Positions 1 to 54,719 of a stretch of DNA of 54,719 bases are shown here, one piece after another. The stretch is from Desulfobacterales bacterium (GTDB lineage: Bacteria; Desulfobacterota; Desulfobacteria; Desulfobacterales; JANQIE01): NCBI GenBank assembly GCA_028282295.1, contig JANQIE010000093.1, positions 1 through 54,719 on the forward strand, written 5' to 3'. A program made the translations under genes and the position numbers. The first letter of the stretch is position 1. Every line of letters begins with the position of its first letter. The notes under the pieces are model-generated. The model worked only from the letters and a program-made list of their open reading frames with translations. It was not told the DNA's origin and did not search any database.

Positions 1-117
<117 letters not shown>

Positions 118-176
118 TTAATTGGTCAGGTTACAGCCCAAATGAGCTATTTAATTTCAGAGTCAAATTATTTGGT

Positions 177-253
177 TGGAGCCCACGATCGGAATTGAAC
201 CGATGAACCTCTTCCTTACCAAGGAAGCGCTCTACCGACTGAGCTACGTGGGC
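177..253 (-). tRNA. tRNA-Thr (anticodon GGT)
   Basis: On the minus strand the acceptor arms GCCCACG and CGTGGGC pair. The anticodon stem CTTCC/GGAAG encloses the loop TTGGTAA, giving anticodon GGT. The T-arm carries GGTTCAATTCC. The CCA end is encoded at 177-179. It is the tRNA gene nearest tuf and is part of the thr-tyr-gly-thr-tuf transcription unit. Confidence 0.96.
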
Positions 254-315
254 GTTATTTATTGTTGAAAACAGTCACGGCAAGTTTGTTTGACAAACCG
301 TGTCAAGGGTTAAAA

Positions 316-391
316 TGGAGCGGGAGACGAGGCTCGAACTCGCGACATTCAGCTTGGAAGGCTGAAGCTCTACCAACTGAGCTACTCCCGC
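316..391 (-). tRNA. tRNA-Gly (anticodon TCC)
   Basis: Minus strand: acceptor stem GCGGGAG/CTCCCGC, D-arm AGCTCAGTTGGTAGAGC, anticodon loop CTTCCAA (anticodon TCC) and T-arm GAGTTCGAGCCTC. The CCA end is encoded at 316-318. It is the third of four tRNAs reading toward tuf. Confidence 0.96.
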
Positions 392-563
392 TTGATACAA
401 CCATCCAAAAAATTAAGAAATAGCACCCCCGCTAAATAAAATGCCGGAGACGGTCACCCCACAGACAAGCAGTTTGGCAAAAACCATATGAAGGAAGCCG
501 TGTAGTACTAAATACGATCAGGTCAGAGACCAAAATCTCCTACAAACAACCCTTTTTTAAGAG

Positions 564-648
564 TGGTGGTGGGGGGAGGATTTGAACCTCCGAAGGCATT
601 GCCGACAGATTTACAGTCTGTTCCCTTTGACCACTCGGGAACCCCACC
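564..648 (-). tRNA. tRNA-Tyr (anticodon GTA)
   Basis: Minus strand: acceptor stem GGTGGGG/CCCCACC, anticodon loop CTGTAAA (anticodon GTA), and the long variable arm typical of a class II bacterial tRNA-Tyr. Discriminator A and the CCA end are encoded (564-567). It lies between the two outer members of the tRNA array; 170 nt of apparently non-coding spacer separates it from the Gly gene. Confidence 0.96.
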
Positions 649-662
649 ATTATAACCACTGA

Positions 663-735
663 AGCCAGCGGAGGGACTCGAACCCCCGACCTACTGATTA
701 CAAATCAGTAGCTCTACCACCTGAGCTACGCTGGC
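663..735 (-). tRNA. tRNA-Thr (anticodon TGT)
   Basis: Minus strand: acceptor stem GCCAGCG/CGCTGGC, anticodon stem ACTGA/TCAGT around loop TTTGTAA (anticodon TGT), T-arm GGGGGTTCGAGTCCCTC. Unlike the other three tRNAs in this array the 3' CCA is not encoded: the bases after the discriminator read TCA. The end must therefore be matured and CCA added by nucleotidyltransferase. It is the promoter-proximal member of the array. Confidence 0.95.
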
Positions 736-786
736 CAACGAACTGCCAATAAAAGCACAAAGTTAAGCCAGTGCTTAAAACAACCT

Positions 787-815
787 CTTGTACATACCTA
801 TTTTTTAAAAATCAA
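787..815 (-). promoter_or_regulatory. Candidate sigma-70 promoter for the tRNA-tuf operon
   Basis: On the minus strand TTGATT (810-815) is separated by 17 bases from TACAAG (787-792), about 50 nt upstream of tRNA-Thr(TGT). The surrounding 780-960 stretch is strongly AT-rich, as expected upstream of a highly expressed stable-RNA operon. The -10 match is only 4 of 6, so the assignment is tentative. Confidence 0.4.
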
Positions 816-1318
816 GCGAAAAATAAATAATTTAAAACATTTTTTAACTTTGTTGTCGCTCAACAAAAAACAAAGTGATATACGCCGAGACAAAACCGCA
901 AGCGGCTTTAGCATCTATATTTTTTTTAATCAAGCGATTTCTCCCCTACCCTCTAATATAAAACTATCTTCGGCAGGACGATAGATAATGTGTCAATTTT
1001 TTTACAGAATCGTCGTGAATATCGACATCTTGGTTCTAAGTGAGTGTTTGATCGGCCTTTGGAACGCACTTCAGTTCCCCTTAAAAAATCAGCAAACCAC
1101 GCAATTATGGCTCGTTACATATCATTTTCGCGTTGCCCGGCTTCACGTTTCGACCTATGGCATACTTTTTGAAAAAAAATTGCAAAGCTATCGGCTTTGG
1201 GGAGTACCGAATAGGAACAAACAGGCGGCAACGTGTTTTTAACTTCTGAATCACCATAAAAACCTGCCGGACGTTCATTGATAGCCACCTGCGTTTTTTG
1301 TTCCTTATGAATAAAGCC
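816..1318. other. AT-rich intergenic region, no supported gene
   Basis: This stretch separates the divergent tRNA-tuf operon and mltD. The open frames in it (for example 988-1242 plus and 1115-1360 minus) overlap each other, lack convincing ribosome-binding sites and encode low-complexity peptides with no family resemblance. I see upstream promoter DNA and nothing else definable. Confidence 0.5.
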
Positions 1319-1346
1319 TTGACAACAATCTAGTATCTTTTGTAAG
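1319..1346 (+). promoter_or_regulatory. Candidate sigma-70 promoter of mltD
   Basis: A perfect TTGACA (1319-1324) is followed after 16 bases by TGTAAG (1341-1346), about 75 nt upstream of the mltD ATG. The -35 is consensus and the -10 is weak (4 of 6). Confidence 0.4.
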
Positions 1347-1420
1347 CGAGAAGCGGTCAATCAAATTGGTATTGTGATACACTTCCCGATTTAACCGCTC
1401 GATTTTATCCAGAGGAACAT

Positions 1421-3268
1421 ATGCAAGTATTCATTCGCAGGACTGCACTCTTAGTCGTTGTGGCGTTGTTTTTTCTTGGTTGCGTATTAACCCATTCCAA
1501 TCTCCCGCCCGGCAATCAAAAAACTCCCAAATTAAACCAAGGCCCCGCCAATCAATCGGATTCGGAAAAAAACACCGCTGTTAGGTCGTTAAAGCCGATT
1601 GGCACGCATGACTTTCCGGAAATTGCCACTATCGAAACCACTGTTGCATCATCGTCAGCGGCCGATGAATCGCCAAGCGATACCGTTAAATCCACCGCGC
1701 GACAAAAAAAGATTCAACGTGATCTGGATGAGGCGCTGGAATACTGTCAGGTCGCTCAGGAATCATGGCAAAAGGGTGAGCTTGAGCATGCCTTGGAGGC
1801 ACTCGACGAGGCCTATCGCTTTATATTGAAAGTAGACACGGAAGACAGTCCCAAACTTACGCAGGACAAGGAAGATCTGCGTTTCTTAATCTCCAAGCGT
1901 ATCCTTGAGATTTACGCTTCGCGCAACATAGTTGTCAACGGTAACCGCGGCGCGATTCCCATGGTGATGAACAGACACATCCAGACTGAGCTCAAACGGT
2001 TCACAACGGGACGCGACAAACGTTTTTTTATCGAATCCTACAAGCGCTCAGGACGTTTTCGACCCGCCATTGTCGCGGCTCTGCAAGAAGCCGGTTTGCC
2101 GGAAGAGCTTTCCTGGCTGCCGCTCATCGAGAGCGGCTTCAAAACCCACGCGCTATCGCGCGCCAGGGCACTGGGGCTGTGGCAGTTTATCCCCTCCACC
2201 GGTTATAAATTCGGTCTAAAACGCGATGTTTATATCGACGAACGGTTGGACCCGCAAAAAGCGACCAAGGCTGCGATTGCCTATCTCAAGGAACTGCATC
2301 AGATTTTCGGCGATTGGGCCACGGTTTTGGCTGCCTATAACTGCGGCGAGGGACGTGTGTTGCGTATTATCCGCAGCCAGAATGTCAATTACCTGGACAA
2401 CTTCTGGGATCTTTATGAAAAACTGCCCCGTGAAACCGCACGTTATGTCCCCAAATTCATGGCAACATTGCATATTGTTAAAAATCCGGAAAAATACGGA
2501 TTGACAAACTTAAAGCTGGATACCCCTCTGGAATATGAAACCGTCACCGTCCATCGGCGCGTAAGGTTGAAAGATATCGCCCGACACCTGGCGACAACTG
2601 AAAGTGAACTCAGGAAACTGAATCCCGAGTTGCGCTACAAAGTGCTTCCCAACGAAAGCTACGCGCTGAATGTGCCAATGGGCAAGGGTAACCTGCTGTT
2701 GAGCGCCATAGACCAAATACCGGTGACACAGGAACCGCGACGTGCATTCGTCTATCATCGGGTTCGCGCGGGGGAAACCCTTTCCACAATCGCTCGACGC
2801 TACCGCACCCGTGTTGCCAGCATCATGCGCGCCAACAAAATGCGTCGCTCCAACTTCATTCGTATAGGTCAGCGGTTGAAAATACCCCAGCGCGGCATGG
2901 TCGTGTTGCGGGCAACGCGGCCTGTCCGCCGAACCGATTCAAATGCGACCCAACATATTGTTGCACGCGGTGATTCGCTTTGGAACATTGCGCGACGATA
3001 CGGCACGACAACCAAAAAAATCCAGGCCGTCAACAACCTCAATCATACGCGCCTGCATATCGGCCAGGTGTTGCTGTTGCCGGGAAGCGGCAACCGGCAG
3101 CCGGCCCAGGCATCAAGCGAAGTATTCAAAACCTATCGGGTCCAGGCCGGCGACAGCCCGTTTGCAATCGCACAGCGCCACAACATGTCATTGACACGCT
3201 TTCTGAAGATAAACCGCCTTACTTCCCGTACGCGAATTTATCCTGGTCAGCAGTTTTATGTTGACTGA
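1421..3268 (+). CDS. mltD: Membrane-bound lytic murein transglycosylase D with LysM repeats
   Basis: This enzyme cleaves the glycan strands of peptidoglycan in the periplasm to give 1,6-anhydromuropeptides. The 615-residue product opens with a lipoprotein signal peptide ending FFLGC (lipid-modified Cys21). A variable linker of about 150 residues follows, then a goose-lysozyme-like SLT domain (about 200-345). In it the catalytic glutamate lies in LIESGF (Glu237), with the family motifs LGLWQF (251-256) and AAYNCGEGRV (304-313). Three clear LysM domains follow (about 445-489, 511-554 and 571-615), and a degenerate fourth copy is visible near 373-420; LysM binds glycan strands. Length and order match MltD (LysM copy number varies). 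A promoter-like TTGACA box lies upstream and a hairpin terminator lies 90 nt downstream, so the gene is probably monocistronic. Confidence 0.93.
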   Translation: MQVFIRRTALLVVVALFFLGCVLTHSNLPPGNQKTPKLNQGPANQSDSEKNTAVRSLKPIGTHDFPEIATIETTVASSSAADESPSDTVKSTARQKKIQRDLDEALEYCQVAQESWQKGELEHALEALDEAYRFILKVDTEDSPKLTQDKEDLRFLISKRILEIYASRNIVVNGNRGAIPMVMNRHIQTELKRFTTGRDKRFFIESYKRSGRFRPAIVAALQEAGLPEELSWLPLIESGFKTHALSRARALGLWQFIPSTGYKFGLKRDVYIDERLDPQKATKAAIAYLKELHQIFGDWATVLAAYNCGEGRVLRIIRSQNVNYLDNFWDLYEKLPRETARYVPKFMATLHIVKNPEKYGLTNLKLDTPLEYETVTVHRRVRLKDIARHLATTESELRKLNPELRYKVLPNESYALNVPMGKGNLLLSAIDQIPVTQEPRRAFVYHRVRAGETLSTIARRYRTRVASIMRANKMRRSNFIRIGQRLKIPQRGMVVLRATRPVRRTDSNATQHIVARGDSLWNIARRYGTTTKKIQAVNNLNHTRLHIGQVLLLPGSGNRQPAQASSEVFKTYRVQAGDSPFAIAQRHNMSLTRFLKINRLTSRTRIYPGQQFYVD

Positions 3269-3360
3269 ACTAACAGATTGACGTTTTATAATCGGGAAAG
3301 CCAATCCATTAAAAAGGATTGTCCCCGATGAATACCGCTATACATTCCAAATACGAAATC

Positions 3361-3393
3361 AAGGGTATGTGAATTTTTCGCATGCCCTTTTTT
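3361..3393 (+). terminator. Rho-independent terminator after mltD
   Basis: AAGGGTATGTG (3361-3371) pairs with CGCATGCCCTT (3379-3389), with two G-T wobbles, around an 7-nt loop. A run of T bases follows. It lies about 95 nt past the mltD stop and before the next gene. Confidence 0.75.
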
Positions 3394-3472
3394 GTTTTTC
3401 GGCGGCTCAATAGCCTCCACAGCACAGTGTCAGATATAAAAACATCACGTAAAACATGCATCAACAAAGAAA

Positions 3473-4039
3473 GTGGGGTCGGACGTGGTACGGGAAGAAA
3501 AATTAAAAAGATACAAAGAGGTACGCGACTTGATGAAAACCGGCGACCTGATCGAATGGTCCGGTAACACGGCGCTCGGGTGGGCCATTCGTAAATTTAC
3601 CGGTCGCAATGTCAATCATTCCGCCATTGTATTGTGCATTGCCGAATACTGCGGTCTAAAAAACAGGCGTTTTGTTCTCGAAGCCACGGGGCACGGCATC
3701 ACGTTCAATCTTCTGTCAGACCGCCTGGCTGAATTTGACGGCAAGGTATACTGGTCTGTTCTGAGCCCTAAGTATGACCGGCAACGCGACAAAATGGGCG
3801 AATGGGCGCTACTCACCGCCGGTCACTACAAAAAAGGGCAAAAAATCCGGTATGACTACAAAAGCCTGTTTATCAACGCCCTGCGGCCGGTCAGCGTCAA
3901 TGCGCAGCAATTGTTCTGTTCAGAGTATTATCATGCCGCCTTGATTGAAGCCGGAATCGTCGCTGAAGGCGGCAACGCCGCCCGGCCCGGTGACTTTACC
4001 GAAATGGGCGTGCATGTTCGGGAAATTCGTATACTCTGA
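3473..4039 (+). CDS. YiiX/YebB-like permuted NlpC/P60 cysteine hydrolase
   Basis: This 188-residue protein looks like the YiiX/Orthopox G6R branch of the NlpC/P60 superfamily. These are circularly permuted papain-fold enzymes thought to cleave amide or thioester bonds of lipids or peptides. The diagnostic GDLIEWSG near residue 24 is followed by VNHSAIVL with the candidate catalytic histidine (His49), and FCSEYYHAALIEAG carries the candidate nucleophile (Cys149). This His-before-Cys order defines the permuted fold. No signal peptide is visible, so it is probably cytoplasmic. The start is uncertain: GTG at 3473, GTG at 3485 and ATG at 3533 are all possible, and only the last two leave the domain intact with a short leader. 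It stands alone between the mltD terminator and tRNA-Arg. The substrate cannot be inferred. Confidence 0.75.
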   Translation: MGSDVVREEKLKRYKEVRDLMKTGDLIEWSGNTALGWAIRKFTGRNVNHSAIVLCIAEYCGLKNRRFVLEATGHGITFNLLSDRLAEFDGKVYWSVLSPKYDRQRDKMGEWALLTAGHYKKGQKIRYDYKSLFINALRPVSVNAQQLFCSEYYHAALIEAGIVAEGGNAARPGDFTEMGVHVREIRIL

Positions 4040-4138
4040 GATGCAACCCTATTCCAAGGAATCACAAATTTACTTGCGGCACTTACGGATTTGTTGTAAG
4101 CGTCATAACGCTTGCAACAGTCATGCTGTCAGGCAGCA

Positions 4139-4214
4139 GCCCCCGTAGCTCAGTGGATAGAGCACAGGATTCCTAATCCTGGTGCCGCAGGTTCGATCCC
4201 TGCCGGGGGCACCA
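4139..4214 (+). tRNA. tRNA-Arg (anticodon CCT)
   Basis: Acceptor stem GCCCCCG/CGGGGGC, D-arm AGCTCAGTGGATAGAGC, anticodon stem CAGGA/TCCTG around loop TTCCTAA (anticodon CCT), T-arm CAGGTTCGATCCCTG. CCA is encoded at 4212-4214. No integrase or duplicated tRNA 3' end is seen nearby, so it does not look like a used attachment site here. Confidence 0.96.
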
Positions 4215-4239
4215 CTCGCCCGGTCTGGCCTGAGCAGCT

Positions 4240-5223
4240 TCAAATCTTCCAAACCAAGAAAACCACATACCCCACATAACACGTCAACAGGATGATCCCG
4301 TCCCGGCGGGTAACCGTGCAGGTTTTACGCATGGCAAACCAGGGTAGCAGGCTGGTGAACATCATTACCAGATAGTCGATCCACAAGCCGCTATCAAAAA
4401 ATCCCCCGGGGATCGGAATCGGCCGCACCAACGCCGCGGCACCCAATACACTTAGAATGTTAAAGACATTACTGCCGACCAGATTGCCGATGCTGATGTC
4501 CATCTCCTTGCGCATGGCTGCCACCACCGAGGTAGCCAGTTCGGGCAAGGAAGTCCCAAAGGCAACGATGGTCAACCCGATAAATTTCTCGTTGACCCCC
4601 AATGCATGCATGATTTTAACCGCAGAACTGACCACAAATTCAGCACCGCACACCACCCCGGTGATCCCGACACCGATCAGGACAAGCTGCTTGCCCCTGG
4701 AGGCAACAAATCCGATTTCCTCAAGTTCGGCGGTGGATTCGGTCCCAATGGCGTCGGCCGGGTTGCCTCGGACTTGACGGGATGCGCGGTAGTTGTAGAG
4801 GGTGTACAGAATGATCCCTGCAAAAAGGCTGGCCCCTTCCAAGCGCCCCAATTGTGAATTGGCCGATAAAACCAACAGGTAGAGCGATATGGCCAGCATC
4901 AGCGGAATGTCGCGCATAATCACCGAGCGTTGACACGTGATTGGATTGAACAATGCGGACAAACCCAACACCAGGGCAATATTGCAGATATTACTGCCGA
5001 TGACGTTGCCCACGGCGATCATGCTGTTACCCTTGACGGACGACACCAGGCTGACGACAAACTCGGGCGCCGAGGTGCCGAACGCCACCACGGTCAGCCC
5101 GATAACCACCGGCGTAATTCCCAGGCTGCGGGCCAGACTGGAGGACCCTTTGACCAACCATTCAGCGCCATAATAAAGCAATAAAAAGCCGACCGCGCAC
5201 CCGGCTAAACTAAGCCATATCAT
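4240..5223 (-). CDS. Calcium/sodium antiporter (CaCA family, YrbG-like)
   Basis: An inner-membrane exchanger that couples Na+ or H+ entry to Ca2+ export. The roughly 327-residue product contains the two inverted alpha-repeats of the CaCA family: VAFGTSAPEFVVSL with GNVIGSNICNIALVLG in the first half, and VAFGTSLPELATSV with GNLVGSNVFNILSVLG in the second. The paired GTS-PE motifs supply the ion-binding acidic residues. About ten hydrophobic segments are visible, and a cytoplasmic loop separates the halves. I place the start at the ATG at 5221-5223 because AAGGAG stands eight bases before it; the upstream ATG at 5250 has no such site. The gene converges on tRNA-Arg, leaving 25 nt between them. 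Transport direction and cation preference are inferred from the family. Confidence 0.9.
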   Translation of the reverse strand: MIWLSLAGCAVGFLLLYYGAEWLVKGSSSLARSLGITPVVIGLTVVAFGTSAPEFVVSLVSSVKGNSMIAVGNVIGSNICNIALVLGLSALFNPITCQRSVIMRDIPLMLAISLYLLVLSANSQLGRLEGASLFAGIILYTLYNYRASRQVRGNPADAIGTESTAELEEIGFVASRGKQLVLIGVGITGVVCGAEFVVSSAVKIMHALGVNEKFIGLTIVAFGTSLPELATSVVAAMRKEMDISIGNLVGSNVFNILSVLGAAALVRPIPIPGGFFDSGLWIDYLVMMFTSLLPWFAMRKTCTVTRRDGIILLTCYVGYVVFLVWKI

Positions 5224-5753
5224 TGAAATCACTCCTTGACAGTAGGTCAATCAAATTTGAAACTGGCTACTTTTGATATATTTGTCCCATATTGTCAAGC
5301 CGATCAGGTTGCCTGCGCAGGGTAACCGCATTTGGGCTCAACCTTGGGATTGATGTTGACATAAGAATACAGTTTCACTACAAAAGTCCCATCATTTCGA
5401 TCCACAAGGCATATTCAAAGGGCCTGCCAGTGTTCTTAAAATCCTTTTGAGAGGAGGTGAGATCACGACGTCCCGACCCGGCAGCGAACCAATTGCTACC
5501 GTTTGCATCCTGACATGTACGGTTCGACGCTCACGATTCGAACCTGTTCGCGTTTCACGACTACCTAAATCCGGAATTAAACCAAATTAAAAATTCTGCA
5601 CCCATACCGCTCTAATTGGGTCAAAAATCGGGATACCCGGTGTTCCATCACGTAAGGCCGCGGTCCGGCGATTAACGGATGCCGTTCGTTGCCCCGAATC
5701 GCTTTTCCTGTGTGAAAACACCGGCATCGCTTCGATGTGAAAGGAGACAAGGT
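5224..5753. other. Intergenic region between divergent transporter genes
   Basis: About 530 nt without a supported conventional gene. It should hold the divergent promoters of the antiporter and of the YeiH-type gene. The only notable signal is a strong Shine-Dalgarno sequence, AGGAGG, at 5452-5457. It precedes an open frame of about 42 codons (5462-5590) whose only start in register would be ATC or ACG. Other frames here look random. Confidence 0.4.
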
Positions 5754-7097
5754 ATGAGTAACGAAGAAACTGTTTTGCAAACGCCCCCCCAAGTCAAAGA
5801 GCAGCGCGCACCGGTTTTGCAAAATGAAGACTGGTGGGCCTGTTTTGTCGGCTGGTTTATCCTGTTACTGGCGATTATCGGCATTTTGCCGGCCACCCCC
5901 AAAATCGGCACCTGGACGAGTTTAGCCCAGATCTTTCCCAAGGGGGCCGGTACCATCGGCACCAGTCTGATCTTCTTCCTGACCGTCGGCATCCTGACCA
6001 TGATCGGCGGTTACTTCATGAAGTTCGATATGAAACGCTACCTGCCCGGTTTTTTTGTTGTCTATGGATTGACCTTTTTGTCGATGATCATTTCCAAACA
6101 AGCCTTTATCAAAAAATGGGGGATCTCCTACGTCCTGTTCGCCCTGGTATTCGGGCTCGTCATAAGCAACTTTTTCAAGGTCCCGAAAACGCTGAAAGCG
6201 GCCGGCCAGACCGAATTTTTCATCAAAATCGGACTGGTCTGCATGGGGGCGACCATCATGTTTTCCGTGGTGTTGAAAGCGGGCGCCGTGGGCGTGGCCC
6301 AGGCCCTGCTGGTGGCCACGACAGTCTGGTTCATGACCTACTGGATCTGCCGCAAATTCCAAGTGTCCGAGCGTTTTAGCGCCATCATCGCCTCGGCCAA
6401 TTCAATCTGCGGCGTCTCGGCCACCATTGCCGCCGGCGGCGCGATTCAGGGCAACAAGAAAGAAATCAGTTACATGGTCGCCTGGGTGCTGGTCTGCGCC
6501 GTGGTGTTGATCCTGATCATGCCGCCCATCGCCATCTGGCTGAAACTGCCCAACAACATGGCCGGCGCCTGGGTAGGCGGGGTCATCGACAACACCGGCG
6601 CCGTGGTGGCCGCCGGTGAAGTCGTCGGCGGCAAGGCAGCCGTCAACGCCGCGGCCATGGTAAAAATGGCCCAAAACGTTCTCATCGGTATCGCAGCCTT
6701 TTTAATGGCCCTCTGGGCCACCATGTCGCTCGACCGCAAGGAAGCCGGCATGGTCGACAAACCCTCCTTCATGGAGGTCTGGTACCGGTTCCCCAAATTC
6801 GTCATCGGTTTCATGGTCGCCTCGCTCGTGGTCTCGTTTCTGGTTGAACCGCTCATGGGAGCCTCGGCGGCCAAGGCAGCGGGCAGCCTTTGCAAAGACT
6901 ACCGCAGTTGGTTCTTCGCCCTTTGCTTTGTCTCCATTGGATTGGAGACCGATTTCAAGGAGTTGGTGTCGGTAGGTGGCGGCAAGCCAGCCATCGCCTA
7001 CTGGCTGTCACAAACCGCCAACGCGGTCTGGACCTTGCTGATCGTCTGGATCCTGTGGTCGGGCACTTTTTTCCCGGCCGCCATTGCACCGGATTAA
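5754..7097 (+). CDS. YeiH-type (UPF0324) putative transporter
   Basis: A 447-residue polytopic inner-membrane protein of the YeiH/UPF0324 (PSE, putative sulfate exporter) family. At least ten hydrophobic helices are visible. The conserved central block is recognisable as SANSICGVSATIAAGGAI, then WVGGVIDNTGAVVAAGEVVG and VKMAQNVLIGIAAF. The C-terminal FALCFVSIGLETDFKEL is also typical. Substrate is unproven: family members have been linked to sulfate/sulfonate export but not biochemically fixed. The start at 5754 has AAGGAG eight bases upstream; the longer frame from 5679 has no such site. It is followed 69 nt later by an NF038143-like gene on the same strand, with a GC-rich hairpin between them. 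Confidence 0.8.
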   Translation: MSNEETVLQTPPQVKEQRAPVLQNEDWWACFVGWFILLLAIIGILPATPKIGTWTSLAQIFPKGAGTIGTSLIFFLTVGILTMIGGYFMKFDMKRYLPGFFVVYGLTFLSMIISKQAFIKKWGISYVLFALVFGLVISNFFKVPKTLKAAGQTEFFIKIGLVCMGATIMFSVVLKAGAVGVAQALLVATTVWFMTYWICRKFQVSERFSAIIASANSICGVSATIAAGGAIQGNKKEISYMVAWVLVCAVVLILIMPPIAIWLKLPNNMAGAWVGGVIDNTGAVVAAGEVVGGKAAVNAAAMVKMAQNVLIGIAAFLMALWATMSLDRKEAGMVDKPSFMEVWYRFPKFVIGFMVASLVVSFLVEPLMGASAAKAAGSLCKDYRSWFFALCFVSIGLETDFKELVSVGGGKPAIAYWLSQTANAVWTLLIVWILWSGTFFPAAIAPD

Positions 7098-7105
7098 CCC
7101 ATGAC

Positions 7106-7142
7106 GCCCGGCGGCAATGCCTGCAAAGTGCTGACGCCGGGC
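7106..7142 (+). terminator. GC-rich intergenic hairpin, possible attenuating terminator
   Basis: GCCCGGCG (7106-7113) pairs perfectly with CGCCGGGC (7135-7142) around a 21-nt loop, directly after the YeiH-type stop codon. No T-tract follows, so it may stabilise or attenuate the transcript rather than end it. Confidence 0.4.
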
Positions 7143-7166
7143 ACCCCTTAAAATCGAGGAAGCCCC

Positions 7167-7790
7167 GTGACCTCACAATTAGAAACCAAATACACCCTGA
7201 TCCTCGAACACGAACGCCGCTTGGCGCGTGCCGTGGCCTACGCGGCAATACCCCCGGCGCGCCTCACCGTCTGGGATGTCATGATTCCGTTTGTCTTCAT
7301 CACCAACCATCTGAAACAAAAACAAAGGCGCCAACTCTTTGTCCGGAACTTTTTGTTCACCAAAACGCTGGCCTTGGACGCCGCGCGAACCATTGCCCAC
7401 CATAACACCCCCCGGAACGCCGCCCTCGACCAGGCCGACACAAAAACACGCGATGTGTTGAAGCAAGCCGACCAGCAAATCTATTCCGATACGATCCGCA
7501 CAAAACAGATGGCCGAAATTAAATTGCTGACAGATCACTACCACGGTTTGCTTGCGGCACAAGGCGAAACCTATGAAGCCTTGGTCGTGAGCGCCTATCC
7601 GGACAAGGCCGCTTACCTCAATTTTTTAAAAACCCTGCAAACCGCCGAAACAGCGGTGATACAGGCCGCCCAACAGTTTTTGGGTCACCGTTCCGATACC
7701 GTCATGCTGCAGCGGATTGAACACAACAGTATCCGACTCCGGCAACGCCGGGTCGACCGGATATTTGGAGATTTGAAATTTGAAATTTGA
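7167..7790 (+). CDS. Hypothetical protein resembling the NF038143 family
   Basis: A soluble, largely helical 207-residue protein of unknown function. The N-terminal part (YTLILEHERRLARAVAY, then TVWDVMIPFVFI and LFTKTLALDAA) matches my memory of the NF038143 family seen mainly in anaerobic Deltaproteobacteria; this is recall, not a search result. VMIPFVFITNHL forms one weakly hydrophobic stretch that might lie at the membrane. The start is a GTG at 7167 with GAGGAAG just upstream. It is encoded 25 nt before the SDR-radical SAM fusion gene, so the two are likely co-transcribed. The last codons lie in a short run of repeated AAATTTG units, so the C-terminus may be shaped by a repeat. Confidence 0.55.
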   Translation: MTSQLETKYTLILEHERRLARAVAYAAIPPARLTVWDVMIPFVFITNHLKQKQRRQLFVRNFLFTKTLALDAARTIAHHNTPRNAALDQADTKTRDVLKQADQQIYSDTIRTKQMAEIKLLTDHYHGLLAAQGETYEALVVSAYPDKAAYLNFLKTLQTAETAVIQAAQQFLGHRSDTVMLQRIEHNSIRLRQRRVDRIFGDLKFEI

Positions 7791-7815
7791 AACTTGGTTG
7801 TTAACAGCGTGGTAG

Positions 7816-9699
7816 ATGTCTTTGTACAATTTCAAGGATAAACATGTTCTGATAACCGGCGCCACCGGCGGCCTGGGGTCGGCGCTGGTGCGACTGCTCG
7901 CTTCAGCCGGCGCGCGGCTGGTGATCACCGCCCGGTCGGACAAAGCTCTGGACGAACTGACACAAGCGCCCCCCTCAGATCACCCCATAATCGCTCTGAC
8001 CGCCGATCTGACCCGGCCGGACCAAACCCGCCAACTGGCCCGGCGCGCACTGGCCCAACTGGGTCACATCGATGTCCTGATCAACAACGCCGGCATCGGG
8101 TACTACGCCCTCATGCGCGAGGCCACCGAAGCCAACCTGCGGCACCTGTTCGAGCTGAACACCATAGCACCGCTGCTGCTGATCCAGGAACTGTTACCCC
8201 GCATGACCGCCAGGGGCCACGGCCGCATCATCACCATCGGCTCTTGCGCCGGGCGCATTCCGATTCCGAGCATGGGCGTCTACGGCGCCAGCAAGACCGC
8301 CCTGACCACCATGACCAACACCCTGCGCATGGAACTCGCGCCCCAGGGGATCGCGGTGATCAACATCTATCCCGGCACCATGGACACCGCCTTTGAGGAA
8401 AACGCGCTACGCGAAGAAGAGCGCCCCGGCTTGTGTCCCCGCGAGCGTTGCGGCCGGCCGCGCACCGAAATGGCCCAACAGGTCATGAATGCCGCGGCCG
8501 GGCCGCCGGGCGACGTCTGGCTGGAGCGGGCCGGCAAGTGGATGTCCGCCGCCGCCCTGCTCAGTCCCCGCTGGGTTGACCACCGCCTGGCCGCCGTGCG
8601 CGATAAAATCATCACCGCCAAATCAACCCGGCCGCGACGCTGGAAACTGTTGCAGGTGGAATCGACCCTGGCCTGTAACCTGCGGTGCATCATGTGCCCC
8701 TGGCGCAAGCTGAGTCAAAAAGGGCTCAGCCACGGCATCATGTCTCCCGACACCTGGGAGGCCATCCGCCCGCACCTGCCACAAATCGAATCGATCGATT
8801 TCACCGGCGGCGGCGAACCGTTGCTGCAACCGCATCTTGTCCAATGGGTGAGCCAAGCCAACCAAGCCGGTTGTGAAACCGGGCTGCTGACCAACGGCAT
8901 GCGGCTGACCCCGGAAACCGCGCTGGCACTTATCAACGCCGGCATCGACTGGATCGGGATATCCATCGACGGCGCCGACGCCCCGACCTACAACCACATC
9001 CGCCAGGGCGCCGACTTCACCACGGTCTGCAAACACGTCGCACACCTGGCCGCCCTGCGGCCCGCCAAACAACCCAAACTGATGCTCAATTTCGTCCTGA
9101 TGCAAGCCAACGTCCACCAACTCGACGCCATCGTGCGCCTGGCCGCTGAGCTGGGCATCGATCAAATCAATTTCAAACAGTGCGATGTGATTCGCGCCGG
9201 CCAGGGACGCGGCCTGGGCCTGTTCGGTCCGACAGCCACCAAAACCATCCGACGCCTGGAAGCTCGCTTGACCAAGGCCCGCCGCCGGGCCGCCAAGCTC
9301 GGTTTGAAGACCACCGCTTTTGCCTTCACCCCCCAAGAGCAACCGGTCTGTGACCAGGACCCCACCACCTCGATGTTCATCCGTCACGACGGCGCGGCAG
9401 CCCCCTGCATCAACCAGGCCCTGGGCGGCCCGACCACCTTTTTAGGCCGCAACGTCACCATGCCCGCCGTGAGCTACGGACGGCTGGACGAAACCGACCT
9501 GGAGACATTGTGGGCCAGTGACACCTGCCGCTATTTCCAGAAACGCTTCAAAAACCGCATCCAAGCCTATGACGCCGTCTATGTCGACCGATTCATCCAG
9601 GGCGCCGCCGGCCGGGACAAAACAGACCGGGATGCCCGGCAGGCCATGCCGGCCCCCCCCAAAGGCTGTGAAATCTGTCACTACCTTTATAATATCTGA
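7816..9699 (+). CDS. Fusion of short-chain dehydrogenase and radical SAM enzyme
   Basis: A single 627-residue frame joins two enzymes. Residues 1-265 are a classical short-chain dehydrogenase/reductase: TGATGGLG (14-21) binds NAD(P), NNAG is at 90-93, and the catalytic Ser143, Tyr156 and Lys160 (YGASK) are all present. Residues 275-627 are a radical SAM domain: Cys287, Cys291 and Cys294 in CNLRCIMC bind the 4Fe-4S cluster, and GGGEP (331-335) contacts S-adenosylmethionine. Extra cysteines near the C-terminus (PVCDQD, APCINQ, DTCRYF, and the Cys618/Cys621 pair) look like a SPASM/twitch-type auxiliary cluster. No frame break or internal start is evident at the joint, so the fusion seems real. 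Substrate unknown; SPASM proteins often modify peptides or sugars and alcohols, which an attached NAD(P) dehydrogenase could complement. It lies just after the NF038143-like gene. Confidence 0.88.
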   Translation: MSLYNFKDKHVLITGATGGLGSALVRLLASAGARLVITARSDKALDELTQAPPSDHPIIALTADLTRPDQTRQLARRALAQLGHIDVLINNAGIGYYALMREATEANLRHLFELNTIAPLLLIQELLPRMTARGHGRIITIGSCAGRIPIPSMGVYGASKTALTTMTNTLRMELAPQGIAVINIYPGTMDTAFEENALREEERPGLCPRERCGRPRTEMAQQVMNAAAGPPGDVWLERAGKWMSAAALLSPRWVDHRLAAVRDKIITAKSTRPRRWKLLQVESTLACNLRCIMCPWRKLSQKGLSHGIMSPDTWEAIRPHLPQIESIDFTGGGEPLLQPHLVQWVSQANQAGCETGLLTNGMRLTPETALALINAGIDWIGISIDGADAPTYNHIRQGADFTTVCKHVAHLAALRPAKQPKLMLNFVLMQANVHQLDAIVRLAAELGIDQINFKQCDVIRAGQGRGLGLFGPTATKTIRRLEARLTKARRRAAKLGLKTTAFAFTPQEQPVCDQDPTTSMFIRHDGAAAPCINQALGGPTTFLGRNVTMPAVSYGRLDETDLETLWASDTCRYFQKRFKNRIQAYDAVYVDRFIQGAAGRDKTDRDARQAMPAPPKGCEICHYLYNI

Positions 9700-9806
9700 A
9701 CCGCCTCGTTTGAATTCATCAATTTTGAAACACTCCGGATTCCGGAGACGATCCCGAACCCGATCCATGGTTCGCCGAAACAACACAAAAGCACCCCCCG
9801 CCCGTC

Positions 9807-9826
9807 ACCCCGGCGAACGCCGGGGT
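9807..9826. repeat. REP-like intergenic palindrome
   Basis: ACCCCGGCG (9807-9815) and CGCCGGGGT (9818-9826) form a perfect 9-bp palindrome around AA, within the 305-nt gap before cbiA. The form (GTCACCCCGGCGAA...) is that of dispersed extragenic palindromes common in proteobacterial genomes. The rest of the 9700-10004 gap shows no gene and no recognisable cobalamin riboswitch. Confidence 0.6.
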
Positions 9827-10004
9827 CCGGAATCTAATCGACAAGATACCTTTTCCATTTACAGCCTTGCCCTGACGGCCATGGACTTTCCCCCCCGACT
9901 CGCGGCCCATGATGCGTTTTGGCCGAACTGAAGCCCCACCCAATACTGGTTTCGACTCGCCGAACCGGCATTCAATCAATCAAGCGGCATTGGCTTGAAA
10001 CTTA

Positions 10005-11456
10005 TTGCAATGTGCCCTACTATGCCCCATCAATATCCAAGCCATTCAATCTGCAACGGAGGCGCGTATCAAAGGCATCGTCATCGCAGCAACCAAAAGC
10101 GGAAGCGGCAAAACCACCCTGACCCTGTCCCTGATGGCCGCACTGGCCCGGCGGGGCATCACGGTGGCGCCGTTCAAGGTGGGCCCCGACTTCATCGACC
10201 CCGGCCACCACACCCGCATCACCGGCACGGTGAGCCGCAACCTGGACGGCTGGATGCTGCCCCGCGACCACAACCTGACCACCTTTGCCCGCCACGCCCG
10301 GAGCGCCGACATCGCGGTCATCGAGGGCGTGATGGGGCTGTTTGACGGCTACGACGGCCGCTCCGAAGCCGGGTCCACCGCCCAGATGGCCAAATGGCTG
10401 GGCCTGCCGGTGGTGCTGGTGGTCGACGCCCAAAGCATGGCCCGTAGCGCCGCCGCACTGGTACAGGGCTTTGAACGGTTCGACCCGGACCTGCAATTTG
10501 CCGGGGTGATCTTCAACCGGATCGGCAGCCCCCGGCACCTGGCATACCTGCAGGAGGCCCTGCACGATCATGTAACCCTGCCCTGTCTGGGCGGCCTGCC
10601 GCGCGCCGCAGAAATCGTCATGCCCGAGCGCCATCTGGGGCTGGTCACCGACGATGAATTCACCCTGGGCGACAACTTGCTCGACCGGATGGTCCGGCTG
10701 CTGGAATCCCACATCGACATCGACGAACTGCTCAATCACCTGCCGGAGACGGATCCGCCGGTGCCGGCCGCGCAACCTGCCGCACCACCAACGCGCGCCC
10801 GCATTGGGGTGGCCCGTGACGCCGCCTTTTGTTTCTACTACGCCGACACCTTTGACCTGCTCACGGCCCACGGCGCCGAGCTGATCTTTTTTTCACCCCT
10901 TACGGACAAGACCCTGCCGCCCGATCTGGACGGGCTATATTTTGGCGGCGGCTACCCCGAACTGTTTGCCGCGCCCCTGACTGCAAACCGGGAACTGCGC
11001 GAACAAATCCGCCGCCAACAGGCCGCCGGCATGCCGATCTACGGCGAATGCGGCGGGTTTATGTACCTGTGCCGCCGGATCATCGATACCCACGACACCC
11101 CTCACGCCATGGTAGGCTGTTTTCCCTTCGACACCCAAATGCAGCCGCGCCTGCGCGCCCTGGGCTACCGGGAAATCATCACGCGGCACGACACCCTGCT
11201 CGGTCCCGCCGGTACAACCCTGCGGGGGCACGAGTTTCACTATTCCGCCCTGACCGCCGACAGCGATTTAAGCCGCGTCCCCAACGTCTACCGCACCATT
11301 GACCGGCGCGGCCAGGACCTCCAGTTGGCCGGCTACCAAACCAACCACTGCCTGGCAAGCTACCTGCACCTGCACCTGGCAAGCAACCCGGACGCCGCCC
11401 GCCATTGGGTGGCCCAATGCGCGGCCTATCGGCAAGCAAGAGAGCGGCACGCGTGA
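10005..11456 (+). CDS. cbiA: Cobyrinic acid a,c-diamide synthase
   Basis: CbiA amidates the a and c side chains of cobyrinate using glutamine and ATP, an early step in anaerobic corrin decoration. The N-terminal ATP-grasp-like domain begins with the P-loop TKSGSGKTT, followed by FKVGPDFIDPGHH and VIEGVMGLFDG, all CobB/CbiA hallmarks. The C-terminal class I glutamine amidotransferase domain has GGGYPE and the nucleophile Cys in YGECGGFMYL (codon at 11049-11051), ending with the GHEFHYS block. Length is usual. The start is unclear: the frame opens with TTG at 10005 with no ribosome-binding site. The best site, GGAGG at 10058-10062, lies five bases before an ATC at 10068 that begins exactly at the conserved domain. 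It leads the cbiA-cbiD-cbiET-cbiF operon; its stop overlaps the cbiD ATG by one base. Confidence 0.95.
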   Translation: MQCALLCPINIQAIQSATEARIKGIVIAATKSGSGKTTLTLSLMAALARRGITVAPFKVGPDFIDPGHHTRITGTVSRNLDGWMLPRDHNLTTFARHARSADIAVIEGVMGLFDGYDGRSEAGSTAQMAKWLGLPVVLVVDAQSMARSAAALVQGFERFDPDLQFAGVIFNRIGSPRHLAYLQEALHDHVTLPCLGGLPRAAEIVMPERHLGLVTDDEFTLGDNLLDRMVRLLESHIDIDELLNHLPETDPPVPAAQPAAPPTRARIGVARDAAFCFYYADTFDLLTAHGAELIFFSPLTDKTLPPDLDGLYFGGGYPELFAAPLTANRELREQIRRQQAAGMPIYGECGGFMYLCRRIIDTHDTPHAMVGCFPFDTQMQPRLRALGYREIITRHDTLLGPAGTTLRGHEFHYSALTADSDLSRVPNVYRTIDRRGQDLQLAGYQTNHCLASYLHLHLASNPDAARHWVAQCAAYRQARERHA

Positions 11457-12577
11457 TGGCAGCACACCGCAAACGCAAACTACGCACCGGTTTCACCACC
11501 GGCACGGCGGCGGCCGCCGCGACCAAGGCGGCCCTGCGACTGCTCTTGACCGATGCGCCCCCGCGGCAGGTGTCGATCCTGCTGCTGACCGGCGACCGGC
11601 TGACGATCCCGGTCCATTACTGCGAACGGCAGGCTTCCGGCCAAGCGGCCTGCCTGATTATCAAGGACGCCGGTGACGACCCGGATGTCACGCACAAAGC
11701 TCATATCGGCGCCCAAGTCGCCCTTGGTCCGCCAAGCAGAACGACAAGTCCCCGGATCACCATCACCGGTGGCACCGGAGTCGGTCGGGTCACCAAACCG
11801 GGCCTGGAAGTCCCCCCCGGCCGGCCGGCCATCAATCCCGGCCCGCAACAGATGATCACCATCGCGGCGCAGGAAGAACTGGCGGCGCACCATCAAAACC
11901 GCGATGTCGCGGTGACCGTAATCGTCCCCGAGGGTGAGCGGCTGGCCCGCAAAACCCTCAACGCCCGGCTGGGCATCATCGGCGGCATCTCCATCCTGGG
12001 GACCACCGGTCTGGTCAAACCCTTGTCCCACAAGGCTTACCAAGCCACCATCGCCGCAGCCTTGTCCGTGGCACACGCCACCCATGCCGGCCACGTGATC
12101 CTGACCACCGGCCGGCGCAGCGAACGCTTCGCCCAAACCTTATTTAATACGTTGCCCGAGCAAGCCTTCATCCAGATCGGTGACTATTTCCAGAACGCCC
12201 TGCAAACCGCCGCCGAAACCGGGCTGCCCCAAACCACCCTGGCGGTCTTTTTTGCCAAGGCGGTCAAAATGGCCCAGGGGATTCCGCACACCCACGCGGC
12301 CAAAGCGCGGTTGACCCTGGACTGTCTGGCCCGCTGGGCCCTGGAAGCCGGTTGCAGCCAGGACCTGGCCGACACACTGGCCACCGCCAACACCGCCCGG
12401 CACGCGTTTGACATTTTACAGGAACAGTATCCGGCGCTGATCGGCAAAGTCGGCCACGAAATGCAAAAGGCCGCCCAAGCCTTTGCCGGCCCGACCCTGA
12501 CCGTCCATGCCCTGATCTTCGACTACACCGGTCAACCGGTCTACCATTCCCGCAACCCAAAGGCAGGTGACCCATGA
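11456..12577 (+). CDS. cbiD: Cobalt-precorrin-5B (C1)-methyltransferase
   Basis: CbiD methylates C-1 of the corrin ring and marks the anaerobic, early-cobalt branch of B12 synthesis. The 373-residue product has the family-defining N-terminal motif LRTGFTTGTAAAAATKAAL, the central GGTGVGRVTKPGL and PPGRPAINPGPQQMI, and the TGRRSERFAQ region typical of CbiD. I start it at the ATG at 11456-11458, which overlaps the cbiA stop (TGATG); an in-frame ATG at 11405 lies inside cbiA and would add 17 unrelated residues. It ends with an ATGA overlap into cbiET, so all four genes are translationally coupled. Confidence 0.95.
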   Translation: MAAHRKRKLRTGFTTGTAAAAATKAALRLLLTDAPPRQVSILLLTGDRLTIPVHYCERQASGQAACLIIKDAGDDPDVTHKAHIGAQVALGPPSRTTSPRITITGGTGVGRVTKPGLEVPPGRPAINPGPQQMITIAAQEELAAHHQNRDVAVTVIVPEGERLARKTLNARLGIIGGISILGTTGLVKPLSHKAYQATIAAALSVAHATHAGHVILTTGRRSERFAQTLFNTLPEQAFIQIGDYFQNALQTAAETGLPQTTLAVFFAKAVKMAQGIPHTHAAKARLTLDCLARWALEAGCSQDLADTLATANTARHAFDILQEQYPALIGKVGHEMQKAAQAFAGPTLTVHALIFDYTGQPVYHSRNPKAGDP

Positions 12578-13818
12578 CGTCCCCGGTAGCCCTCATCGGC
12601 ATGGGGACAGGCCCGCAGGACCTGACCCCGGCCCAACGCCAACGCATCGATCAGGCCAACATCCTGATCGGCGGCCAACGGCACCTGGATGCGTTCGACG
12701 CGCATCCAGCGGCAAAACGTGCCATTACCCGCGATCTGGAAGGACTGTTTGATTTCATCAAAAAGACCATCGCCAAAGACGCCGCCAAAGCCCGCATTGT
12801 GATCCTGGCGTCCGGCGACCCGTTGTTTTACGGCATCGGGGCCCGCCTGATCGCCGCCGTCGGACCGGACAACGTCGCGGTCTACCCCAACATCACCGCC
12901 GTAGCCGCCGCCTTTGCGCGAATAAAAATGCCCTGGCAGGACGCCGCCGTCGTCAGCCTGCACGGCCGGGACCACACCGCCGATTTATTGCAAGCCCTCA
13001 ACCATTCAGCCCAAATCGCCGTCTTTACCGACCCCCGGCACACCCCGGCGTATCTGGCCGAACTTCTGGAGCGCAACGACCAGGATCAGGTCCAGATGAT
13101 CATCCTGGAAAAAATGGGCGGCAAGGCCGAAAAAATTACGCACGGCACACCCACTGAAATTCGGACCATGCAAGCCGCTGAACCGAACCTGGTGATCCTG
13201 TTAAATCCCGCAGAGAACCAGAAACCACGGCCCGCCTTGCATCCGGGCATGCCCGACAGCGCCTTTGCCCATGAAAACGGGCTGATCACCAAAGCTGAAA
13301 TCCGGGCGGTGACCCTGGCCAAGCTTGCATTACAACCGGATCAAGTGTTATGGGATCTGGGCGCCGGCAGCGGCAGCATCGGCATCGAGGCCTCCGTGCT
13401 GCTCGGTCGCGGCCGCATCTTTGCCGTGGAAAAAAACAAGACGCGGCTGAAACAGATCGAACAAAACAAAAAACGCTTCGGCGTCCACCAATTACAGGTC
13501 ATCGAAGCCCGGTTGCCCCGGGGCCTGGAAGACCTGCCAGCGCCGGACCGCGTGTTCATCGGCGGCGGCGGCAAGGACATCGACGCCATCATGCGCACCG
13601 CCGCCCGGCGCTTGCCACCCGACGGACGCATGGTCGTCAACACCGTGGTGATCGAAAACATGAACCGGGTATTGCGGGCTTTCACGGATCTGGGATTCAC
13701 AACCGACGTGGTGCAGTTGCAAGTCAGCCGCGGCAAACCAATGCCGTCCGGGCAGCGCCTGGCGGCCGAGAATCCGGTTTGGATTATCGCCGGATGGAAG
13801 CTGGAAATTCAACCATGA
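12574..13818 (+). CDS. cbiET: Cobalt-precorrin-6B/7 methyltransferase-decarboxylase, CbiE-CbiT fusion
   Basis: A 414-residue bifunctional enzyme (CobL type) that methylates C-5 and C-15 of the corrin ring and decarboxylates the C-12 acetate. Residues 1 to about 205 form the CbiE tetrapyrrole methylase (VALIGMGTGPQDL; LASGDPLFYGIG). The rest is the CbiT Rossmann methyltransferase with the SAM-binding DLGAGSGSIGIEA beginning at Asp261 and a later FIGGGGKDID motif. In many anaerobes cbiE and cbiT are separate genes; here they are fused without a break. The start overlaps the cbiD stop by four bases (ATGA) and the end overlaps cbiF the same way. Confidence 0.94.
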   Translation: MTSPVALIGMGTGPQDLTPAQRQRIDQANILIGGQRHLDAFDAHPAAKRAITRDLEGLFDFIKKTIAKDAAKARIVILASGDPLFYGIGARLIAAVGPDNVAVYPNITAVAAAFARIKMPWQDAAVVSLHGRDHTADLLQALNHSAQIAVFTDPRHTPAYLAELLERNDQDQVQMIILEKMGGKAEKITHGTPTEIRTMQAAEPNLVILLNPAENQKPRPALHPGMPDSAFAHENGLITKAEIRAVTLAKLALQPDQVLWDLGAGSGSIGIEASVLLGRGRIFAVEKNKTRLKQIEQNKKRFGVHQLQVIEARLPRGLEDLPAPDRVFIGGGGKDIDAIMRTAARRLPPDGRMVVNTVVIENMNRVLRAFTDLGFTTDVVQLQVSRGKPMPSGQRLAAENPVWIIAGWKLEIQP

Positions 13819-14582
13819 AAACCTATCCCATCATATTCGCCGGCGCCGGTCCGGGTGATCCGGAGCTGGTCACGGTCAAGGCCCAAAAAGCCCTGGCCGC
13901 CGCCGACCTGATCGTCTACGCCGGCTCGCTGGTCCCCGAGGCCGTCTTGACCTGGACCCGTCCCGACGCCCAACGCATCAGCAGCGCCGGCATGCACCTG
14001 GACGAAATCATCACCACCATGACCACCGCCCACGCCGACGGCCGGCGGGTCGTGCGCCTGCACACCGGCGACCCAAGCCTCTACGGCGCCATTTTCGAGC
14101 AGATGGCCGCACTGCAAAAACAGGACATCGCCTATGAAGTGATTCCGGGCGTAACCGCCGCCTTTGCCGCCGCCGCCGCGCTGGGCATCGAATACACCTT
14201 GCCGGAAATCTCCCAAACACTGATCCTGACCCGCATGGCCGGGCGCACCCCCGTGCCCGAGGCCGAAAACCTGGAAACCCTGGCCCGGCACCGGGCGTCC
14301 ATGGCGATCTACCTGAGCATCAACCTGGTCGAAGCGGTCGCCGCCATTTTAAAACGCTGCTACGGCGACACCGCCCCGTGCGTGATCGCTTACAAAGTCA
14401 GCCACCCGGACCAAAAACTTCTGCGCACCCGACTGGACCGTCTGGTGCAAACCGTCAAACAGGAAAACATAACCCGGCAAGCCCTGATCATCGTTGGCCA
14501 AACCCTTTGTGTGCACGAAGAAAAACTCGTCCACAAATCCAAATTGTACGACCAGACGTTCCGGCACGGTTTCAGAAAATAA
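13815..14582 (+). CDS. cbiF: Cobalt-precorrin-4 C(11)-methyltransferase
   Basis: CbiF transfers a methyl group from SAM to C-11 of cobalt-precorrin-4. The 255-residue product is a complete tetrapyrrole methylase with the N-terminal IIFAGAGPGDPELVTVKAQ loop, VRLHTGDPSLYGAIFEQ, IPGVTAAFAAAAALGIEYT and the C-terminal KLYDQTFRHGFRK ending typical of CbiF/CobM. The ATG at 13815 overlaps the cbiET stop (ATGA). A much longer open frame extends upstream to 13350, but it lies on top of cbiT and has no family resemblance. This is the last gene of the first cob operon; a small GC hairpin and a 420-nt gap follow. Confidence 0.95.
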   Translation: MKTYPIIFAGAGPGDPELVTVKAQKALAAADLIVYAGSLVPEAVLTWTRPDAQRISSAGMHLDEIITTMTTAHADGRRVVRLHTGDPSLYGAIFEQMAALQKQDIAYEVIPGVTAAFAAAAALGIEYTLPEISQTLILTRMAGRTPVPEAENLETLARHRASMAIYLSINLVEAVAAILKRCYGDTAPCVIAYKVSHPDQKLLRTRLDRLVQTVKQENITRQALIIVGQTLCVHEEKLVHKSKLYDQTFRHGFRK

Positions 14583-14612
14583 AACCTGTTACAGTTGCAC
14601 AACCAAAACATC

Positions 14613-14631
14613 GAAGGGCCACCCGCCCTTC
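14613..14631 (+). terminator. Short hairpin after cbiF
   Basis: GAAGGGC (14613-14619) pairs with GCCCTTC (14625-14631) around a five-base loop, 30 nt after the cbiF stop. No T-tract follows, so termination strength is doubtful. Confidence 0.4.
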
Positions 14632-14765
14632 ACCAAATTTCAAATTTCAAGTCAATGCCATTAACTTAAGACAGTGGTTCAGGGCTTTTGCCTGTAGCCG
14701 ACATTTGAAAAACGCTCTTACGTTGCGGCGGACCGCCGGAACAAGCAATTTGCGTATTTAGGGAC

Positions 14766-14803
14766 ATTTCCTGGATTCCCGCGCAGGCGGGAATCCAGGA
14801 AAT
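14766..14803. repeat. Perfect 17-bp extragenic palindrome
   Basis: ATTTCCTGGATTCCCGC (14766-14782) and its exact complement (14787-14803) flank the loop GCAG. It has the GGATTCCCGC...GCGGGAATCC core of dispersed REP/ERIC-like palindromes. It sits in the 14583-15004 gap between cbiF and rfbA, which otherwise holds only short CAAATTTC-type repeats (14636-14656 and 14949-14980) and no supported gene. Confidence 0.75.
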
Positions 14804-15004
14804 AGCGCAAAAATGCCCAAGTGTTGATGTCAGGCTTCAACATGCAATTGTGCTCAATTGTTATTCATTTTTTCTTAACTTGACGGCTATGGGCTTAAAG
14901 CCCTGCGCCACATCTCTTTGACTCATCGGGTTGTTTAAGTTAATGACATTGAATTTCAAGTTACAAATTTCCAATTTCAAACACTTCAACCAAAGGAAAA
15001 CACC

Positions 15005-15886
15005 ATGAAAGGAATCATTCTTGCCGGCGGATCAGCCACCCGGCTGTATCCGATCACCCATGTCGTCAGCAAGCAGCTCTTGCCGGTTTACGACAAGCCG
15101 ATGATTTACTACCCCTTATCGGTACTGATGCTGGCCGACATCCGCGACATCCTGATCATCTCCACCCCCCGCGACCTGCCGCTGTTTCAAAACCTTTTGG
15201 GTGACGGCAGGCAATGGGGCCTGTCTTTTTCGTATGCCGAGCAAAAACGCCCCGAGGGTCTGGCCCAGGCGTTTGTCATCGGCCGTGAATTCGTCGGCCG
15301 GGACCGGGTCTGCATGGTGCTGGGCGACAATATTTTTTACGGGCACGGCTTGCCGGAGAACCTCGCGTCGGCCAAGGCCCGCACCACCGGCGCCACCGTG
15401 TTCGGCTATTGGGTCAAGGACCCTGAACGGTACGGTGTGGTCGATTTTGACGGCAACGGCAAAGTGGTCACCATCGAGGAAAAACCGGCCCGCCCCAAAT
15501 CCAACTACGCTGTCACCGGTCTTTATTTTTACGACAACCAGGTCCTCGACATCGCCGCCAACCTGAAACCGTCGGCACGCAACGAACTGGAAATCACCGA
15601 CGTCAACACAACCTATCTGCAGGCCGGGCAACTGCACGTGGAAAAACTCGGACGCGGCATCGCCTGGCTCGACACCGGCACCCATGAGTCGCTGTCCCAG
15701 GCCGCCGATTTTATCGAAGTCATCGAAAACCGGCAGGGACTTAAAATCGCCTGCCCCGAGGAAATCGCCTACCACCGGAATTACATCGACGACGAACAGC
15801 TCGCCAAACTGGCCGATCCTCTGGCGCACAACAGCTACGGTCAATATCTGCTCAACCTGATAACCCAGAAGGACAAACAACGATGA
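15005..15886 (+). CDS. rfbA: Glucose-1-phosphate thymidylyltransferase
   Basis: RfbA joins dTTP and glucose 1-phosphate to make dTDP-glucose, the first step of dTDP-L-rhamnose synthesis for O-antigen or capsule. The 293-residue protein has the nucleotidyltransferase signature [12 protein letters not shown] (the family usually has GGSGTRL, so Gly to Ala here), [17 protein letters not shown], the LGDNIFYG metal-binding block, and [20 protein letters not shown]. Length matches RmlA. It starts a tight rfbA-rfbC-rfbD-U32 operon placed between two cobalamin gene blocks. rfbB (dTDP-glucose 4,6-dehydratase) is missing from the cluster. Confidence 0.95.
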
Positions 15887-16446
15887 AAATTACGCAAACG
15901 CAAATCGACGGCCTGCTCATCATCGAGCCACCGGTCTTCGGCGATCCGCGCGGCTACTTCATGGAAACCTACCAACAGACCCGTTATGCCGATTGCGGCG
16001 TACCGGGTCCGTTCGTGCAGGACAACCTGGCCTTTTCCACCAGGGGGATTCTGCGGGGCTTGCACTTTCAGATCAAACACCCCCAGTCCAAACTGGTCCA
16101 GGTCATCAAAGGCGAAGTCTTTGACGTGGCCGTGGACATTCGCCCCGATTCGCCGACCTTCGGCCGCTGGGACGGGGCGCTGCTGTCCGAAAAGAACAAA
16201 CGCCAGTTATTCGTACCGCCCGGCTGCGCCCACGGGTATTGCGTGGTCAGCGACGAAGCCTATTTAACCTACAAGTGCGGCGCTTACTACCACCCGGAAG
16301 ACGAAGGGGGCATCCTGTGGAACGACCCGGACCTGGGAATCGACTGGCCGGTAACCGAGCCGGCGCTGTCAGACAAGGACCGGAATCATCCGCAGCTTAA
16401 AGATCTGCCGCCAAACAAGTTGTTCGCCCCGGAGAAAACATCATGA
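15883..16446 (+). CDS. rfbC: dTDP-4-dehydrorhamnose 3,5-epimerase
   Basis: RfbC epimerises C-3 and C-5 of dTDP-4-keto-6-deoxyglucose. The 187-residue cupin-fold protein has the expected [18 protein letters not shown], the catalytic-histidine segment [35 protein letters not shown] and [22 protein letters not shown] with the active-site Tyr region. It overlaps rfbA by an ATGA and rfbD by four bases, so expression is coupled. All family landmarks are intact. Confidence 0.95.
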
Positions 16447-17324
16447 AGGTATTGATCACCGGTGCGGCCGGGCAGGTGGGCAGTGAGCTGGTGCGTCTGG
16501 GAAAGGCCCGGGGGTATGATCTTTGCGCGGCGAGCCACGCGACCCTCGACATCACCGCAGCCGGTCAGGTCGAAGCGCTCATCGCCGCCGAGCGCCCGGC
16601 CGTGGTCGTCAACGCCGCCGCCTACACCGGCGTCGACAAGGCGGAAACCGAAACGCAGACCGCCCTGGCCGTCAATACCGGCGGCCCGCGCCTGCTGGCA
16701 CAACACTGCCGGCAACACGGTGCGGCCCTCATCCACATCAGCACCGACTACGTTTTCAACGGCACCCAAACCCGTCCCTACCGGGAAGACGACCCGGTGG
16801 CGCCCATCGGCGTTTACGGGCAGAGCAAATTACAGGGCGAAGTCGCCGTCCGCGAAGTGCTTGCCGAGCACATCATTGTGCGCACGGCCTGGGTTTACGG
16901 CGTGGTGGGCGGTAATTTCGTCAAAACCATGTTGTCCCTGGGAAGCAAAAACCGGGAACTGCGCGTGGTCGGCGACCAGATCGGATGCCCGACCTGCGCG
17001 GCGGACCTGGCGGCGGCGATTGTCACGCTGCTTGACCGATACAAGGCAACCGGCGCGCTGGACTGGGGTACGTATCATTTTTGCGGCCGGGGCGAAACCA
17101 GTTGGCACGGCTTTGCCGAAGAGATTTTCAACATGGCCCGCAAGACGCACCCCCTGGTGGTGGCGAACGTCGTCCCGATCAAAACCGTCGACTACCCCAC
17201 CCCGGCCAAGCGCCCGGCCTATTCAGTGCTCGATTGCAGCCGGATCGCCAAAGTCTTCGGCATCACCCCCCGCCCCTGGCGGGATTGTTTAAAAGAAACA
17301 ATTGCAACCCTGGCTGAACAATGA
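16443..17324 (+). CDS. rfbD: dTDP-4-dehydrorhamnose reductase
   Basis: RfbD reduces dTDP-4-keto-L-rhamnose to dTDP-L-rhamnose with NAD(P)H. The 293-residue extended short-chain reductase has the Rossmann motif ITGAAGQVGSEL, NAAAYTGVDKAE, the STDYVFNG block, and the catalytic YGQSKLQGE. The end overlaps the U32 gene by four bases. With rfbA and rfbC it gives three of the four rhamnose genes; the missing dehydratase must be encoded elsewhere. Confidence 0.95.
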   Translation: MKVLITGAAGQVGSELVRLGKARGYDLCAASHATLDITAAGQVEALIAAERPAVVVNAAAYTGVDKAETETQTALAVNTGGPRLLAQHCRQHGAALIHISTDYVFNGTQTRPYREDDPVAPIGVYGQSKLQGEVAVREVLAEHIIVRTAWVYGVVGGNFVKTMLSLGSKNRELRVVGDQIGCPTCAADLAAAIVTLLDRYKATGALDWGTYHFCGRGETSWHGFAEEIFNMARKTHPLVVANVVPIKTVDYPTPAKRPAYSVLDCSRIAKVFGITPRPWRDCLKETIATLAEQ

Positions 17325-18556
17325 GTCCCGCAACCCCATCACTTCGCCGGCCGGAGCTTCTGGCACCGGCCGGTAACTTCGAGAAACTCGAAATCGCCAT
17401 CCATTACGGGGCCGATGCGGTCTACTTGGCCGGCAAGGAGTTTTCCCTGCGCAACCTGGGCGGCAATTTCGACCTGGATGAGATGGCCCGGGCCGTCCGT
17501 CTGGCCCATGCCCACGGGGTCAAGGTCTACGTGGCCTGCAACATCTATCCGCGCGACCATGAAGCCGGAGACCTTGCAACCTATCTGCAAGCGCTCGGTA
17601 CAATCGGACCGGATGCCCTTATTGTGGCCGATCCGGGCATTTTCGATCTGGCGCGCCGCCTGCTGCCGGACATGCCGCTGCACGTCAGTACCCAGGCGAA
17701 TACCACCAGCACCGCCGCCGCCCGCTTCTGGCGCAACCAGGGGGCGGTGCGCGTCAATGCCGCGCGCGAACTCTCCCTGGTCGAAATCGAGGCGCTGGCC
17801 CGCGACGGCGCGGTGGAAGTAGAAACCTTTGTCCATGGGGCCATGTGCGTTTCCTACTCGGGTCGCTGCCTGCTCAGCGGGTTCATGACCGGCCGCGAAA
17901 GCAATCGCGGTCAGTGCGCCCATCCCTGCCGCTGGGAATACGCAGTGGTGGAAAGCGCCCGTCCCGGCCAGTACATGCCGGTCAGTGAAGACAAACGAGG
18001 CACCTACATCTTCAACGCCAAGGATCTTTGCATGATCGACCATATCCCCGAGTTGATCCGCGCCGGGATTCATACCTTTAAAATCGAAGGGCGCATGAAG
18101 GGGATCAACTATGTGGCCGCCACCGTGAAGACTTACCGGGAAGCCATCGACGCGTTCATGCAGGCGCCAAAAGCCTACCGGGTGCCCCCGGATTGGCATG
18201 CCGAACTGGACAAAATCAGCCACCGCCCCTACGCCACCGGCTTTTACTTTGCCGGCCCCGGCGACACCCGCACCGCGCCTCAATCGAGCCAACCACGGAC
18301 AGACTGGCGTTTTGTGGGCAAAGTACTTGCCGCATCGGCGCACGGCCCGGTGCGGGTGCAGGTACGCAACAAAATCACGCCGGGTGACCCTATCGAAGTA
18401 CTGCCCGCCAAGGGACCGCCGCAGGCGACGACGATTCGCAGGATCACAAGCAGCACCGGCGAAGAACTCCCGCTGGCCCAGCCGGGCAGCGAGGTCTGCG
18501 TTGACATCGACACCCCGTGTCGTCCCAACGACTTACTACGTCGCAAGAAAACCTGA
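17321..18556 (+). CDS. U32 family peptidase-like protein (YegQ/TrhP type)
   Basis: A 411-residue member of the U32 'peptidase' family. Characterised relatives (TrhP/YegQ, RlhA) are not classical proteases but make 5-hydroxyuridine in tRNA or 5-hydroxycytidine in rRNA from prephenate. The TIM-barrel half contains RPELLAPAGNFEKLEIAIHYGADAVY, VKVYVACNI and VSTQANTTS. The family signature is ETFVHGAMCVSYSGRCLLS followed by RGQCAHPC, so four cysteines suited to an iron-sulfur cluster are in place. The C-terminal part is a short beta-barrel. It overlaps rfbD by four bases, which puts a translation-related gene in a sugar operon; a functional tie is not obvious. I cannot choose between TrhP and RlhA from sequence alone. 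Confidence 0.85.
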   Translation: MSPATPSLRRPELLAPAGNFEKLEIAIHYGADAVYLAGKEFSLRNLGGNFDLDEMARAVRLAHAHGVKVYVACNIYPRDHEAGDLATYLQALGTIGPDALIVADPGIFDLARRLLPDMPLHVSTQANTTSTAAARFWRNQGAVRVNAARELSLVEIEALARDGAVEVETFVHGAMCVSYSGRCLLSGFMTGRESNRGQCAHPCRWEYAVVESARPGQYMPVSEDKRGTYIFNAKDLCMIDHIPELIRAGIHTFKIEGRMKGINYVAATVKTYREAIDAFMQAPKAYRVPPDWHAELDKISHRPYATGFYFAGPGDTRTAPQSSQPRTDWRFVGKVLAASAHGPVRVQVRNKITPGDPIEVLPAKGPPQATTIRRITSSTGEELPLAQPGSEVCVDIDTPCRPNDLLRRKKT

Positions 18557-19551
18557 AAACAAGAGTGCCCCATGACCACCACAACGCCTCACACCACCTT
18601 GAATCAGAGCAAACATATCGCCATCTGGGCCTTGACCGCCACCGGCGCGCAACTGGCGGCGCGTCTGGCCGAAGCCCTGCCCGGGGCAACGCTGTTTGTG
18701 TCCCGACGGGTCAGCCCAAACGTCGGGACACCGGCAACCCCTTTTGATCGCCTGCGCGACACCCTGGCCGCCGAGTTTCAACATTTCGACGGGCATGTGT
18801 TCATCATGGCCACCGGTATCGTGGTGCGGCTCATGGCCCCTTTGATCGCTCACAAAACCACCGACCCGGCCGTGGTGGTCATGGATGACGCCGGCCGTTT
18901 CGCCATCAGCCTGCTGGCCGGTCATATCGGCGGCGCCAACCGTTTGGCTGAAAAAGTCGCCGCGCCGGTCAACGCGACCCCGGTCATCACCACGGCCACG
19001 GACACCCACGATCTGCCGGCCATCGACACACTGGCGGTGGCCGCCAATCTGGCCATCGAAAATCCGGCAGTCATCAAAACCGTCAACATGGCCATTCTGG
19101 AAACCGACCCGGTCCTGGTCCACGATCCGTTTGATTTGATCACGGCCCATCTGCCGCCGGGCGTGACCAAGCCCTTTGCCATAACACCCACGGCACGCAT
19201 CCCAAACGACCGCCCCGGTGTTTTTGTCGACGACATCCAGGTTGACCTGCCCCCGAACTTTCTGGTATTGCGGCCTTCTAGCCTGGTGGCCGGGATCGGC
19301 TGCAACCGCAACACACCGCAACAGGAAATCGAAGTCTTCCTGCGACAGGTCCTTGCGGAACAAAAACTGGCGCTTCGATCGCTGGCCGCAATCGTCACCG
19401 TTGATCTGAAAAAGGATGAAACCGGGCTTTTAGCAACCGCGGACGCCTTGGGCGTACCGCTTCATTTTTACAGCCGCCGGCAACTCGATCAGGCCCCGGA
19501 CGTGCCCAACCCGTCGGCCATGGTCGCCAAACATATCGGAGTAAAAAGCGT

Positions 19552-20453
<902 letters not shown>

Positions 20454-20457
<4 letters not shown>

Positions 20458-20606
20458 CCGCCAGACCGCCGCACATGGACCTGATGCTCACCGGACGCAA
20501 CGCCCCGGCCAAGAATATCACCCGCGCCGGTCTAGTGACCGGGACGCGCGCCGCCAAACCCAACCACGCCCAAAAGATGCAGGCTCGTGATGGAATCGAA
20601 ACGTAA
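20454..20606 (+). pseudogene. cobO: Remnant of cob(I)yrinic acid a,c-diamide adenosyltransferase (C-terminal tail only)
   Basis: A 50-codon frame fills the space between cobJ and cobQ. From residue 8 it reads HMDLMLTGRNAPAKNITRAG, then LVTGTRAAKPNHAQKMQARDGIET. This matches the C-terminal end of CobO/BtuR as I know it (TGR-AP---I--ADLVTEM---KHP---GI-A--GIE). The preceding ~150 residues, including the P-loop and cobalamin-binding parts, are absent, so it cannot be an adenosyltransferase. Its ATG overlaps the cobJ stop (ATGA), and its last six codons overlap the cobQ start, so it could serve translational coupling. No stop codon has entered it. An intact adenosyltransferase must exist elsewhere if adenosylcobamide is made. 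Confidence 0.75.
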
Positions 20607-22086
20607 TCGCCCGGCCGCTTGTCTGGCGGTTTTGGGAACCGGATCGGATGTGGGCAAAAGTATTCTGGTCACCGCCCTTTGCCGCTGCTTTAGAAACAAG
20701 GGGCTGGCCGTGGCGCCGTTCAAGGCCCAGAACATGTCCAACAATTCCGGGGTCACCCCCGAGGGCCTGGAAATGGGCCGCGCCCAGATTGTCCAGGCCG
20801 AGGCCGCCGGCATTGCCCCGCATGTGGACATGAATCCGATCCTGCTGAAACCGACCAGCGATGTCGGCTCGCAAGTGGTGCTGCACGGCCGCGCCGTCGC
20901 CAACACCACCGCCGCCGATTACCACCGCCGCAAGGCAACCCTTTTCAACGCCGCCACCGCCTCTTTGGGCCGGCTGCGCGAAGCCAACGATCTGGTCATC
21001 ATCGAAGGGGCCGGCTCATGTGCCGAAGTCAATCTCATGGCCCACGACATCGTCAATTTCCGCATTGCCGCGTACGCCGGCGCGCCGGTGATTCTGGCGG
21101 CCGACATCCATCGCGGCGGCGTGTTCGCCCAGATTGTCGGCACCCTGGCCTGTCTGCCCGAAGCAAATCGCAAGCGGGTGGCCGGCAGTATTATCAACCG
21201 CTTTCGCGGCGACGTATCTCTTTTCAATGACGGCATCACCTGGATCGAGCAGCAAACCCGCAAGCCGGTCTTCGGCGTACTCCCCTGGTTCAACCACATC
21301 CGCATCGAGGCCGAGGATTCGGTGGTCATCGAAAAACCGCCACAAATCAAACCCGGCAAACTGACCCGGCCGTCCATCGCCGTTGTGCGCCTGCCGCACA
21401 TCGCCAACTTTACCGACTTTGACGCTCTGGCGAATGTAGCCGGCCTTGATCTTTTCTATCTGGAAGAAAATCAGTCCCTGCAAGGCTTTAGCGCCGTCAT
21501 TCTGCCCGGCTCCAAAAGTACTTGCAGCGATCTCGACTGGCTCAAGCAAACCGGCTGGATGCAAACCCTGCGCACCTACGCTGCCGACAACGGCCATATC
21601 CTCGGTATCTGCGGCGGCTACCAGATGCTCGGCCGGCAGGTGGCCGACCCCGACGGCATCGAAGGCTCTGCCGGCATCACCGAAGGGCTGAACCTACTAC
21701 CGGTGGCAACCATCCTCAAAGCCCCCAAAACCACCACCTGCACCACCTTCACCTGGGAAGGATGCACCGGCAGCGGATACGAAATCCACATGGGCCAAAC
21801 CCGGATCGACGGCCCCGCGCTTTTCAATCTCACCACCCGCAACAACGAGCCGGTAACAGACACGGACGGCTGCCAAAATACTACCGGCAATATAATCGGC
21901 ACCTACATCCACGGGGTCTTCGACAGCGCACCGGTTCTACAACGCTGGCTGCACCAAATCGGCCTTGGGCGATTAAAAGCGCCGAAGCAATCCGGCCTGC
22001 CCGCCCGCGAAGAACAGTACGACCTGCTGGCGCAGCATTTTGAACGCCATATCGACATGGCACGCATCGCGGCATTGCTGGATTAA
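20590..22086 (+). CDS. cobQ: Cobyric acid synthase
   Basis: CobQ/CbiP amidates the b, d, e and g side chains of adenosylcobyrinate diamide using glutamine and ATP. The roughly 498-residue product begins with a dethiobiotin-synthetase-like domain (VLGTGSDVGKSILVTAL; PFKAQNMSNNSGVT; MNPILLKPTSDVGSQV; VIEGAGSCAEVNL). It ends with a class I glutamine amidotransferase domain (ILPGSKSTCSDLDWL; nucleophile Cys in GICGGYQMLGR; TYIHGVFDS). GTG at 20587 and ATG at 20590 are both possible starts, and both lie inside the cobO remnant. It closes the ring-side cobalamin block; GC content falls sharply just after it. Confidence 0.95.
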   Translation: MESKRNRPAACLAVLGTGSDVGKSILVTALCRCFRNKGLAVAPFKAQNMSNNSGVTPEGLEMGRAQIVQAEAAGIAPHVDMNPILLKPTSDVGSQVVLHGRAVANTTAADYHRRKATLFNAATASLGRLREANDLVIIEGAGSCAEVNLMAHDIVNFRIAAYAGAPVILAADIHRGGVFAQIVGTLACLPEANRKRVAGSIINRFRGDVSLFNDGITWIEQQTRKPVFGVLPWFNHIRIEAEDSVVIEKPPQIKPGKLTRPSIAVVRLPHIANFTDFDALANVAGLDLFYLEENQSLQGFSAVILPGSKSTCSDLDWLKQTGWMQTLRTYAADNGHILGICGGYQMLGRQVADPDGIEGSAGITEGLNLLPVATILKAPKTTTCTTFTWEGCTGSGYEIHMGQTRIDGPALFNLTTRNNEPVTDTDGCQNTTGNIIGTYIHGVFDSAPVLQRWLHQIGLGRLKAPKQSGLPAREEQYDLLAQHFERHIDMARIAALLD

Positions 22087-22146
22087 GGAATCGCGTAAAA
22101 ATAAACAAGAAAGCTTAGATTATGAAACTTTATCACGAGGAATGAC

Positions 22147-22773
22147 TTGATTCAAATAACACTAATAAGGCATGCACCCACAACCTACAATCTCAATAAC
22201 ATCTTCATGGGAGATCAAGACATACCTATTTCCGATGTAGGCGCCGATATGGCACAGAAACTTCGTTTAGCAATAGGGGAAAAAACATACGCCAGATATT
22301 ATTGTTCCCCGTTGATTCGAACGATAGATACAGCGAGACTGATTTTTCCTGATGCTGAATTTATTATTGACGCATGTCTTAAGGAGAGAGGACTTGGTCA
22401 GTGGGCAGGCAAATCAAAACAAGAGATTCGAAATATATTTCCAAAGGCTTTTCTTGAGTCAGGACCGATTAACCCCTATTTCACACCACCAGACGGTGAA
22501 CCGCTATTGCACTTTTTGAAAAGGGTTTCATCCTTCTTAAGCAGAATCATTGATTGTAAATCAAATCAAAATATTCTCATTATCACACATCATGGTGTAA
22601 TAAGAGTCATCCGCTGTCTTTTTGAAAAAAGACCATTAGTTGACATTTTTTCCGAATTGGAACCCGCGCTAAAGCCTAGAACGTATAAGTTGGTCGATAT
22701 CTCATCACAGATGATACAAAAGCGGGCTGAGGCCATCGCGAATAAAGCTCTCGATAGAACGGTCAATTTATAA
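22147..22773 (+). CDS. Histidine phosphatase superfamily protein (possible alpha-ribazole phosphatase)
   Basis: A 208-residue phosphoglycerate-mutase-like phosphatase. The phosphohistidine motif is LIRHAPTTYN at the N-terminus, CSPLIRTIDTAR supplies the second Arg, an acidic LKERGLGQWAGKS follows, and HHGVIRVI carries the second catalytic His. This is the layout of CobC-type alpha-ribazole-5'-phosphate phosphatases as well as of many general phosphatases. Placement 60 nt after cobQ favours a CobC role, but the AT-rich codon use resembles the accessory genes that follow, not the cob genes. The start is TTG at 22147 with GAGGA upstream. Its 3' end overlaps the convergent HIT gene by six bases. 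Confidence 0.78.
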   Translation: MIQITLIRHAPTTYNLNNIFMGDQDIPISDVGADMAQKLRLAIGEKTYARYYCSPLIRTIDTARLIFPDAEFIIDACLKERGLGQWAGKSKQEIRNIFPKAFLESGPINPYFTPPDGEPLLHFLKRVSSFLSRIIDCKSNQNILIITHHGVIRVIRCLFEKRPLVDIFSELEPALKPRTYKLVDISSQMIQKRAEAIANKALDRTVNL

Positions 22774-23199
22774 TAATAATTTATTAATTTCTATAGATAT
22801 CTTTTCGACAATCTCAGTTTTCCGATCGAGGCTAAGGGGCGCACTTTTCTCCGGATGTGCCCATGGTGCCTGTTTAGGTATAGGCTCTTCATTTGGTTTT
22901 CGTGGAATCAGGTGTGCGTGGAGATGAGGCTCAGCATTTCCGAGAATCGCGTAGTTCATCCTTTGTGCGTCGACAGCTTTCCTTATTGCCTTAGAAGCAA
23001 GCTGGATATCCTGAACAAATTGACCCAACGCCTTCCCCACAAGATCTTCGAAGTTTTCAACATGCTCATGATACACAAGCAGACAGCGTCCGGGAAATCG
23101 CCGATCGTCGTACAAACCTAAAGTTGTAACGGTCAGGTGTGCAACCGGCACATAGAGCCTAAAGGAACATACAGGGCATTGATAAGTAATTTTATTCAT
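22768..23199 (-). CDS. HIT family nucleotide hydrolase/transferase
   Basis: A 143-residue histidine-triad protein. The active-site triad is in PHLHAHLIPR (His92, His94, His96), preceded by NYAILGN, and a CPVC pair sits near the N-terminus. HIT enzymes form a covalent nucleotidyl-histidine intermediate and cleave AMP or GMP conjugates such as Ap4A, AMP-lysine or adenylated DNA ends. It is the last gene of a minus-strand operon; its start overlaps the HTH gene stop by four bases. The base composition is AT-rich. In this context it could remove nucleotides added by the operon's nucleotidyltransferase, but that is a hypothesis. Confidence 0.85.
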   Translation of the reverse strand: MNKITYQCPVCSFRLYVPVAHLTVTTLGLYDDRRFPGRCLLVYHEHVENFEDLVGKALGQFVQDIQLASKAIRKAVDAQRMNYAILGNAEPHLHAHLIPRKPNEEPIPKQAPWAHPEKSAPLSLDRKTEIVEKISIEINKLLL

Positions 23200-23432
23200 T
23201 TTTTAACATCGATTGACATGTCAATACCAAGGGCATACGCAACTCGAAAGGCTGTTTCGATTGACCATTTTTTTTTACACAAAAGAGCTTCAGCACCCGA
23301 AGGGAGAAGGTCTAATTTCTCTGCAACTTGTTCTTCATTCCAGTTATTTGCACTTATTATTCTTTTCACTTCATCCTGCAACATACTACTAACTTCGATT
23401 TCTTTTTGCACCGGCTCATTAATATTAGCCAT
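23196..23432 (-). CDS. Small XRE-like helix-turn-helix protein
   Basis: A 78-residue protein whose middle resembles the XRE/Cro fold: NNWNEEQVAEKLDLLPSGAEALLCKKKWSIETAFRVAYALGIDM fits helices of an HTH domain of the HigA/antitoxin type. An excellent ribosome-binding site (GGGAGG, seven bases before the ATG) is present. It lies 18 nt after the nucleotidyltransferase and overlaps the HIT gene. Small HTH proteins in such operons commonly repress their own promoter and may act as antitoxins. I cannot tell whether it binds DNA or a partner protein. Confidence 0.65.
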   Translation of the reverse strand: MANINEPVQKEIEVSSMLQDEVKRIISANNWNEEQVAEKLDLLPSGAEALLCKKKWSIETAFRVAYALGIDMSIDVKK

Positions 23433-23450
23433 TTCAACCTCCCTGAAAAG

Positions 23451-24485
23451 TCAAAAACTCATATATTTAATTGCTTTGTCTTTTAATTTTTTGTCCTCGA
23501 AAAAAAGTTTTTGAAGATTTTCCTGTAGTTTGTCGCCCAGCTTTCTGACCTCCTTCAACTGGCTATTTTTCATTAATTCCTGGGTTGTTGTAACCCTTTT
23601 TGCTTCATTGCGGAAATCCGGATTCTCTAATTTTCCGATAAACTGGTCGGATATTTCCAGTATTGACTCAATACACCGTCGACTTTCCCCATTGTTCTTA
23701 CCATTAACAAAAGAGATTAGCTGTGCAATTCTTGCAAGTGACGACATACTAAACTGCTTATAAAAATATTCTACATCCGTTTTTTTTGTGAGCAAAAGTG
23801 ACGCCATTAATCCAGCAAAAACAATTTTACGTGAAATAAGAAGCTTAAGATAACGTAAACCCCAATTCGCATCAAGGTTATTCCAACGTTTTGCCTGATA
23901 GTCGACAGCAATTGTGCGCCAGTATCGAATCACATCATTGAGCAAAAACCGTGGGACACCGTTCTTAGGTGTTCTATAATCCGCTAAATATCTCGCTATA
24001 ATAAGGCGTAGTAGTTTTTCGTGCAACTCCGGTTTATAAACCGAAAAACTCTCTTGTAAAATCAACATTCGTCGGGAGTGGTTTAAATTTGTGTCTTGGT
24101 CAAGCCCAATGCGCTCCGTAAGATCCGGTGCGGATAGAACTGTACCAAACATCCCTGTAGTCCCCGGTGGTTTTAAATTAAATTTTTCTATAAGTTCGCC
24201 CACCGTTTGGATTGTATCCCTGATAATCGAGACTTTTTCGGGTGGAGGTATATTATAAGCCATGACCAGATAGTCCAAATCGCTTTCACTCGTTGCCTCA
24301 AACCTTGCCAAAGAACCAAATATAACAATATCGATCTGAACTTCATCATCAGATGGGATATTTTCCAATAAAAACGCCTTCGACTCATCTAATCTTTTTT
24401 TTGAAAACTTGTAAGCATTTACAATATTTGGAAACTTTTGTTCGCCGCCAAATTCATCTATCGCCTTTTTTAGTTCCGCGTCCAT
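23451..24485 (-). CDS. Nucleotidyltransferase-fold protein with large helical domain
   Basis: A 344-residue protein with a minimal (MNT-type) nucleotidyltransferase site near its N-terminus: GSLARFEATSESDLDYLV gives an exact GS-x10-DxD (Gly57-Ser58, Asp69, Asp71). The remaining ~250 residues are mostly helical (PRFLLNDVIRYWRTIAVDY, WGLRYLKLLISRKIVFAG), and I do not recognise a named family. I place the start at the ATG at 24483-24485, which has AGGAG upstream; an in-frame ATG at 24522-24524 would add 13 residues. It leads an operon with an HTH protein and a HIT hydrolase, AT-rich against its surroundings. Related architectures occur in toxin-antitoxin and phage-defence loci; whether this protein modifies tRNA, protein or free nucleotides is unknown. 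Confidence 0.75.
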   Translation of the reverse strand: MDAELKKAIDEFGGEQKFPNIVNAYKFSKKRLDESKAFLLENIPSDDEVQIDIVIFGSLARFEATSESDLDYLVMAYNIPPPEKVSIIRDTIQTVGELIEKFNLKPPGTTGMFGTVLSAPDLTERIGLDQDTNLNHSRRMLILQESFSVYKPELHEKLLRLIIARYLADYRTPKNGVPRFLLNDVIRYWRTIAVDYQAKRWNNLDANWGLRYLKLLISRKIVFAGLMASLLLTKKTDVEYFYKQFSMSSLARIAQLISFVNGKNNGESRRCIESILEISDQFIGKLENPDFRNEAKRVTTTQELMKNSQLKEVRKLGDKLQENLQKLFFEDKKLKDKAIKYMSF

Positions 24486-24524
24486 CTCCCCTCTCCTGGT
24501 GTTTGATGCGGTGAGCATTGCCAT

Positions 24525-24955
24525 ATGTCCTATATAGCTGTTCTATGAGATAAGACCACACATGATGTTTGTATTTAATACGATTACTACATATGCGACA
24601 AGCTTGCTTCTTACTGCGGAACACAGAACGATATGTGCTGTTTTTTTGGTTATCTTTCTCCAGATCTAACCCTGACTATATTATATCCGCAATTAGCCAC
24701 ACTATATGTTGTATGTCAAGCATGTTTTTATACGACATATTGTTTTTTTGATCGCATGCGTACAACTTAACCTAAACTTTACGGCTAGGGTAAGGTGCAA
24801 GCTCCGATAATTTCGGAACCAATAACGTCACACATACAATCAATCCCCAACATCCATACTCGAAATGTACAACAACAATATCCCGCTGTCTTTTTACCAT
24901 TTCCAAAATAAACTTAACATACCAATTTCATTGTTTTTTTAATCATTGACATCAC
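24525..24955. other. AT-rich intergenic region between divergent operons
   Basis: This gap separates the minus-strand NTase operon from the plus-strand PspA operon. Upstream of the NTase gene, the minus strand shows a weak promoter-like pair TTGTCG and TTAAAT with a 17-base spacer (about 24574-24602). A weak hairpin (TATGTC 24712-24717 with GACATA 24734-24739) is followed by a T-run. The 60-codon frame at 24569-24751 has low complexity and no ribosome-binding site. Confidence 0.4.
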
Positions 24956-24956
24956 C

Positions 24957-24972
24957 TGGCACGGTCCGTGGA
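24957..24972 (+). promoter_or_regulatory. Possible sigma-54 (-24/-12) promoter of the pspA-like operon
   Basis: TGGCACGGTCCGTGGA has a perfect -24 element (TGGCACG) and a -12 region that reads GG in place of GC at the right distance. The E. coli pspA promoter is also sigma-54 dependent with a non-consensus -12 element. The match is imperfect, and the distance to the ATG (about 70 nt) is reasonable. Confidence 0.35.
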
Positions 24973-24987
24973 GAGACCAGCTCTAAG

Positions 24988-25005
24988 AATGAACAACCAT
25001 TCATT
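24988..25005. promoter_or_regulatory. Inverted repeat, candidate operator
   Basis: AATGAA and TTCATT form a perfect 6-bp inverted repeat around six bases, 36 nt before the pspA-like ATG and just downstream of the predicted transcription start. The TGAATGA-like form resembles operators of TetR-type repressors; no repressor gene is adjacent. Confidence 0.4.
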
Positions 25006-25040
25006 AAACTGTCAACGCAGGCTATGCCGGGAGGTATCAA

Positions 25041-25694
25041 ATGAGATTATTTAAAAAAATCGCCGTGAGTGTGCACACCCGCATCGATGATTTGGCAACT
25101 CAGTTTGAAAACAAGGAGGGGCTTTCGGCCAGTTATATCCGTGAATATGAGCGGCATGCGGCCAAAGCCAAGGTCAAGCTGGCGCAGGTGCGCGCCGATG
25201 TGGCCCGGTTGGATAAAAGAGCCCGGCAGTTGGACCGGGAAAAGACGTTATGGACCGACCGGGCCAAACGGATCTATGCCGCGGACGAAAACAAGGCGCT
25301 GGAATGTGTCCGGCGGCTCAAGCATGTCCAGGCCGCCAAAGATCAATTGCGGCTGGATTGGTCGCAGGCCAGGGATTTGGAAAGCCGAATGGCCGGCGAT
25401 GTCGATCAGATTTTGGTCAAGCTCGATGAATTGAAACGCAAACATCGGGCGCTGTCCGGCCGGCAGGCCTGCGCCGAGGCGCTCGATTCTTTTCAAGGCG
25501 CGGAGTCAAAAGTGGGACAGGATGTCGATGATCTGTTCGAGCGCTGGGATATGGATGTGACCGCCCGTGAACTGCATGCCCAGTGCGCCGATACATCCTA
25601 CGATTGCCTGGCGGATGAATTCGACCGGGAAGAAGAAGCCGAAGACCTGCGCGCTGCGCTCGATGAAATCATTGCTGCCAAACCGGAAAAATAA
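25041..25694 (+). CDS. pspA: PspA/IM30 (Vipp1) family protein
   Basis: A 217-residue, almost entirely helical protein of the ESCRT-III-like PspA/IM30 family, which oligomerises on the inner membrane and maintains it under stress. The N-terminal amphipathic segment MRLFKKIAVSVHTRIDDLATQFEN is typical, followed by a long coiled coil (about 35-150) rich in charged heptads (VKLAQVRADVARLDKRARQLDREK), and an acidic tail. Identity to classical PspA is modest, so it belongs to a divergent subgroup. The start has GGGAGG upstream. It is followed 12 nt later by a polytopic membrane protein, and an M48 peptidase converges from the other side. A sigma-54-like promoter sequence and an inverted repeat lie upstream. 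Confidence 0.75.
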   Translation: MRLFKKIAVSVHTRIDDLATQFENKEGLSASYIREYERHAAKAKVKLAQVRADVARLDKRARQLDREKTLWTDRAKRIYAADENKALECVRRLKHVQAAKDQLRLDWSQARDLESRMAGDVDQILVKLDELKRKHRALSGRQACAEALDSFQGAESKVGQDVDDLFERWDMDVTARELHAQCADTSYDCLADEFDREEEAEDLRAALDEIIAAKPEK

Positions 25695-25706
25695 GGAGAA
25701 GGCCAA

Positions 25707-27080
25707 ATGGAAACCGCACTAAAAGTAGACAATCTGCCGACCATACCGTCGAATGACGCCTATCCCCGTCAAACACCCCCGCCGCTTCCGTCCGATACGG
25801 ACGCGGGCGGCAGCTCGTCGTGGTATCGCACCATCGACGTGTCCAAGTTGCTGCGCTGGGGCGGCGGCGCGCTGCTCACTGCGTCGGCGGTCTCCTTCAT
25901 GTGTCAGGGATTTTACAGTTTTGCCCCCATGACCCGCCATTGGGTGTTTGTCACTTTGTGCGTCGTACTCGGTTTACTAGGTATGGCCACCGGCGCTGTA
26001 TTAAAGGAAACCAAGGGGGCGCGCAGCTTTCTGGGCTTTGCGGCCGCCTCGTTTCCGGTTCTGGCGTCACAGATGGGGGCCATGATTTATTCTCTTTTCG
26101 GACAAGCGCCGGCCGGCATGCCGCAGCCACTGGTGTTTACGTCGCTAACATCCACCGCCGTGAGTATGACCACCGGCCTGACGCTGGGCATTGTCGTCCC
26201 GATCAGTTATTTGGGTTTCAAGGTTTTGGCGCGCTCGCAAGCGGCCTGCTTGACCGGACTTTACACCCTGGCCAATCTTGGTATTTTGATTCCCATGCGT
26301 CAGGAGACCTGGATCGGCTGGGTTTTCACCGGTGTCGCCGCGATGCTCTACATAGCCGACAGTCACCTCCTGGGAAGGGATTTTCGCCTTGCCAATTTCG
26401 AGGGCCGCATGGCGCGCGTGATCCTGGCCCTTCCCCTGGTGGTCATCTTCGGTCGCAGTCTGTTTTATCCGGTGGGGCATCAATTCATCGCGTTGACGGT
26501 CGCGCTGGCCGGTCTTTATTTCTCCTTTCACTGGGGGCGCGTTTTGAACGCCGGCCCACTAAAAACCGTCATGCAGGTATTCGGCAATGTCTCTTTAATA
26601 CTGGGCTGGCTGGTTTTCATTGTCCCGCTTATCGAAACCGGTACGTATTCCGTCGGCTGGTCGCTTTATGCCGTATTACTTCCCCTGGCCGGCATGATTG
26701 GTCTGCACACCCTGGTTGGCGATGGTGTCGCGGCGTCGCGGTATCGCAATACAGCGGCAGCTACGGCCATGCTGGCCGTCGTCGGTGCGCATTTGATGGA
26801 TGGCGCCTTGGGTTTGTCGGCAAGTGGCTTGTTGGTTGGGTTCATGCTCCTGGTGATGGCCGTGTTAACGGGCGAGAAGGCCGCATTCTGGGCCGGTTGC
26901 GTCGCCGTTGTCGTCTGTCTGCTGAATCTGGCGTTTGAAGCATTCGCGGTACACGCCAACTATGCCTGGGTTATCCTGGCGGTGGTGGGTATTGTCATAT
27001 TGTTCAGTGCCTCGCTGGTAGAAAAAAGCAAAGCACGATGGCAACACAAAATGAGGGTGCTGTGGCATCGCATGGGGTAG
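25707..27080 (+). CDS. Polytopic membrane protein of unknown function
   Basis: A 457-residue protein with a soluble proline-rich N-terminus (about 1-45) and roughly twelve predicted transmembrane helices spread over the rest, ending in a short basic tail (KARWQHKMRVLWHRMG). I recognise no transporter or enzyme motif; polar residues inside the helices are few. It follows the pspA-like gene by 12 nt with its own AAGGAG site, so the two are almost certainly one operon. A role as membrane partner or sensor for the PspA-like protein is an inference from this coupling. Base composition matches the core genes. Confidence 0.65.
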   Translation: METALKVDNLPTIPSNDAYPRQTPPPLPSDTDAGGSSSWYRTIDVSKLLRWGGGALLTASAVSFMCQGFYSFAPMTRHWVFVTLCVVLGLLGMATGAVLKETKGARSFLGFAAASFPVLASQMGAMIYSLFGQAPAGMPQPLVFTSLTSTAVSMTTGLTLGIVVPISYLGFKVLARSQAACLTGLYTLANLGILIPMRQETWIGWVFTGVAAMLYIADSHLLGRDFRLANFEGRMARVILALPLVVIFGRSLFYPVGHQFIALTVALAGLYFSFHWGRVLNAGPLKTVMQVFGNVSLILGWLVFIVPLIETGTYSVGWSLYAVLLPLAGMIGLHTLVGDGVAASRYRNTAAATAMLAVVGAHLMDGALGLSASGLLVGFMLLVMAVLTGEKAAFWAGCVAVVVCLLNLAFEAFAVHANYAWVILAVVGIVILFSASLVEKSKARWQHKMRVLWHRMG

Positions 27081-27096
27081 TTTTGGATAGAAGCAT

Positions 27097-27141
27097 CTGT
27101 TTGGCGGTGCTCTGGTTGGAGTCAAACCCACCGCCAAACAG
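27097..27141. terminator. Perfect 13-bp hairpin between convergent genes
   Basis: CTGTTTGGCGGTG (27097-27109) is the exact complement of CACCGCCAAACAG (27129-27141) with a 19-nt loop. It lies in the 66-nt gap between two converging genes, so it probably ends or protects transcripts from both sides even though it lacks a long T-tract. Confidence 0.55.
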
Positions 27142-27146
27142 GCGCC

Positions 27147-29651
27147 TCACGGCGTTTTCCCGGTGACGGCATCACGCACCTGCGCCCATGCAACACGCGG
27201 AGCATCGCCTGTCAGGGGCGGCTTGCCGGCAGCGGTCTCCACCTGTTCCAGCAACAATGCCAGGCGGCCGACCAAGCGCTGATAAACCTGGTAGTACTTC
27301 TCAATGGTTTCATTGGCTGCATTCCAAATCGCTTCGGTCTCGGTTTCGGCGGGCAGGCCGGCAACCAGGTAATCACCCAATTTCAAATCCGATGTGCTAT
27401 GAGCAAATGGATACGACACCGGTTTTAATTGGGTTTGCAATATCTGCAAGGTCGTCCGGACCTGGCGGCAGTGCTCACCGAATGCGGTTGCAAGCCCATC
27501 GCCGGCGTTGTCTTCGATTTGCCGGTTTGCCAGGGCGCCGAGCCGCGCCAGGGTCGCTTGCAAGCCGTCGAGTTGCGGCGCGGCTTTCTCGACAGCGGCG
27601 ATGAGAGTCACAAGCCTGCGGGCATCGGCCCGCATCAGGTGGGCATCCGGGAGCCGTTGTCCCATGGCGGGCAAGTGCATCAAACCCAGCGCGGCAATCA
27701 TGCGCACGCGCATGTAGCGTTCAAAATCCGCCAGTTCCGCATGCACCTGCGCCCCACTTGCGGCAATTGCCTTTTCAGCGTTTGCGACACCGCGCCAGTC
27801 ACCGGTGGACAGGTTGTATTCGGCCGGTTTGACGGTCTGACCGGCTTTTAGCAGCACAATGGCCTGATCGAGCTTGTACCGACGCGACCGCAGGGTGTTT
27901 AACCGGGTTAGCTGTTTTGACCGGGCCGCTGCGCCGGTTTGAATTGCCCGGCGGACTTGATCCAGGGCGAGAATGGCGTTTTTGACCTGCGACGTGTTTT
28001 TAAGCTGTCGCCAATCGAGTTTCAGCGGACGGCCGGCATGTAGTTGCCTCATAAAAAAACGGTCCAGGGCATTGGCGAAATGGGCTTCATTGTCCTGACT
28101 TTGGGCGATGCTGCCGGTTTGGATTAATTGACGGGCCGTAATCTGCCGGCCGATCAGCCGTCGATAAAAATCGAGGGTCACTTGCCGCGAGAAGTCTACA
28201 AAATCCCTGAACAGGCATTGGGCGTACAACGGCCCCATGCTCTTGTCGGCCTGGATGAGCGCGGGTTGAAAAAGCCCGTCCTGGGCCAGCGCGTTGGCGC
28301 GGGCGATGCGATCAGTGGTGGCCGGATGGGTGTCCAGCCAGCGGGTACGGGCCTCACGCAAAATGCCTCTGTAGTCGCGGGCTAGTTCGTCCGCAGGGAT
28401 TTTATTCAGATTGGCCATCACCAACGCCGGGAAGTCATCCGGCAGCCGCCCGTCGTCCCAGGCGCCTCGCAGGTTTTCCATGGCCCAATAGCGTGCCAGG
28501 GACAAGGCGTACATCGCTTTTTCGGTCCGGCCGAAATTTCGGGACCCGGCAATCCAGGTCTCGACCCGGTCGGCATCGAATTCCATTTGGCGCAGCATGA
28601 AGCAACTGATCAGGTGCCCCAGACGCATCAAGATCCATAAAAAGCGGCGCGACAACCAAATCCCACTCCTGGCGATCCACAGGATCAGGGCCAGGCGCAG
28701 GCCCCATTGGGTGCTGTAATGGCGTAGCCGTTCGTCCCAATGGTCTTCTTCATAAACCACCCGTTCAAACCAGAAGTTGACGGAGCGTATAATATAGGTC
28801 AACCCCATGCCGGCGGATTGGGCAAAGTGTCCCAGTTCATGGGCCAATACGCCGGCAAACTGTTCAACTTTCATCCCGGCAGCCAACGGCAGGCCGATGG
28901 TCAGGATCAACTCCTTGCGCCAGATGTCCCGCAAACCGCTCTTAAACTGAGCGCCGGCGTTGACATCCATATCCACATGAATTTCAGTGGGGACCGGCGC
29001 ACCGATTACACGGGCCAGTTTGGCGACAAAATCATACAACGCCGGTTCCCGGCGCCGGTCGATGCGATGCGGGTTGCCGGTGTGCACCCGCCTGGCAAAA
29101 AAGGGTTTGATTAAAAACAGAAGCACCAGGACACCGATAACAATCGGCGCCACGTAAACCAGCACGGCGCCCTTGACATTGTAACCGCTCGTAAACACCG
29201 TATGATTGATTGTGATATGGGCGTAAAGTCCCCAGCCGATGGCGCCGATCAGGGCTGCATAGATCAAGGGCAGGGTCACCATGGCCAGGGCAACCATGAT
29301 CAGACCGAGGTGATAAAACAGCGAAGGCTTGCGGCGGGGCATGTCACCGGTAAAGGCCGCGTGCAATTTTGTGGTCAGATCGGCGGGATTGGCGGGGGGT
29401 GGTGGCGACGGTGGTGCGGCCGGCTCAAAGGTCGCCTTGGCACCCAACTGATTCAGGCGGTGGCTGACCTTGCTACCTATTTTGAACGGCAGGTTGCGAT
29501 TGAGCACCACCGGCGTGCGGTCGACCAGCTTGGTCAGATGCTCTTGCGTGGATTGTTTGAACAATTGGGCCAATAAACGGATGATGGCCTGTTTTTTCGC
29601 GTCGACCGGTACCGATTCTAAAATCAACTTGCCGCAATCGGGATGGTTCAT
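27147..29651 (-). CDS. Large M48 family metallopeptidase with extra domains
   Basis: A membrane-bound zinc peptidase of about 834 residues, much longer than HtpX-type M48 enzymes (about 290). The zinc motif HELGHF lies near residue 270, with the third ligand region QMEFDADRVETW about 80 residues on. The N-terminal 100 residues are a separate domain with a Pro-rich linker (AAPPSPPPPANPAD), then two or three membrane helices precede the peptidase. The C-terminal ~400 residues are helical and unassigned. I start it at the ATG at 29649-29651, which is eight bases after GAGGGG; a TTG lies two codons earlier. It converges on the PspA/membrane-protein operon and may serve the same envelope-stress function: M48 enzymes such as HtpX degrade damaged membrane proteins. 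Confidence 0.85.
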   Translation of the reverse strand: MNHPDCGKLILESVPVDAKKQAIIRLLAQLFKQSTQEHLTKLVDRTPVVLNRNLPFKIGSKVSHRLNQLGAKATFEPAAPPSPPPPANPADLTTKLHAAFTGDMPRRKPSLFYHLGLIMVALAMVTLPLIYAALIGAIGWGLYAHITINHTVFTSGYNVKGAVLVYVAPIVIGVLVLLFLIKPFFARRVHTGNPHRIDRRREPALYDFVAKLARVIGAPVPTEIHVDMDVNAGAQFKSGLRDIWRKELILTIGLPLAAGMKVEQFAGVLAHELGHFAQSAGMGLTYIIRSVNFWFERVVYEEDHWDERLRHYSTQWGLRLALILWIARSGIWLSRRFLWILMRLGHLISCFMLRQMEFDADRVETWIAGSRNFGRTEKAMYALSLARYWAMENLRGAWDDGRLPDDFPALVMANLNKIPADELARDYRGILREARTRWLDTHPATTDRIARANALAQDGLFQPALIQADKSMGPLYAQCLFRDFVDFSRQVTLDFYRRLIGRQITARQLIQTGSIAQSQDNEAHFANALDRFFMRQLHAGRPLKLDWRQLKNTSQVKNAILALDQVRRAIQTGAAARSKQLTRLNTLRSRRYKLDQAIVLLKAGQTVKPAEYNLSTGDWRGVANAEKAIAASGAQVHAELADFERYMRVRMIAALGLMHLPAMGQRLPDAHLMRADARRLVTLIAAVEKAAPQLDGLQATLARLGALANRQIEDNAGDGLATAFGEHCRQVRTTLQILQTQLKPVSYPFAHSTSDLKLGDYLVAGLPAETETEAIWNAANETIEKYYQVYQRLVGRLALLLEQVETAAGKPPLTGDAPRVAWAQVRDAVTGKTP

Positions 29652-29880
29652 GATCAAGACCCCTCACATGCTGATTACTTTCTCCGCGCAAACCCAAACT
29701 ACTGACTGTGGAGAAAAATGCACATTTCATGCCGCCTTATCGCTGATCGGTTTTCGTTCAAGGCTTCACAGGACATGATTGATGCGAGGAGCCGTTCGGG
29801 GTGATTCGGCGGTATGGCCGCATCAAAAACATAAGTCAGCACGCAGACTGCCGCAGACACTGTCAAACGGAGCAAACGCG

Positions 29881-30846
29881 ATGCATACCTCCAACCTGAA
29901 CCGCTGGCGCCACGGTCATCGGTACCACGTTCACAATGAGAAAAACGAGCGGCGCACCTACCTGGTGATCGGCATCACGGTCGCGATGATGATCGTCGAA
30001 ATCATCGCCGGCTGGCTCACCGGCTCCATGGCCCTGTTGGCCGACGGCTGGCACATGGGCACCCATGCTGTGGCCCTGGGAATCACCGCGTTTGCTTATT
30101 ATTATGCTCGCCGGCACGCCGACAATCCAACGTACAGTTTCGGCACGGGCAAGGTGGGGACGCTGGGGGGCTACACCAGTGCCGTGGCGCTGGCAATTGT
30201 GGCGCTGTTGATGGGCGCGGAATCGATTCAGCGGTTGCTGGCGCCGCAACCGATTCGATTCAATGAAGCGATCGGCGTGGCAGTGGCGGGGCTGATCGTG
30301 AATTTGGGCTGTGCCCTGCTGTTGCAGGCAAACCATTCGCTTGATCATGGCGACCACGATCCCGGTCACCACCACCATGACGATCAAAACCTCAAGGCGG
30401 CCTACCTGCACGTACTGGCCGATGCGCTGACCTCTTTTTTGGCGATTTTTGCCTTACTCACCGGCAAGGCATTGGGTTGGTTGTGGATGGACCCGCTGAT
30501 GGGGCTTGTGGGCGGTGGGGTCATTGCCTACTGGGCGTACGGCCTGCTGGGCGAAACCAGCCGCATTTTACTCGATAGCGGTATCGACCGTCAGGTTCTG
30601 GGACGAATCCGGGCCGCCATCGAAGCCGATGCCGACAACCGGGTCACGGACCTGCATGTCTGGCGCATCGGCAGCCGGCAGCAGGCGGCCATCGTCTCCA
30701 TCGTGACCCATTTTCCGCAACCTACCGGGCACTATAAAAAACTACTGGCGGATTTTCCGGAGTTGGTGCACGTCACCGTTGAAATCAATGCCTGCCGCAC
30801 GCCGCCTTGCATTCTTGTGAAGGATTCTTCTAAAACTTTTCGATGA
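29881..30846 (+). CDS. dmeF: Cation diffusion facilitator, DmeF-like cobalt/nickel exporter
   Basis: An inner-membrane exporter of divalent metals driven by protons. The 321-residue CDF protein has the metal-site sequence ALLADGWHMGTHAVALGI in helix 2, FGTGKVGTLGGYTSAVAL in helix 3 and YLHVLADALTSFLAIFALL in helix 5. Between helices 4 and 5 is a His-rich loop (DHGDHDPGHHHHDDQ). The WHM-THA form and the loop match the DmeF subgroup, which exports Co2+ and Ni2+. I use the ATG at 29881; an upstream ATG at 29779 would add a 34-residue leader unlike the family. It sits between cobalamin gene blocks, so it may limit cobalt surplus. Its 3' end overlaps the next gene, on the opposite strand, by 17 bases. 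Confidence 0.85.
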   Translation: MHTSNLNRWRHGHRYHVHNEKNERRTYLVIGITVAMMIVEIIAGWLTGSMALLADGWHMGTHAVALGITAFAYYYARRHADNPTYSFGTGKVGTLGGYTSAVALAIVALLMGAESIQRLLAPQPIRFNEAIGVAVAGLIVNLGCALLLQANHSLDHGDHDPGHHHHDDQNLKAAYLHVLADALTSFLAIFALLTGKALGWLWMDPLMGLVGGGVIAYWAYGLLGETSRILLDSGIDRQVLGRIRAAIEADADNRVTDLHVWRIGSRQQAAIVSIVTHFPQPTGHYKKLLADFPELVHVTVEINACRTPPCILVKDSSKTFR

Positions 30847-31426
30847 TGCTGCCTTTGCGCACATAGACCTCGATATCGTTATGGGCGGCGGCCAGCGCGT
30901 CAAAAGCCGCCGCGAGGCGATCGAAAACCGGATCGTCCTCGCCGAGCTGATGTTCGGCATTTTGCAGCAGGCCATTGCCCTGGGCGATGTATTGCCGCAA
31001 CTGCGCGAGCAGGGCTTTGCGCTGCCGGTGCTTTTCTTTTTCACGGGCAATCACCGGCAGCAGGCGCTGGATCGAATATTCAACCAGGGCGTCGCGCGGA
31101 GTGTTGAAATTCTGCGATACCTGCTCGAGACAAGACAGGGTGCGCCGGCTCAACACAAATGTCTTTTGGACCCGTTGCAGGTCCCTGAATCGCCGCGACT
31201 GAATTTCACGAGCGATCAGATCAAGGGCTTCGGCATCTTCAATCAAATGATCAAACAGGGATTTTTGTTTGATGCCCAAATGGACCGAGACGATGCTCAG
31301 CGCATCGATGGCCTTGGCGGTCAGCTTGAAGGTTGCCCGTACAGATTGTTTGCCGCGCAATTCGGTTGAGCGGGCCCGTGGCAGCTGTATTTCCTCGCCC
31401 CAGAGAATATCGTCGTTTTCGGCCAT
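30830..31426 (-). CDS. Hypothetical protein with two ribbon-helix-helix-like segments
   Basis: An unrecognised 198-residue soluble protein. Two segments share a pattern like ribbon-helix-helix DNA-binding domains: VRATFKLTAKAIDALSIVSV followed by HLGIKQKSLFDHLIED (about 29-64), and QKTFVLSRRTLSCLEQVSQ followed by NFNTPRDALVEYSIQRLLPVI (about 86-125). Each has a beta-strand with alternating residues followed by two helices. A single chain with two such units could mimic the usual RHH dimer. The C-terminal 70 residues are a charged coiled-coil. It is encoded opposite dmeF with overlapping 3' ends. DNA binding is an inference from the pattern alone. Confidence 0.5.
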   Translation of the reverse strand: MAENDDILWGEEIQLPRARSTELRGKQSVRATFKLTAKAIDALSIVSVHLGIKQKSLFDHLIEDAEALDLIAREIQSRRFRDLQRVQKTFVLSRRTLSCLEQVSQNFNTPRDALVEYSIQRLLPVIAREKEKHRQRKALLAQLRQYIAQGNGLLQNAEHQLGEDDPVFDRLAAAFDALAAAHNDIEVYVRKGSIIEKF

Positions 31427-31502
31427 GATACTACCCTTTCACCGGCATTATTGGTTGGCTCTATGCATATAATTGCATGCCACGAAAAACAATCCCAATT
31501 TT

Positions 31503-31525
31503 TGTGCCGGTACGAAACCGGCACA
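31503..31525. repeat. Perfect 9-bp hairpin in the cobU upstream region
   Basis: TGTGCCGGT (31503-31511) and ACCGGCACA (31517-31525) flank ACGAA. It lies between the divergent RHH-like gene and cobU. It has no T-tract and might be an operator or an mRNA leader structure. The core elements of a cobalamin riboswitch are not seen around it. Confidence 0.5.
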
Positions 31526-31709
31526 TGCGAATTTCTGACCATAGGCATTAAATTAAACATAACGCCGAAACACCGGTTTTCAAATCGGACCAATCCCGGC
31601 CGGCTGCGGCGGGTGTTGATCGCCTGTTGACAAGGCCGGTGAAACCATCTATCTGTTTTGAGCTACCGGTTCATAGATCAAAATTTCTCATGCAAACAAA
31701 GGGTTGGAC

Positions 31710-32240
31710 GTGATCGCAACAACCTTGGTCATCGGCGGTTGCCGTAGCGGCAAAAGCGCACATGCCCAGGCACTGGCCGAACAAATTCCCGGATCGCCGA
31801 AAGTATATATCGCCACCTGTATGCCGCATGACGATGAGATGCGCCGGCGGGTGAAACGGCACCGAGCTTTGCGCGGCCAGGATTGGCGCACAGTCGAGGC
31901 GCCGCTCGGCTTGGCCGGCGCCGTAACGAAACACCAGTCCGCCGCCCGGGTGCTGCTGGTGGACTGCCTGACGTTGTGGATGACCAACTTGCTCATGAAA
32001 CAACGCACCGAGGATCAAATCGAGACGGCCGTGGCCGACCTGATCCACGCGTTGCAAAAGCCACGCTGCCCGGTCATCGTGGTCACCAACGAGGTCGGGG
32101 CCGGTATTGTGCCCGAGAACCGGCTGGCGCGCCGCTTCCGCGATCTGGCGGGTTGGACCAATCAACAGGTGGCCGCCGTTGTCGACCAGGTGATCTGGAC
32201 CGTTGCCGGGATCCCGGTACAAATCAAACCGGAACGCTGA
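31710..32240 (+). CDS. cobU: Adenosylcobinamide kinase / adenosylcobinamide-phosphate guanylyltransferase
   Basis: CobU phosphorylates adenosylcobinamide and transfers GMP to give AdoCbi-GDP. The roughly 176-residue protein has the P-loop VIGGCRSGKSAHAQALAE at its start, then YIATCMPHDDEMRRRVKRHR with the guanylylated-histidine region, the LVDCLTLWMTNLL block and VTNEVGAGIVPENRLARRFRDLAG. I prefer the GTG at 31710 as the start because AAAGGG stands six bases upstream; the TTG at 31704 directly abuts that site. It begins the second cobalamin block and is followed by cobS after three bases. Intact and typical. Confidence 0.94.
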   Translation: MIATTLVIGGCRSGKSAHAQALAEQIPGSPKVYIATCMPHDDEMRRRVKRHRALRGQDWRTVEAPLGLAGAVTKHQSAARVLLVDCLTLWMTNLLMKQRTEDQIETAVADLIHALQKPRCPVIVVTNEVGAGIVPENRLARRFRDLAGWTNQQVAAVVDQVIWTVAGIPVQIKPER

Positions 32241-32243
32241 CCC

Positions 32244-32969
32244 ATGCAAGGATTTATCGCCGCCACCCAGTTTTTGACCCGCCTGCCCATCGGAACGCCG
32301 GGCATCTTTGCGCCCCGGCGCATGTTGTTTTTTTTTCCGGCGGTGGGGCTGGTGTTGGGCGCACTGGTCGCGGTGTGCGATTTCGTGACCTTGAAACTCT
32401 GGCCCACACCGATTGCGGCCCTTCTGGATGTGCTCCTGCTGATCTATCTGACCGGAGCGCTACACCTTGACGGCATCGCCGATACCGCCGACGGGCTTTA
32501 CGGACAGCGTAACAAGGAGCGCGCCCTGGCCATCATGAAAGACAGCCGGGTCGGGGCCATGGGCGTGGTTGCCGTTTTCTGCGTGCTGGCGGTCAAATGG
32601 GCCGGGATTGCTCACCTGACGAATCATCGCTCACTGGCCCTGCTCATCATTCCGGCGTATGCCAGGGCCGGCATGCTGTTCGGTATCTGTTTGCTGCCCT
32701 ACGGACGCAGTCACGGCACGGGCCGGGCCTTTTTTGAAACCCCCTTGCAATGGCGAACCTTTGCGCTGTTGCTGCTACCGGTGGGCCTTTCGCTGGGACT
32801 CGGCGGTGCGGCGATTGTGCTGAATCTGGGCTTTGTGGTGATCACCGGGGTCCTGGTGCGGTTTTATCATAAAAAAATAGGCGTGGTAACCGGCGATCTG
32901 CTGGGTGCCATGGCCGAAATCAACGAGGCCGGCCTTTTCTTGTTGATGGCACTTGAGGGGGTGACTTAG
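32244..32969 (+). CDS. cobS: Adenosylcobinamide-GDP ribazoletransferase (cobalamin synthase)
   Basis: CobS is the integral membrane enzyme that joins AdoCbi-GDP to alpha-ribazole (phosphate) in the last step of cobamide assembly. The 241-residue protein has FIAATQFLTRLPIG at the start, the metal-binding signature LHLDGIADTADGLYG, and MKDSRVGAMGVVAVF, with about six membrane helices. It follows cobU by three bases, so the two are coupled. An AT-richer gap of about 95 nt separates it from cbiB. Confidence 0.94.
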   Translation: MQGFIAATQFLTRLPIGTPGIFAPRRMLFFFPAVGLVLGALVAVCDFVTLKLWPTPIAALLDVLLLIYLTGALHLDGIADTADGLYGQRNKERALAIMKDSRVGAMGVVAVFCVLAVKWAGIAHLTNHRSLALLIIPAYARAGMLFGICLLPYGRSHGTGRAFFETPLQWRTFALLLLPVGLSLGLGGAAIVLNLGFVVITGVLVRFYHKKIGVVTGDLLGAMAEINEAGLFLLMALEGVT

Positions 32970-33064
32970 GGCTCACGCAAAAATAAAATTGACGGCCCTT
33001 TCGTCAAAATATTGTCATTCTTGTCCTGTAACGCTGACGAACGAATATTGAACACCAAACATCG

Positions 33065-34024
33065 ATGAACCCGGTTTTTTATACCCTACCGATTGCGCTC
33101 GTACTCGATTTTGTGATGGGCGACCCACACTGGCTGCCGCATCCGATCCGGTGGATGGGCACGGCCATCGCCCGGTGCGAGCCCCGTTTCAGACGCCTCA
33201 TTGCCGACCCTTTTTGGGCCGGAACCGCCTTGGCCCTGGTGCTGATCGCCAGCGCGACCGGCGCAACACTGCTTGCGCTGAAGGTCGCCGGCCTTGTTCA
33301 TCCCACGGCCCGCACCATTGTCGAAATCGTGTTGATCTACTTTGCCCTGTCGGCCCGGTCCCTTGGCACCGCGGCCCTGACAGTACACGCCGCCTTGCGA
33401 CAACCGGACCTTGAGGCGGCCCGTTGCCGGCTGGCAATGATCGTGGGACGCGATGTGAACAGCTTGTCTCGCGCCGGGATCATTCGCGCCGCCGTGGAGA
33501 CCGTGGCCGAAAATCTGGTGGACGGCTTTATCGCCCCCCTGTTGTATGCTGCCGTGGGCGGGGCACCGCTGGCGATGGCGTACAAAATGATCAACACCCT
33601 GGATTCCATGGTCGGCTACAAAAACAAACAGTATGTGTTGTTCGGCCGGGCCGCCGCCCGGATCGACGATGCGGCCAACTATATTCCGGCGCGCCTTGCC
33701 GTGCCGCTCATTGCCGCCGCGGCGCATTGGATCGGTAGCAAGGGCACTGCAGCCTTCAAGACAGCCCTGTTGGACGGCCGGCACCACACCAGCCCCAACG
33801 CCGGGTATCCTGAAGCCGCCTTTGCCGGGGCCTTGGGGCTGCGCCTGGGCGGTCCCAATCTGTATGGCCGCCAACTGGTCGCCAAACCGTATATCGGCCG
33901 CAACCGGACACCGGCACGCCGGCGGCACATCCTGAAGGCGTGCCAGTTGATGTATGTTACGGCCTTGGTTGCCGGGGTATGCTTTTACGGGTTGCAACTG
34001 ATGCTGCACAATTTGGGGCTATGA
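33065..34024 (+). CDS. cbiB: Adenosylcobinamide-phosphate synthase
   Basis: CbiB attaches (R)-1-aminopropan-2-ol or its phosphate to cobyric acid at the inner membrane. The 319-residue protein has the family blocks LDFVMGDPHWLPHPIRWMG, LSARSLGTAALTVHAAL, MIVGRDVNSL, AVETVAENLVDGFIAPLLYA, AYKMINTLDSMVGYKN and DGRHHTSPNAGYPEAAFAGAL, with several membrane helices. The ATG at 33065 gives a full-length product. Its stop overlaps the next ATG (ATGA), coupling it to the cbiR-like gene. Confidence 0.94.
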   Translation: MNPVFYTLPIALVLDFVMGDPHWLPHPIRWMGTAIARCEPRFRRLIADPFWAGTALALVLIASATGATLLALKVAGLVHPTARTIVEIVLIYFALSARSLGTAALTVHAALRQPDLEAARCRLAMIVGRDVNSLSRAGIIRAAVETVAENLVDGFIAPLLYAAVGGAPLAMAYKMINTLDSMVGYKNKQYVLFGRAAARIDDAANYIPARLAVPLIAAAAHWIGSKGTAAFKTALLDGRHHTSPNAGYPEAAFAGALGLRLGGPNLYGRQLVAKPYIGRNRTPARRRHILKACQLMYVTALVAGVCFYGLQLMLHNLGL

Positions 34025-34851
34025 AAAAGCGACCTGACATGTACCCACACCTGACCAAATCATATAAAAAAACCTTTTCCTTTAAATTGGCCACCACATC
34101 GTTCATCTATCCGGACACCTACTGCGCCAACGCCGAAATCCTGGCGCCCTTTGTCGATGAAATCGAGCTGTTGCTTTTGCAAGGGGCGCCCTCCGATCGA
34201 CCCGCCAAAAGCGAAATCGAACAATTGCACCGCATCGGTCGACAGGCCAATCTCACTTACAATGTTCATCTGCCCATGGATGTGCAGTTCGGTCACCCCG
34301 ACAAAAAGGTGCGTCAAAGGGCGATCCGGGTTATCCGAGAGGTCGTCGACCTGGTCGCGGTACTGGCCCCGACAACTCACACCCTGCACTTGAATCGCCA
34401 TGGGACCGATACGTCGCAAACGGCGGTCAAGCAGTGGCAGCGGCGTATCGAGCAAAGTCTGACCGCATTGTTCGATCAGGGGGTCGATCCACATGCGCTC
34501 ACCGTCGAAACACTGACCGATCCGTTCGAATGGGTGGAACCGATCGTCCGGGCCTATGATTTGAACATCTGTCTGGATATCGGCCATCTGCTGCTCAACG
34601 GTATCTTACCGGGAAGACTCGTGGAACAGTACGCCGAACGCATCCCGTTGATCCATCTACACGGCGTCCGGGAAGGTCGCGATCATCTGGCCCTGACGGA
34701 AATGGCGCCTGAATTTATCGATCCGGTGTTCACTCTTTTGAACGACTATCAGGGCACGGTGTCAGTGGAAGTTTTCTCATTTTCCGCGCTTGCGTCGTCG
34801 TTGGACTGCCTGGACAGGCGTCTGTTGTCGGCATCACGCCCAGGCACATGA
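34021..34851 (+). CDS. cbiR: CbiR-like cobamide-remodelling hydrolase (AP endonuclease 2 / TIM-barrel fold)
   Basis: A 276-residue protein of the xylose-isomerase-like/AP endonuclease 2 superfamily. Conserved positions include ATTSFIYPD near the N-terminus, EIELLLLQG, NVHLPMDVQFG, LHLNRHG, LTVETLTDPFEW, ICLDIGHLLLNG and LIHLHGVREGRDH; the His/Glu/Asp residues in these strands suit a metal site. CbiR, described in Akkermansia, is from this superfamily and hydrolyses the phosphoribosyl bond in the nucleotide loop so the lower ligand can be replaced. The ATGA overlap with cbiB and the cobU-cobS-cbiB context support that identity. The start is the overlapping ATG; a longer frame from 33940 lies inside cbiB. 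Function is by homology and context only. Confidence 0.7.
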   Translation: MKKRPDMYPHLTKSYKKTFSFKLATTSFIYPDTYCANAEILAPFVDEIELLLLQGAPSDRPAKSEIEQLHRIGRQANLTYNVHLPMDVQFGHPDKKVRQRAIRVIREVVDLVAVLAPTTHTLHLNRHGTDTSQTAVKQWQRRIEQSLTALFDQGVDPHALTVETLTDPFEWVEPIVRAYDLNICLDIGHLLLNGILPGRLVEQYAERIPLIHLHGVREGRDHLALTEMAPEFIDPVFTLLNDYQGTVSVEVFSFSALASSLDCLDRRLLSASRPGT

Positions 34852-34982
34852 CCGGCTTGCAAAAGCAAAATGGCGGACGGACACCAGCGTACTGTTATTT
34901 TTTATAAATTTGACCTTTGCAGATCGGATCTCTTAAGATATTAAAATACATGTCGATTATAATTTTATTGGGTCATCAATGA

Positions 34983-35038
34983 GTGTCCAGCCATAAATAG
35001 TAGTTTTCGCCCGAAAGTAATTATTTCCGGATGGGCAC
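34983..35038. mobile_element. Short inverted-repeat element (MITE-like), copy 1
   Basis: This 56-bp element begins GTGTCCAGCCATAAATAGTA and ends ATTATTTCCGGATGGGCAC. The ends are inverted copies of one another and of the ends of the elements at 35955 and 46377. It codes for nothing. It extends over an ATG (35031) that would otherwise be taken as the start of the next gene. Confidence 0.7.
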
Positions 35039-35060
35039 CAACCAACCAAAGCAGGATCTC

Positions 35061-35774
35061 ATGGCAGGCAAAGTCGCAATCGCGTTGATTAAAAAGGAAG
35101 CAGAACTGTACCGTTCACATGGTCTGTACAAAGAATCACTCAGGATTTACGCCCAATTATTGCGGGCCGTGCCGGACAAACATCCGGAGATAAAAAGGAG
35201 TTTGCAGGCCAGTATCACCCGCATTCAAAAAGAAGTCCAGGATTTTAACATCGATATCGGCCAGCCGCCGTCAGCCAAGGAAATGACCTTGATGCGCAAA
35301 GGCTGGCCCGAAGACGAGAACCCGTTCGAAATCATCAGCATTGCCGAGGCATTCAAGGAACTGGGCCTTTATATCGAGGCGATCAACGAATACCATAAGT
35401 TATGGCGCAACCCCGACACCTCGCCCCACTCAACCCTCGAAGACCTGACCGACTGCCTGCGGCACCTTGATTCGGACGAAGTCATCATCAATCAAATGGG
35501 GCATATTCTGCAAAACTCTGTTTTGGATCAACCCAACCGGGCCGCGGCCCTCATGAAAATTGCCGACCTATTGCAACAGTACAAACGCCCCCTGGCAGCC
35601 TTGGAGCTTTTTCGAACAGTCCAGAAACTCGATCCCACGCGCGTGGGGGTCGCCCAGAAAATCAAAGCGCTCGAAAAGGTCATCGATACCGGGACCATCG
35701 GTCGCATTGAACCGGAGCAAGGGCCTGTCAGGAAACGCGGCTTTTTCTCAAAATTCTTTTCTTCGAACAAGTAA
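35061..35774 (+). CDS. TPR-like protein of unknown function
   Basis: A 237-residue soluble protein made of helical pairs in the TPR style: AELYRSHGLYKESLRIYAQLL near the N-terminus, IAEAFKELGLYIEAINEYHKLW in the middle and IADLLQQYKRPLAALELFRTVQKLDP near the C-terminus, then a basic tail (RKRGFFSKFFSSNK). It has no signal peptide; partner unknown. The frame opens at 35031, but that ATG lies inside the right arm of a mobile element, so I prefer the ATG at 35061 with AGGA upstream. A strong terminator follows 18 nt after the stop. Confidence 0.6.
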   Translation: MAGKVAIALIKKEAELYRSHGLYKESLRIYAQLLRAVPDKHPEIKRSLQASITRIQKEVQDFNIDIGQPPSAKEMTLMRKGWPEDENPFEIISIAEAFKELGLYIEAINEYHKLWRNPDTSPHSTLEDLTDCLRHLDSDEVIINQMGHILQNSVLDQPNRAAALMKIADLLQQYKRPLAALELFRTVQKLDPTRVGVAQKIKALEKVIDTGTIGRIEPEQGPVRKRGFFSKFFSSNK

Positions 35775-35792
35775 AGGCCACGGAAAAAACAG

Positions 35793-35834
35793 AATATCCC
35801 AAGTACGAACGTACTTTGAGATATTTTATTTTTT
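35793..35834 (+). terminator. Rho-independent terminator after the TPR gene
   Basis: AATATC and AAGTACG on the left pair with CGTACTT and GATATT on the right, forming a long hairpin around AA with a small internal mismatch. It is followed by TTATTTTTT. Position right after the stop codon and the T-tract fit a factor-independent terminator. Confidence 0.75.
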
Positions 35835-35954
35835 CCACAGCCCGAACATCTTCAACACCGGAGCCCGCAATCTCCACGTTGACCCAGGCTTGTCATACCG
35901 GGAATCGTAGTTACGTTAACAGGTGTTTATACAAACGCGAAGAGAAACGGCCGG

Positions 35955-35996
35955 GGTCTTGTCCGGAACCGAAAGATGCTATTTCCGGACAGACAC
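35955..35996. mobile_element. Short inverted-repeat element (MITE-like), copy 2, degenerate
   Basis: This 42-bp element has the left arm GGTCTTGTCCGGAACC and the right arm GCTATTTCCGGACAGACAC, sharing an inverted GTCCGGAA core and the same terminal GTGTC-type end as the other copies. The left end has diverged. It lies in the 35775-36137 gap, which otherwise contains the TPR-gene terminator and one AT-rich hairpin. Confidence 0.5.
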
Positions 35997-36004
35997 GCGC
36001 TAAA

Positions 36005-36030
36005 GTTTTACCGGATTTTTCCGATAAAAC
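36005..36030. repeat. AT-rich hairpin upstream of the PHP gene
   Basis: GTTTTA and CGGA on the left pair with TCCG and TAAAAC on the right around TTTT, with one mismatch. It lies about 110 nt before the PHP gene and directly after element copy 2. A role in regulation is possible but unsupported. Confidence 0.4.
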
Positions 36031-36137
36031 ATGCTATGGATATCCTACTGTACGGTGATATTCTTGCACTGCCTTCAAAATGAATTCGCAATGCCGATCC
36101 ACCAAATCACAACCAAACAAGGCAAGCCCTTCACTCC

Positions 36138-37049
36138 ATGAACAATATCAATCGCATTCAATTTGAAAAACCGGATATCGCCGACCTGCAATCACGCTAC
36201 ACGGTCGTTGATATGCACTTTCATTCCAACCATTCCGACGGCATCGGCTCAATCAAAAAAATTGCCCGACAGGCCCGCACACTCAATATCGGCGTGGCCC
36301 TCACCGATCACAACGCCATCAAAGGGGCCGTGGAAATCAATCGGTACAAGGATTTGCTGACCATCCCGGGCATTGAACTCACCTCCAGCGAGGGCACCCA
36401 TCTGCTCGTCTATTTTTACGACATCAAAAGCCTTAAACGCTTCTATAAAAATGACGTTTTGCCTTTTTTCGGCAACGATGTGATGAGTTCCATCCAGTTG
36501 CACATGGAAGAAATTGTCCGGCGTGCACGCAACTACAAAACCGTCATTATATTTCCCCATCCCTATTGCGCGGCCTACACCGGCATATGTAATTACAATT
36601 TTTCGCCGGAACAGACGCGCCGGTTATTCAATATGGTCGATGGCGTTGAGGTCATCAACTCGGAAAACGTTAAAAAATGGAACCTGCAAAGCGCCGTGCT
36701 CGGCTTTAACCTGAACAAAGCCATTACCGGCGGCAGCGACGGCCACTCGATCTATCAAATGGGACGGGTTGTCACCTACGCCGACTGCAAGAAAACCCGC
36801 AAGGCGTTTTTGGACGCGGTCAAAAAGAAAAACGCGAAAGTGATCGGCAAGGAAATTCACCTGTTGCGCAAAATGAAATCGAATGGGCTGAAACTTCGCA
36901 GCAATATTCGTAACTACCCGGACCTGCTTGAAAAAAATCTAAAATACAGCTATACTGTGCTGAATCTCAAATCCAAACATCTCAAAGACAATTTTAAACG
37001 CGAATTCAATGATCGCATCAAAAAAGGCTTAAAGAGCCAAGCCTCATAA
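36138..37049 (+). CDS. PHP-domain phosphoesterase-like protein
   Basis: A 303-residue protein with the polymerase and histidinol phosphatase (PHP) fold. Metal-ligand motifs are in order: VVDMHFHSNHSDG (motif 1), ALTDHNAIKG (motif 2), PGIELTSSEGTHLLVYF (Glu ligand), IIFPHPYC (His ligand) and GGSDGHSI (final Asp-His). All are intact, so it should be an active trinuclear metal phosphoesterase; related small PHP proteins hydrolyse nucleotides or sugar phosphates. The last ~80 residues are basic and helical. It lies 10 nt before an FHA-domain gene, so both are one operon. Substrate unknown. Confidence 0.82.
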   Translation: MNNINRIQFEKPDIADLQSRYTVVDMHFHSNHSDGIGSIKKIARQARTLNIGVALTDHNAIKGAVEINRYKDLLTIPGIELTSSEGTHLLVYFYDIKSLKRFYKNDVLPFFGNDVMSSIQLHMEEIVRRARNYKTVIIFPHPYCAAYTGICNYNFSPEQTRRLFNMVDGVEVINSENVKKWNLQSAVLGFNLNKAITGGSDGHSIYQMGRVVTYADCKKTRKAFLDAVKKKNAKVIGKEIHLLRKMKSNGLKLRSNIRNYPDLLEKNLKYSYTVLNLKSKHLKDNFKREFNDRIKKGLKSQAS

Positions 37050-37059
37050 GGCATCATCA

Positions 37060-37437
37060 ATGGCAAAATTAATCCAGATAGTCGAAGGGGTCACCGTGGC
37101 CCAGTATATCCTCGACAAAAACCAAATTCGCATCGGACGCAACCCCGACAGTGAAATCCATATTGACGATCCGGCGGTCAGTTTCGAACATGCCGTCATT
37201 CGACTCGATACGGATTGTGCCGAAAAAGAGGTGCCTCACTACACCATCACCGATTTGGACAGCACCAACAACACCTTCATCAACGGCAACCAGATCAAAC
37301 AGCACACCTTGGAACACAATGACATTATCCGGGTCGGCTTGAGCAGCTTCACCTTCATCGACGAAACCATCGCCCAGACGGATAAAACCCTGAAAATCCG
37401 TAAAAGCTGGATACCCGGCGTTTATTACACCAAGTAG
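37060..37437 (+). CDS. FHA-domain protein
   Basis: A single forkhead-associated domain fills most of this 125-residue protein: IRIGRNPDSEIHIDDPAVSFEHAVIRL supplies the Gly-Arg and Ser-His positions, and DLDSTNNTFINGNQI supplies the Asn-Gly turn. FHA domains bind phosphothreonine peptides, but the 'GSTNGT' loop here reads STNNTF, a permitted variant. No kinase or phosphatase gene is adjacent. It follows the PHP gene by 10 nt and may be co-expressed with the exported TPR protein that comes 115 nt later. Confidence 0.85.
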   Translation: MAKLIQIVEGVTVAQYILDKNQIRIGRNPDSEIHIDDPAVSFEHAVIRLDTDCAEKEVPHYTITDLDSTNNTFINGNQIKQHTLEHNDIIRVGLSSFTFIDETIAQTDKTLKIRKSWIPGVYYTK

Positions 37438-37552
37438 TGCCCACCGGCAAACCGGTCGCTAATCTGCACCGTTCCTCTGGTTTTATCCGGTAATGGTTAC
37501 GAACACCGAACCGCCTTTGCATTTTTTACCGATTCAACAAGTGGAGACAATT

Positions 37553-39628
37553 ATGTTTTTTAAAAACTGGGTCAGAAAAATTACCGTACTCGGCTTGGCG
37601 CTGACTTTGGCTCTGGTCGCGGGTGTCAATCCCCGTGCGCTTGCGGCGACGCAACTGCCTGAATTTGACGTGGTGGTCAAGCTCCAGAAAATCGAGCAGA
37701 CCCTGACAACCATCGAACAGATGATGCCGGTCGATGCCGGTCAACCCATGGGTAATCCACTGGCCATGTTGCGCACCATGATGCAAGGCACGGACTGGAT
37801 CGACCCCCAACGCGCGGTGGTGATCGGCGCCGACCTTTCGGGCGAAAAAATAACCGGCGTTGCCCTGATTCCGTATCAATTTGAAAATCAGCAGTTTCAA
37901 GCCACGTTCGGTGCCACGACCGGCGACGACTACTACCTGATCCAAATACCCCCCAACGGCGGTGGCCCCCCGATTTCCAAAGCCACTGAAAGCGCCCTGC
38001 GCAAAGCGTCTCAAACATTGGGCAAAACAGCCGTTTCCGCCCAGCTATCCGTTAAGACCCTGCTTGATGAATCAAAAGACAGAATCGACACGATGCTGGC
38101 TCAAATCGCCCAAAAGCCGCAGGCGCCCAACGATACACCGACACCGATGACACCCCGGGATTTACAACTTATGTTTACCAACATGCTCAATCTGGCCCGG
38201 CAACTCGACTTTTTGTCACTGGGTGTTGATATAAACCCCGAAAACCTGACCATGGCCTGCGAAGCCCAGGCCGCGCCCGGCACCGACCTGGCGCGACTGT
38301 TCGTTTCCACGGCATCGACCGACCGGTTGGCGGCCTATACCCCTGACGGGCAAATCTCATTCAAATCCTTAAGCTACGATGTTCCCGGTGCGTTCGATCT
38401 GGTCAACACCGCCTTTGGAGATCTTTATCGCAATATGGGGATCGAACTCAGCCGTTTCATGCCGATGAGCAAACAAATGACCGGTGACGTGGCCGGGAGC
38501 ATGTCGATACGCAATGGCACGGTGGCATTTGAGACCATCATGGTGCTCAAGGATACGGCCACGGCCGCCACATTTCTCGAAAAAGAATACCTTCCCGCCA
38601 TGACCCAATACAGCGAGGATATCCGTAAGATGCTAGCCAAACAAACCGGGAAAAAAATCGAACCGCTGTTTGTGCGGACACCGGAAAGTCGCATCCAGGG
38701 GCACAAAGTCGCCGGTTTGAAGATGCGAGTCCCGGCAGACCCTTCCGCCGGCATGAACCCGGCCGGCACTGCGATGCCGGACACCCTGTTCGATTACAAT
38801 CTGCGTATGACCACGGTAAATGACCTGTTCCTGACTGCCGCTGATGACAAACGCCTGGGTGAGTTGATCAAAATAGCCGCAACACTGAAACCGCAACCGG
38901 TCAAAGGCCCCTGGATGACCATGGAAATGGACATGGCCGAGTACATGAACGCGGTTGCCGCCATGATGCCGAATCCGTCGGACGTGCATCAACCGATCCC
39001 GCAAATGGGCAACATCGCGATGACCGTCGATTTGGTAAACGGCAAAGCATCCGCCACCACCGTCTTGCGGCTCGATGACATTGAGAACCTGATCGCCCAG
39101 GCCAAGAACAGAAAAAAGTCCAGGGCGCCTTCAACCATGGCCACCATTGAAACGGTACCAACACTTGAAACGGTACCGACACAGCCACCGGTACCACCGG
39201 CAATCGATCCGGCCCGGAATTCCGATTACTGGCAGGACAAAGGCGCTTTATGCACCGCCTACGGTAACGACAAAGCCGCCATTCGTTACTTTAAAAAAAC
39301 CCTCCAACTCGATCCCGCGCGCCCCAATGCATATTTTCAAATGGGTATCGCCCACGGCGAGTTGGGTCAATACACCCAGGCGCTGGCCGCCGTCAACCAA
39401 GCCCTTGCCGTGGCACCGGACAACGCGTTGTATCTTTACGGACGCGGGCGTATCTACCTGTTGGCCGGTGACCGGGACAAAGCGCTTGAAGATTTTAAAC
39501 AAGCAGCCATCGGTGGGAATCAGGATGCGCGCAATTACCTGACCGCCGTGGAACAAATCGACTGGACCCGGACCGAAATCAATAAAGAAATACCCGCCCC
39601 TGCACAGTATCCGGAAACGATGAATTAA
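37553..39628 (+). CDS. Exported protein with C-terminal TPR repeats
   Basis: A 691-residue secreted protein. The start at 37553 follows GTGGAGA and yields a clean signal peptide: MFFKNWVRK, a hydrophobic stretch, then ALA before ATQLPEF. The frame opens 60 nt earlier, but that would bury the signal. Residues ~30-560 are one large domain that I cannot assign, rich in DxA and M-P segments and reminiscent of exported proteins scored only as hypothetical. Residues ~585-680 are three TPR units (YWQDKGALCTAYGNDKAAI; AYFQMGIAHGELGQYTQAL; YLYGRGRIYLLAGDRDKAL). It probably works in the periplasm as an assembly or scaffold factor. Confidence 0.6.
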   Translation: MFFKNWVRKITVLGLALTLALVAGVNPRALAATQLPEFDVVVKLQKIEQTLTTIEQMMPVDAGQPMGNPLAMLRTMMQGTDWIDPQRAVVIGADLSGEKITGVALIPYQFENQQFQATFGATTGDDYYLIQIPPNGGGPPISKATESALRKASQTLGKTAVSAQLSVKTLLDESKDRIDTMLAQIAQKPQAPNDTPTPMTPRDLQLMFTNMLNLARQLDFLSLGVDINPENLTMACEAQAAPGTDLARLFVSTASTDRLAAYTPDGQISFKSLSYDVPGAFDLVNTAFGDLYRNMGIELSRFMPMSKQMTGDVAGSMSIRNGTVAFETIMVLKDTATAATFLEKEYLPAMTQYSEDIRKMLAKQTGKKIEPLFVRTPESRIQGHKVAGLKMRVPADPSAGMNPAGTAMPDTLFDYNLRMTTVNDLFLTAADDKRLGELIKIAATLKPQPVKGPWMTMEMDMAEYMNAVAAMMPNPSDVHQPIPQMGNIAMTVDLVNGKASATTVLRLDDIENLIAQAKNRKKSRAPSTMATIETVPTLETVPTQPPVPPAIDPARNSDYWQDKGALCTAYGNDKAAIRYFKKTLQLDPARPNAYFQMGIAHGELGQYTQALAAVNQALAVAPDNALYLYGRGRIYLLAGDRDKALEDFKQAAIGGNQDARNYLTAVEQIDWTRTEINKEIPAPAQYPETMN

Positions 39629-39681
39629 CGCATCGCTCGGTGGCAACCGGTTTGTATAAGCACCATGAAAGGAGGCCAAAA

Positions 39682-39993
39682 ATGAAAGGCAAGACCGAAA
39701 ACCGCTCCAACCAACGGTTCACATATCAATCCACGATCAAACATGCCAATTACGACACCGGCTTTTTATTCCCGGCAAAGATGAAGGACCATTGCCGTGA
39801 TGGTATGAATTTCGAAAGCGAACAGAAATTGGCGCCGGGGTCGGAAATATTTATCCGCACGGACAACACCCTGCCCGCCCCAACTGAATTTGAACCGAAC
39901 ATCGCCTATCGTGCCAAGGTGGTCTGGTGTCGGCAATTGACCAGTGATGCGCCACGCCGCTACAGCGTCGGTGTCCAATATCTCAAGGAATGA
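39682..39993 (+). CDS. PilZ-like domain protein
   Basis: A 103-residue protein resembling a lone PilZ (cyclic di-GMP receptor) domain. RSNQR near the N-terminus fits RxxxR, and DHCRDGMNFES fits the second motif D/N-x-S-x-x-G with Cys in place of Ser. AKVVWCRQL and RYSVGVQYL complete the beta-barrel. The Ser to Cys change leaves c-di-GMP binding uncertain. The start at 39682 has a near-consensus AAAGGAGG. It follows the exported TPR protein by 53 nt. PilZ proteins usually couple c-di-GMP to motility or exopolysaccharide; the target here is unknown. Confidence 0.7.
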   Translation: MKGKTENRSNQRFTYQSTIKHANYDTGFLFPAKMKDHCRDGMNFESEQKLAPGSEIFIRTDNTLPAPTEFEPNIAYRAKVVWCRQLTSDAPRRYSVGVQYLKE

Positions 39994-40341
39994 CACAACA
40001 TCAGGCCTGTGTCCGGCACACTTGCTGTTTCGCAGCCAGACGTACCATCGCCGTATGGGCAGGGACGATAACCAGACTGGTGCGTATAAAAATTGACAAT
40101 GAAATGCATTTTTTGACACATATGCCAATTTTTGACCACAAAAGGCCAAGAAAACAAAATCCGGGAAAACAAAATTTTGACGCAACTTTAAAAAAAGATA
40201 TCTACAGCCCAACGGCCATTGTCGCCATAATACGTTTTATATAATATTTTCAAATAATTACGCAACAACACATCTTTACCGGCAAAAGAAACAAGCAAAA
40301 CACCCCTCATGATACATCCACACAATTACACAAAACGCCAC

Positions 40342-40357
40342 TGGCTTTAAAATTGCA
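40342..40357 (+). promoter_or_regulatory. Sigma-54 (-24/-12) promoter
   Basis: TGGC (40342-40345), seven bases, then TTGCA (40353-40357): GG at 40343-40344 and GC at 40355-40356 are separated by exactly ten bases, the invariant spacing. The -12 element is consensus and the -24 element keeps TGGC. The predicted start is near 40368. No enhancer-binding protein gene is adjacent. Confidence 0.6.
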
Positions 40358-40367
40358 TAATAAATCA

Positions 40368-40446
40368 GCAACATCCTAGCGGGTTTCGTAACCGCCAATG
40401 CCTCCTTCTTGCTTCGGGATGGCTCGCGGGGAGCCATCCCATTTTT
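40368..40446 (+). ncRNA. Candidate sigma-54-dependent small RNA / leader with terminator
   Basis: From the predicted start near 40368 the RNA would form a first hairpin, GCGG(G)TT with AACCGC around TCGT (40379-40395). A single-stranded C/U-rich stretch (GCCTCCTTCTTGCTTC) comes next, and then a perfect terminator: GGGATGGCTC (40416-40425), loop GCGGG, GAGCCATCCC (40431-40440), ATTTTT. The total is about 79 nt, the size of a typical small RNA. CTCCTT (40402-40407) is complementary to Shine-Dalgarno sequences, including AAGGAG (40466-40471) of the next gene. It could act in trans as an sRNA, or in cis as an attenuator. I do not recognise a named RNA family. Confidence 0.55.
40416..40446 (+). 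terminator. Rho-independent terminator, perfect 10-bp stem
   Basis: GGGATGGCTC and GAGCCATCCC pair without mismatch around GCGGG, followed by ATTTTT. It ends before the Shine-Dalgarno sequence of the zinc-ribbon gene at 40478. Confidence 0.88.
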
Positions 40447-40477
40447 CAAATTACAATTTACTCACAAGGAGATGCGA

Positions 40478-40672
40478 ATGCCGTTGGTTGAGTACAAATG
40501 TCAACGGTGTAATTACTCGTTCGCAAAACTGGTCTTAGGGTCGGGTGAAGAGTCCGTGACATGTCCCAATTGTCAGCAGCAGCAGATCGGTTGGCGGCTC
40601 AATTACACAACACTGTTTAAAAATCGCGGCTCAAGCACCGAGCAGCCCGAAATCGATCCCACCTCTTCCTGA
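40478..40672 (+). CDS. FmdB-like zinc-ribbon protein
   Basis: A 64-residue protein starting MPLVEYKCQRCNYSFAKLVLG, with a second CPNC pair, so four cysteines (CQRC and CPNC) form a zinc ribbon of the FmdB/regulatory type common in anaerobes. The tail is acidic and short. AAGGAG stands seven bases before the ATG; the frame opens at 40409 but that lies inside the upstream terminator. The small RNA-like region just before may regulate it. The binding partner is unknown. Confidence 0.75.
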   Translation: MPLVEYKCQRCNYSFAKLVLGSGEESVTCPNCQQQQIGWRLNYTTLFKNRGSSTEQPEIDPTSS

Positions 40673-40705
40673 GCACATCGGCCCATTCCCACCGGCCGAC
40701 GAATG

Positions 40706-41131
40706 TTAAACCGGCGTCGGTACAAGCATCACCGGACAGGGGGCCTTCTCCAGAATTGTAATCCCCACGTAGTCGACCCGCCCCAGACTCATCTTGTGTG
40801 GTCGCAGATGACACCCGAGGATAATCAAATCCACCTCTTTTTGCCGGGCCAACCGGCAAACCGCCAGGGCCGGATCAGCCGGAAACCGCTCGAAATCCGA
40901 CTGAGGCACCTTCGCCAGCAACGGCGCCACCTCTTCCTGGTACTTTTCATCGACCACGCGCAACGCCTCGACAAGCCGCGGATCGGAATCCTGATACTGC
41001 TTCAGGTTGTAGTCCAGCGCATGAAAAATCGACAATCGCGCTCGGTGCGCATGGGCCATTTGAATCGCTTTTTGCAGCGCACCGATACTCGGTGGTGTAA
41101 ATTTCAAGGCAACAAAAATGTGCTTAAACAT
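40706..41131 (-). CDS. Universal stress protein (UspA family)
   Basis: A 141-residue cytoplasmic protein with the Usp alpha/beta fold: KHIFVALKFTPPSIGALQKAIQMA at the N-terminus, VDLIILGCHLRPH, and a final EKAPCPVMLVPTP. The ATP-binding signature G-x2-G-x9-G(S/T) is incomplete (GCHLRPHKMSLGRVDYVGI), so nucleotide binding is uncertain. The start at 41129-41131 has AAGGGG upstream; the frame continues 12 codons further back. Its 3' end converges on the zinc-ribbon gene. Confidence 0.85.
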   Translation of the reverse strand: MFKHIFVALKFTPPSIGALQKAIQMAHAHRARLSIFHALDYNLKQYQDSDPRLVEALRVVDEKYQEEVAPLLAKVPQSDFERFPADPALAVCRLARQKEVDLIILGCHLRPHKMSLGRVDYVGITILEKAPCPVMLVPTPV

Positions 41132-41402
41132 GACAACACCCCTTTTCACCGCCCCCTCACATGCCAAGGAGCGGATTTGGATAGGTTATGCCTAAAAAAA
41201 ACACAATGTGTCAAAAAACAACCACATCACATCATATCGAATAACGTTCGCCGATCAGTTATCAAATGACATCAGTATGATATCTTCCTGCCGGCGGATG
41301 GCCCATCTTTTGCAGTTTTCGTCAATGCCGGTATCAATCGGCACCAATCAGATTACAACGGCGCGAACGCCGTTAATCGGGATTCACTTCGGAAGAGGTC
41401 GC

Positions 41403-41828
41403 ATGAAACATTTTTCCATAACAGCCTTATTCATTGGTAGTATAATTTCACTTTACGGATGCCAATACATGGTCGCTTCGGGCGTCTGGATCGGCGCGCG
41501 CGAGATTGTTCAGTATGCCGCCGACAATGTGTCCCATCGAACCCTGGTCGGCAGCCTGGAAAACGTGCACAAAGCGACTTGCAGCGCACTGGAACGGATG
41601 CAGATAAAAATCGTGCAGATTGATGAAAACCGCGAAGTCAGAAGAATTACAGCTCGCGCCGGCAGGCTAAACATAAAGATAAACATGGAAACGATCACCC
41701 CCAACACGACGCGCGTGACCGTGGCGGCGACCAGCAATTCGCTCAAAAAGGATAAAGCCACCTCCGATGAAATCATCCTTCAAATCGGCCATCATTTTAC
41801 TCCCCAGGTAACCCCGCATGTCATCTGA
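41403..41828 (+). CDS. DUF3568-like lipoprotein
   Basis: A 141-residue exported lipoprotein: MKHFSITALFIGSIISLYGC is a lipoprotein signal with Cys20 as lipid anchor. The mature part (HKATCSALERMQIKIVQIDEN; RAGRLNIKINMETITPNTTRVTVAA) matches the general outline of DUF3568, small outer-membrane or periplasmic lipoproteins of anaerobic Deltaproteobacteria. The start at 41403 has GAAGAGG upstream; the open frame begins at 41208 but that extension lacks a plausible site and would destroy the signal. Function unknown. Confidence 0.7.
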   Translation: MKHFSITALFIGSIISLYGCQYMVASGVWIGAREIVQYAADNVSHRTLVGSLENVHKATCSALERMQIKIVQIDENREVRRITARAGRLNIKINMETITPNTTRVTVAATSNSLKKDKATSDEIILQIGHHFTPQVTPHVI

Positions 41829-41886
41829 ACGCTCGATCCGGATCTTTTGATCGGATTTGGGCTTGCACCTGTGGTTCATTCGCGTT

Positions 41887-42792
41887 ATGCAGGCAATCAG
41901 TATGATTGCTCATAGAGAAAATCGGACCTATTTTACCGGATCGCTAGGTAATAAAATTTTTTTCCGCACTTACGCGCCGGCGGCCGTCCGGGCGGGCATT
42001 GTCATCGCACATGGCATCGGCGAGCACTCCGGCCGCTACGCCGGTCTGGCAGCAACGTTGCGGGACGAAGGCTTTGCCCTGTTTGCCAGCGACCATCAGG
42101 GCCACGGCCAAAGCGAAGGGCGTCGCGGACATATCCGGCACTTTCATGTCTACCTGCAGGACATTCACACCATGGTCCAAAAGGCACGCCGGGAGTTGTC
42201 CGGTGGTCAACCGCTGTTCATGATGGGCCACAGTTTGGGAGGGTTGATCGCCATTCGCTATATTCAAACCCACCCCGCCAGCATCGACGGAGCGATAGTG
42301 TCGTCCCCGGCACTCGGGCCGGGCCATAAAGTCGCCTGGTCCAAGCGTCTGTTCGCCAATCTGTTTTCCATCATTTGGCCGCGATTGACCCTTGCAAACG
42401 GGTTGCACACGGACAAGTTGAGCCACGACTCCGGCATCGTCAATGCCTACCGGAGCGACCCTTTGGTTCATGACCAGATCAGTGTGCGCTGTTACACCGA
42501 AGTCATCCAGGCGATGACCAATGCGTTCAGTCAAGCCGACAAACTGCAAATCCCCTTGCTCATGCAGGTTGCCGGTGCCGACAGGTTTGTCGATCCCAAT
42601 GCCGCCCGCCGGTTTTTCGAAACATGCAGTGCCCCGGCGAAAGATTTCAAGTTCTATCCGGATTGCTACCACGAAATCTATAACGAATCGTCCGAACTGC
42701 GCAAACAGGTCATAACCGATCTAACGCACTGGCTGAATGATCAAGTCATCGACATACCGGTTTCCCGAACCCGACTGCCAAATACCAATTAG
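41887..42792 (+). CDS. Alpha/beta hydrolase, monoacylglycerol lipase-like
   Basis: A roughly 301-residue serine hydrolase of the S33/monoacylglycerol lipase type. It has the oxyanion HGIGEHSGRYAGLA, SDHQGHGQSEGRRGHI, the nucleophile elbow GHSLGG, and the later Asp and His positions in AGADRFVDPNAA and DCYHEIYNE. No signal peptide is present. The start is uncertain: ATG at 41887 or 41902, or TTG at 41857; I report 41887. Such enzymes release fatty acids from monoglycerides or lysophospholipids. It lies 15 nt before the PBP1A gene, so both may be one transcript. Confidence 0.85.
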   Translation: MQAISMIAHRENRTYFTGSLGNKIFFRTYAPAAVRAGIVIAHGIGEHSGRYAGLAATLRDEGFALFASDHQGHGQSEGRRGHIRHFHVYLQDIHTMVQKARRELSGGQPLFMMGHSLGGLIAIRYIQTHPASIDGAIVSSPALGPGHKVAWSKRLFANLFSIIWPRLTLANGLHTDKLSHDSGIVNAYRSDPLVHDQISVRCYTEVIQAMTNAFSQADKLQIPLLMQVAGADRFVDPNAARRFFETCSAPAKDFKFYPDCYHEIYNESSELRKQVITDLTHWLNDQVIDIPVSRTRLPNTN

Positions 42793-42807
42793 CCCACGCT
42801 AGGACGC

Positions 42808-44766
42808 ATGAAAAATCGGCATCGATACCGAAGTATGCTTACCATCGGCCTGGTTATCGCCGGGGCGGTCTTTTGCGGGGTTACCGCCGGTGCGTTTTTC
42901 GCGTTTACGCACGATCTGCCCCAAATCCGCGCCCTGGAATCTTTCCGCCCCTCGGCCGTGACCCGCATTCACGCCGCCGATGACGTGTTGCTGGCAGAAC
43001 TTTACGCGCAACGCCGGGACCCGGTGGCCTTGGAAACAATTCCTGCAAATCTGAAAATCGCCATCATCGCCACCGAAGACCGTAATTTTTACAACCACAG
43101 CGGTGTCGTCCTTAAAGGAATTCTGCGCGCCGCCCTCAAGAATGTGCTGGCCCGCAAATACGCCGAAGGCGCCAGCACCATCACTCAGCAACTGGCCAAA
43201 ACCCTGTTTCTTTCGCGAAAAAAAACACTGGTCCGTAAAATCAAAGAAGCGATTCTGGCAATCCAGTTGGAACGGCGCTACACAAAAAATGAAATCCTCG
43301 AACTGTACCTGAACCAGGTCTACTTCGGCAGTGGCGCGTACGGGGTCCAATCCGCCGCCCACATCTACTTCGGCAAGCACGTCAAGGATCTGAACCTGGC
43401 CGAATGCGCCCTGATCGCCGCCATGCCCCGCCTGCCGTCGCGTTATTCGCCCCTGGTGAATAAACCGTTGGCCCGCAAACGCAGGGATATTGTGCTGAAA
43501 ATCATGCACCGGACCGGTCTTATCACCGACACGCAATACACCCAAACCCGGCAGGCACCGATTGTGTTGGCCCCGCAATCCCGACGCGTGGGACGCGCCC
43601 CCTATTTCATTGACTACATCAAAGCCGTTCTGGAAAAAGAAATCGGCTCGGACACGCTGTACAAGGGCGGTTTAACCATCCACACCACGCTCGATTTCAA
43701 ACTCCAACAAGCGGCTGAAGAGGCGGTGACCAACGGTTTGGTAGCCCTGGAAGCGCGCATGCACCGGCAAGGGATCGCCCAGCCGCCGCCCGAATGCGCC
43801 CTGGTGGCCCTGGATGTCGAATCCGGTGCCATATTGGCAATGGTCGGTGGCCGGAATTATACCCAAAGTCCTTTCAATCGGGCCACAGACGCCCGGCGCC
43901 AACCCGGCTCGGCCTTCAAGCCGCTGGTTTACGCCTATGCCGTGGAACAGGGCTTTGCGCAAAACATGCTGCTTCTGGATGCGCCGGTGGTCTTCAAGGG
44001 TGGTCAGGACGGCAAGGATTGGAAACCGGAAAACTTCTCCCGCCGGTTTCAAGGCGAAATGACCATGCGTCGCGCCCTGACCCATTCCGAAAACATTCCA
44101 GCCGTCCGCTTGCTGGACAAGCTGGGGGTGACATCCCTGATCAATTTCAGTACTCAGCTCGGTATTGAGTCGGCCCTGAAACCGAATTTATCGCTTGCCC
44201 TGGGCACCAGTGAGGTCAATCTTTTGGAACTGACCCGTGCCTACACGGTCTTTGCCAACATGGGGCAAAGGCCGACCCCCTTCGGCGTCATGGAAGTAAA
44301 CGATCGCGAAAACCGCATAATTCAGCGGGTAAGCGTCAAGAAGCAGCTCGCCATGTCGCGGGTCGGCGCCGCCATTGTCACCAACCTGTTAGAGGGTGTC
44401 ATCCAGGAAGGTACCGGCGCCAAAGCCAGACAGTTGCGGCGATCCCTGGCCGGCAAAACCGGCACCACCAATTCATACCGGGATGCCCTCTTCGTGGGGT
44501 ACTCGCCCACAATCGCCGCCGGCGTGTGGGTCGGCCGCGACAATTTTGAAAGCCTGGGCGACAAGGAAACCGGTTCGCGCGCCGCCTTGCCCATTTGGAT
44601 CGAATTTATGACGCACGCCCTAAACCGGGAAAAACAACACTACTTCGACATCCCGGACGGGGTACTGAAAGTCGGCATCGATCCGTTTACCGGCAGACCC
44701 GCGCAAACCGACTCACGAGGCACGGTCACCGCTCTGTTTAAAAAAGGAACGCAGCCAATCCCCTAG
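42808..44766 (+). CDS. Penicillin-binding protein 1A (bifunctional transglycosylase/transpeptidase)
   Basis: A class A PBP that polymerises and cross-links peptidoglycan outside the inner membrane. The 652-residue protein has one N-terminal anchor (IGLVIAGAVFCGVTAGAFFAF), and a GT51 transglycosylase domain with IIATEDRNFYNHSGV, GASTITQQLAKTLFL and NQVYFGSGAYGV. The C-terminal transpeptidase contains the nucleophile in GSAFKPLVYAYA (SxxK), the second motif in THSENIPAV (SxN), and AGKTGTT (KTG). It lacks the long inserted OB domain of E. coli PBP1A, so it is a shorter PBP1A-like type. The ATG lies 15 nt after the lipase stop. Confidence 0.93.
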   Translation: MKNRHRYRSMLTIGLVIAGAVFCGVTAGAFFAFTHDLPQIRALESFRPSAVTRIHAADDVLLAELYAQRRDPVALETIPANLKIAIIATEDRNFYNHSGVVLKGILRAALKNVLARKYAEGASTITQQLAKTLFLSRKKTLVRKIKEAILAIQLERRYTKNEILELYLNQVYFGSGAYGVQSAAHIYFGKHVKDLNLAECALIAAMPRLPSRYSPLVNKPLARKRRDIVLKIMHRTGLITDTQYTQTRQAPIVLAPQSRRVGRAPYFIDYIKAVLEKEIGSDTLYKGGLTIHTTLDFKLQQAAEEAVTNGLVALEARMHRQGIAQPPPECALVALDVESGAILAMVGGRNYTQSPFNRATDARRQPGSAFKPLVYAYAVEQGFAQNMLLLDAPVVFKGGQDGKDWKPENFSRRFQGEMTMRRALTHSENIPAVRLLDKLGVTSLINFSTQLGIESALKPNLSLALGTSEVNLLELTRAYTVFANMGQRPTPFGVMEVNDRENRIIQRVSVKKQLAMSRVGAAIVTNLLEGVIQEGTGAKARQLRRSLAGKTGTTNSYRDALFVGYSPTIAAGVWVGRDNFESLGDKETGSRAALPIWIEFMTHALNREKQHYFDIPDGVLKVGIDPFTGRPAQTDSRGTVTALFKKGTQPIP

Positions 44767-44797
44767 CCCGAATCCCTGTTTCAAAAACGAGGAAGCA

Positions 44798-45250
44798 ATG
44801 ATTAGAAAAACCACAATAGAAGATGTAAAGACGATCTATAAACTGCTGCAAATCTACAGTCAACGGGGCGAGTTGATTGGGCGTCCCTTAAGCGAACTCT
44901 ACGATCACATCCGTGATTTTGCCGTATTTGAAGATAACACCGGCAAAGTTATCGGATGCTGTGCGCTGCAGTTTTGTTGGGAGGCTCTGGCCGAAATCCG
45001 CTCATTGGCCGTACACCCGGATCATACCGGCAACGGCATCGGCAGCCGGCTCGCCCAACACGCGTTAAAAGAAGCCGCCACCTACAATATCAAACAGATC
45101 TTCACCCTGACCTACCGCCCCGGTTTTTTCGACAAACTCGGCTTCACCAAAATCAACCGCGCCGATTTACCGATTAAAATCTGGAAAGACTGCCTGCATT
45201 GCGTCAAATATCCCGATTGCGATGAAACCGCGATGATGAAGGTGCTTTGA
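44798..45250 (+). CDS. GNAT N-acetyltransferase, short N-acetylglutamate synthase-like
   Basis: A 150-residue GCN5-type acetyltransferase. The CoA-binding loop is HTGNGIGSRLAQHAL, preceded by EIRSLAVHPDH. Beyond it come FTLTYRPGFFDKLGFTKI and KIWKDCLHCVKYPDCDETAM. This sequence pattern is that of short ArgA-like proteins which acetylate glutamate for arginine synthesis in anaerobic Deltaproteobacteria and other groups, from memory. No arg gene lies nearby. The start has GAGGAAG upstream, 31 nt after the PBP1A stop. Confidence 0.8.
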   Translation: MIRKTTIEDVKTIYKLLQIYSQRGELIGRPLSELYDHIRDFAVFEDNTGKVIGCCALQFCWEALAEIRSLAVHPDHTGNGIGSRLAQHALKEAATYNIKQIFTLTYRPGFFDKLGFTKINRADLPIKIWKDCLHCVKYPDCDETAMMKVL

Positions 45251-45269
45251 CAGTCAAGTGAGACACTAT

Positions 45270-46331
45270 CTAGGTGTAAATCAGATTGGTAATCAACGGC
45301 GAATACCGCCACACACCGGGCTTGGGCATTACATATTGATCGCCGACGGTCAACCAGTTCAGATCCGGTTTGATGTCGCGCAACTTGCCGTCTTCCGGCG
45401 GCCGGGCGTGACTCGTGTAGGCGTAGGTGGTGTGAAAAATACAGATGCTGTGTTTGCGCGTGCGGGCCACCACATAGTTTTTATTGAACCGCCGGGTGGA
45501 AAGCCCGTTGAGTTCGGATAACTCCGCAATTTCATCGGCGGTCAACTCAATCAGAACCGATTTGGAGACCCCCCGCTCGGACACCCGGAACAAGGCGCGG
45601 GATTCACTGCTGGCGGCATACACCGTTGTAATACAACCCAGCCGTTTTAAATACTGGGCGGCGACAATGGCGGCGGTTCTCCTCCCGCCGATAATCACCG
45701 GCATCCCGTAGTACTCGAAAAACTTCTTGTGAATATCTTCGGCGTATTTATCCCCTTTTTCATACAGATCCTTGGAAACGTAGCGCAGACTGCGTGCCAG
45801 GTCTTCCGCGGCCGAGGCGATGGGCCAATCGATGCGCACATGAAAGTGAGACAGCGCGTAGCGATCCCTGGCTTTGCTGGTCGGGTCACGCTGGATCAGC
45901 AAGGCGTAATCCACCGGGATCAGAATTTTGAGAAAATCGAAAAAATGGGCGGAGTCGAGAAATTTTTGATTGCGATCGAACTTGTTGTCCAGCGGCAGCT
46001 CTTTGGTACGAAGCAAATTCGTTTTGGTGGTTTTATTGACGTCGAAAAAATGAATATACTTTTTATACGTCGGAGAGATCGTCCCTTCGACGAAAAGAAC
46101 CAAAAAAGCGTTTTGCTGTTCATACTCCACTGCGGGAATCCGGCCGCGCGGCTTGAGTTCGCGTTTTTCCACGAAAGGATAGGGTATCCCGCTGTCGAGA
46201 AACTTTTGATACGAATCGATCAGGGTATACCGTAACATGAACTGGTCCAGTTCATCACGCAACAATTCATAGTACGAACGCCTCAATCGGCTGGCAAGGC
46301 TAAGCTCTTCTCTGACGCTCCAGTAGGCCAA
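45270..46331 (-). CDS. Hypothetical protein, no recognised family
   Basis: A 353-residue soluble protein I do not recognise. It begins with a basic helical region (SVREELSLASRLRRSYYELLRDELDQFM) and is then rich in aromatic and charged residues (YKKYIHFFDVNKTTK; FLDSAHFFDFLKILIP; RYALSHFHVRIDWP). The segment MPVIIGGRRTAAIVAAQYLKRLGCITTVYAAS looks like a small alpha/beta unit with a glycine loop that could bind a nucleotide or phosphate. No signal peptide or membrane segment is seen. It has no partner on its strand: a palindromic mobile element lies 45 nt upstream of its start, and the acetyltransferase converges from the other side. Codon use is similar to the neighbours. Confidence 0.55.
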   Translation of the reverse strand: MAYWSVREELSLASRLRRSYYELLRDELDQFMLRYTLIDSYQKFLDSGIPYPFVEKRELKPRGRIPAVEYEQQNAFLVLFVEGTISPTYKKYIHFFDVNKTTKTNLLRTKELPLDNKFDRNQKFLDSAHFFDFLKILIPVDYALLIQRDPTSKARDRYALSHFHVRIDWPIASAAEDLARSLRYVSKDLYEKGDKYAEDIHKKFFEYYGMPVIIGGRRTAAIVAAQYLKRLGCITTVYAASSESRALFRVSERGVSKSVLIELTADEIAELSELNGLSTRRFNKNYVVARTRKHSICIFHTTYAYTSHARPPEDGKLRDIKPDLNWLTVGDQYVMPKPGVWRYSPLITNLIYT

Positions 46332-46376
46332 CGGCTGTTCCTAATTCTACATTTAAGGGTTTGGGTTGATGCGATA

Positions 46377-46541
46377 GTGTCCATCCGGAAATAACATCTT
46401 TTGGCCCGGGCCGGCGTTCCCACGAATTTGAAATAATGGCGTAGCCATTCTTGTTCTTGCGACGTAGCGTTGCTACGCCTGCGGTTTCGAATTCGCTGCG
46501 GCCTTGGCCTGAACCAAAAACTACTATTTCCGGATAGACAC
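46377..46541. mobile_element. Palindromic mobile element (MITE-like), copy 3, longest
   Basis: This 165-bp element starts GTGTCCATCCGGAAATAAC and ends TACTATTTCCGGATAGACAC; the first and last ~25 bases are inverted repeats with few mismatches. The inner parts also pair: CGAATTTGAAA with TTTCGAATTCG and GGCGTAGC with GCTACGCC, so the whole element can fold into one long hairpin. It codes for no protein. It lies in the 364-nt gap between two minus-strand genes (46332-46695); I see nothing else in that gap. Confidence 0.75.
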
Positions 46542-46695
46542 GAAATAACAAAAATTACGCGTTTTCGTCGCCGAGGAAGGTTGGCGATAGCGATCGACCA
46601 GACATAACCTATTTATTTAATTGTCTATAACACGTGCGGTACTGAGCGTCAACAAACTGAAAACGCTTATGGGAAAAAAATGAGAATCGCCTGAG

Positions 46696-47418
46696 TCAGG
46701 TTTTCATGGAGTGTTGGCCGTTAAATCGTTCCAGCCAGCGGTACAAATCGCGGCGATAGCGGTACGTCAGCAACCCAAGCACCACGCACAAAAGCATAAG
46801 GCCGGCCAGCATGAGGTAATTTTGCTCAAACAGGTAGGCGCCTTGCAAGCTCAACATGAATGTGCCGGGCATCCGCCCGATGGCGGCCAACAGCATAAAC
46901 AGCTTGAGCGGCAACGCGCTCAATCCCAGAAACAAACAAAGATAGTCCTTGGGAAATCCCGGAAACACAAACAAAATAAAGACAACCAAAACCCCCTGAC
47001 GCTTGAGCAACGCATCAAACCGTTGCAGCTTCGGCGCCGGAATCATCCGGCGCACGTAGCGTTCCCCTAAAAAACGGCCGATGAAGAAATTAATAAACGA
47101 GCCGACTGTCAACCCGATGCTGGAATACACAAACCCCGGCAGTGCGCCAAAAAGAAAACCGCCGATAAACCCGGTCACCTCACCGGGCACCGGCGCGAAA
47201 ATTACCTGGAGGATCTGTGCCAGCATGAAGATGACCGGGGCGCCGGAACCGAACGAAGAAATGAAAGCAGATATCCGCTGATGATCGGATAGCAGCCGGT
47301 ACGTCTGCCGGCACCATGCCAGCAAAGGGTCATGGAATACAAAACCACCGATGAGCAGCAATAGCGCAAGCGCCGCAACAAATACAAGGACCCTGACGGT
47401 AAATACTTTGCGAATCAT
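46696..47418 (-). CDS. TVP38/TMEM64 (SNARE-associated/DedA-like) membrane protein
   Basis: A 240-residue polytopic inner-membrane protein of the TVP38/TMEM64 family, relatives of DedA. It has six or so hydrophobic segments and the family signature VIFAPVPGEVTGFIGGFLFG, followed by GSFINFFIGRFLGERYVRR and FPGFPKDYLCLFLGLSALP. The family is tied to membrane homeostasis; some DedA relatives flip undecaprenyl phosphate or phosphatidylethanolamine. The F-PG-F-P-KDY motif suits the TVP38 branch rather than DedA itself. It lies 40 nt after pgk on the same strand and may be expressed with it. Confidence 0.8.
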   Translation of the reverse strand: MIRKVFTVRVLVFVAALALLLLIGGFVFHDPLLAWCRQTYRLLSDHQRISAFISSFGSGAPVIFMLAQILQVIFAPVPGEVTGFIGGFLFGALPGFVYSSIGLTVGSFINFFIGRFLGERYVRRMIPAPKLQRFDALLKRQGVLVVFILFVFPGFPKDYLCLFLGLSALPLKLFMLLAAIGRMPGTFMLSLQGAYLFEQNYLMLAGLMLLCVVLGLLTYRYRRDLYRWLERFNGQHSMKT

Positions 47419-47458
47419 GAATTCATTGAACGATCGTAGCTGTTCACAGGGCCGTGAC

Positions 47459-48634
47459 CTAACCCAAGGCGGCCACAGCCGGCAGGGTTTTGCCTTCCAG
47501 CAGAGACAAAAAGGCGCCGCCGCCGGTGGACATGTACGTCATCTCATCGACCAGCCCGGCCTGATGGACCGCGGCGTTGGTGTCGCCGCCGCCGATAACC
47601 GTCATGGCGTGCGCACCGGCCATGCTTTGGGCCATGGCCATGGTGCCCCGGCTGAAAGCATCCATCTCAAACACGCCCAGTGGTCCGTTCCAGACCACGG
47701 TCTTGGCATCCTGCAACACCTCATCATAAAGCCGGGCCGTGGCCGGGCCGATATCAAGGGCCATCCAACCGGCCGGAATCTCGCCGGCCGGCACAATACG
47801 GGTCACCGCCGCCGCATCGAACCGGTCCGCGGCCACAACATCCACCGGGATATAAAACCGGATACCCCGCCCGGCGGCATCGGCCATCATCTGCGCGGCC
47901 GTCTCCAACAGGTCTGTTTCAACTTTGGAGCCGCCCACGTCCACCCCTTGGCTTTTAAGAAACGTATTGGCCATGGCGCCGCCGATAATGATCTTGTCGA
48001 CCCTGGCCAGCATATTGGTCAGGGCAGTCAGCTTGCTGGACACCTTGGCGCCGCCCACAACCGCCACCAAGGGGCGCTGCGGATTCTGCATGGCCCGGTC
48101 AAAGTAGGCGAGTTCACGTTCCAGTAAAAAGCCGGCCCCCTTGACGGCAACTTTTTGGGTGATGGCCGCAACCGACGCATTGCGGCGGTGCGACACGGCA
48201 AAGGCATCGTTGATGTACACATCACAAAGGGCCGCCAAAGCATTACCAAAGTTATCCTCGTCCGCCTGTTCGGCGGCATGAAACCGCAGGTTTTCAAGCA
48301 ACACCACCTGACCGTCCTGCAATGCACCGGCCATTTCTTCAACCGCCGGTCCTATACAATCCGGCGCCATCGCCACGGGCCGGTCGAGTAACTCGCTCAA
48401 GCGTTCGGCCACCGGCGCCAGACTGAATTCCGGTTTGACCTGTCCCTTGGGGCGCCCCAAATGCGAGGCCACAATCAAACGGCCCTGATTTTCCAGCACG
48501 TGCGTCAGGGTCGGCAAGGCAGCCCGAATCCGCGTATCGTCGGTTATCTGCCGCTTTGCGTTCAAAGGGACATTAAAATCGACACGTACAAAAACACGTT
48601 TGCCTTTTAAATCAATATTCCGAATCGTCTGCAT
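47459..48634 (-). CDS. pgk: Phosphoglycerate kinase
   Basis: Pgk interconverts 1,3-bisphosphoglycerate + ADP and 3-phosphoglycerate + ATP in glycolysis and gluconeogenesis. The 391-residue protein shows [25 protein letters not shown], the hinge and binding blocks [34 protein letters not shown] and the nucleotide-binding [25 protein letters not shown] start it at the ATG at 48632-48634, where AAAGGAGA is well placed; the frame continues 48 codons further upstream without homology. Typical length and complete. gap and tpi are not next to it. Confidence 0.96.
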
Positions 48635-48723
48635 GCAATAATCTCCTTTACTAAAATTGTGGTTCGGAAACAGATTTTCTCTTGGAGACGCGGCCTGGAA
48701 GTGAACAGGCAATGCACGGCCCC

Positions 48724-48999
48724 TCATTTTTTTGGTTTGTGCGTCAACCGCCGCTGGATCGATTTTTTGCGCGACCATCGTTCAAAAAAACCCATCATGC
48801 CTGAAGCGTAGGCCCGATCGACAGCCTCCTCGCGCACCTTGAGACCGGCCTTGCGAGTCATGGCCACACGCAAACAGGGGGTTTTATAGGCACAGGCCAT
48901 GCATTCGGGCGGCGTTGCCCGCAGCCCGTCGGCACAAAGCGGAAATACCTTCTGCAAATCGCCGAAACATGCGGGTCGTGACTGGCACTTGGTGATCAT
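48724..48999 (-). CDS. Small cysteine-rich protein of unknown function
   Basis: A 91-residue basic protein with six cysteines in its first half: C5, C11, C22, C33, C36 and C42. The series C-x5-C-x10-C-x10-C-x2-C-x5-C looks like a metal or iron-sulfur site. The rest is helical and strongly basic ([18 protein letters not shown]). I do not recognise the family, though similar CxxC-rich small proteins are common in anaerobes. It lies between pgk and gpsA on the same strand. It could be a redox-active partner or a nucleic-acid binder; no function can be claimed. Confidence 0.55.
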
Positions 49000-49038
49000 T
49001 ACAAATCAATCCTTTTCACAGCCCGAAGCCATGCCCCG

Positions 49039-50070
49039 TCAAAGCTCATCCAATTCCGGTTTGAGATCCCGCGTCATCAAGCGATACAGGGCTTCTTGCG
49101 GCGGCACGTCATCATACAAAACATGGTAGATCTCCCGGCTGATCGGCATGTCGACATCGAGTTTGCGCGACAAATTGTAGACTGATTTGGCTGTTTTCAC
49201 CCCTTCGGCCACCATCTGCATCTCGTCCAGAATCTGCGTCAGGGTCATCCCCTCGCCAATCTTTTTACCCACGGTGTGATTGCGACTCAAGTCGCCGGTA
49301 CAAGTCAACACCAAATCGCCCATGCCGGCGAGCCCCGTGAAAGTGCGCGGATTGGCGCCCATTTTGAGCCCCAGGCGCCGGATCTCGGTCATGCCGCGCG
49401 TGATCAGGGCCGCGCGGGTATTGAGCCCCAACCCGAGTCCGTCGATGATGCCGGCCGCGATGGCAATCACATTCTTGACCGCCCCGCCCAATTCCACACC
49501 GACAATATCCTGATGTGTGTAGGCCCTGAAATAATTTGTCGCAAACACATGTTGCACAAACCGGCTCACTTCCTTTTTTTGCGCGGCAATGGTCAATGCC
49601 GTAGGGACCTTGGCAGCCACCTCGCGGGCAAAACTCGGCCCCGACAAAACCGCATACCGATCGGCGTCAACTTCGGCCCACACATCCTTGAGCACCCCGG
49701 TCATGGTGAGCAGCGTGTTGTTTTCAATCCCCTTGGATGCCGTGACAATCACCGTGCGGTCGTCCAACATTCCGCTCATTTTTTCCGCCGTCATGCGCGT
49801 TACATGCGACGGCACCACCATCAACACCATATCCTTGTCGATCACCGCACGCCCCAGCTCGTTGGTGGGAAGCAGATTTTGCGACAGTTTAAAACCGGGC
49901 AAATAGGTTTGATTTTCCCGCTGCGCCAGAATCTGCGCTTTTACTTCGGGTTCAAAAACCCAGTGATCCACCTTAAAGCCCTTGTCCGCCAACAGATTCG
50001 CCAGGGCCGTGCCCCAACTGCCGGCACCAACCACACCGATTTTCGTCGACTCGATCGTAAATGAATCCAT
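49039..50070 (-). CDS. gpsA: NAD(P)H-dependent glycerol-3-phosphate dehydrogenase
   Basis: GpsA reduces dihydroxyacetone phosphate to sn-glycerol 3-phosphate for phospholipid synthesis. The 343-residue product has the dinucleotide-binding loop VVGAGSWGTALANLLADKG, VMVVPSHVTRMTAEKM, the substrate-binding ELGGAVKNVIAIAAGIIDGLGLGLNTRAALITRG with the catalytic lysine, and TFTGLAGMGDLVLTC with the conserved acidic residue. Length and order are standard. It lies 28 nt after gyrA on the same strand and is followed by the Cys-rich protein gene. Confidence 0.96.
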   Translation of the reverse strand: MDSFTIESTKIGVVGAGSWGTALANLLADKGFKVDHWVFEPEVKAQILAQRENQTYLPGFKLSQNLLPTNELGRAVIDKDMVLMVVPSHVTRMTAEKMSGMLDDRTVIVTASKGIENNTLLTMTGVLKDVWAEVDADRYAVLSGPSFAREVAAKVPTALTIAAQKKEVSRFVQHVFATNYFRAYTHQDIVGVELGGAVKNVIAIAAGIIDGLGLGLNTRAALITRGMTEIRRLGLKMGANPRTFTGLAGMGDLVLTCTGDLSRNHTVGKKIGEGMTLTQILDEMQMVAEGVKTAKSVYNLSRKLDVDMPISREIYHVLYDDVPPQEALYRLMTRDLKPELDEL

Positions 50071-50098
50071 CTGTTACCTTTTTTCTAGTAAACTACAC

Positions 50099-52534
50099 TC
50101 AGATCTGCTCTTCCGCCTTTTCCGCCAGCCGGGCGATGCCCACCATGCGTTCACCGGCAAGCATATCAATTAACTTCACGCCTTGAGTGTTGCGGCTGAT
50201 TACCGAAATACTGCGCACGGAAATACGAATCAGCTTGCCCTGATCTGTCATCAGCATCAGATCATGATCGTCATCAACCACCTGAATACCGGTCACCAGG
50301 CCGTTGCGCTCATTGGTTTTGATCGTGATAACGCCCTTGCCGCCACGTTTTTGAACCGGATATTCGTCGATGGAAGTTCGTTTGCCGTAACCGTTTTCCG
50401 TGGCCGCAAAAAGCGTCTGGCCGTGACTCAACACCTCCATGCCCACCAGCCGGTCATCATCGATCAGGGTTATCCCGCGCACGCCTTGGGAGGTTCGGCC
50501 CGAGGCGCGCACATCCGATTCATGGAAACGAATCGATTTGCCCCTGGCCGTGCATAAAAACACGTTCTGGGTGCCGTCGGTAATGTGGGCGGTGATCAGT
50601 TCGTCGTCCGCCACCAGTCCCAACGCGATGATACCACCCAGGCGCGGCCGGCTGAACGCCATCAGATCCGTTTTCTTGATCCGGCCGTTTTTCGTGGCCA
50701 TGATGATATGATAGCCCGGTTCGAACTCGGGCACGGCCAGCACCGTGCTGAGGCGCTCATCCCCCTCGAAATTGAGCAGGTTGACGATGGCCTTGCCCCG
50801 GCTGGCCCGTCCGGCCTGGGGCAGTTCGTACACCTTGCGCCAATAGACCTTGCCTTTGTTGGAGAAAAACAGAAAGGTGTGGTGGGTCGAGGCCACGAAC
50901 AGGTGTTCGACAAAATCCTCGTCCTTGGTCCCCATGGCGGTCTTGCCCTTGCCGCCCCGGCGCTGGCTTTGGTACAGCGTGATCGGATTACGCTTGACGT
51001 AGCCCCCCTTGGATATGGTCACCACCATATCTTCCTCGACAATCATATCCTCCAGAGTGATTTCATCCGTCTCTTCCACGATCTCGGTCAACCGTTCATC
51101 GCCGAACTCGTTTTTGATCTCAAGCAGTTCCTCTTTGGCAATGTCCAGGATCAGTTTCTCACTGGCCAGAATTTCCCGATACCGGGCAATATCCTGCAGC
51201 ACCTGCTCATAATCCCGGATAATCTTGTCCCGCTCAAGGCCGGTGAGCTTCTGCAACCGCATATCCAAAATCGCCTGGGCCTGGATTTCACTCAGCTCAA
51301 ACCGGCTCACCAGACCGGCCTTGGCTTCGGCCGGACTCTTGGAGGCGCGGATCAGGGCCACAACCTCATCCAGGTTGTCCAGGGCGATCTTCAACCCCTC
51401 CAAAATATGGGCCCGCTCCTCGGCCTTGCGCAATTCAAAGCGGGTACGGCGTGTGATGATTTCCTTACGATGCAGAATAAAATGATGCAGGATCTCTTTC
51501 AGGTTCAACAACTCCGGACGATTATCGACCACCGCCAGGAAAATAATCCCGAAGCTCATCGCCATCTGGGTATGTTTATGCAGTTGATTCAACACCACGT
51601 CCGCAACCGCATCTTTTTTGAGGCCGAACACAATCCGCATCCCCTCGCGGTCGGACTCGTCCCGCGCAAACCGAATCCCCTCGATCTGCTTGTCCTTGAC
51701 CAGATGGGCAACCTTTTCGATTAAACGGGCTTTGTTGACCTGGTAGGGAAGCTGCGTCACAACAATATTTTCGGTATTGTTCGACTTGTCGGTTTCAAAC
51801 ATTGAACGGGCGCGCATCTTGATAATGCCGCGCCCGTTGTTGTAGGCGTTGTGAATACCGCTACGGCCGTAAATCTGGCCGGCAGTTGGGAAATCGGGAC
51901 CGGGGATGATCTCGATCAACTCACGGATCGAAATATCAGGGTTGTCGATCAGGGCCACAAGCGCGTCGACAATCTCACTCAAGTTGTGCGGCGGGATATT
52001 GGTGGCCATCCCCACGGCAATGCCGCTGGAACCATTGACCAGCAGGGAGGGTACGCGGGCCGGCAAGACAGCGGGCTCACTGAGCGATTCATCGTAGTTG
52101 GGAATGAAATCAACGGTTTCCTTGTCCAGGTCCGCCAACATCTGGTGGGCCAGTTTCATCATGCGCACTTCAGTGTAACGCATGGCCGCCGGCGGATCGC
52201 CGTCGACCGAGCCGAAGTTACCCTGACCGTCCACCAGCGGATAACGCAAGGAAAAATCCTGAGCCATGCGGACAATGGTATCATAGACCGCCGTGTCGCC
52301 ATGGGGATGGTATTTACCGATGACATCACCGACCACACGGGCGCTTTTCTTGTAGGGCTTGTTAAAATCGTTACGCAGTTCGCGCATGGCGAACAACACC
52401 CGCCGGTGCACCGGTTTCAGGCCATCACGCACGTCCGGCAGGGCGCGTCCGATGATGACGCTCATGGCGTAATCGAGATAGGATTTTTTCATCTCCTTCT
52501 CGATGCTGATTTCATAATCTTCGTTCAATTGCAT
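50099..52534 (-). CDS. gyrA: DNA gyrase subunit A
   Basis: GyrA is the breakage-reunion subunit of gyrase. The 811-residue protein has the quinolone-binding region [20 protein letters not shown], with Thr81 where E. coli has Ser83 and Asp85 where E. coli has Asp87, and the catalytic tyrosine Tyr120 in [10 protein letters not shown]. The C-terminal pinwheel has GyrA-box-like [14 protein letters not shown] near residue 525, with six blades to the end. Thr at the Ser83 position is natural in several species and is not by itself a resistance marker. A short tail replaces the long acidic tail of E. coli GyrA. It is upstream of gpsA and probably co-transcribed. Confidence 0.97.
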
Positions 52535-52646
52535 GGTCTATCCATCCTCAAATAAAAGTCAAAACCACAATCCGCTTTCAGCGCAGGGCATTAACAGCCA
52601 TTGTTTATCTCAAACCCTAGCCCGAAGACGATGCGCCTTGAACAGC

Positions 52647-53810
52647 TCACCCGGACTTGGTTTCCGGTGCCACCAGGTTCTGATAGCTGGCGTGGTAAAT
52701 GTCGGTCAGGGTTAAAAAACCGGTGACCACCAGGGGACCGTAAATGATGCCCAAAATCCCGAACAGATTCAAACCGCCAATAATCGCCAAAAAAACCAGC
52801 AGGGTATGCATCTCGACCCGCGTGCCCACCACTTTAGGCTTGAATAGATACTCGATCCCACCCGACAACACCACATAAAAAATGATGAAAAACACCCCGG
52901 CCCCGACCCGCCCGGCGATCAACAAATAAACGGCCGCCGGGATGAACACCACACCGATACCGACAATCGGCAAAAAAGCCAGAAACGCCATCACCACCCC
53001 CCACAGGATGGCCGAAGGCAACCCGAACAGGGCAAACACCGCTCCGCCCAAAACACCCTGGATCAAACCACCCAAGCCGTTGCCCACCAGAATCGCACCA
53101 GCCATGTCCCTGAACTTGACCCACAGTTTGGTATCCTGATCGTCCGGCAGCGGCGACAAATCGATCAGAAAGCTGAGCAGACGCTCCTTGTCGATAAGCA
53201 AATAAAATGTGATCAGGAGCATCAGGCAAAAATTGATCACGAACTTGACCATGTTTTTCAGTATGCCGGCGGTCAGTTCGACAATATATTGTCCCACGAA
53301 TTGGGCCATATCGCCCAGCGTACTGTTAAGCTGAGCGACGTCAAGCTGCACATTGAAGCGAACCAGAATCTGATTCGCCTTGTCAAAGACCCGGTTGTTT
53401 TCAATAAAACGGCCGATCCGCCGGGCCAGATCCGCATCCGTGGCCAAAACCACCAAGTTGCGGGCCTCATCGGCCACAATGCCCACAAAAAGAGCGATCG
53501 GCACAAACAACACGCAAAAAATGCACACACACGTCAAAAACGAAGCCAGGCCGGGTTGCAACCTGCGGCCCAGCAGTTCATAGAACGGATGGAACACGCC
53601 GGTAACCACCGCGGCGACAATGATCACCGAAATAAACGGCCACAGCAACCAGCCCAAAACCAGACTGGATAAAGTAAACAACACCAGGAAAAACCAGAAT
53701 ATCATATCACGGGAAGCCCGCGCCTGCCCGCCAGCACGCCGCTCTGCGGTATCCTGCCGCGGGTAGGCGGTTTCATTGCGTTCCCGACCATGGTTGCTTG
53801 CTGCGACCAT
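52647..53810 (-). CDS. AI-2E family transporter (PerM-like)
   Basis: A 387-residue polytopic membrane protein of the AI-2E/PerM family (TqsA, YdiK and relatives). It has seven or eight hydrophobic helices, with the family region PSAILWGVVMAFLAFLPIVGIGVVFIPAAVYLLIAG and LFGILGIIYGPLVVTGFLTL at the end. An N-terminal, charged extension of about 35 residues precedes the first helix; the true start might be the internal Met36 (RDMIFWFF). Substrates of the family include autoinducer-2 export and Na+/H+ exchange, so none is assigned. It lies upstream of gyrA with a 112-nt gap. Confidence 0.85.
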   Translation of the reverse strand: MVAASNHGRERNETAYPRQDTAERRAGGQARASRDMIFWFFLVLFTLSSLVLGWLLWPFISVIIVAAVVTGVFHPFYELLGRRLQPGLASFLTCVCIFCVLFVPIALFVGIVADEARNLVVLATDADLARRIGRFIENNRVFDKANQILVRFNVQLDVAQLNSTLGDMAQFVGQYIVELTAGILKNMVKFVINFCLMLLITFYLLIDKERLLSFLIDLSPLPDDQDTKLWVKFRDMAGAILVGNGLGGLIQGVLGGAVFALFGLPSAILWGVVMAFLAFLPIVGIGVVFIPAAVYLLIAGRVGAGVFFIIFYVVLSGGIEYLFKPKVVGTRVEMHTLLVFLAIIGGLNLFGILGIIYGPLVVTGFLTLTDIYHASYQNLVAPETKSG

Positions 53811-53933
53811 CGCGCGATCTACTCCACCCCATCATGATTCCGGTGACGAATATGCCGGATGGACATGACCCAATAACCTGCCCGGCCGATTTTCCGGACG
53901 CCCATCATCAGCGTAAGGCAATCCTCTTCACCC

Positions 53934-53979
53934 AAAAAAAAACGCGATGCGCTGCCATCTTCCGGCAAATCACATCGCG
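53934..53979 (-). terminator. Rho-independent terminator of the small membrane protein gene
   Basis: On the minus strand CGCGATGTG pairs with CGCATCGCG (one G-T wobble) around a loop of 19 bases, followed by nine T bases. It lies 35 nt past the stop of the 51-residue gene. Confidence 0.8.
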
Positions 53980-54014
53980 GCTGGGAATGCACTAAAAAAA
54001 GAAGGGCAAGACTT

Positions 54015-54170
54015 TTATTTGGCAAAAAAACCGCCGGCCACGATCAACAGCAGCGCCTCATAAATAAACACCGGTGTCAGATCATGAAAAATCGCATAAA
54101 CAATACCACCGCCGACAATTACCGGAACCCCGCAAAAAACCAAAATCCCCAATTTTCTGGCTACACTCAT
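54015..54170 (-). CDS. Small membrane protein (51 residues)
   Basis: A short gene on the minus strand, with the ATG at 54168-54170 preceded by AAGGGG. The product is MSVARKLGILVFCGVPVIVG, then GGIVYAIFHDLTPVFIYEAL and LLIVAGGFFAK. Two hydrophobic helices (about 8-27 and 34-50) joined by a short turn form a hairpin-like membrane protein. Its own ribosome-binding site and the terminator just after it make it a credible single gene. I do not know the family. Confidence 0.65.
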   Translation of the reverse strand: MSVARKLGILVFCGVPVIVGGGIVYAIFHDLTPVFIYEALLLIVAGGFFAK

Positions 54171-54312
54171 CGTATTTTTTCCCCTTGAAATAATGCTTAT
54201 AATCGAATGCGATTCAAATCAACTTACCTAACAACAACAACCTGACAAGTAAAGCGAAAAGTGGTAGAAAGACGCTTGAATTTGCTTAAAAAATTATTCG
54301 GGAGCGACACCG

Positions 54313-54623
54313 ATGTGTTTGTTGCTATTCGCCTTTGAAATGCACCCACATTACCGATTGGTACTCGCGGCCAACCGGGATGAATTTTACAACCGGCCCA
54401 CCCGGCCCGCCTCTTTTTGGGAGCAACATCCCGCCATCCTGGCCGGACGCGACCTAAGGGCCGGCGGCACCTGGATGGGGGTGACCCGCACCGGTCGCAT
54501 GGCCGCGCTGACCAACTTTCGCCGGTCGGCTCAACCAACGGCCGATGCCTTATCGCGCGGCCTGCTGGTCGGCGGATTTCTGACCGGCAACACGCCGCCC
54601 AAGGCCTATTTAGAACAAGTCCA
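54313..54623 (+). pseudogene. NRDE/TANGO2-family gene, N-terminal part, cut by a group II intron
   Basis: The frame encodes MCLLLFAFEMHPHYRLVLAANRDEFYNRPTRPASFW, then a GRDLRAGGTWMGVTRTGRMAALTNFR block, the hallmark NRDE and GGTW(M/L)G motifs of the TANGO2 (NRDE) family, whose members are implicated in haem or lipid handling. After about residue 103 (YLEQVQ) family sequence stops, and the frame runs into a different element on the other strand (from about 54624). The usual NRDE protein is about 250 residues, so the C-terminal 60% is missing or displaced beyond the intron. Since the intron is antisense, it cannot be spliced from this mRNA and the gene is probably inactive. Confidence 0.7.
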
Positions 54624-54719
54624 ATCGAGTAGGAGGGGGAGTCGCCTCCCCCGTCCTCTCACACCACCGGGCATACGGTTCCGTACCACGGCGGTTCATG
54701 TTGTACATTGAAGTTTTCG
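54624..54719 (-). mobile_element. Group II intron, 3' end (domains V-VI), antisense, partial
   Basis: On the minus strand the sequence contains GAACCGCCGTGGTACGGAAC and CGTATGCCCGGTGGTGTG, which pair as the domain V hairpin of a bacterial group II intron. Then comes a domain VI-like hairpin (GGGGGAG, GCGA, CTCCCCC) with TCCT, a bulged A, then CTCGAT before the junction near 54624. The bulged A is seven bases from the end, as for the branch point. The rest of the intron (domains I-IV and any reverse transcriptase) lies beyond the window. Confidence 0.8.

Follow-up and report, generated by a model that had tools for sequence, protein, structure and literature searches.

The segment at 40342-40446 of the window (the whole stretch of 54,719 nucleotides analysed, which is contig C291 in a draft genome of 5.46 Mb rated 100% complete) is probably a stand-alone sigma-54 small RNA (sRNA) gene, whose product would pair in trans with Shine-Dalgarno (SD) sequences independently of Hfq, and which we regard as a divergent relative of a phylum-wide class among sulfate reducers and bacteria related to them.

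The element lies in an AT-rich gap of 484 bp between the end of a PilZ gene (39993) and the start of a small zinc-ribbon gene (40478), and its parts are listed in Table 1. An earlier note, made from the sequence alone, had described a TGGC-N7-TTGCA promoter with GG-N10-GC spacing, and this is exactly what is found (TGGC at 40342-40345, TTGCA at 40353-40357), every coordinate given for it being correct. The exposed CCTCCTTC stretch and the perfect 10-bp terminator with its T-tract are likewise present at the positions it gave. The small 5' hairpin is also predicted, but it is weak and inconstant, other related elements often lacking it; folding of the whole predicted RNA gives a z-score of -1.98, to which the terminator contributes most. 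Upstream of the promoter, TTTTTGAC direct repeats at 40107-40136 (CATTTTTTGAC / CAATTTTTGAC, 19 bp apart) are a possible candidate for an activator site. Rfam (release 15) has no match at the site at gathering score. When the zinc-ribbon and TPR neighbours served as synteny anchors, the zinc-ribbon gene was not found beside a TPR gene elsewhere. Other parts of the window carry a tRNA cluster Thr-Gly-Tyr-Thr at the contig end (177-736, minus strand), cobalamin biosynthesis genes at 10005-34024 (CbiA/GATase_3 type, CobS, CobD/CbiB), and a penicillin-binding protein that is 51-64% identical to its counterparts in Desulfobacteraceae/Desulfobacterales.

Table 1. Features in and around the putative sRNA gene (window coordinates)
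Feature	Position	Strand	Remarks
AT-rich upstream region	40080-40341	+	would hold activator/IHF sites
Sigma-54 (-24/-12) promoter element TGGCTTTAAAATTGCA	40342-40357	+	lacks the usual A/C after TGGC
Predicted small RNA, ~79 nt	40368-40446	+	start (G, 40368) inferred from the -12 element
Small 5' hairpin, GCGG 40379-40382 / CCGC 40392-40395	40379-40395	+	predicted, weak
CCTCCTTC	40401-40408	+	predicted mostly unpaired; holds the CCUCC anti-SD core of 16S rRNA; CTCCTT at 40402-40407
Intrinsic terminator	40416-40446	+	perfect 10-bp stem, 5-nt loop, A then T5; arms GGGATGGCTC/GAGCCATCCC span 40416-40440, T5 at 40442-40446
Small zinc-ribbon gene (Zn_ribbon_8/FmdB-like)	40478-40672	+	ATG 40478, AAGGAG 40466-40471

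A single promoter match proves little, as the genome contains 173 matches to TGGC-N7-TTGCW compared with 102 to the reversed control. The combination of parts was scored in a sample of 449,719 bases comprising the window and 20 stretches of the same genome, the contigs having been picked partly by sigma-54 pattern matches but not by terminators or CCTCCT. Among the 27 TGGC-N7-TTGCW sites of this sample, three are followed by a strong terminator and three by CCTCCT, and it is the same three that have both: the window site and two on other contigs (L222:15467 and L238:9140). Conversely, CCTCCT precedes only 3 of the 51 strong terminators, and each of these three has a suitably spaced sigma-54 element. 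Local Markov simulation (313 runs, 140 Mb) yielded 13.2 sites, 0.029 with a terminator, 0.083 with CCTCCT and 0 with both, and 400 motif permutations on the real DNA gave 2992 sites, with a terminator at 11, CCTCCT at 15 and both at none. The joint occurrence of promoter, CCTCCT and terminator is thus far from chance. The elements at L222 and L238 stand alone and have the same order of parts as that in the window, with an unpaired CCTCCTT and then a strong terminator; the CCTCCTTC stretch is common to all three and to most related elements. Together with the wide distribution of this architecture in the phylum, they support the small-RNA reading proposed in the earlier note.

This distribution emerged from a pattern search (TGGC-N7-TTGC, 10-70 nt, CCTCCTT) of 291 genomes of the order. 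The first 71 of them, one per family, gave 123 matches compared with 46 for the reversed control, and the matches include near-identical, often tandem elements (TGGCAAGCAAGTTGCA...AACCTAATAATTTCTTCATCTTTTTCCTCCTTT, then a long terminator), with tandem elements in genomes G183, G010, G207 and G230. In the order, the class has a simple plan of sigma-54 promoter, leader, CU-rich/CCUCCUU stretch and terminator. With a cut-off of E <= 0.01, 88 of the 395 genomes searched in the phylum match a covariance model (R2), based on an alignment (A5) of 25 members that all come from other genomes, the Infernal E-values being rough because of a shortened calibration; the genome sets searched are samples, and the distribution is stated at the level of order and phylum. 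Compensatory changes are found at 8 of the 11 consensus pairs of A5, all in the terminator, while three promoter 'pairs' in the consensus are an artefact. Single-sequence folds of class members leave the CU-rich stretch mostly unpaired, and the conserved stretch is complementary in many of them to an SD sequence, a spacer and AUG. In L292, L293, L295-L301 and L302-L304, it complements a ribosome site of generic type together with its start codon (AAAGGAGGAAAAAGATGAA, or a sequence close to it). At the related loci tested, Rfam gave nothing credible even at permissive thresholds, and neither Rfam nor the open literature searched appears to have a name for the class, with Dv_sRNA2 and the DVU0653 ncRNA compared by description only.

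A model built from the window sequence alone (R1) was discarded: its best matches were L214-L216, which have sigma-28-like promoters, those in L217/L218 looked like chance, and one in L134 was unsupported by its DNA. The three loci (L214:1501-1616, minus strand; L215:1014-1131 and L216:1487-1604, plus strand) each comprise a hairpin, a CU-rich stretch and a terminator-like stem, preceded by TAAAG-N14/15-(G)CCGA, a promoter of the sigma-28 (flagellar) type; the CU-rich stretch of L214/L215 is CCTCCTTTCTGAT, and L216 has no T-tract. They share the RNA plan of the sigma-54 class under a different sigma factor. A sigma-28 promoter in the window itself, a partial match only, was rejected by inspection. 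Identical 43-bp matches (TGGCGGGTGCTTTGCCTCGAATCATTTCAACTGAAGCCTCCTT) at 12 places of one genome (G128:C1) probably represent a mobile element.

The class is linked to activator genes. At 18 of 30 R2 loci the element sits 55-328 nt downstream, on the same strand, of a gene that bears the signature of sigma-54 activators (NtrC-type), an adjacent activator being absent at the other 12; six such neighbours, all in the order, proved to have the composition response regulator / sigma-54 AAA+ / Fis-type HTH. Fifteen of the 18 activators form one clade with 52-95% mutual identity, and the remaining three a second group. Several elements are preceded, at about -110 to -300, by one or two palindromes, of the types GTTTCC-N4-GGAAAC, GGTTCA-N6-TGAACC, GGTAAAA..TTTTACT and GTACAA..TTGTAC; the pair upstream of L222 consists of CGTCCGATTTTACGGACA and TGTCCGGTTTTACGGACA. 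Across the L313-L332 elements, the kind of palindrome found upstream appears to vary with the neighbouring activator's recognition helix.

The genome to which the window belongs has at least two clearer copies, found by R2 at C299:6508-6609 (L318, E 6e-14) and C197:9140-9235 (L238, E 1e-7), and an intermediate one at C8:15467 (L222), which is weak with R2 (E 0.33 per 450 kb). L318, on the minus strand, carries CCCCCTT in place of CCTCCTT. It lies upstream of NifU_N and RsbRD_N genes, and NifU_N or RsbRD_N also adjoins the tandem copies L292 and L293. The window copy has the promoter spacing, the seed and the distances of the class, as well as a terminator whose end falls about 90-120 nt beyond the promoter. 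With filters off, the top R2 match in the window is 40342-40448, in exact registration, although its score of 14.0 bits is not significant (E 0.3 per 54.7 kb), and with default filters it is not listed at E <= 5 in the 450 kb. A-22/C-21 are missing from its promoter, which scores 1.1 bits on the narrow class matrix, compared with a family mean of 25.0, and 162 sites in the 450 kb score at least as high. From the conserved stretch of the class it keeps only the SD-complementary part. Paired palindromes upstream of its promoter were not found by a test that also detected none in several clear members, and the window proteins scanned include no activator domain or gene. Given these weak R2 and promoter scores, and with neither palindromes nor activator, we call the window copy a divergent architectural relative rather than a proven member. 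The conservation of the -24/-12 element and hairpins by which the earlier note had proposed to judge its case can be assessed only for the architecture, which recurs in the phylum; the window sequence has no nucleotide homologue in relatives, as BLASTN of 40330-40490 against 58 of them returned short chance matches only.

Of several other explanations, one sees a cis-acting leader: the zinc-ribbon gene would have the sigma-54 transcript as its 5' UTR, the terminator would attenuate it, and CUCCUU could mask AAGGAG in the RNA that reads through. This was the alternative offered in the earlier note, and the complementarity of CTCCTT and AAGGAG on which it was founded is real; it also retains some plausibility because the zinc-ribbon gene begins, on the same strand, only 32 nt past the T-tract. 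We nevertheless consider cis attenuation less likely, and indeed improbable, as the ribosome site of this gene ranks 303rd among 527 gene starts for pairing with the seed, and as 28 related zinc-ribbon genes (protein identity only 30-45%) have no terminator within 300 nt upstream. Related elements, moreover, mostly stand alone, the genes downstream of other sigma-54/CCTCCT/terminator elements being convergent or distant, and the window leader contains no convincing antiterminator. A candidate antiterminator (CATCC/GGATG, 5 bp against the 10-bp terminator) was dismissed, as was a leader peptide (a frame of ~47 codons whose ATG overlaps the seed and which has no SD). The zinc-ribbon gene is probably transcribed by leak-through or from another promoter.

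That the terminator is a bystander, which disposes of leftover transcription from upstream and has acquired a -24/-12 match by chance, is a somewhat weaker contender still. The atypical window promoter and the frequency of such matches in the genome and its control would fit this explanation, but all three CCTCCT-preceded strong terminators in the 450 kb carry the element, against 0 of 2992 sites with permuted motifs, and the preceding gene ends 420 nt upstream. We can attach hardly any weight to the idea that CCTCCTT serves a short minus-strand gene as ribosome-binding site instead of being an sRNA seed. The reverse complement of many related elements does read AAGGAGG-N5/7-ATG, and numerous CCTCC matches at other places serve divergent genes as ribosome sites; in many members, however, the reverse frames run for only 4-8 codons before a stop, their length is not constant, the promoter and the T-tract are oriented forward, and on the minus strand of the window TTG is the only start close to CCTCCTT.

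We thus favour a stand-alone sRNA gene, and its mode of action can be outlined. Sigma-54 polymerase requires an upstream-bound AAA+ activator, and release at an intrinsic terminator produces a discrete RNA. For the window RNA we infer that an enhancer-binding protein would switch on transcription at the 40342-40357 promoter, from a start near the predicted G, and that intrinsic termination would yield the RNA of ~79 nt. Its exposed CCUCCUUC could then pair in trans with the SD regions of target mRNAs, and this pairing would block the initiation of translation. In duplex energy the seed pairs with gene starts no more strongly than shuffled seeds do, so that no specific targets can be named. A more far-reaching proposal, which we put forward tentatively and hold to be rather less probable than the function just outlined, is that the Desulfobacterota class consists of ancient, undescribed activator-coupled sigma-54 sRNAs, often in tandem, that serve as a broad, Hfq-free brake on translation initiation through a core UUCAUC-U5-CCUCCUUU that is complementary to a generic ribosome site, AAAGGAGG-A5-GAUGAA; the window RNA would be a divergent paralogue under a different activator. 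The genome of the window has a sigma-54 gene, and a search for Hfq in this genome (rated, as mentioned, 100% complete) gave no match; pairing would therefore be Hfq-independent, as for NfeR1 (PMC10746234).

Activator-adjacent sigma-54 sRNAs have so far been single cases (Pxr, Dv_sRNA2, Qrr), and our results suggest that the Desulfobacterota possess a widespread class of sigma-54 sRNAs with a simple common plan and a seed directed against ribosome sites, in at least one genome without detected Hfq. If the class is real, the signal sensed by the orthologous activator becomes testable, as does the question whether so general a seed controls a few mRNAs or translation at large. The Qrr sRNAs of Vibrio are similar in that several terminated, trans-acting sigma-54 sRNAs are under a LuxO-type activator, but they depend on Hfq and their conserved core is unrelated to CCUCCUU. 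In Desulfovibrio vulgaris, Dv_sRNA2 was described downstream of DVU0679 (PMC3333781), and four ncRNAs in all were reported downstream of DVU0653 and near other genes (PMC4641369). As proposed for the class, Dv_sRNA2 and the DVU0653 ncRNA are sigma-54-dependent and are both neighbours and targets of an NtrC-type response regulator (PMC3333781, PMC4641369), whereas no activator gene adjoins the window copy. Pxr of Myxococcus xanthus, of ~100 nt, also has a predicted sigma-54 promoter directly downstream of a sigma-54 activator gene (nla19/pxrR), tandem paralogues in Cystobacter and a host without Hfq; it differs in having three stem-loops with its function in loop SL1 (PMC5568312, PMC5684412), and CCUCC is unmentioned in the Pxr paper searched.

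The proposed seed has precedents of its own. CJnc230 (FlmE) of Campylobacter jejuni resembles the predicted window RNA in being RpoN-dependent and ~98 nt long, with a CCUU anti-SD sequence single-stranded between two stem-loops, and it represses translation at ribosome sites; it is, however, mostly processed from the flgE mRNA, is flagellar and has a different sequence (PMC11187230). The NfeR1 / alpha-r14 sRNAs of Rhizobiales silence mRNAs at ribosome sites through exposed CCUCCUCCC anti-SD seeds, independently of Hfq, but from a sigma-70 promoter and with three hairpins that each bear the motif (PMC10746234). Activator-adjacent sigma-54 sRNAs and anti-Shine-Dalgarno seeds are thus both already known, and the class described here joins the two.
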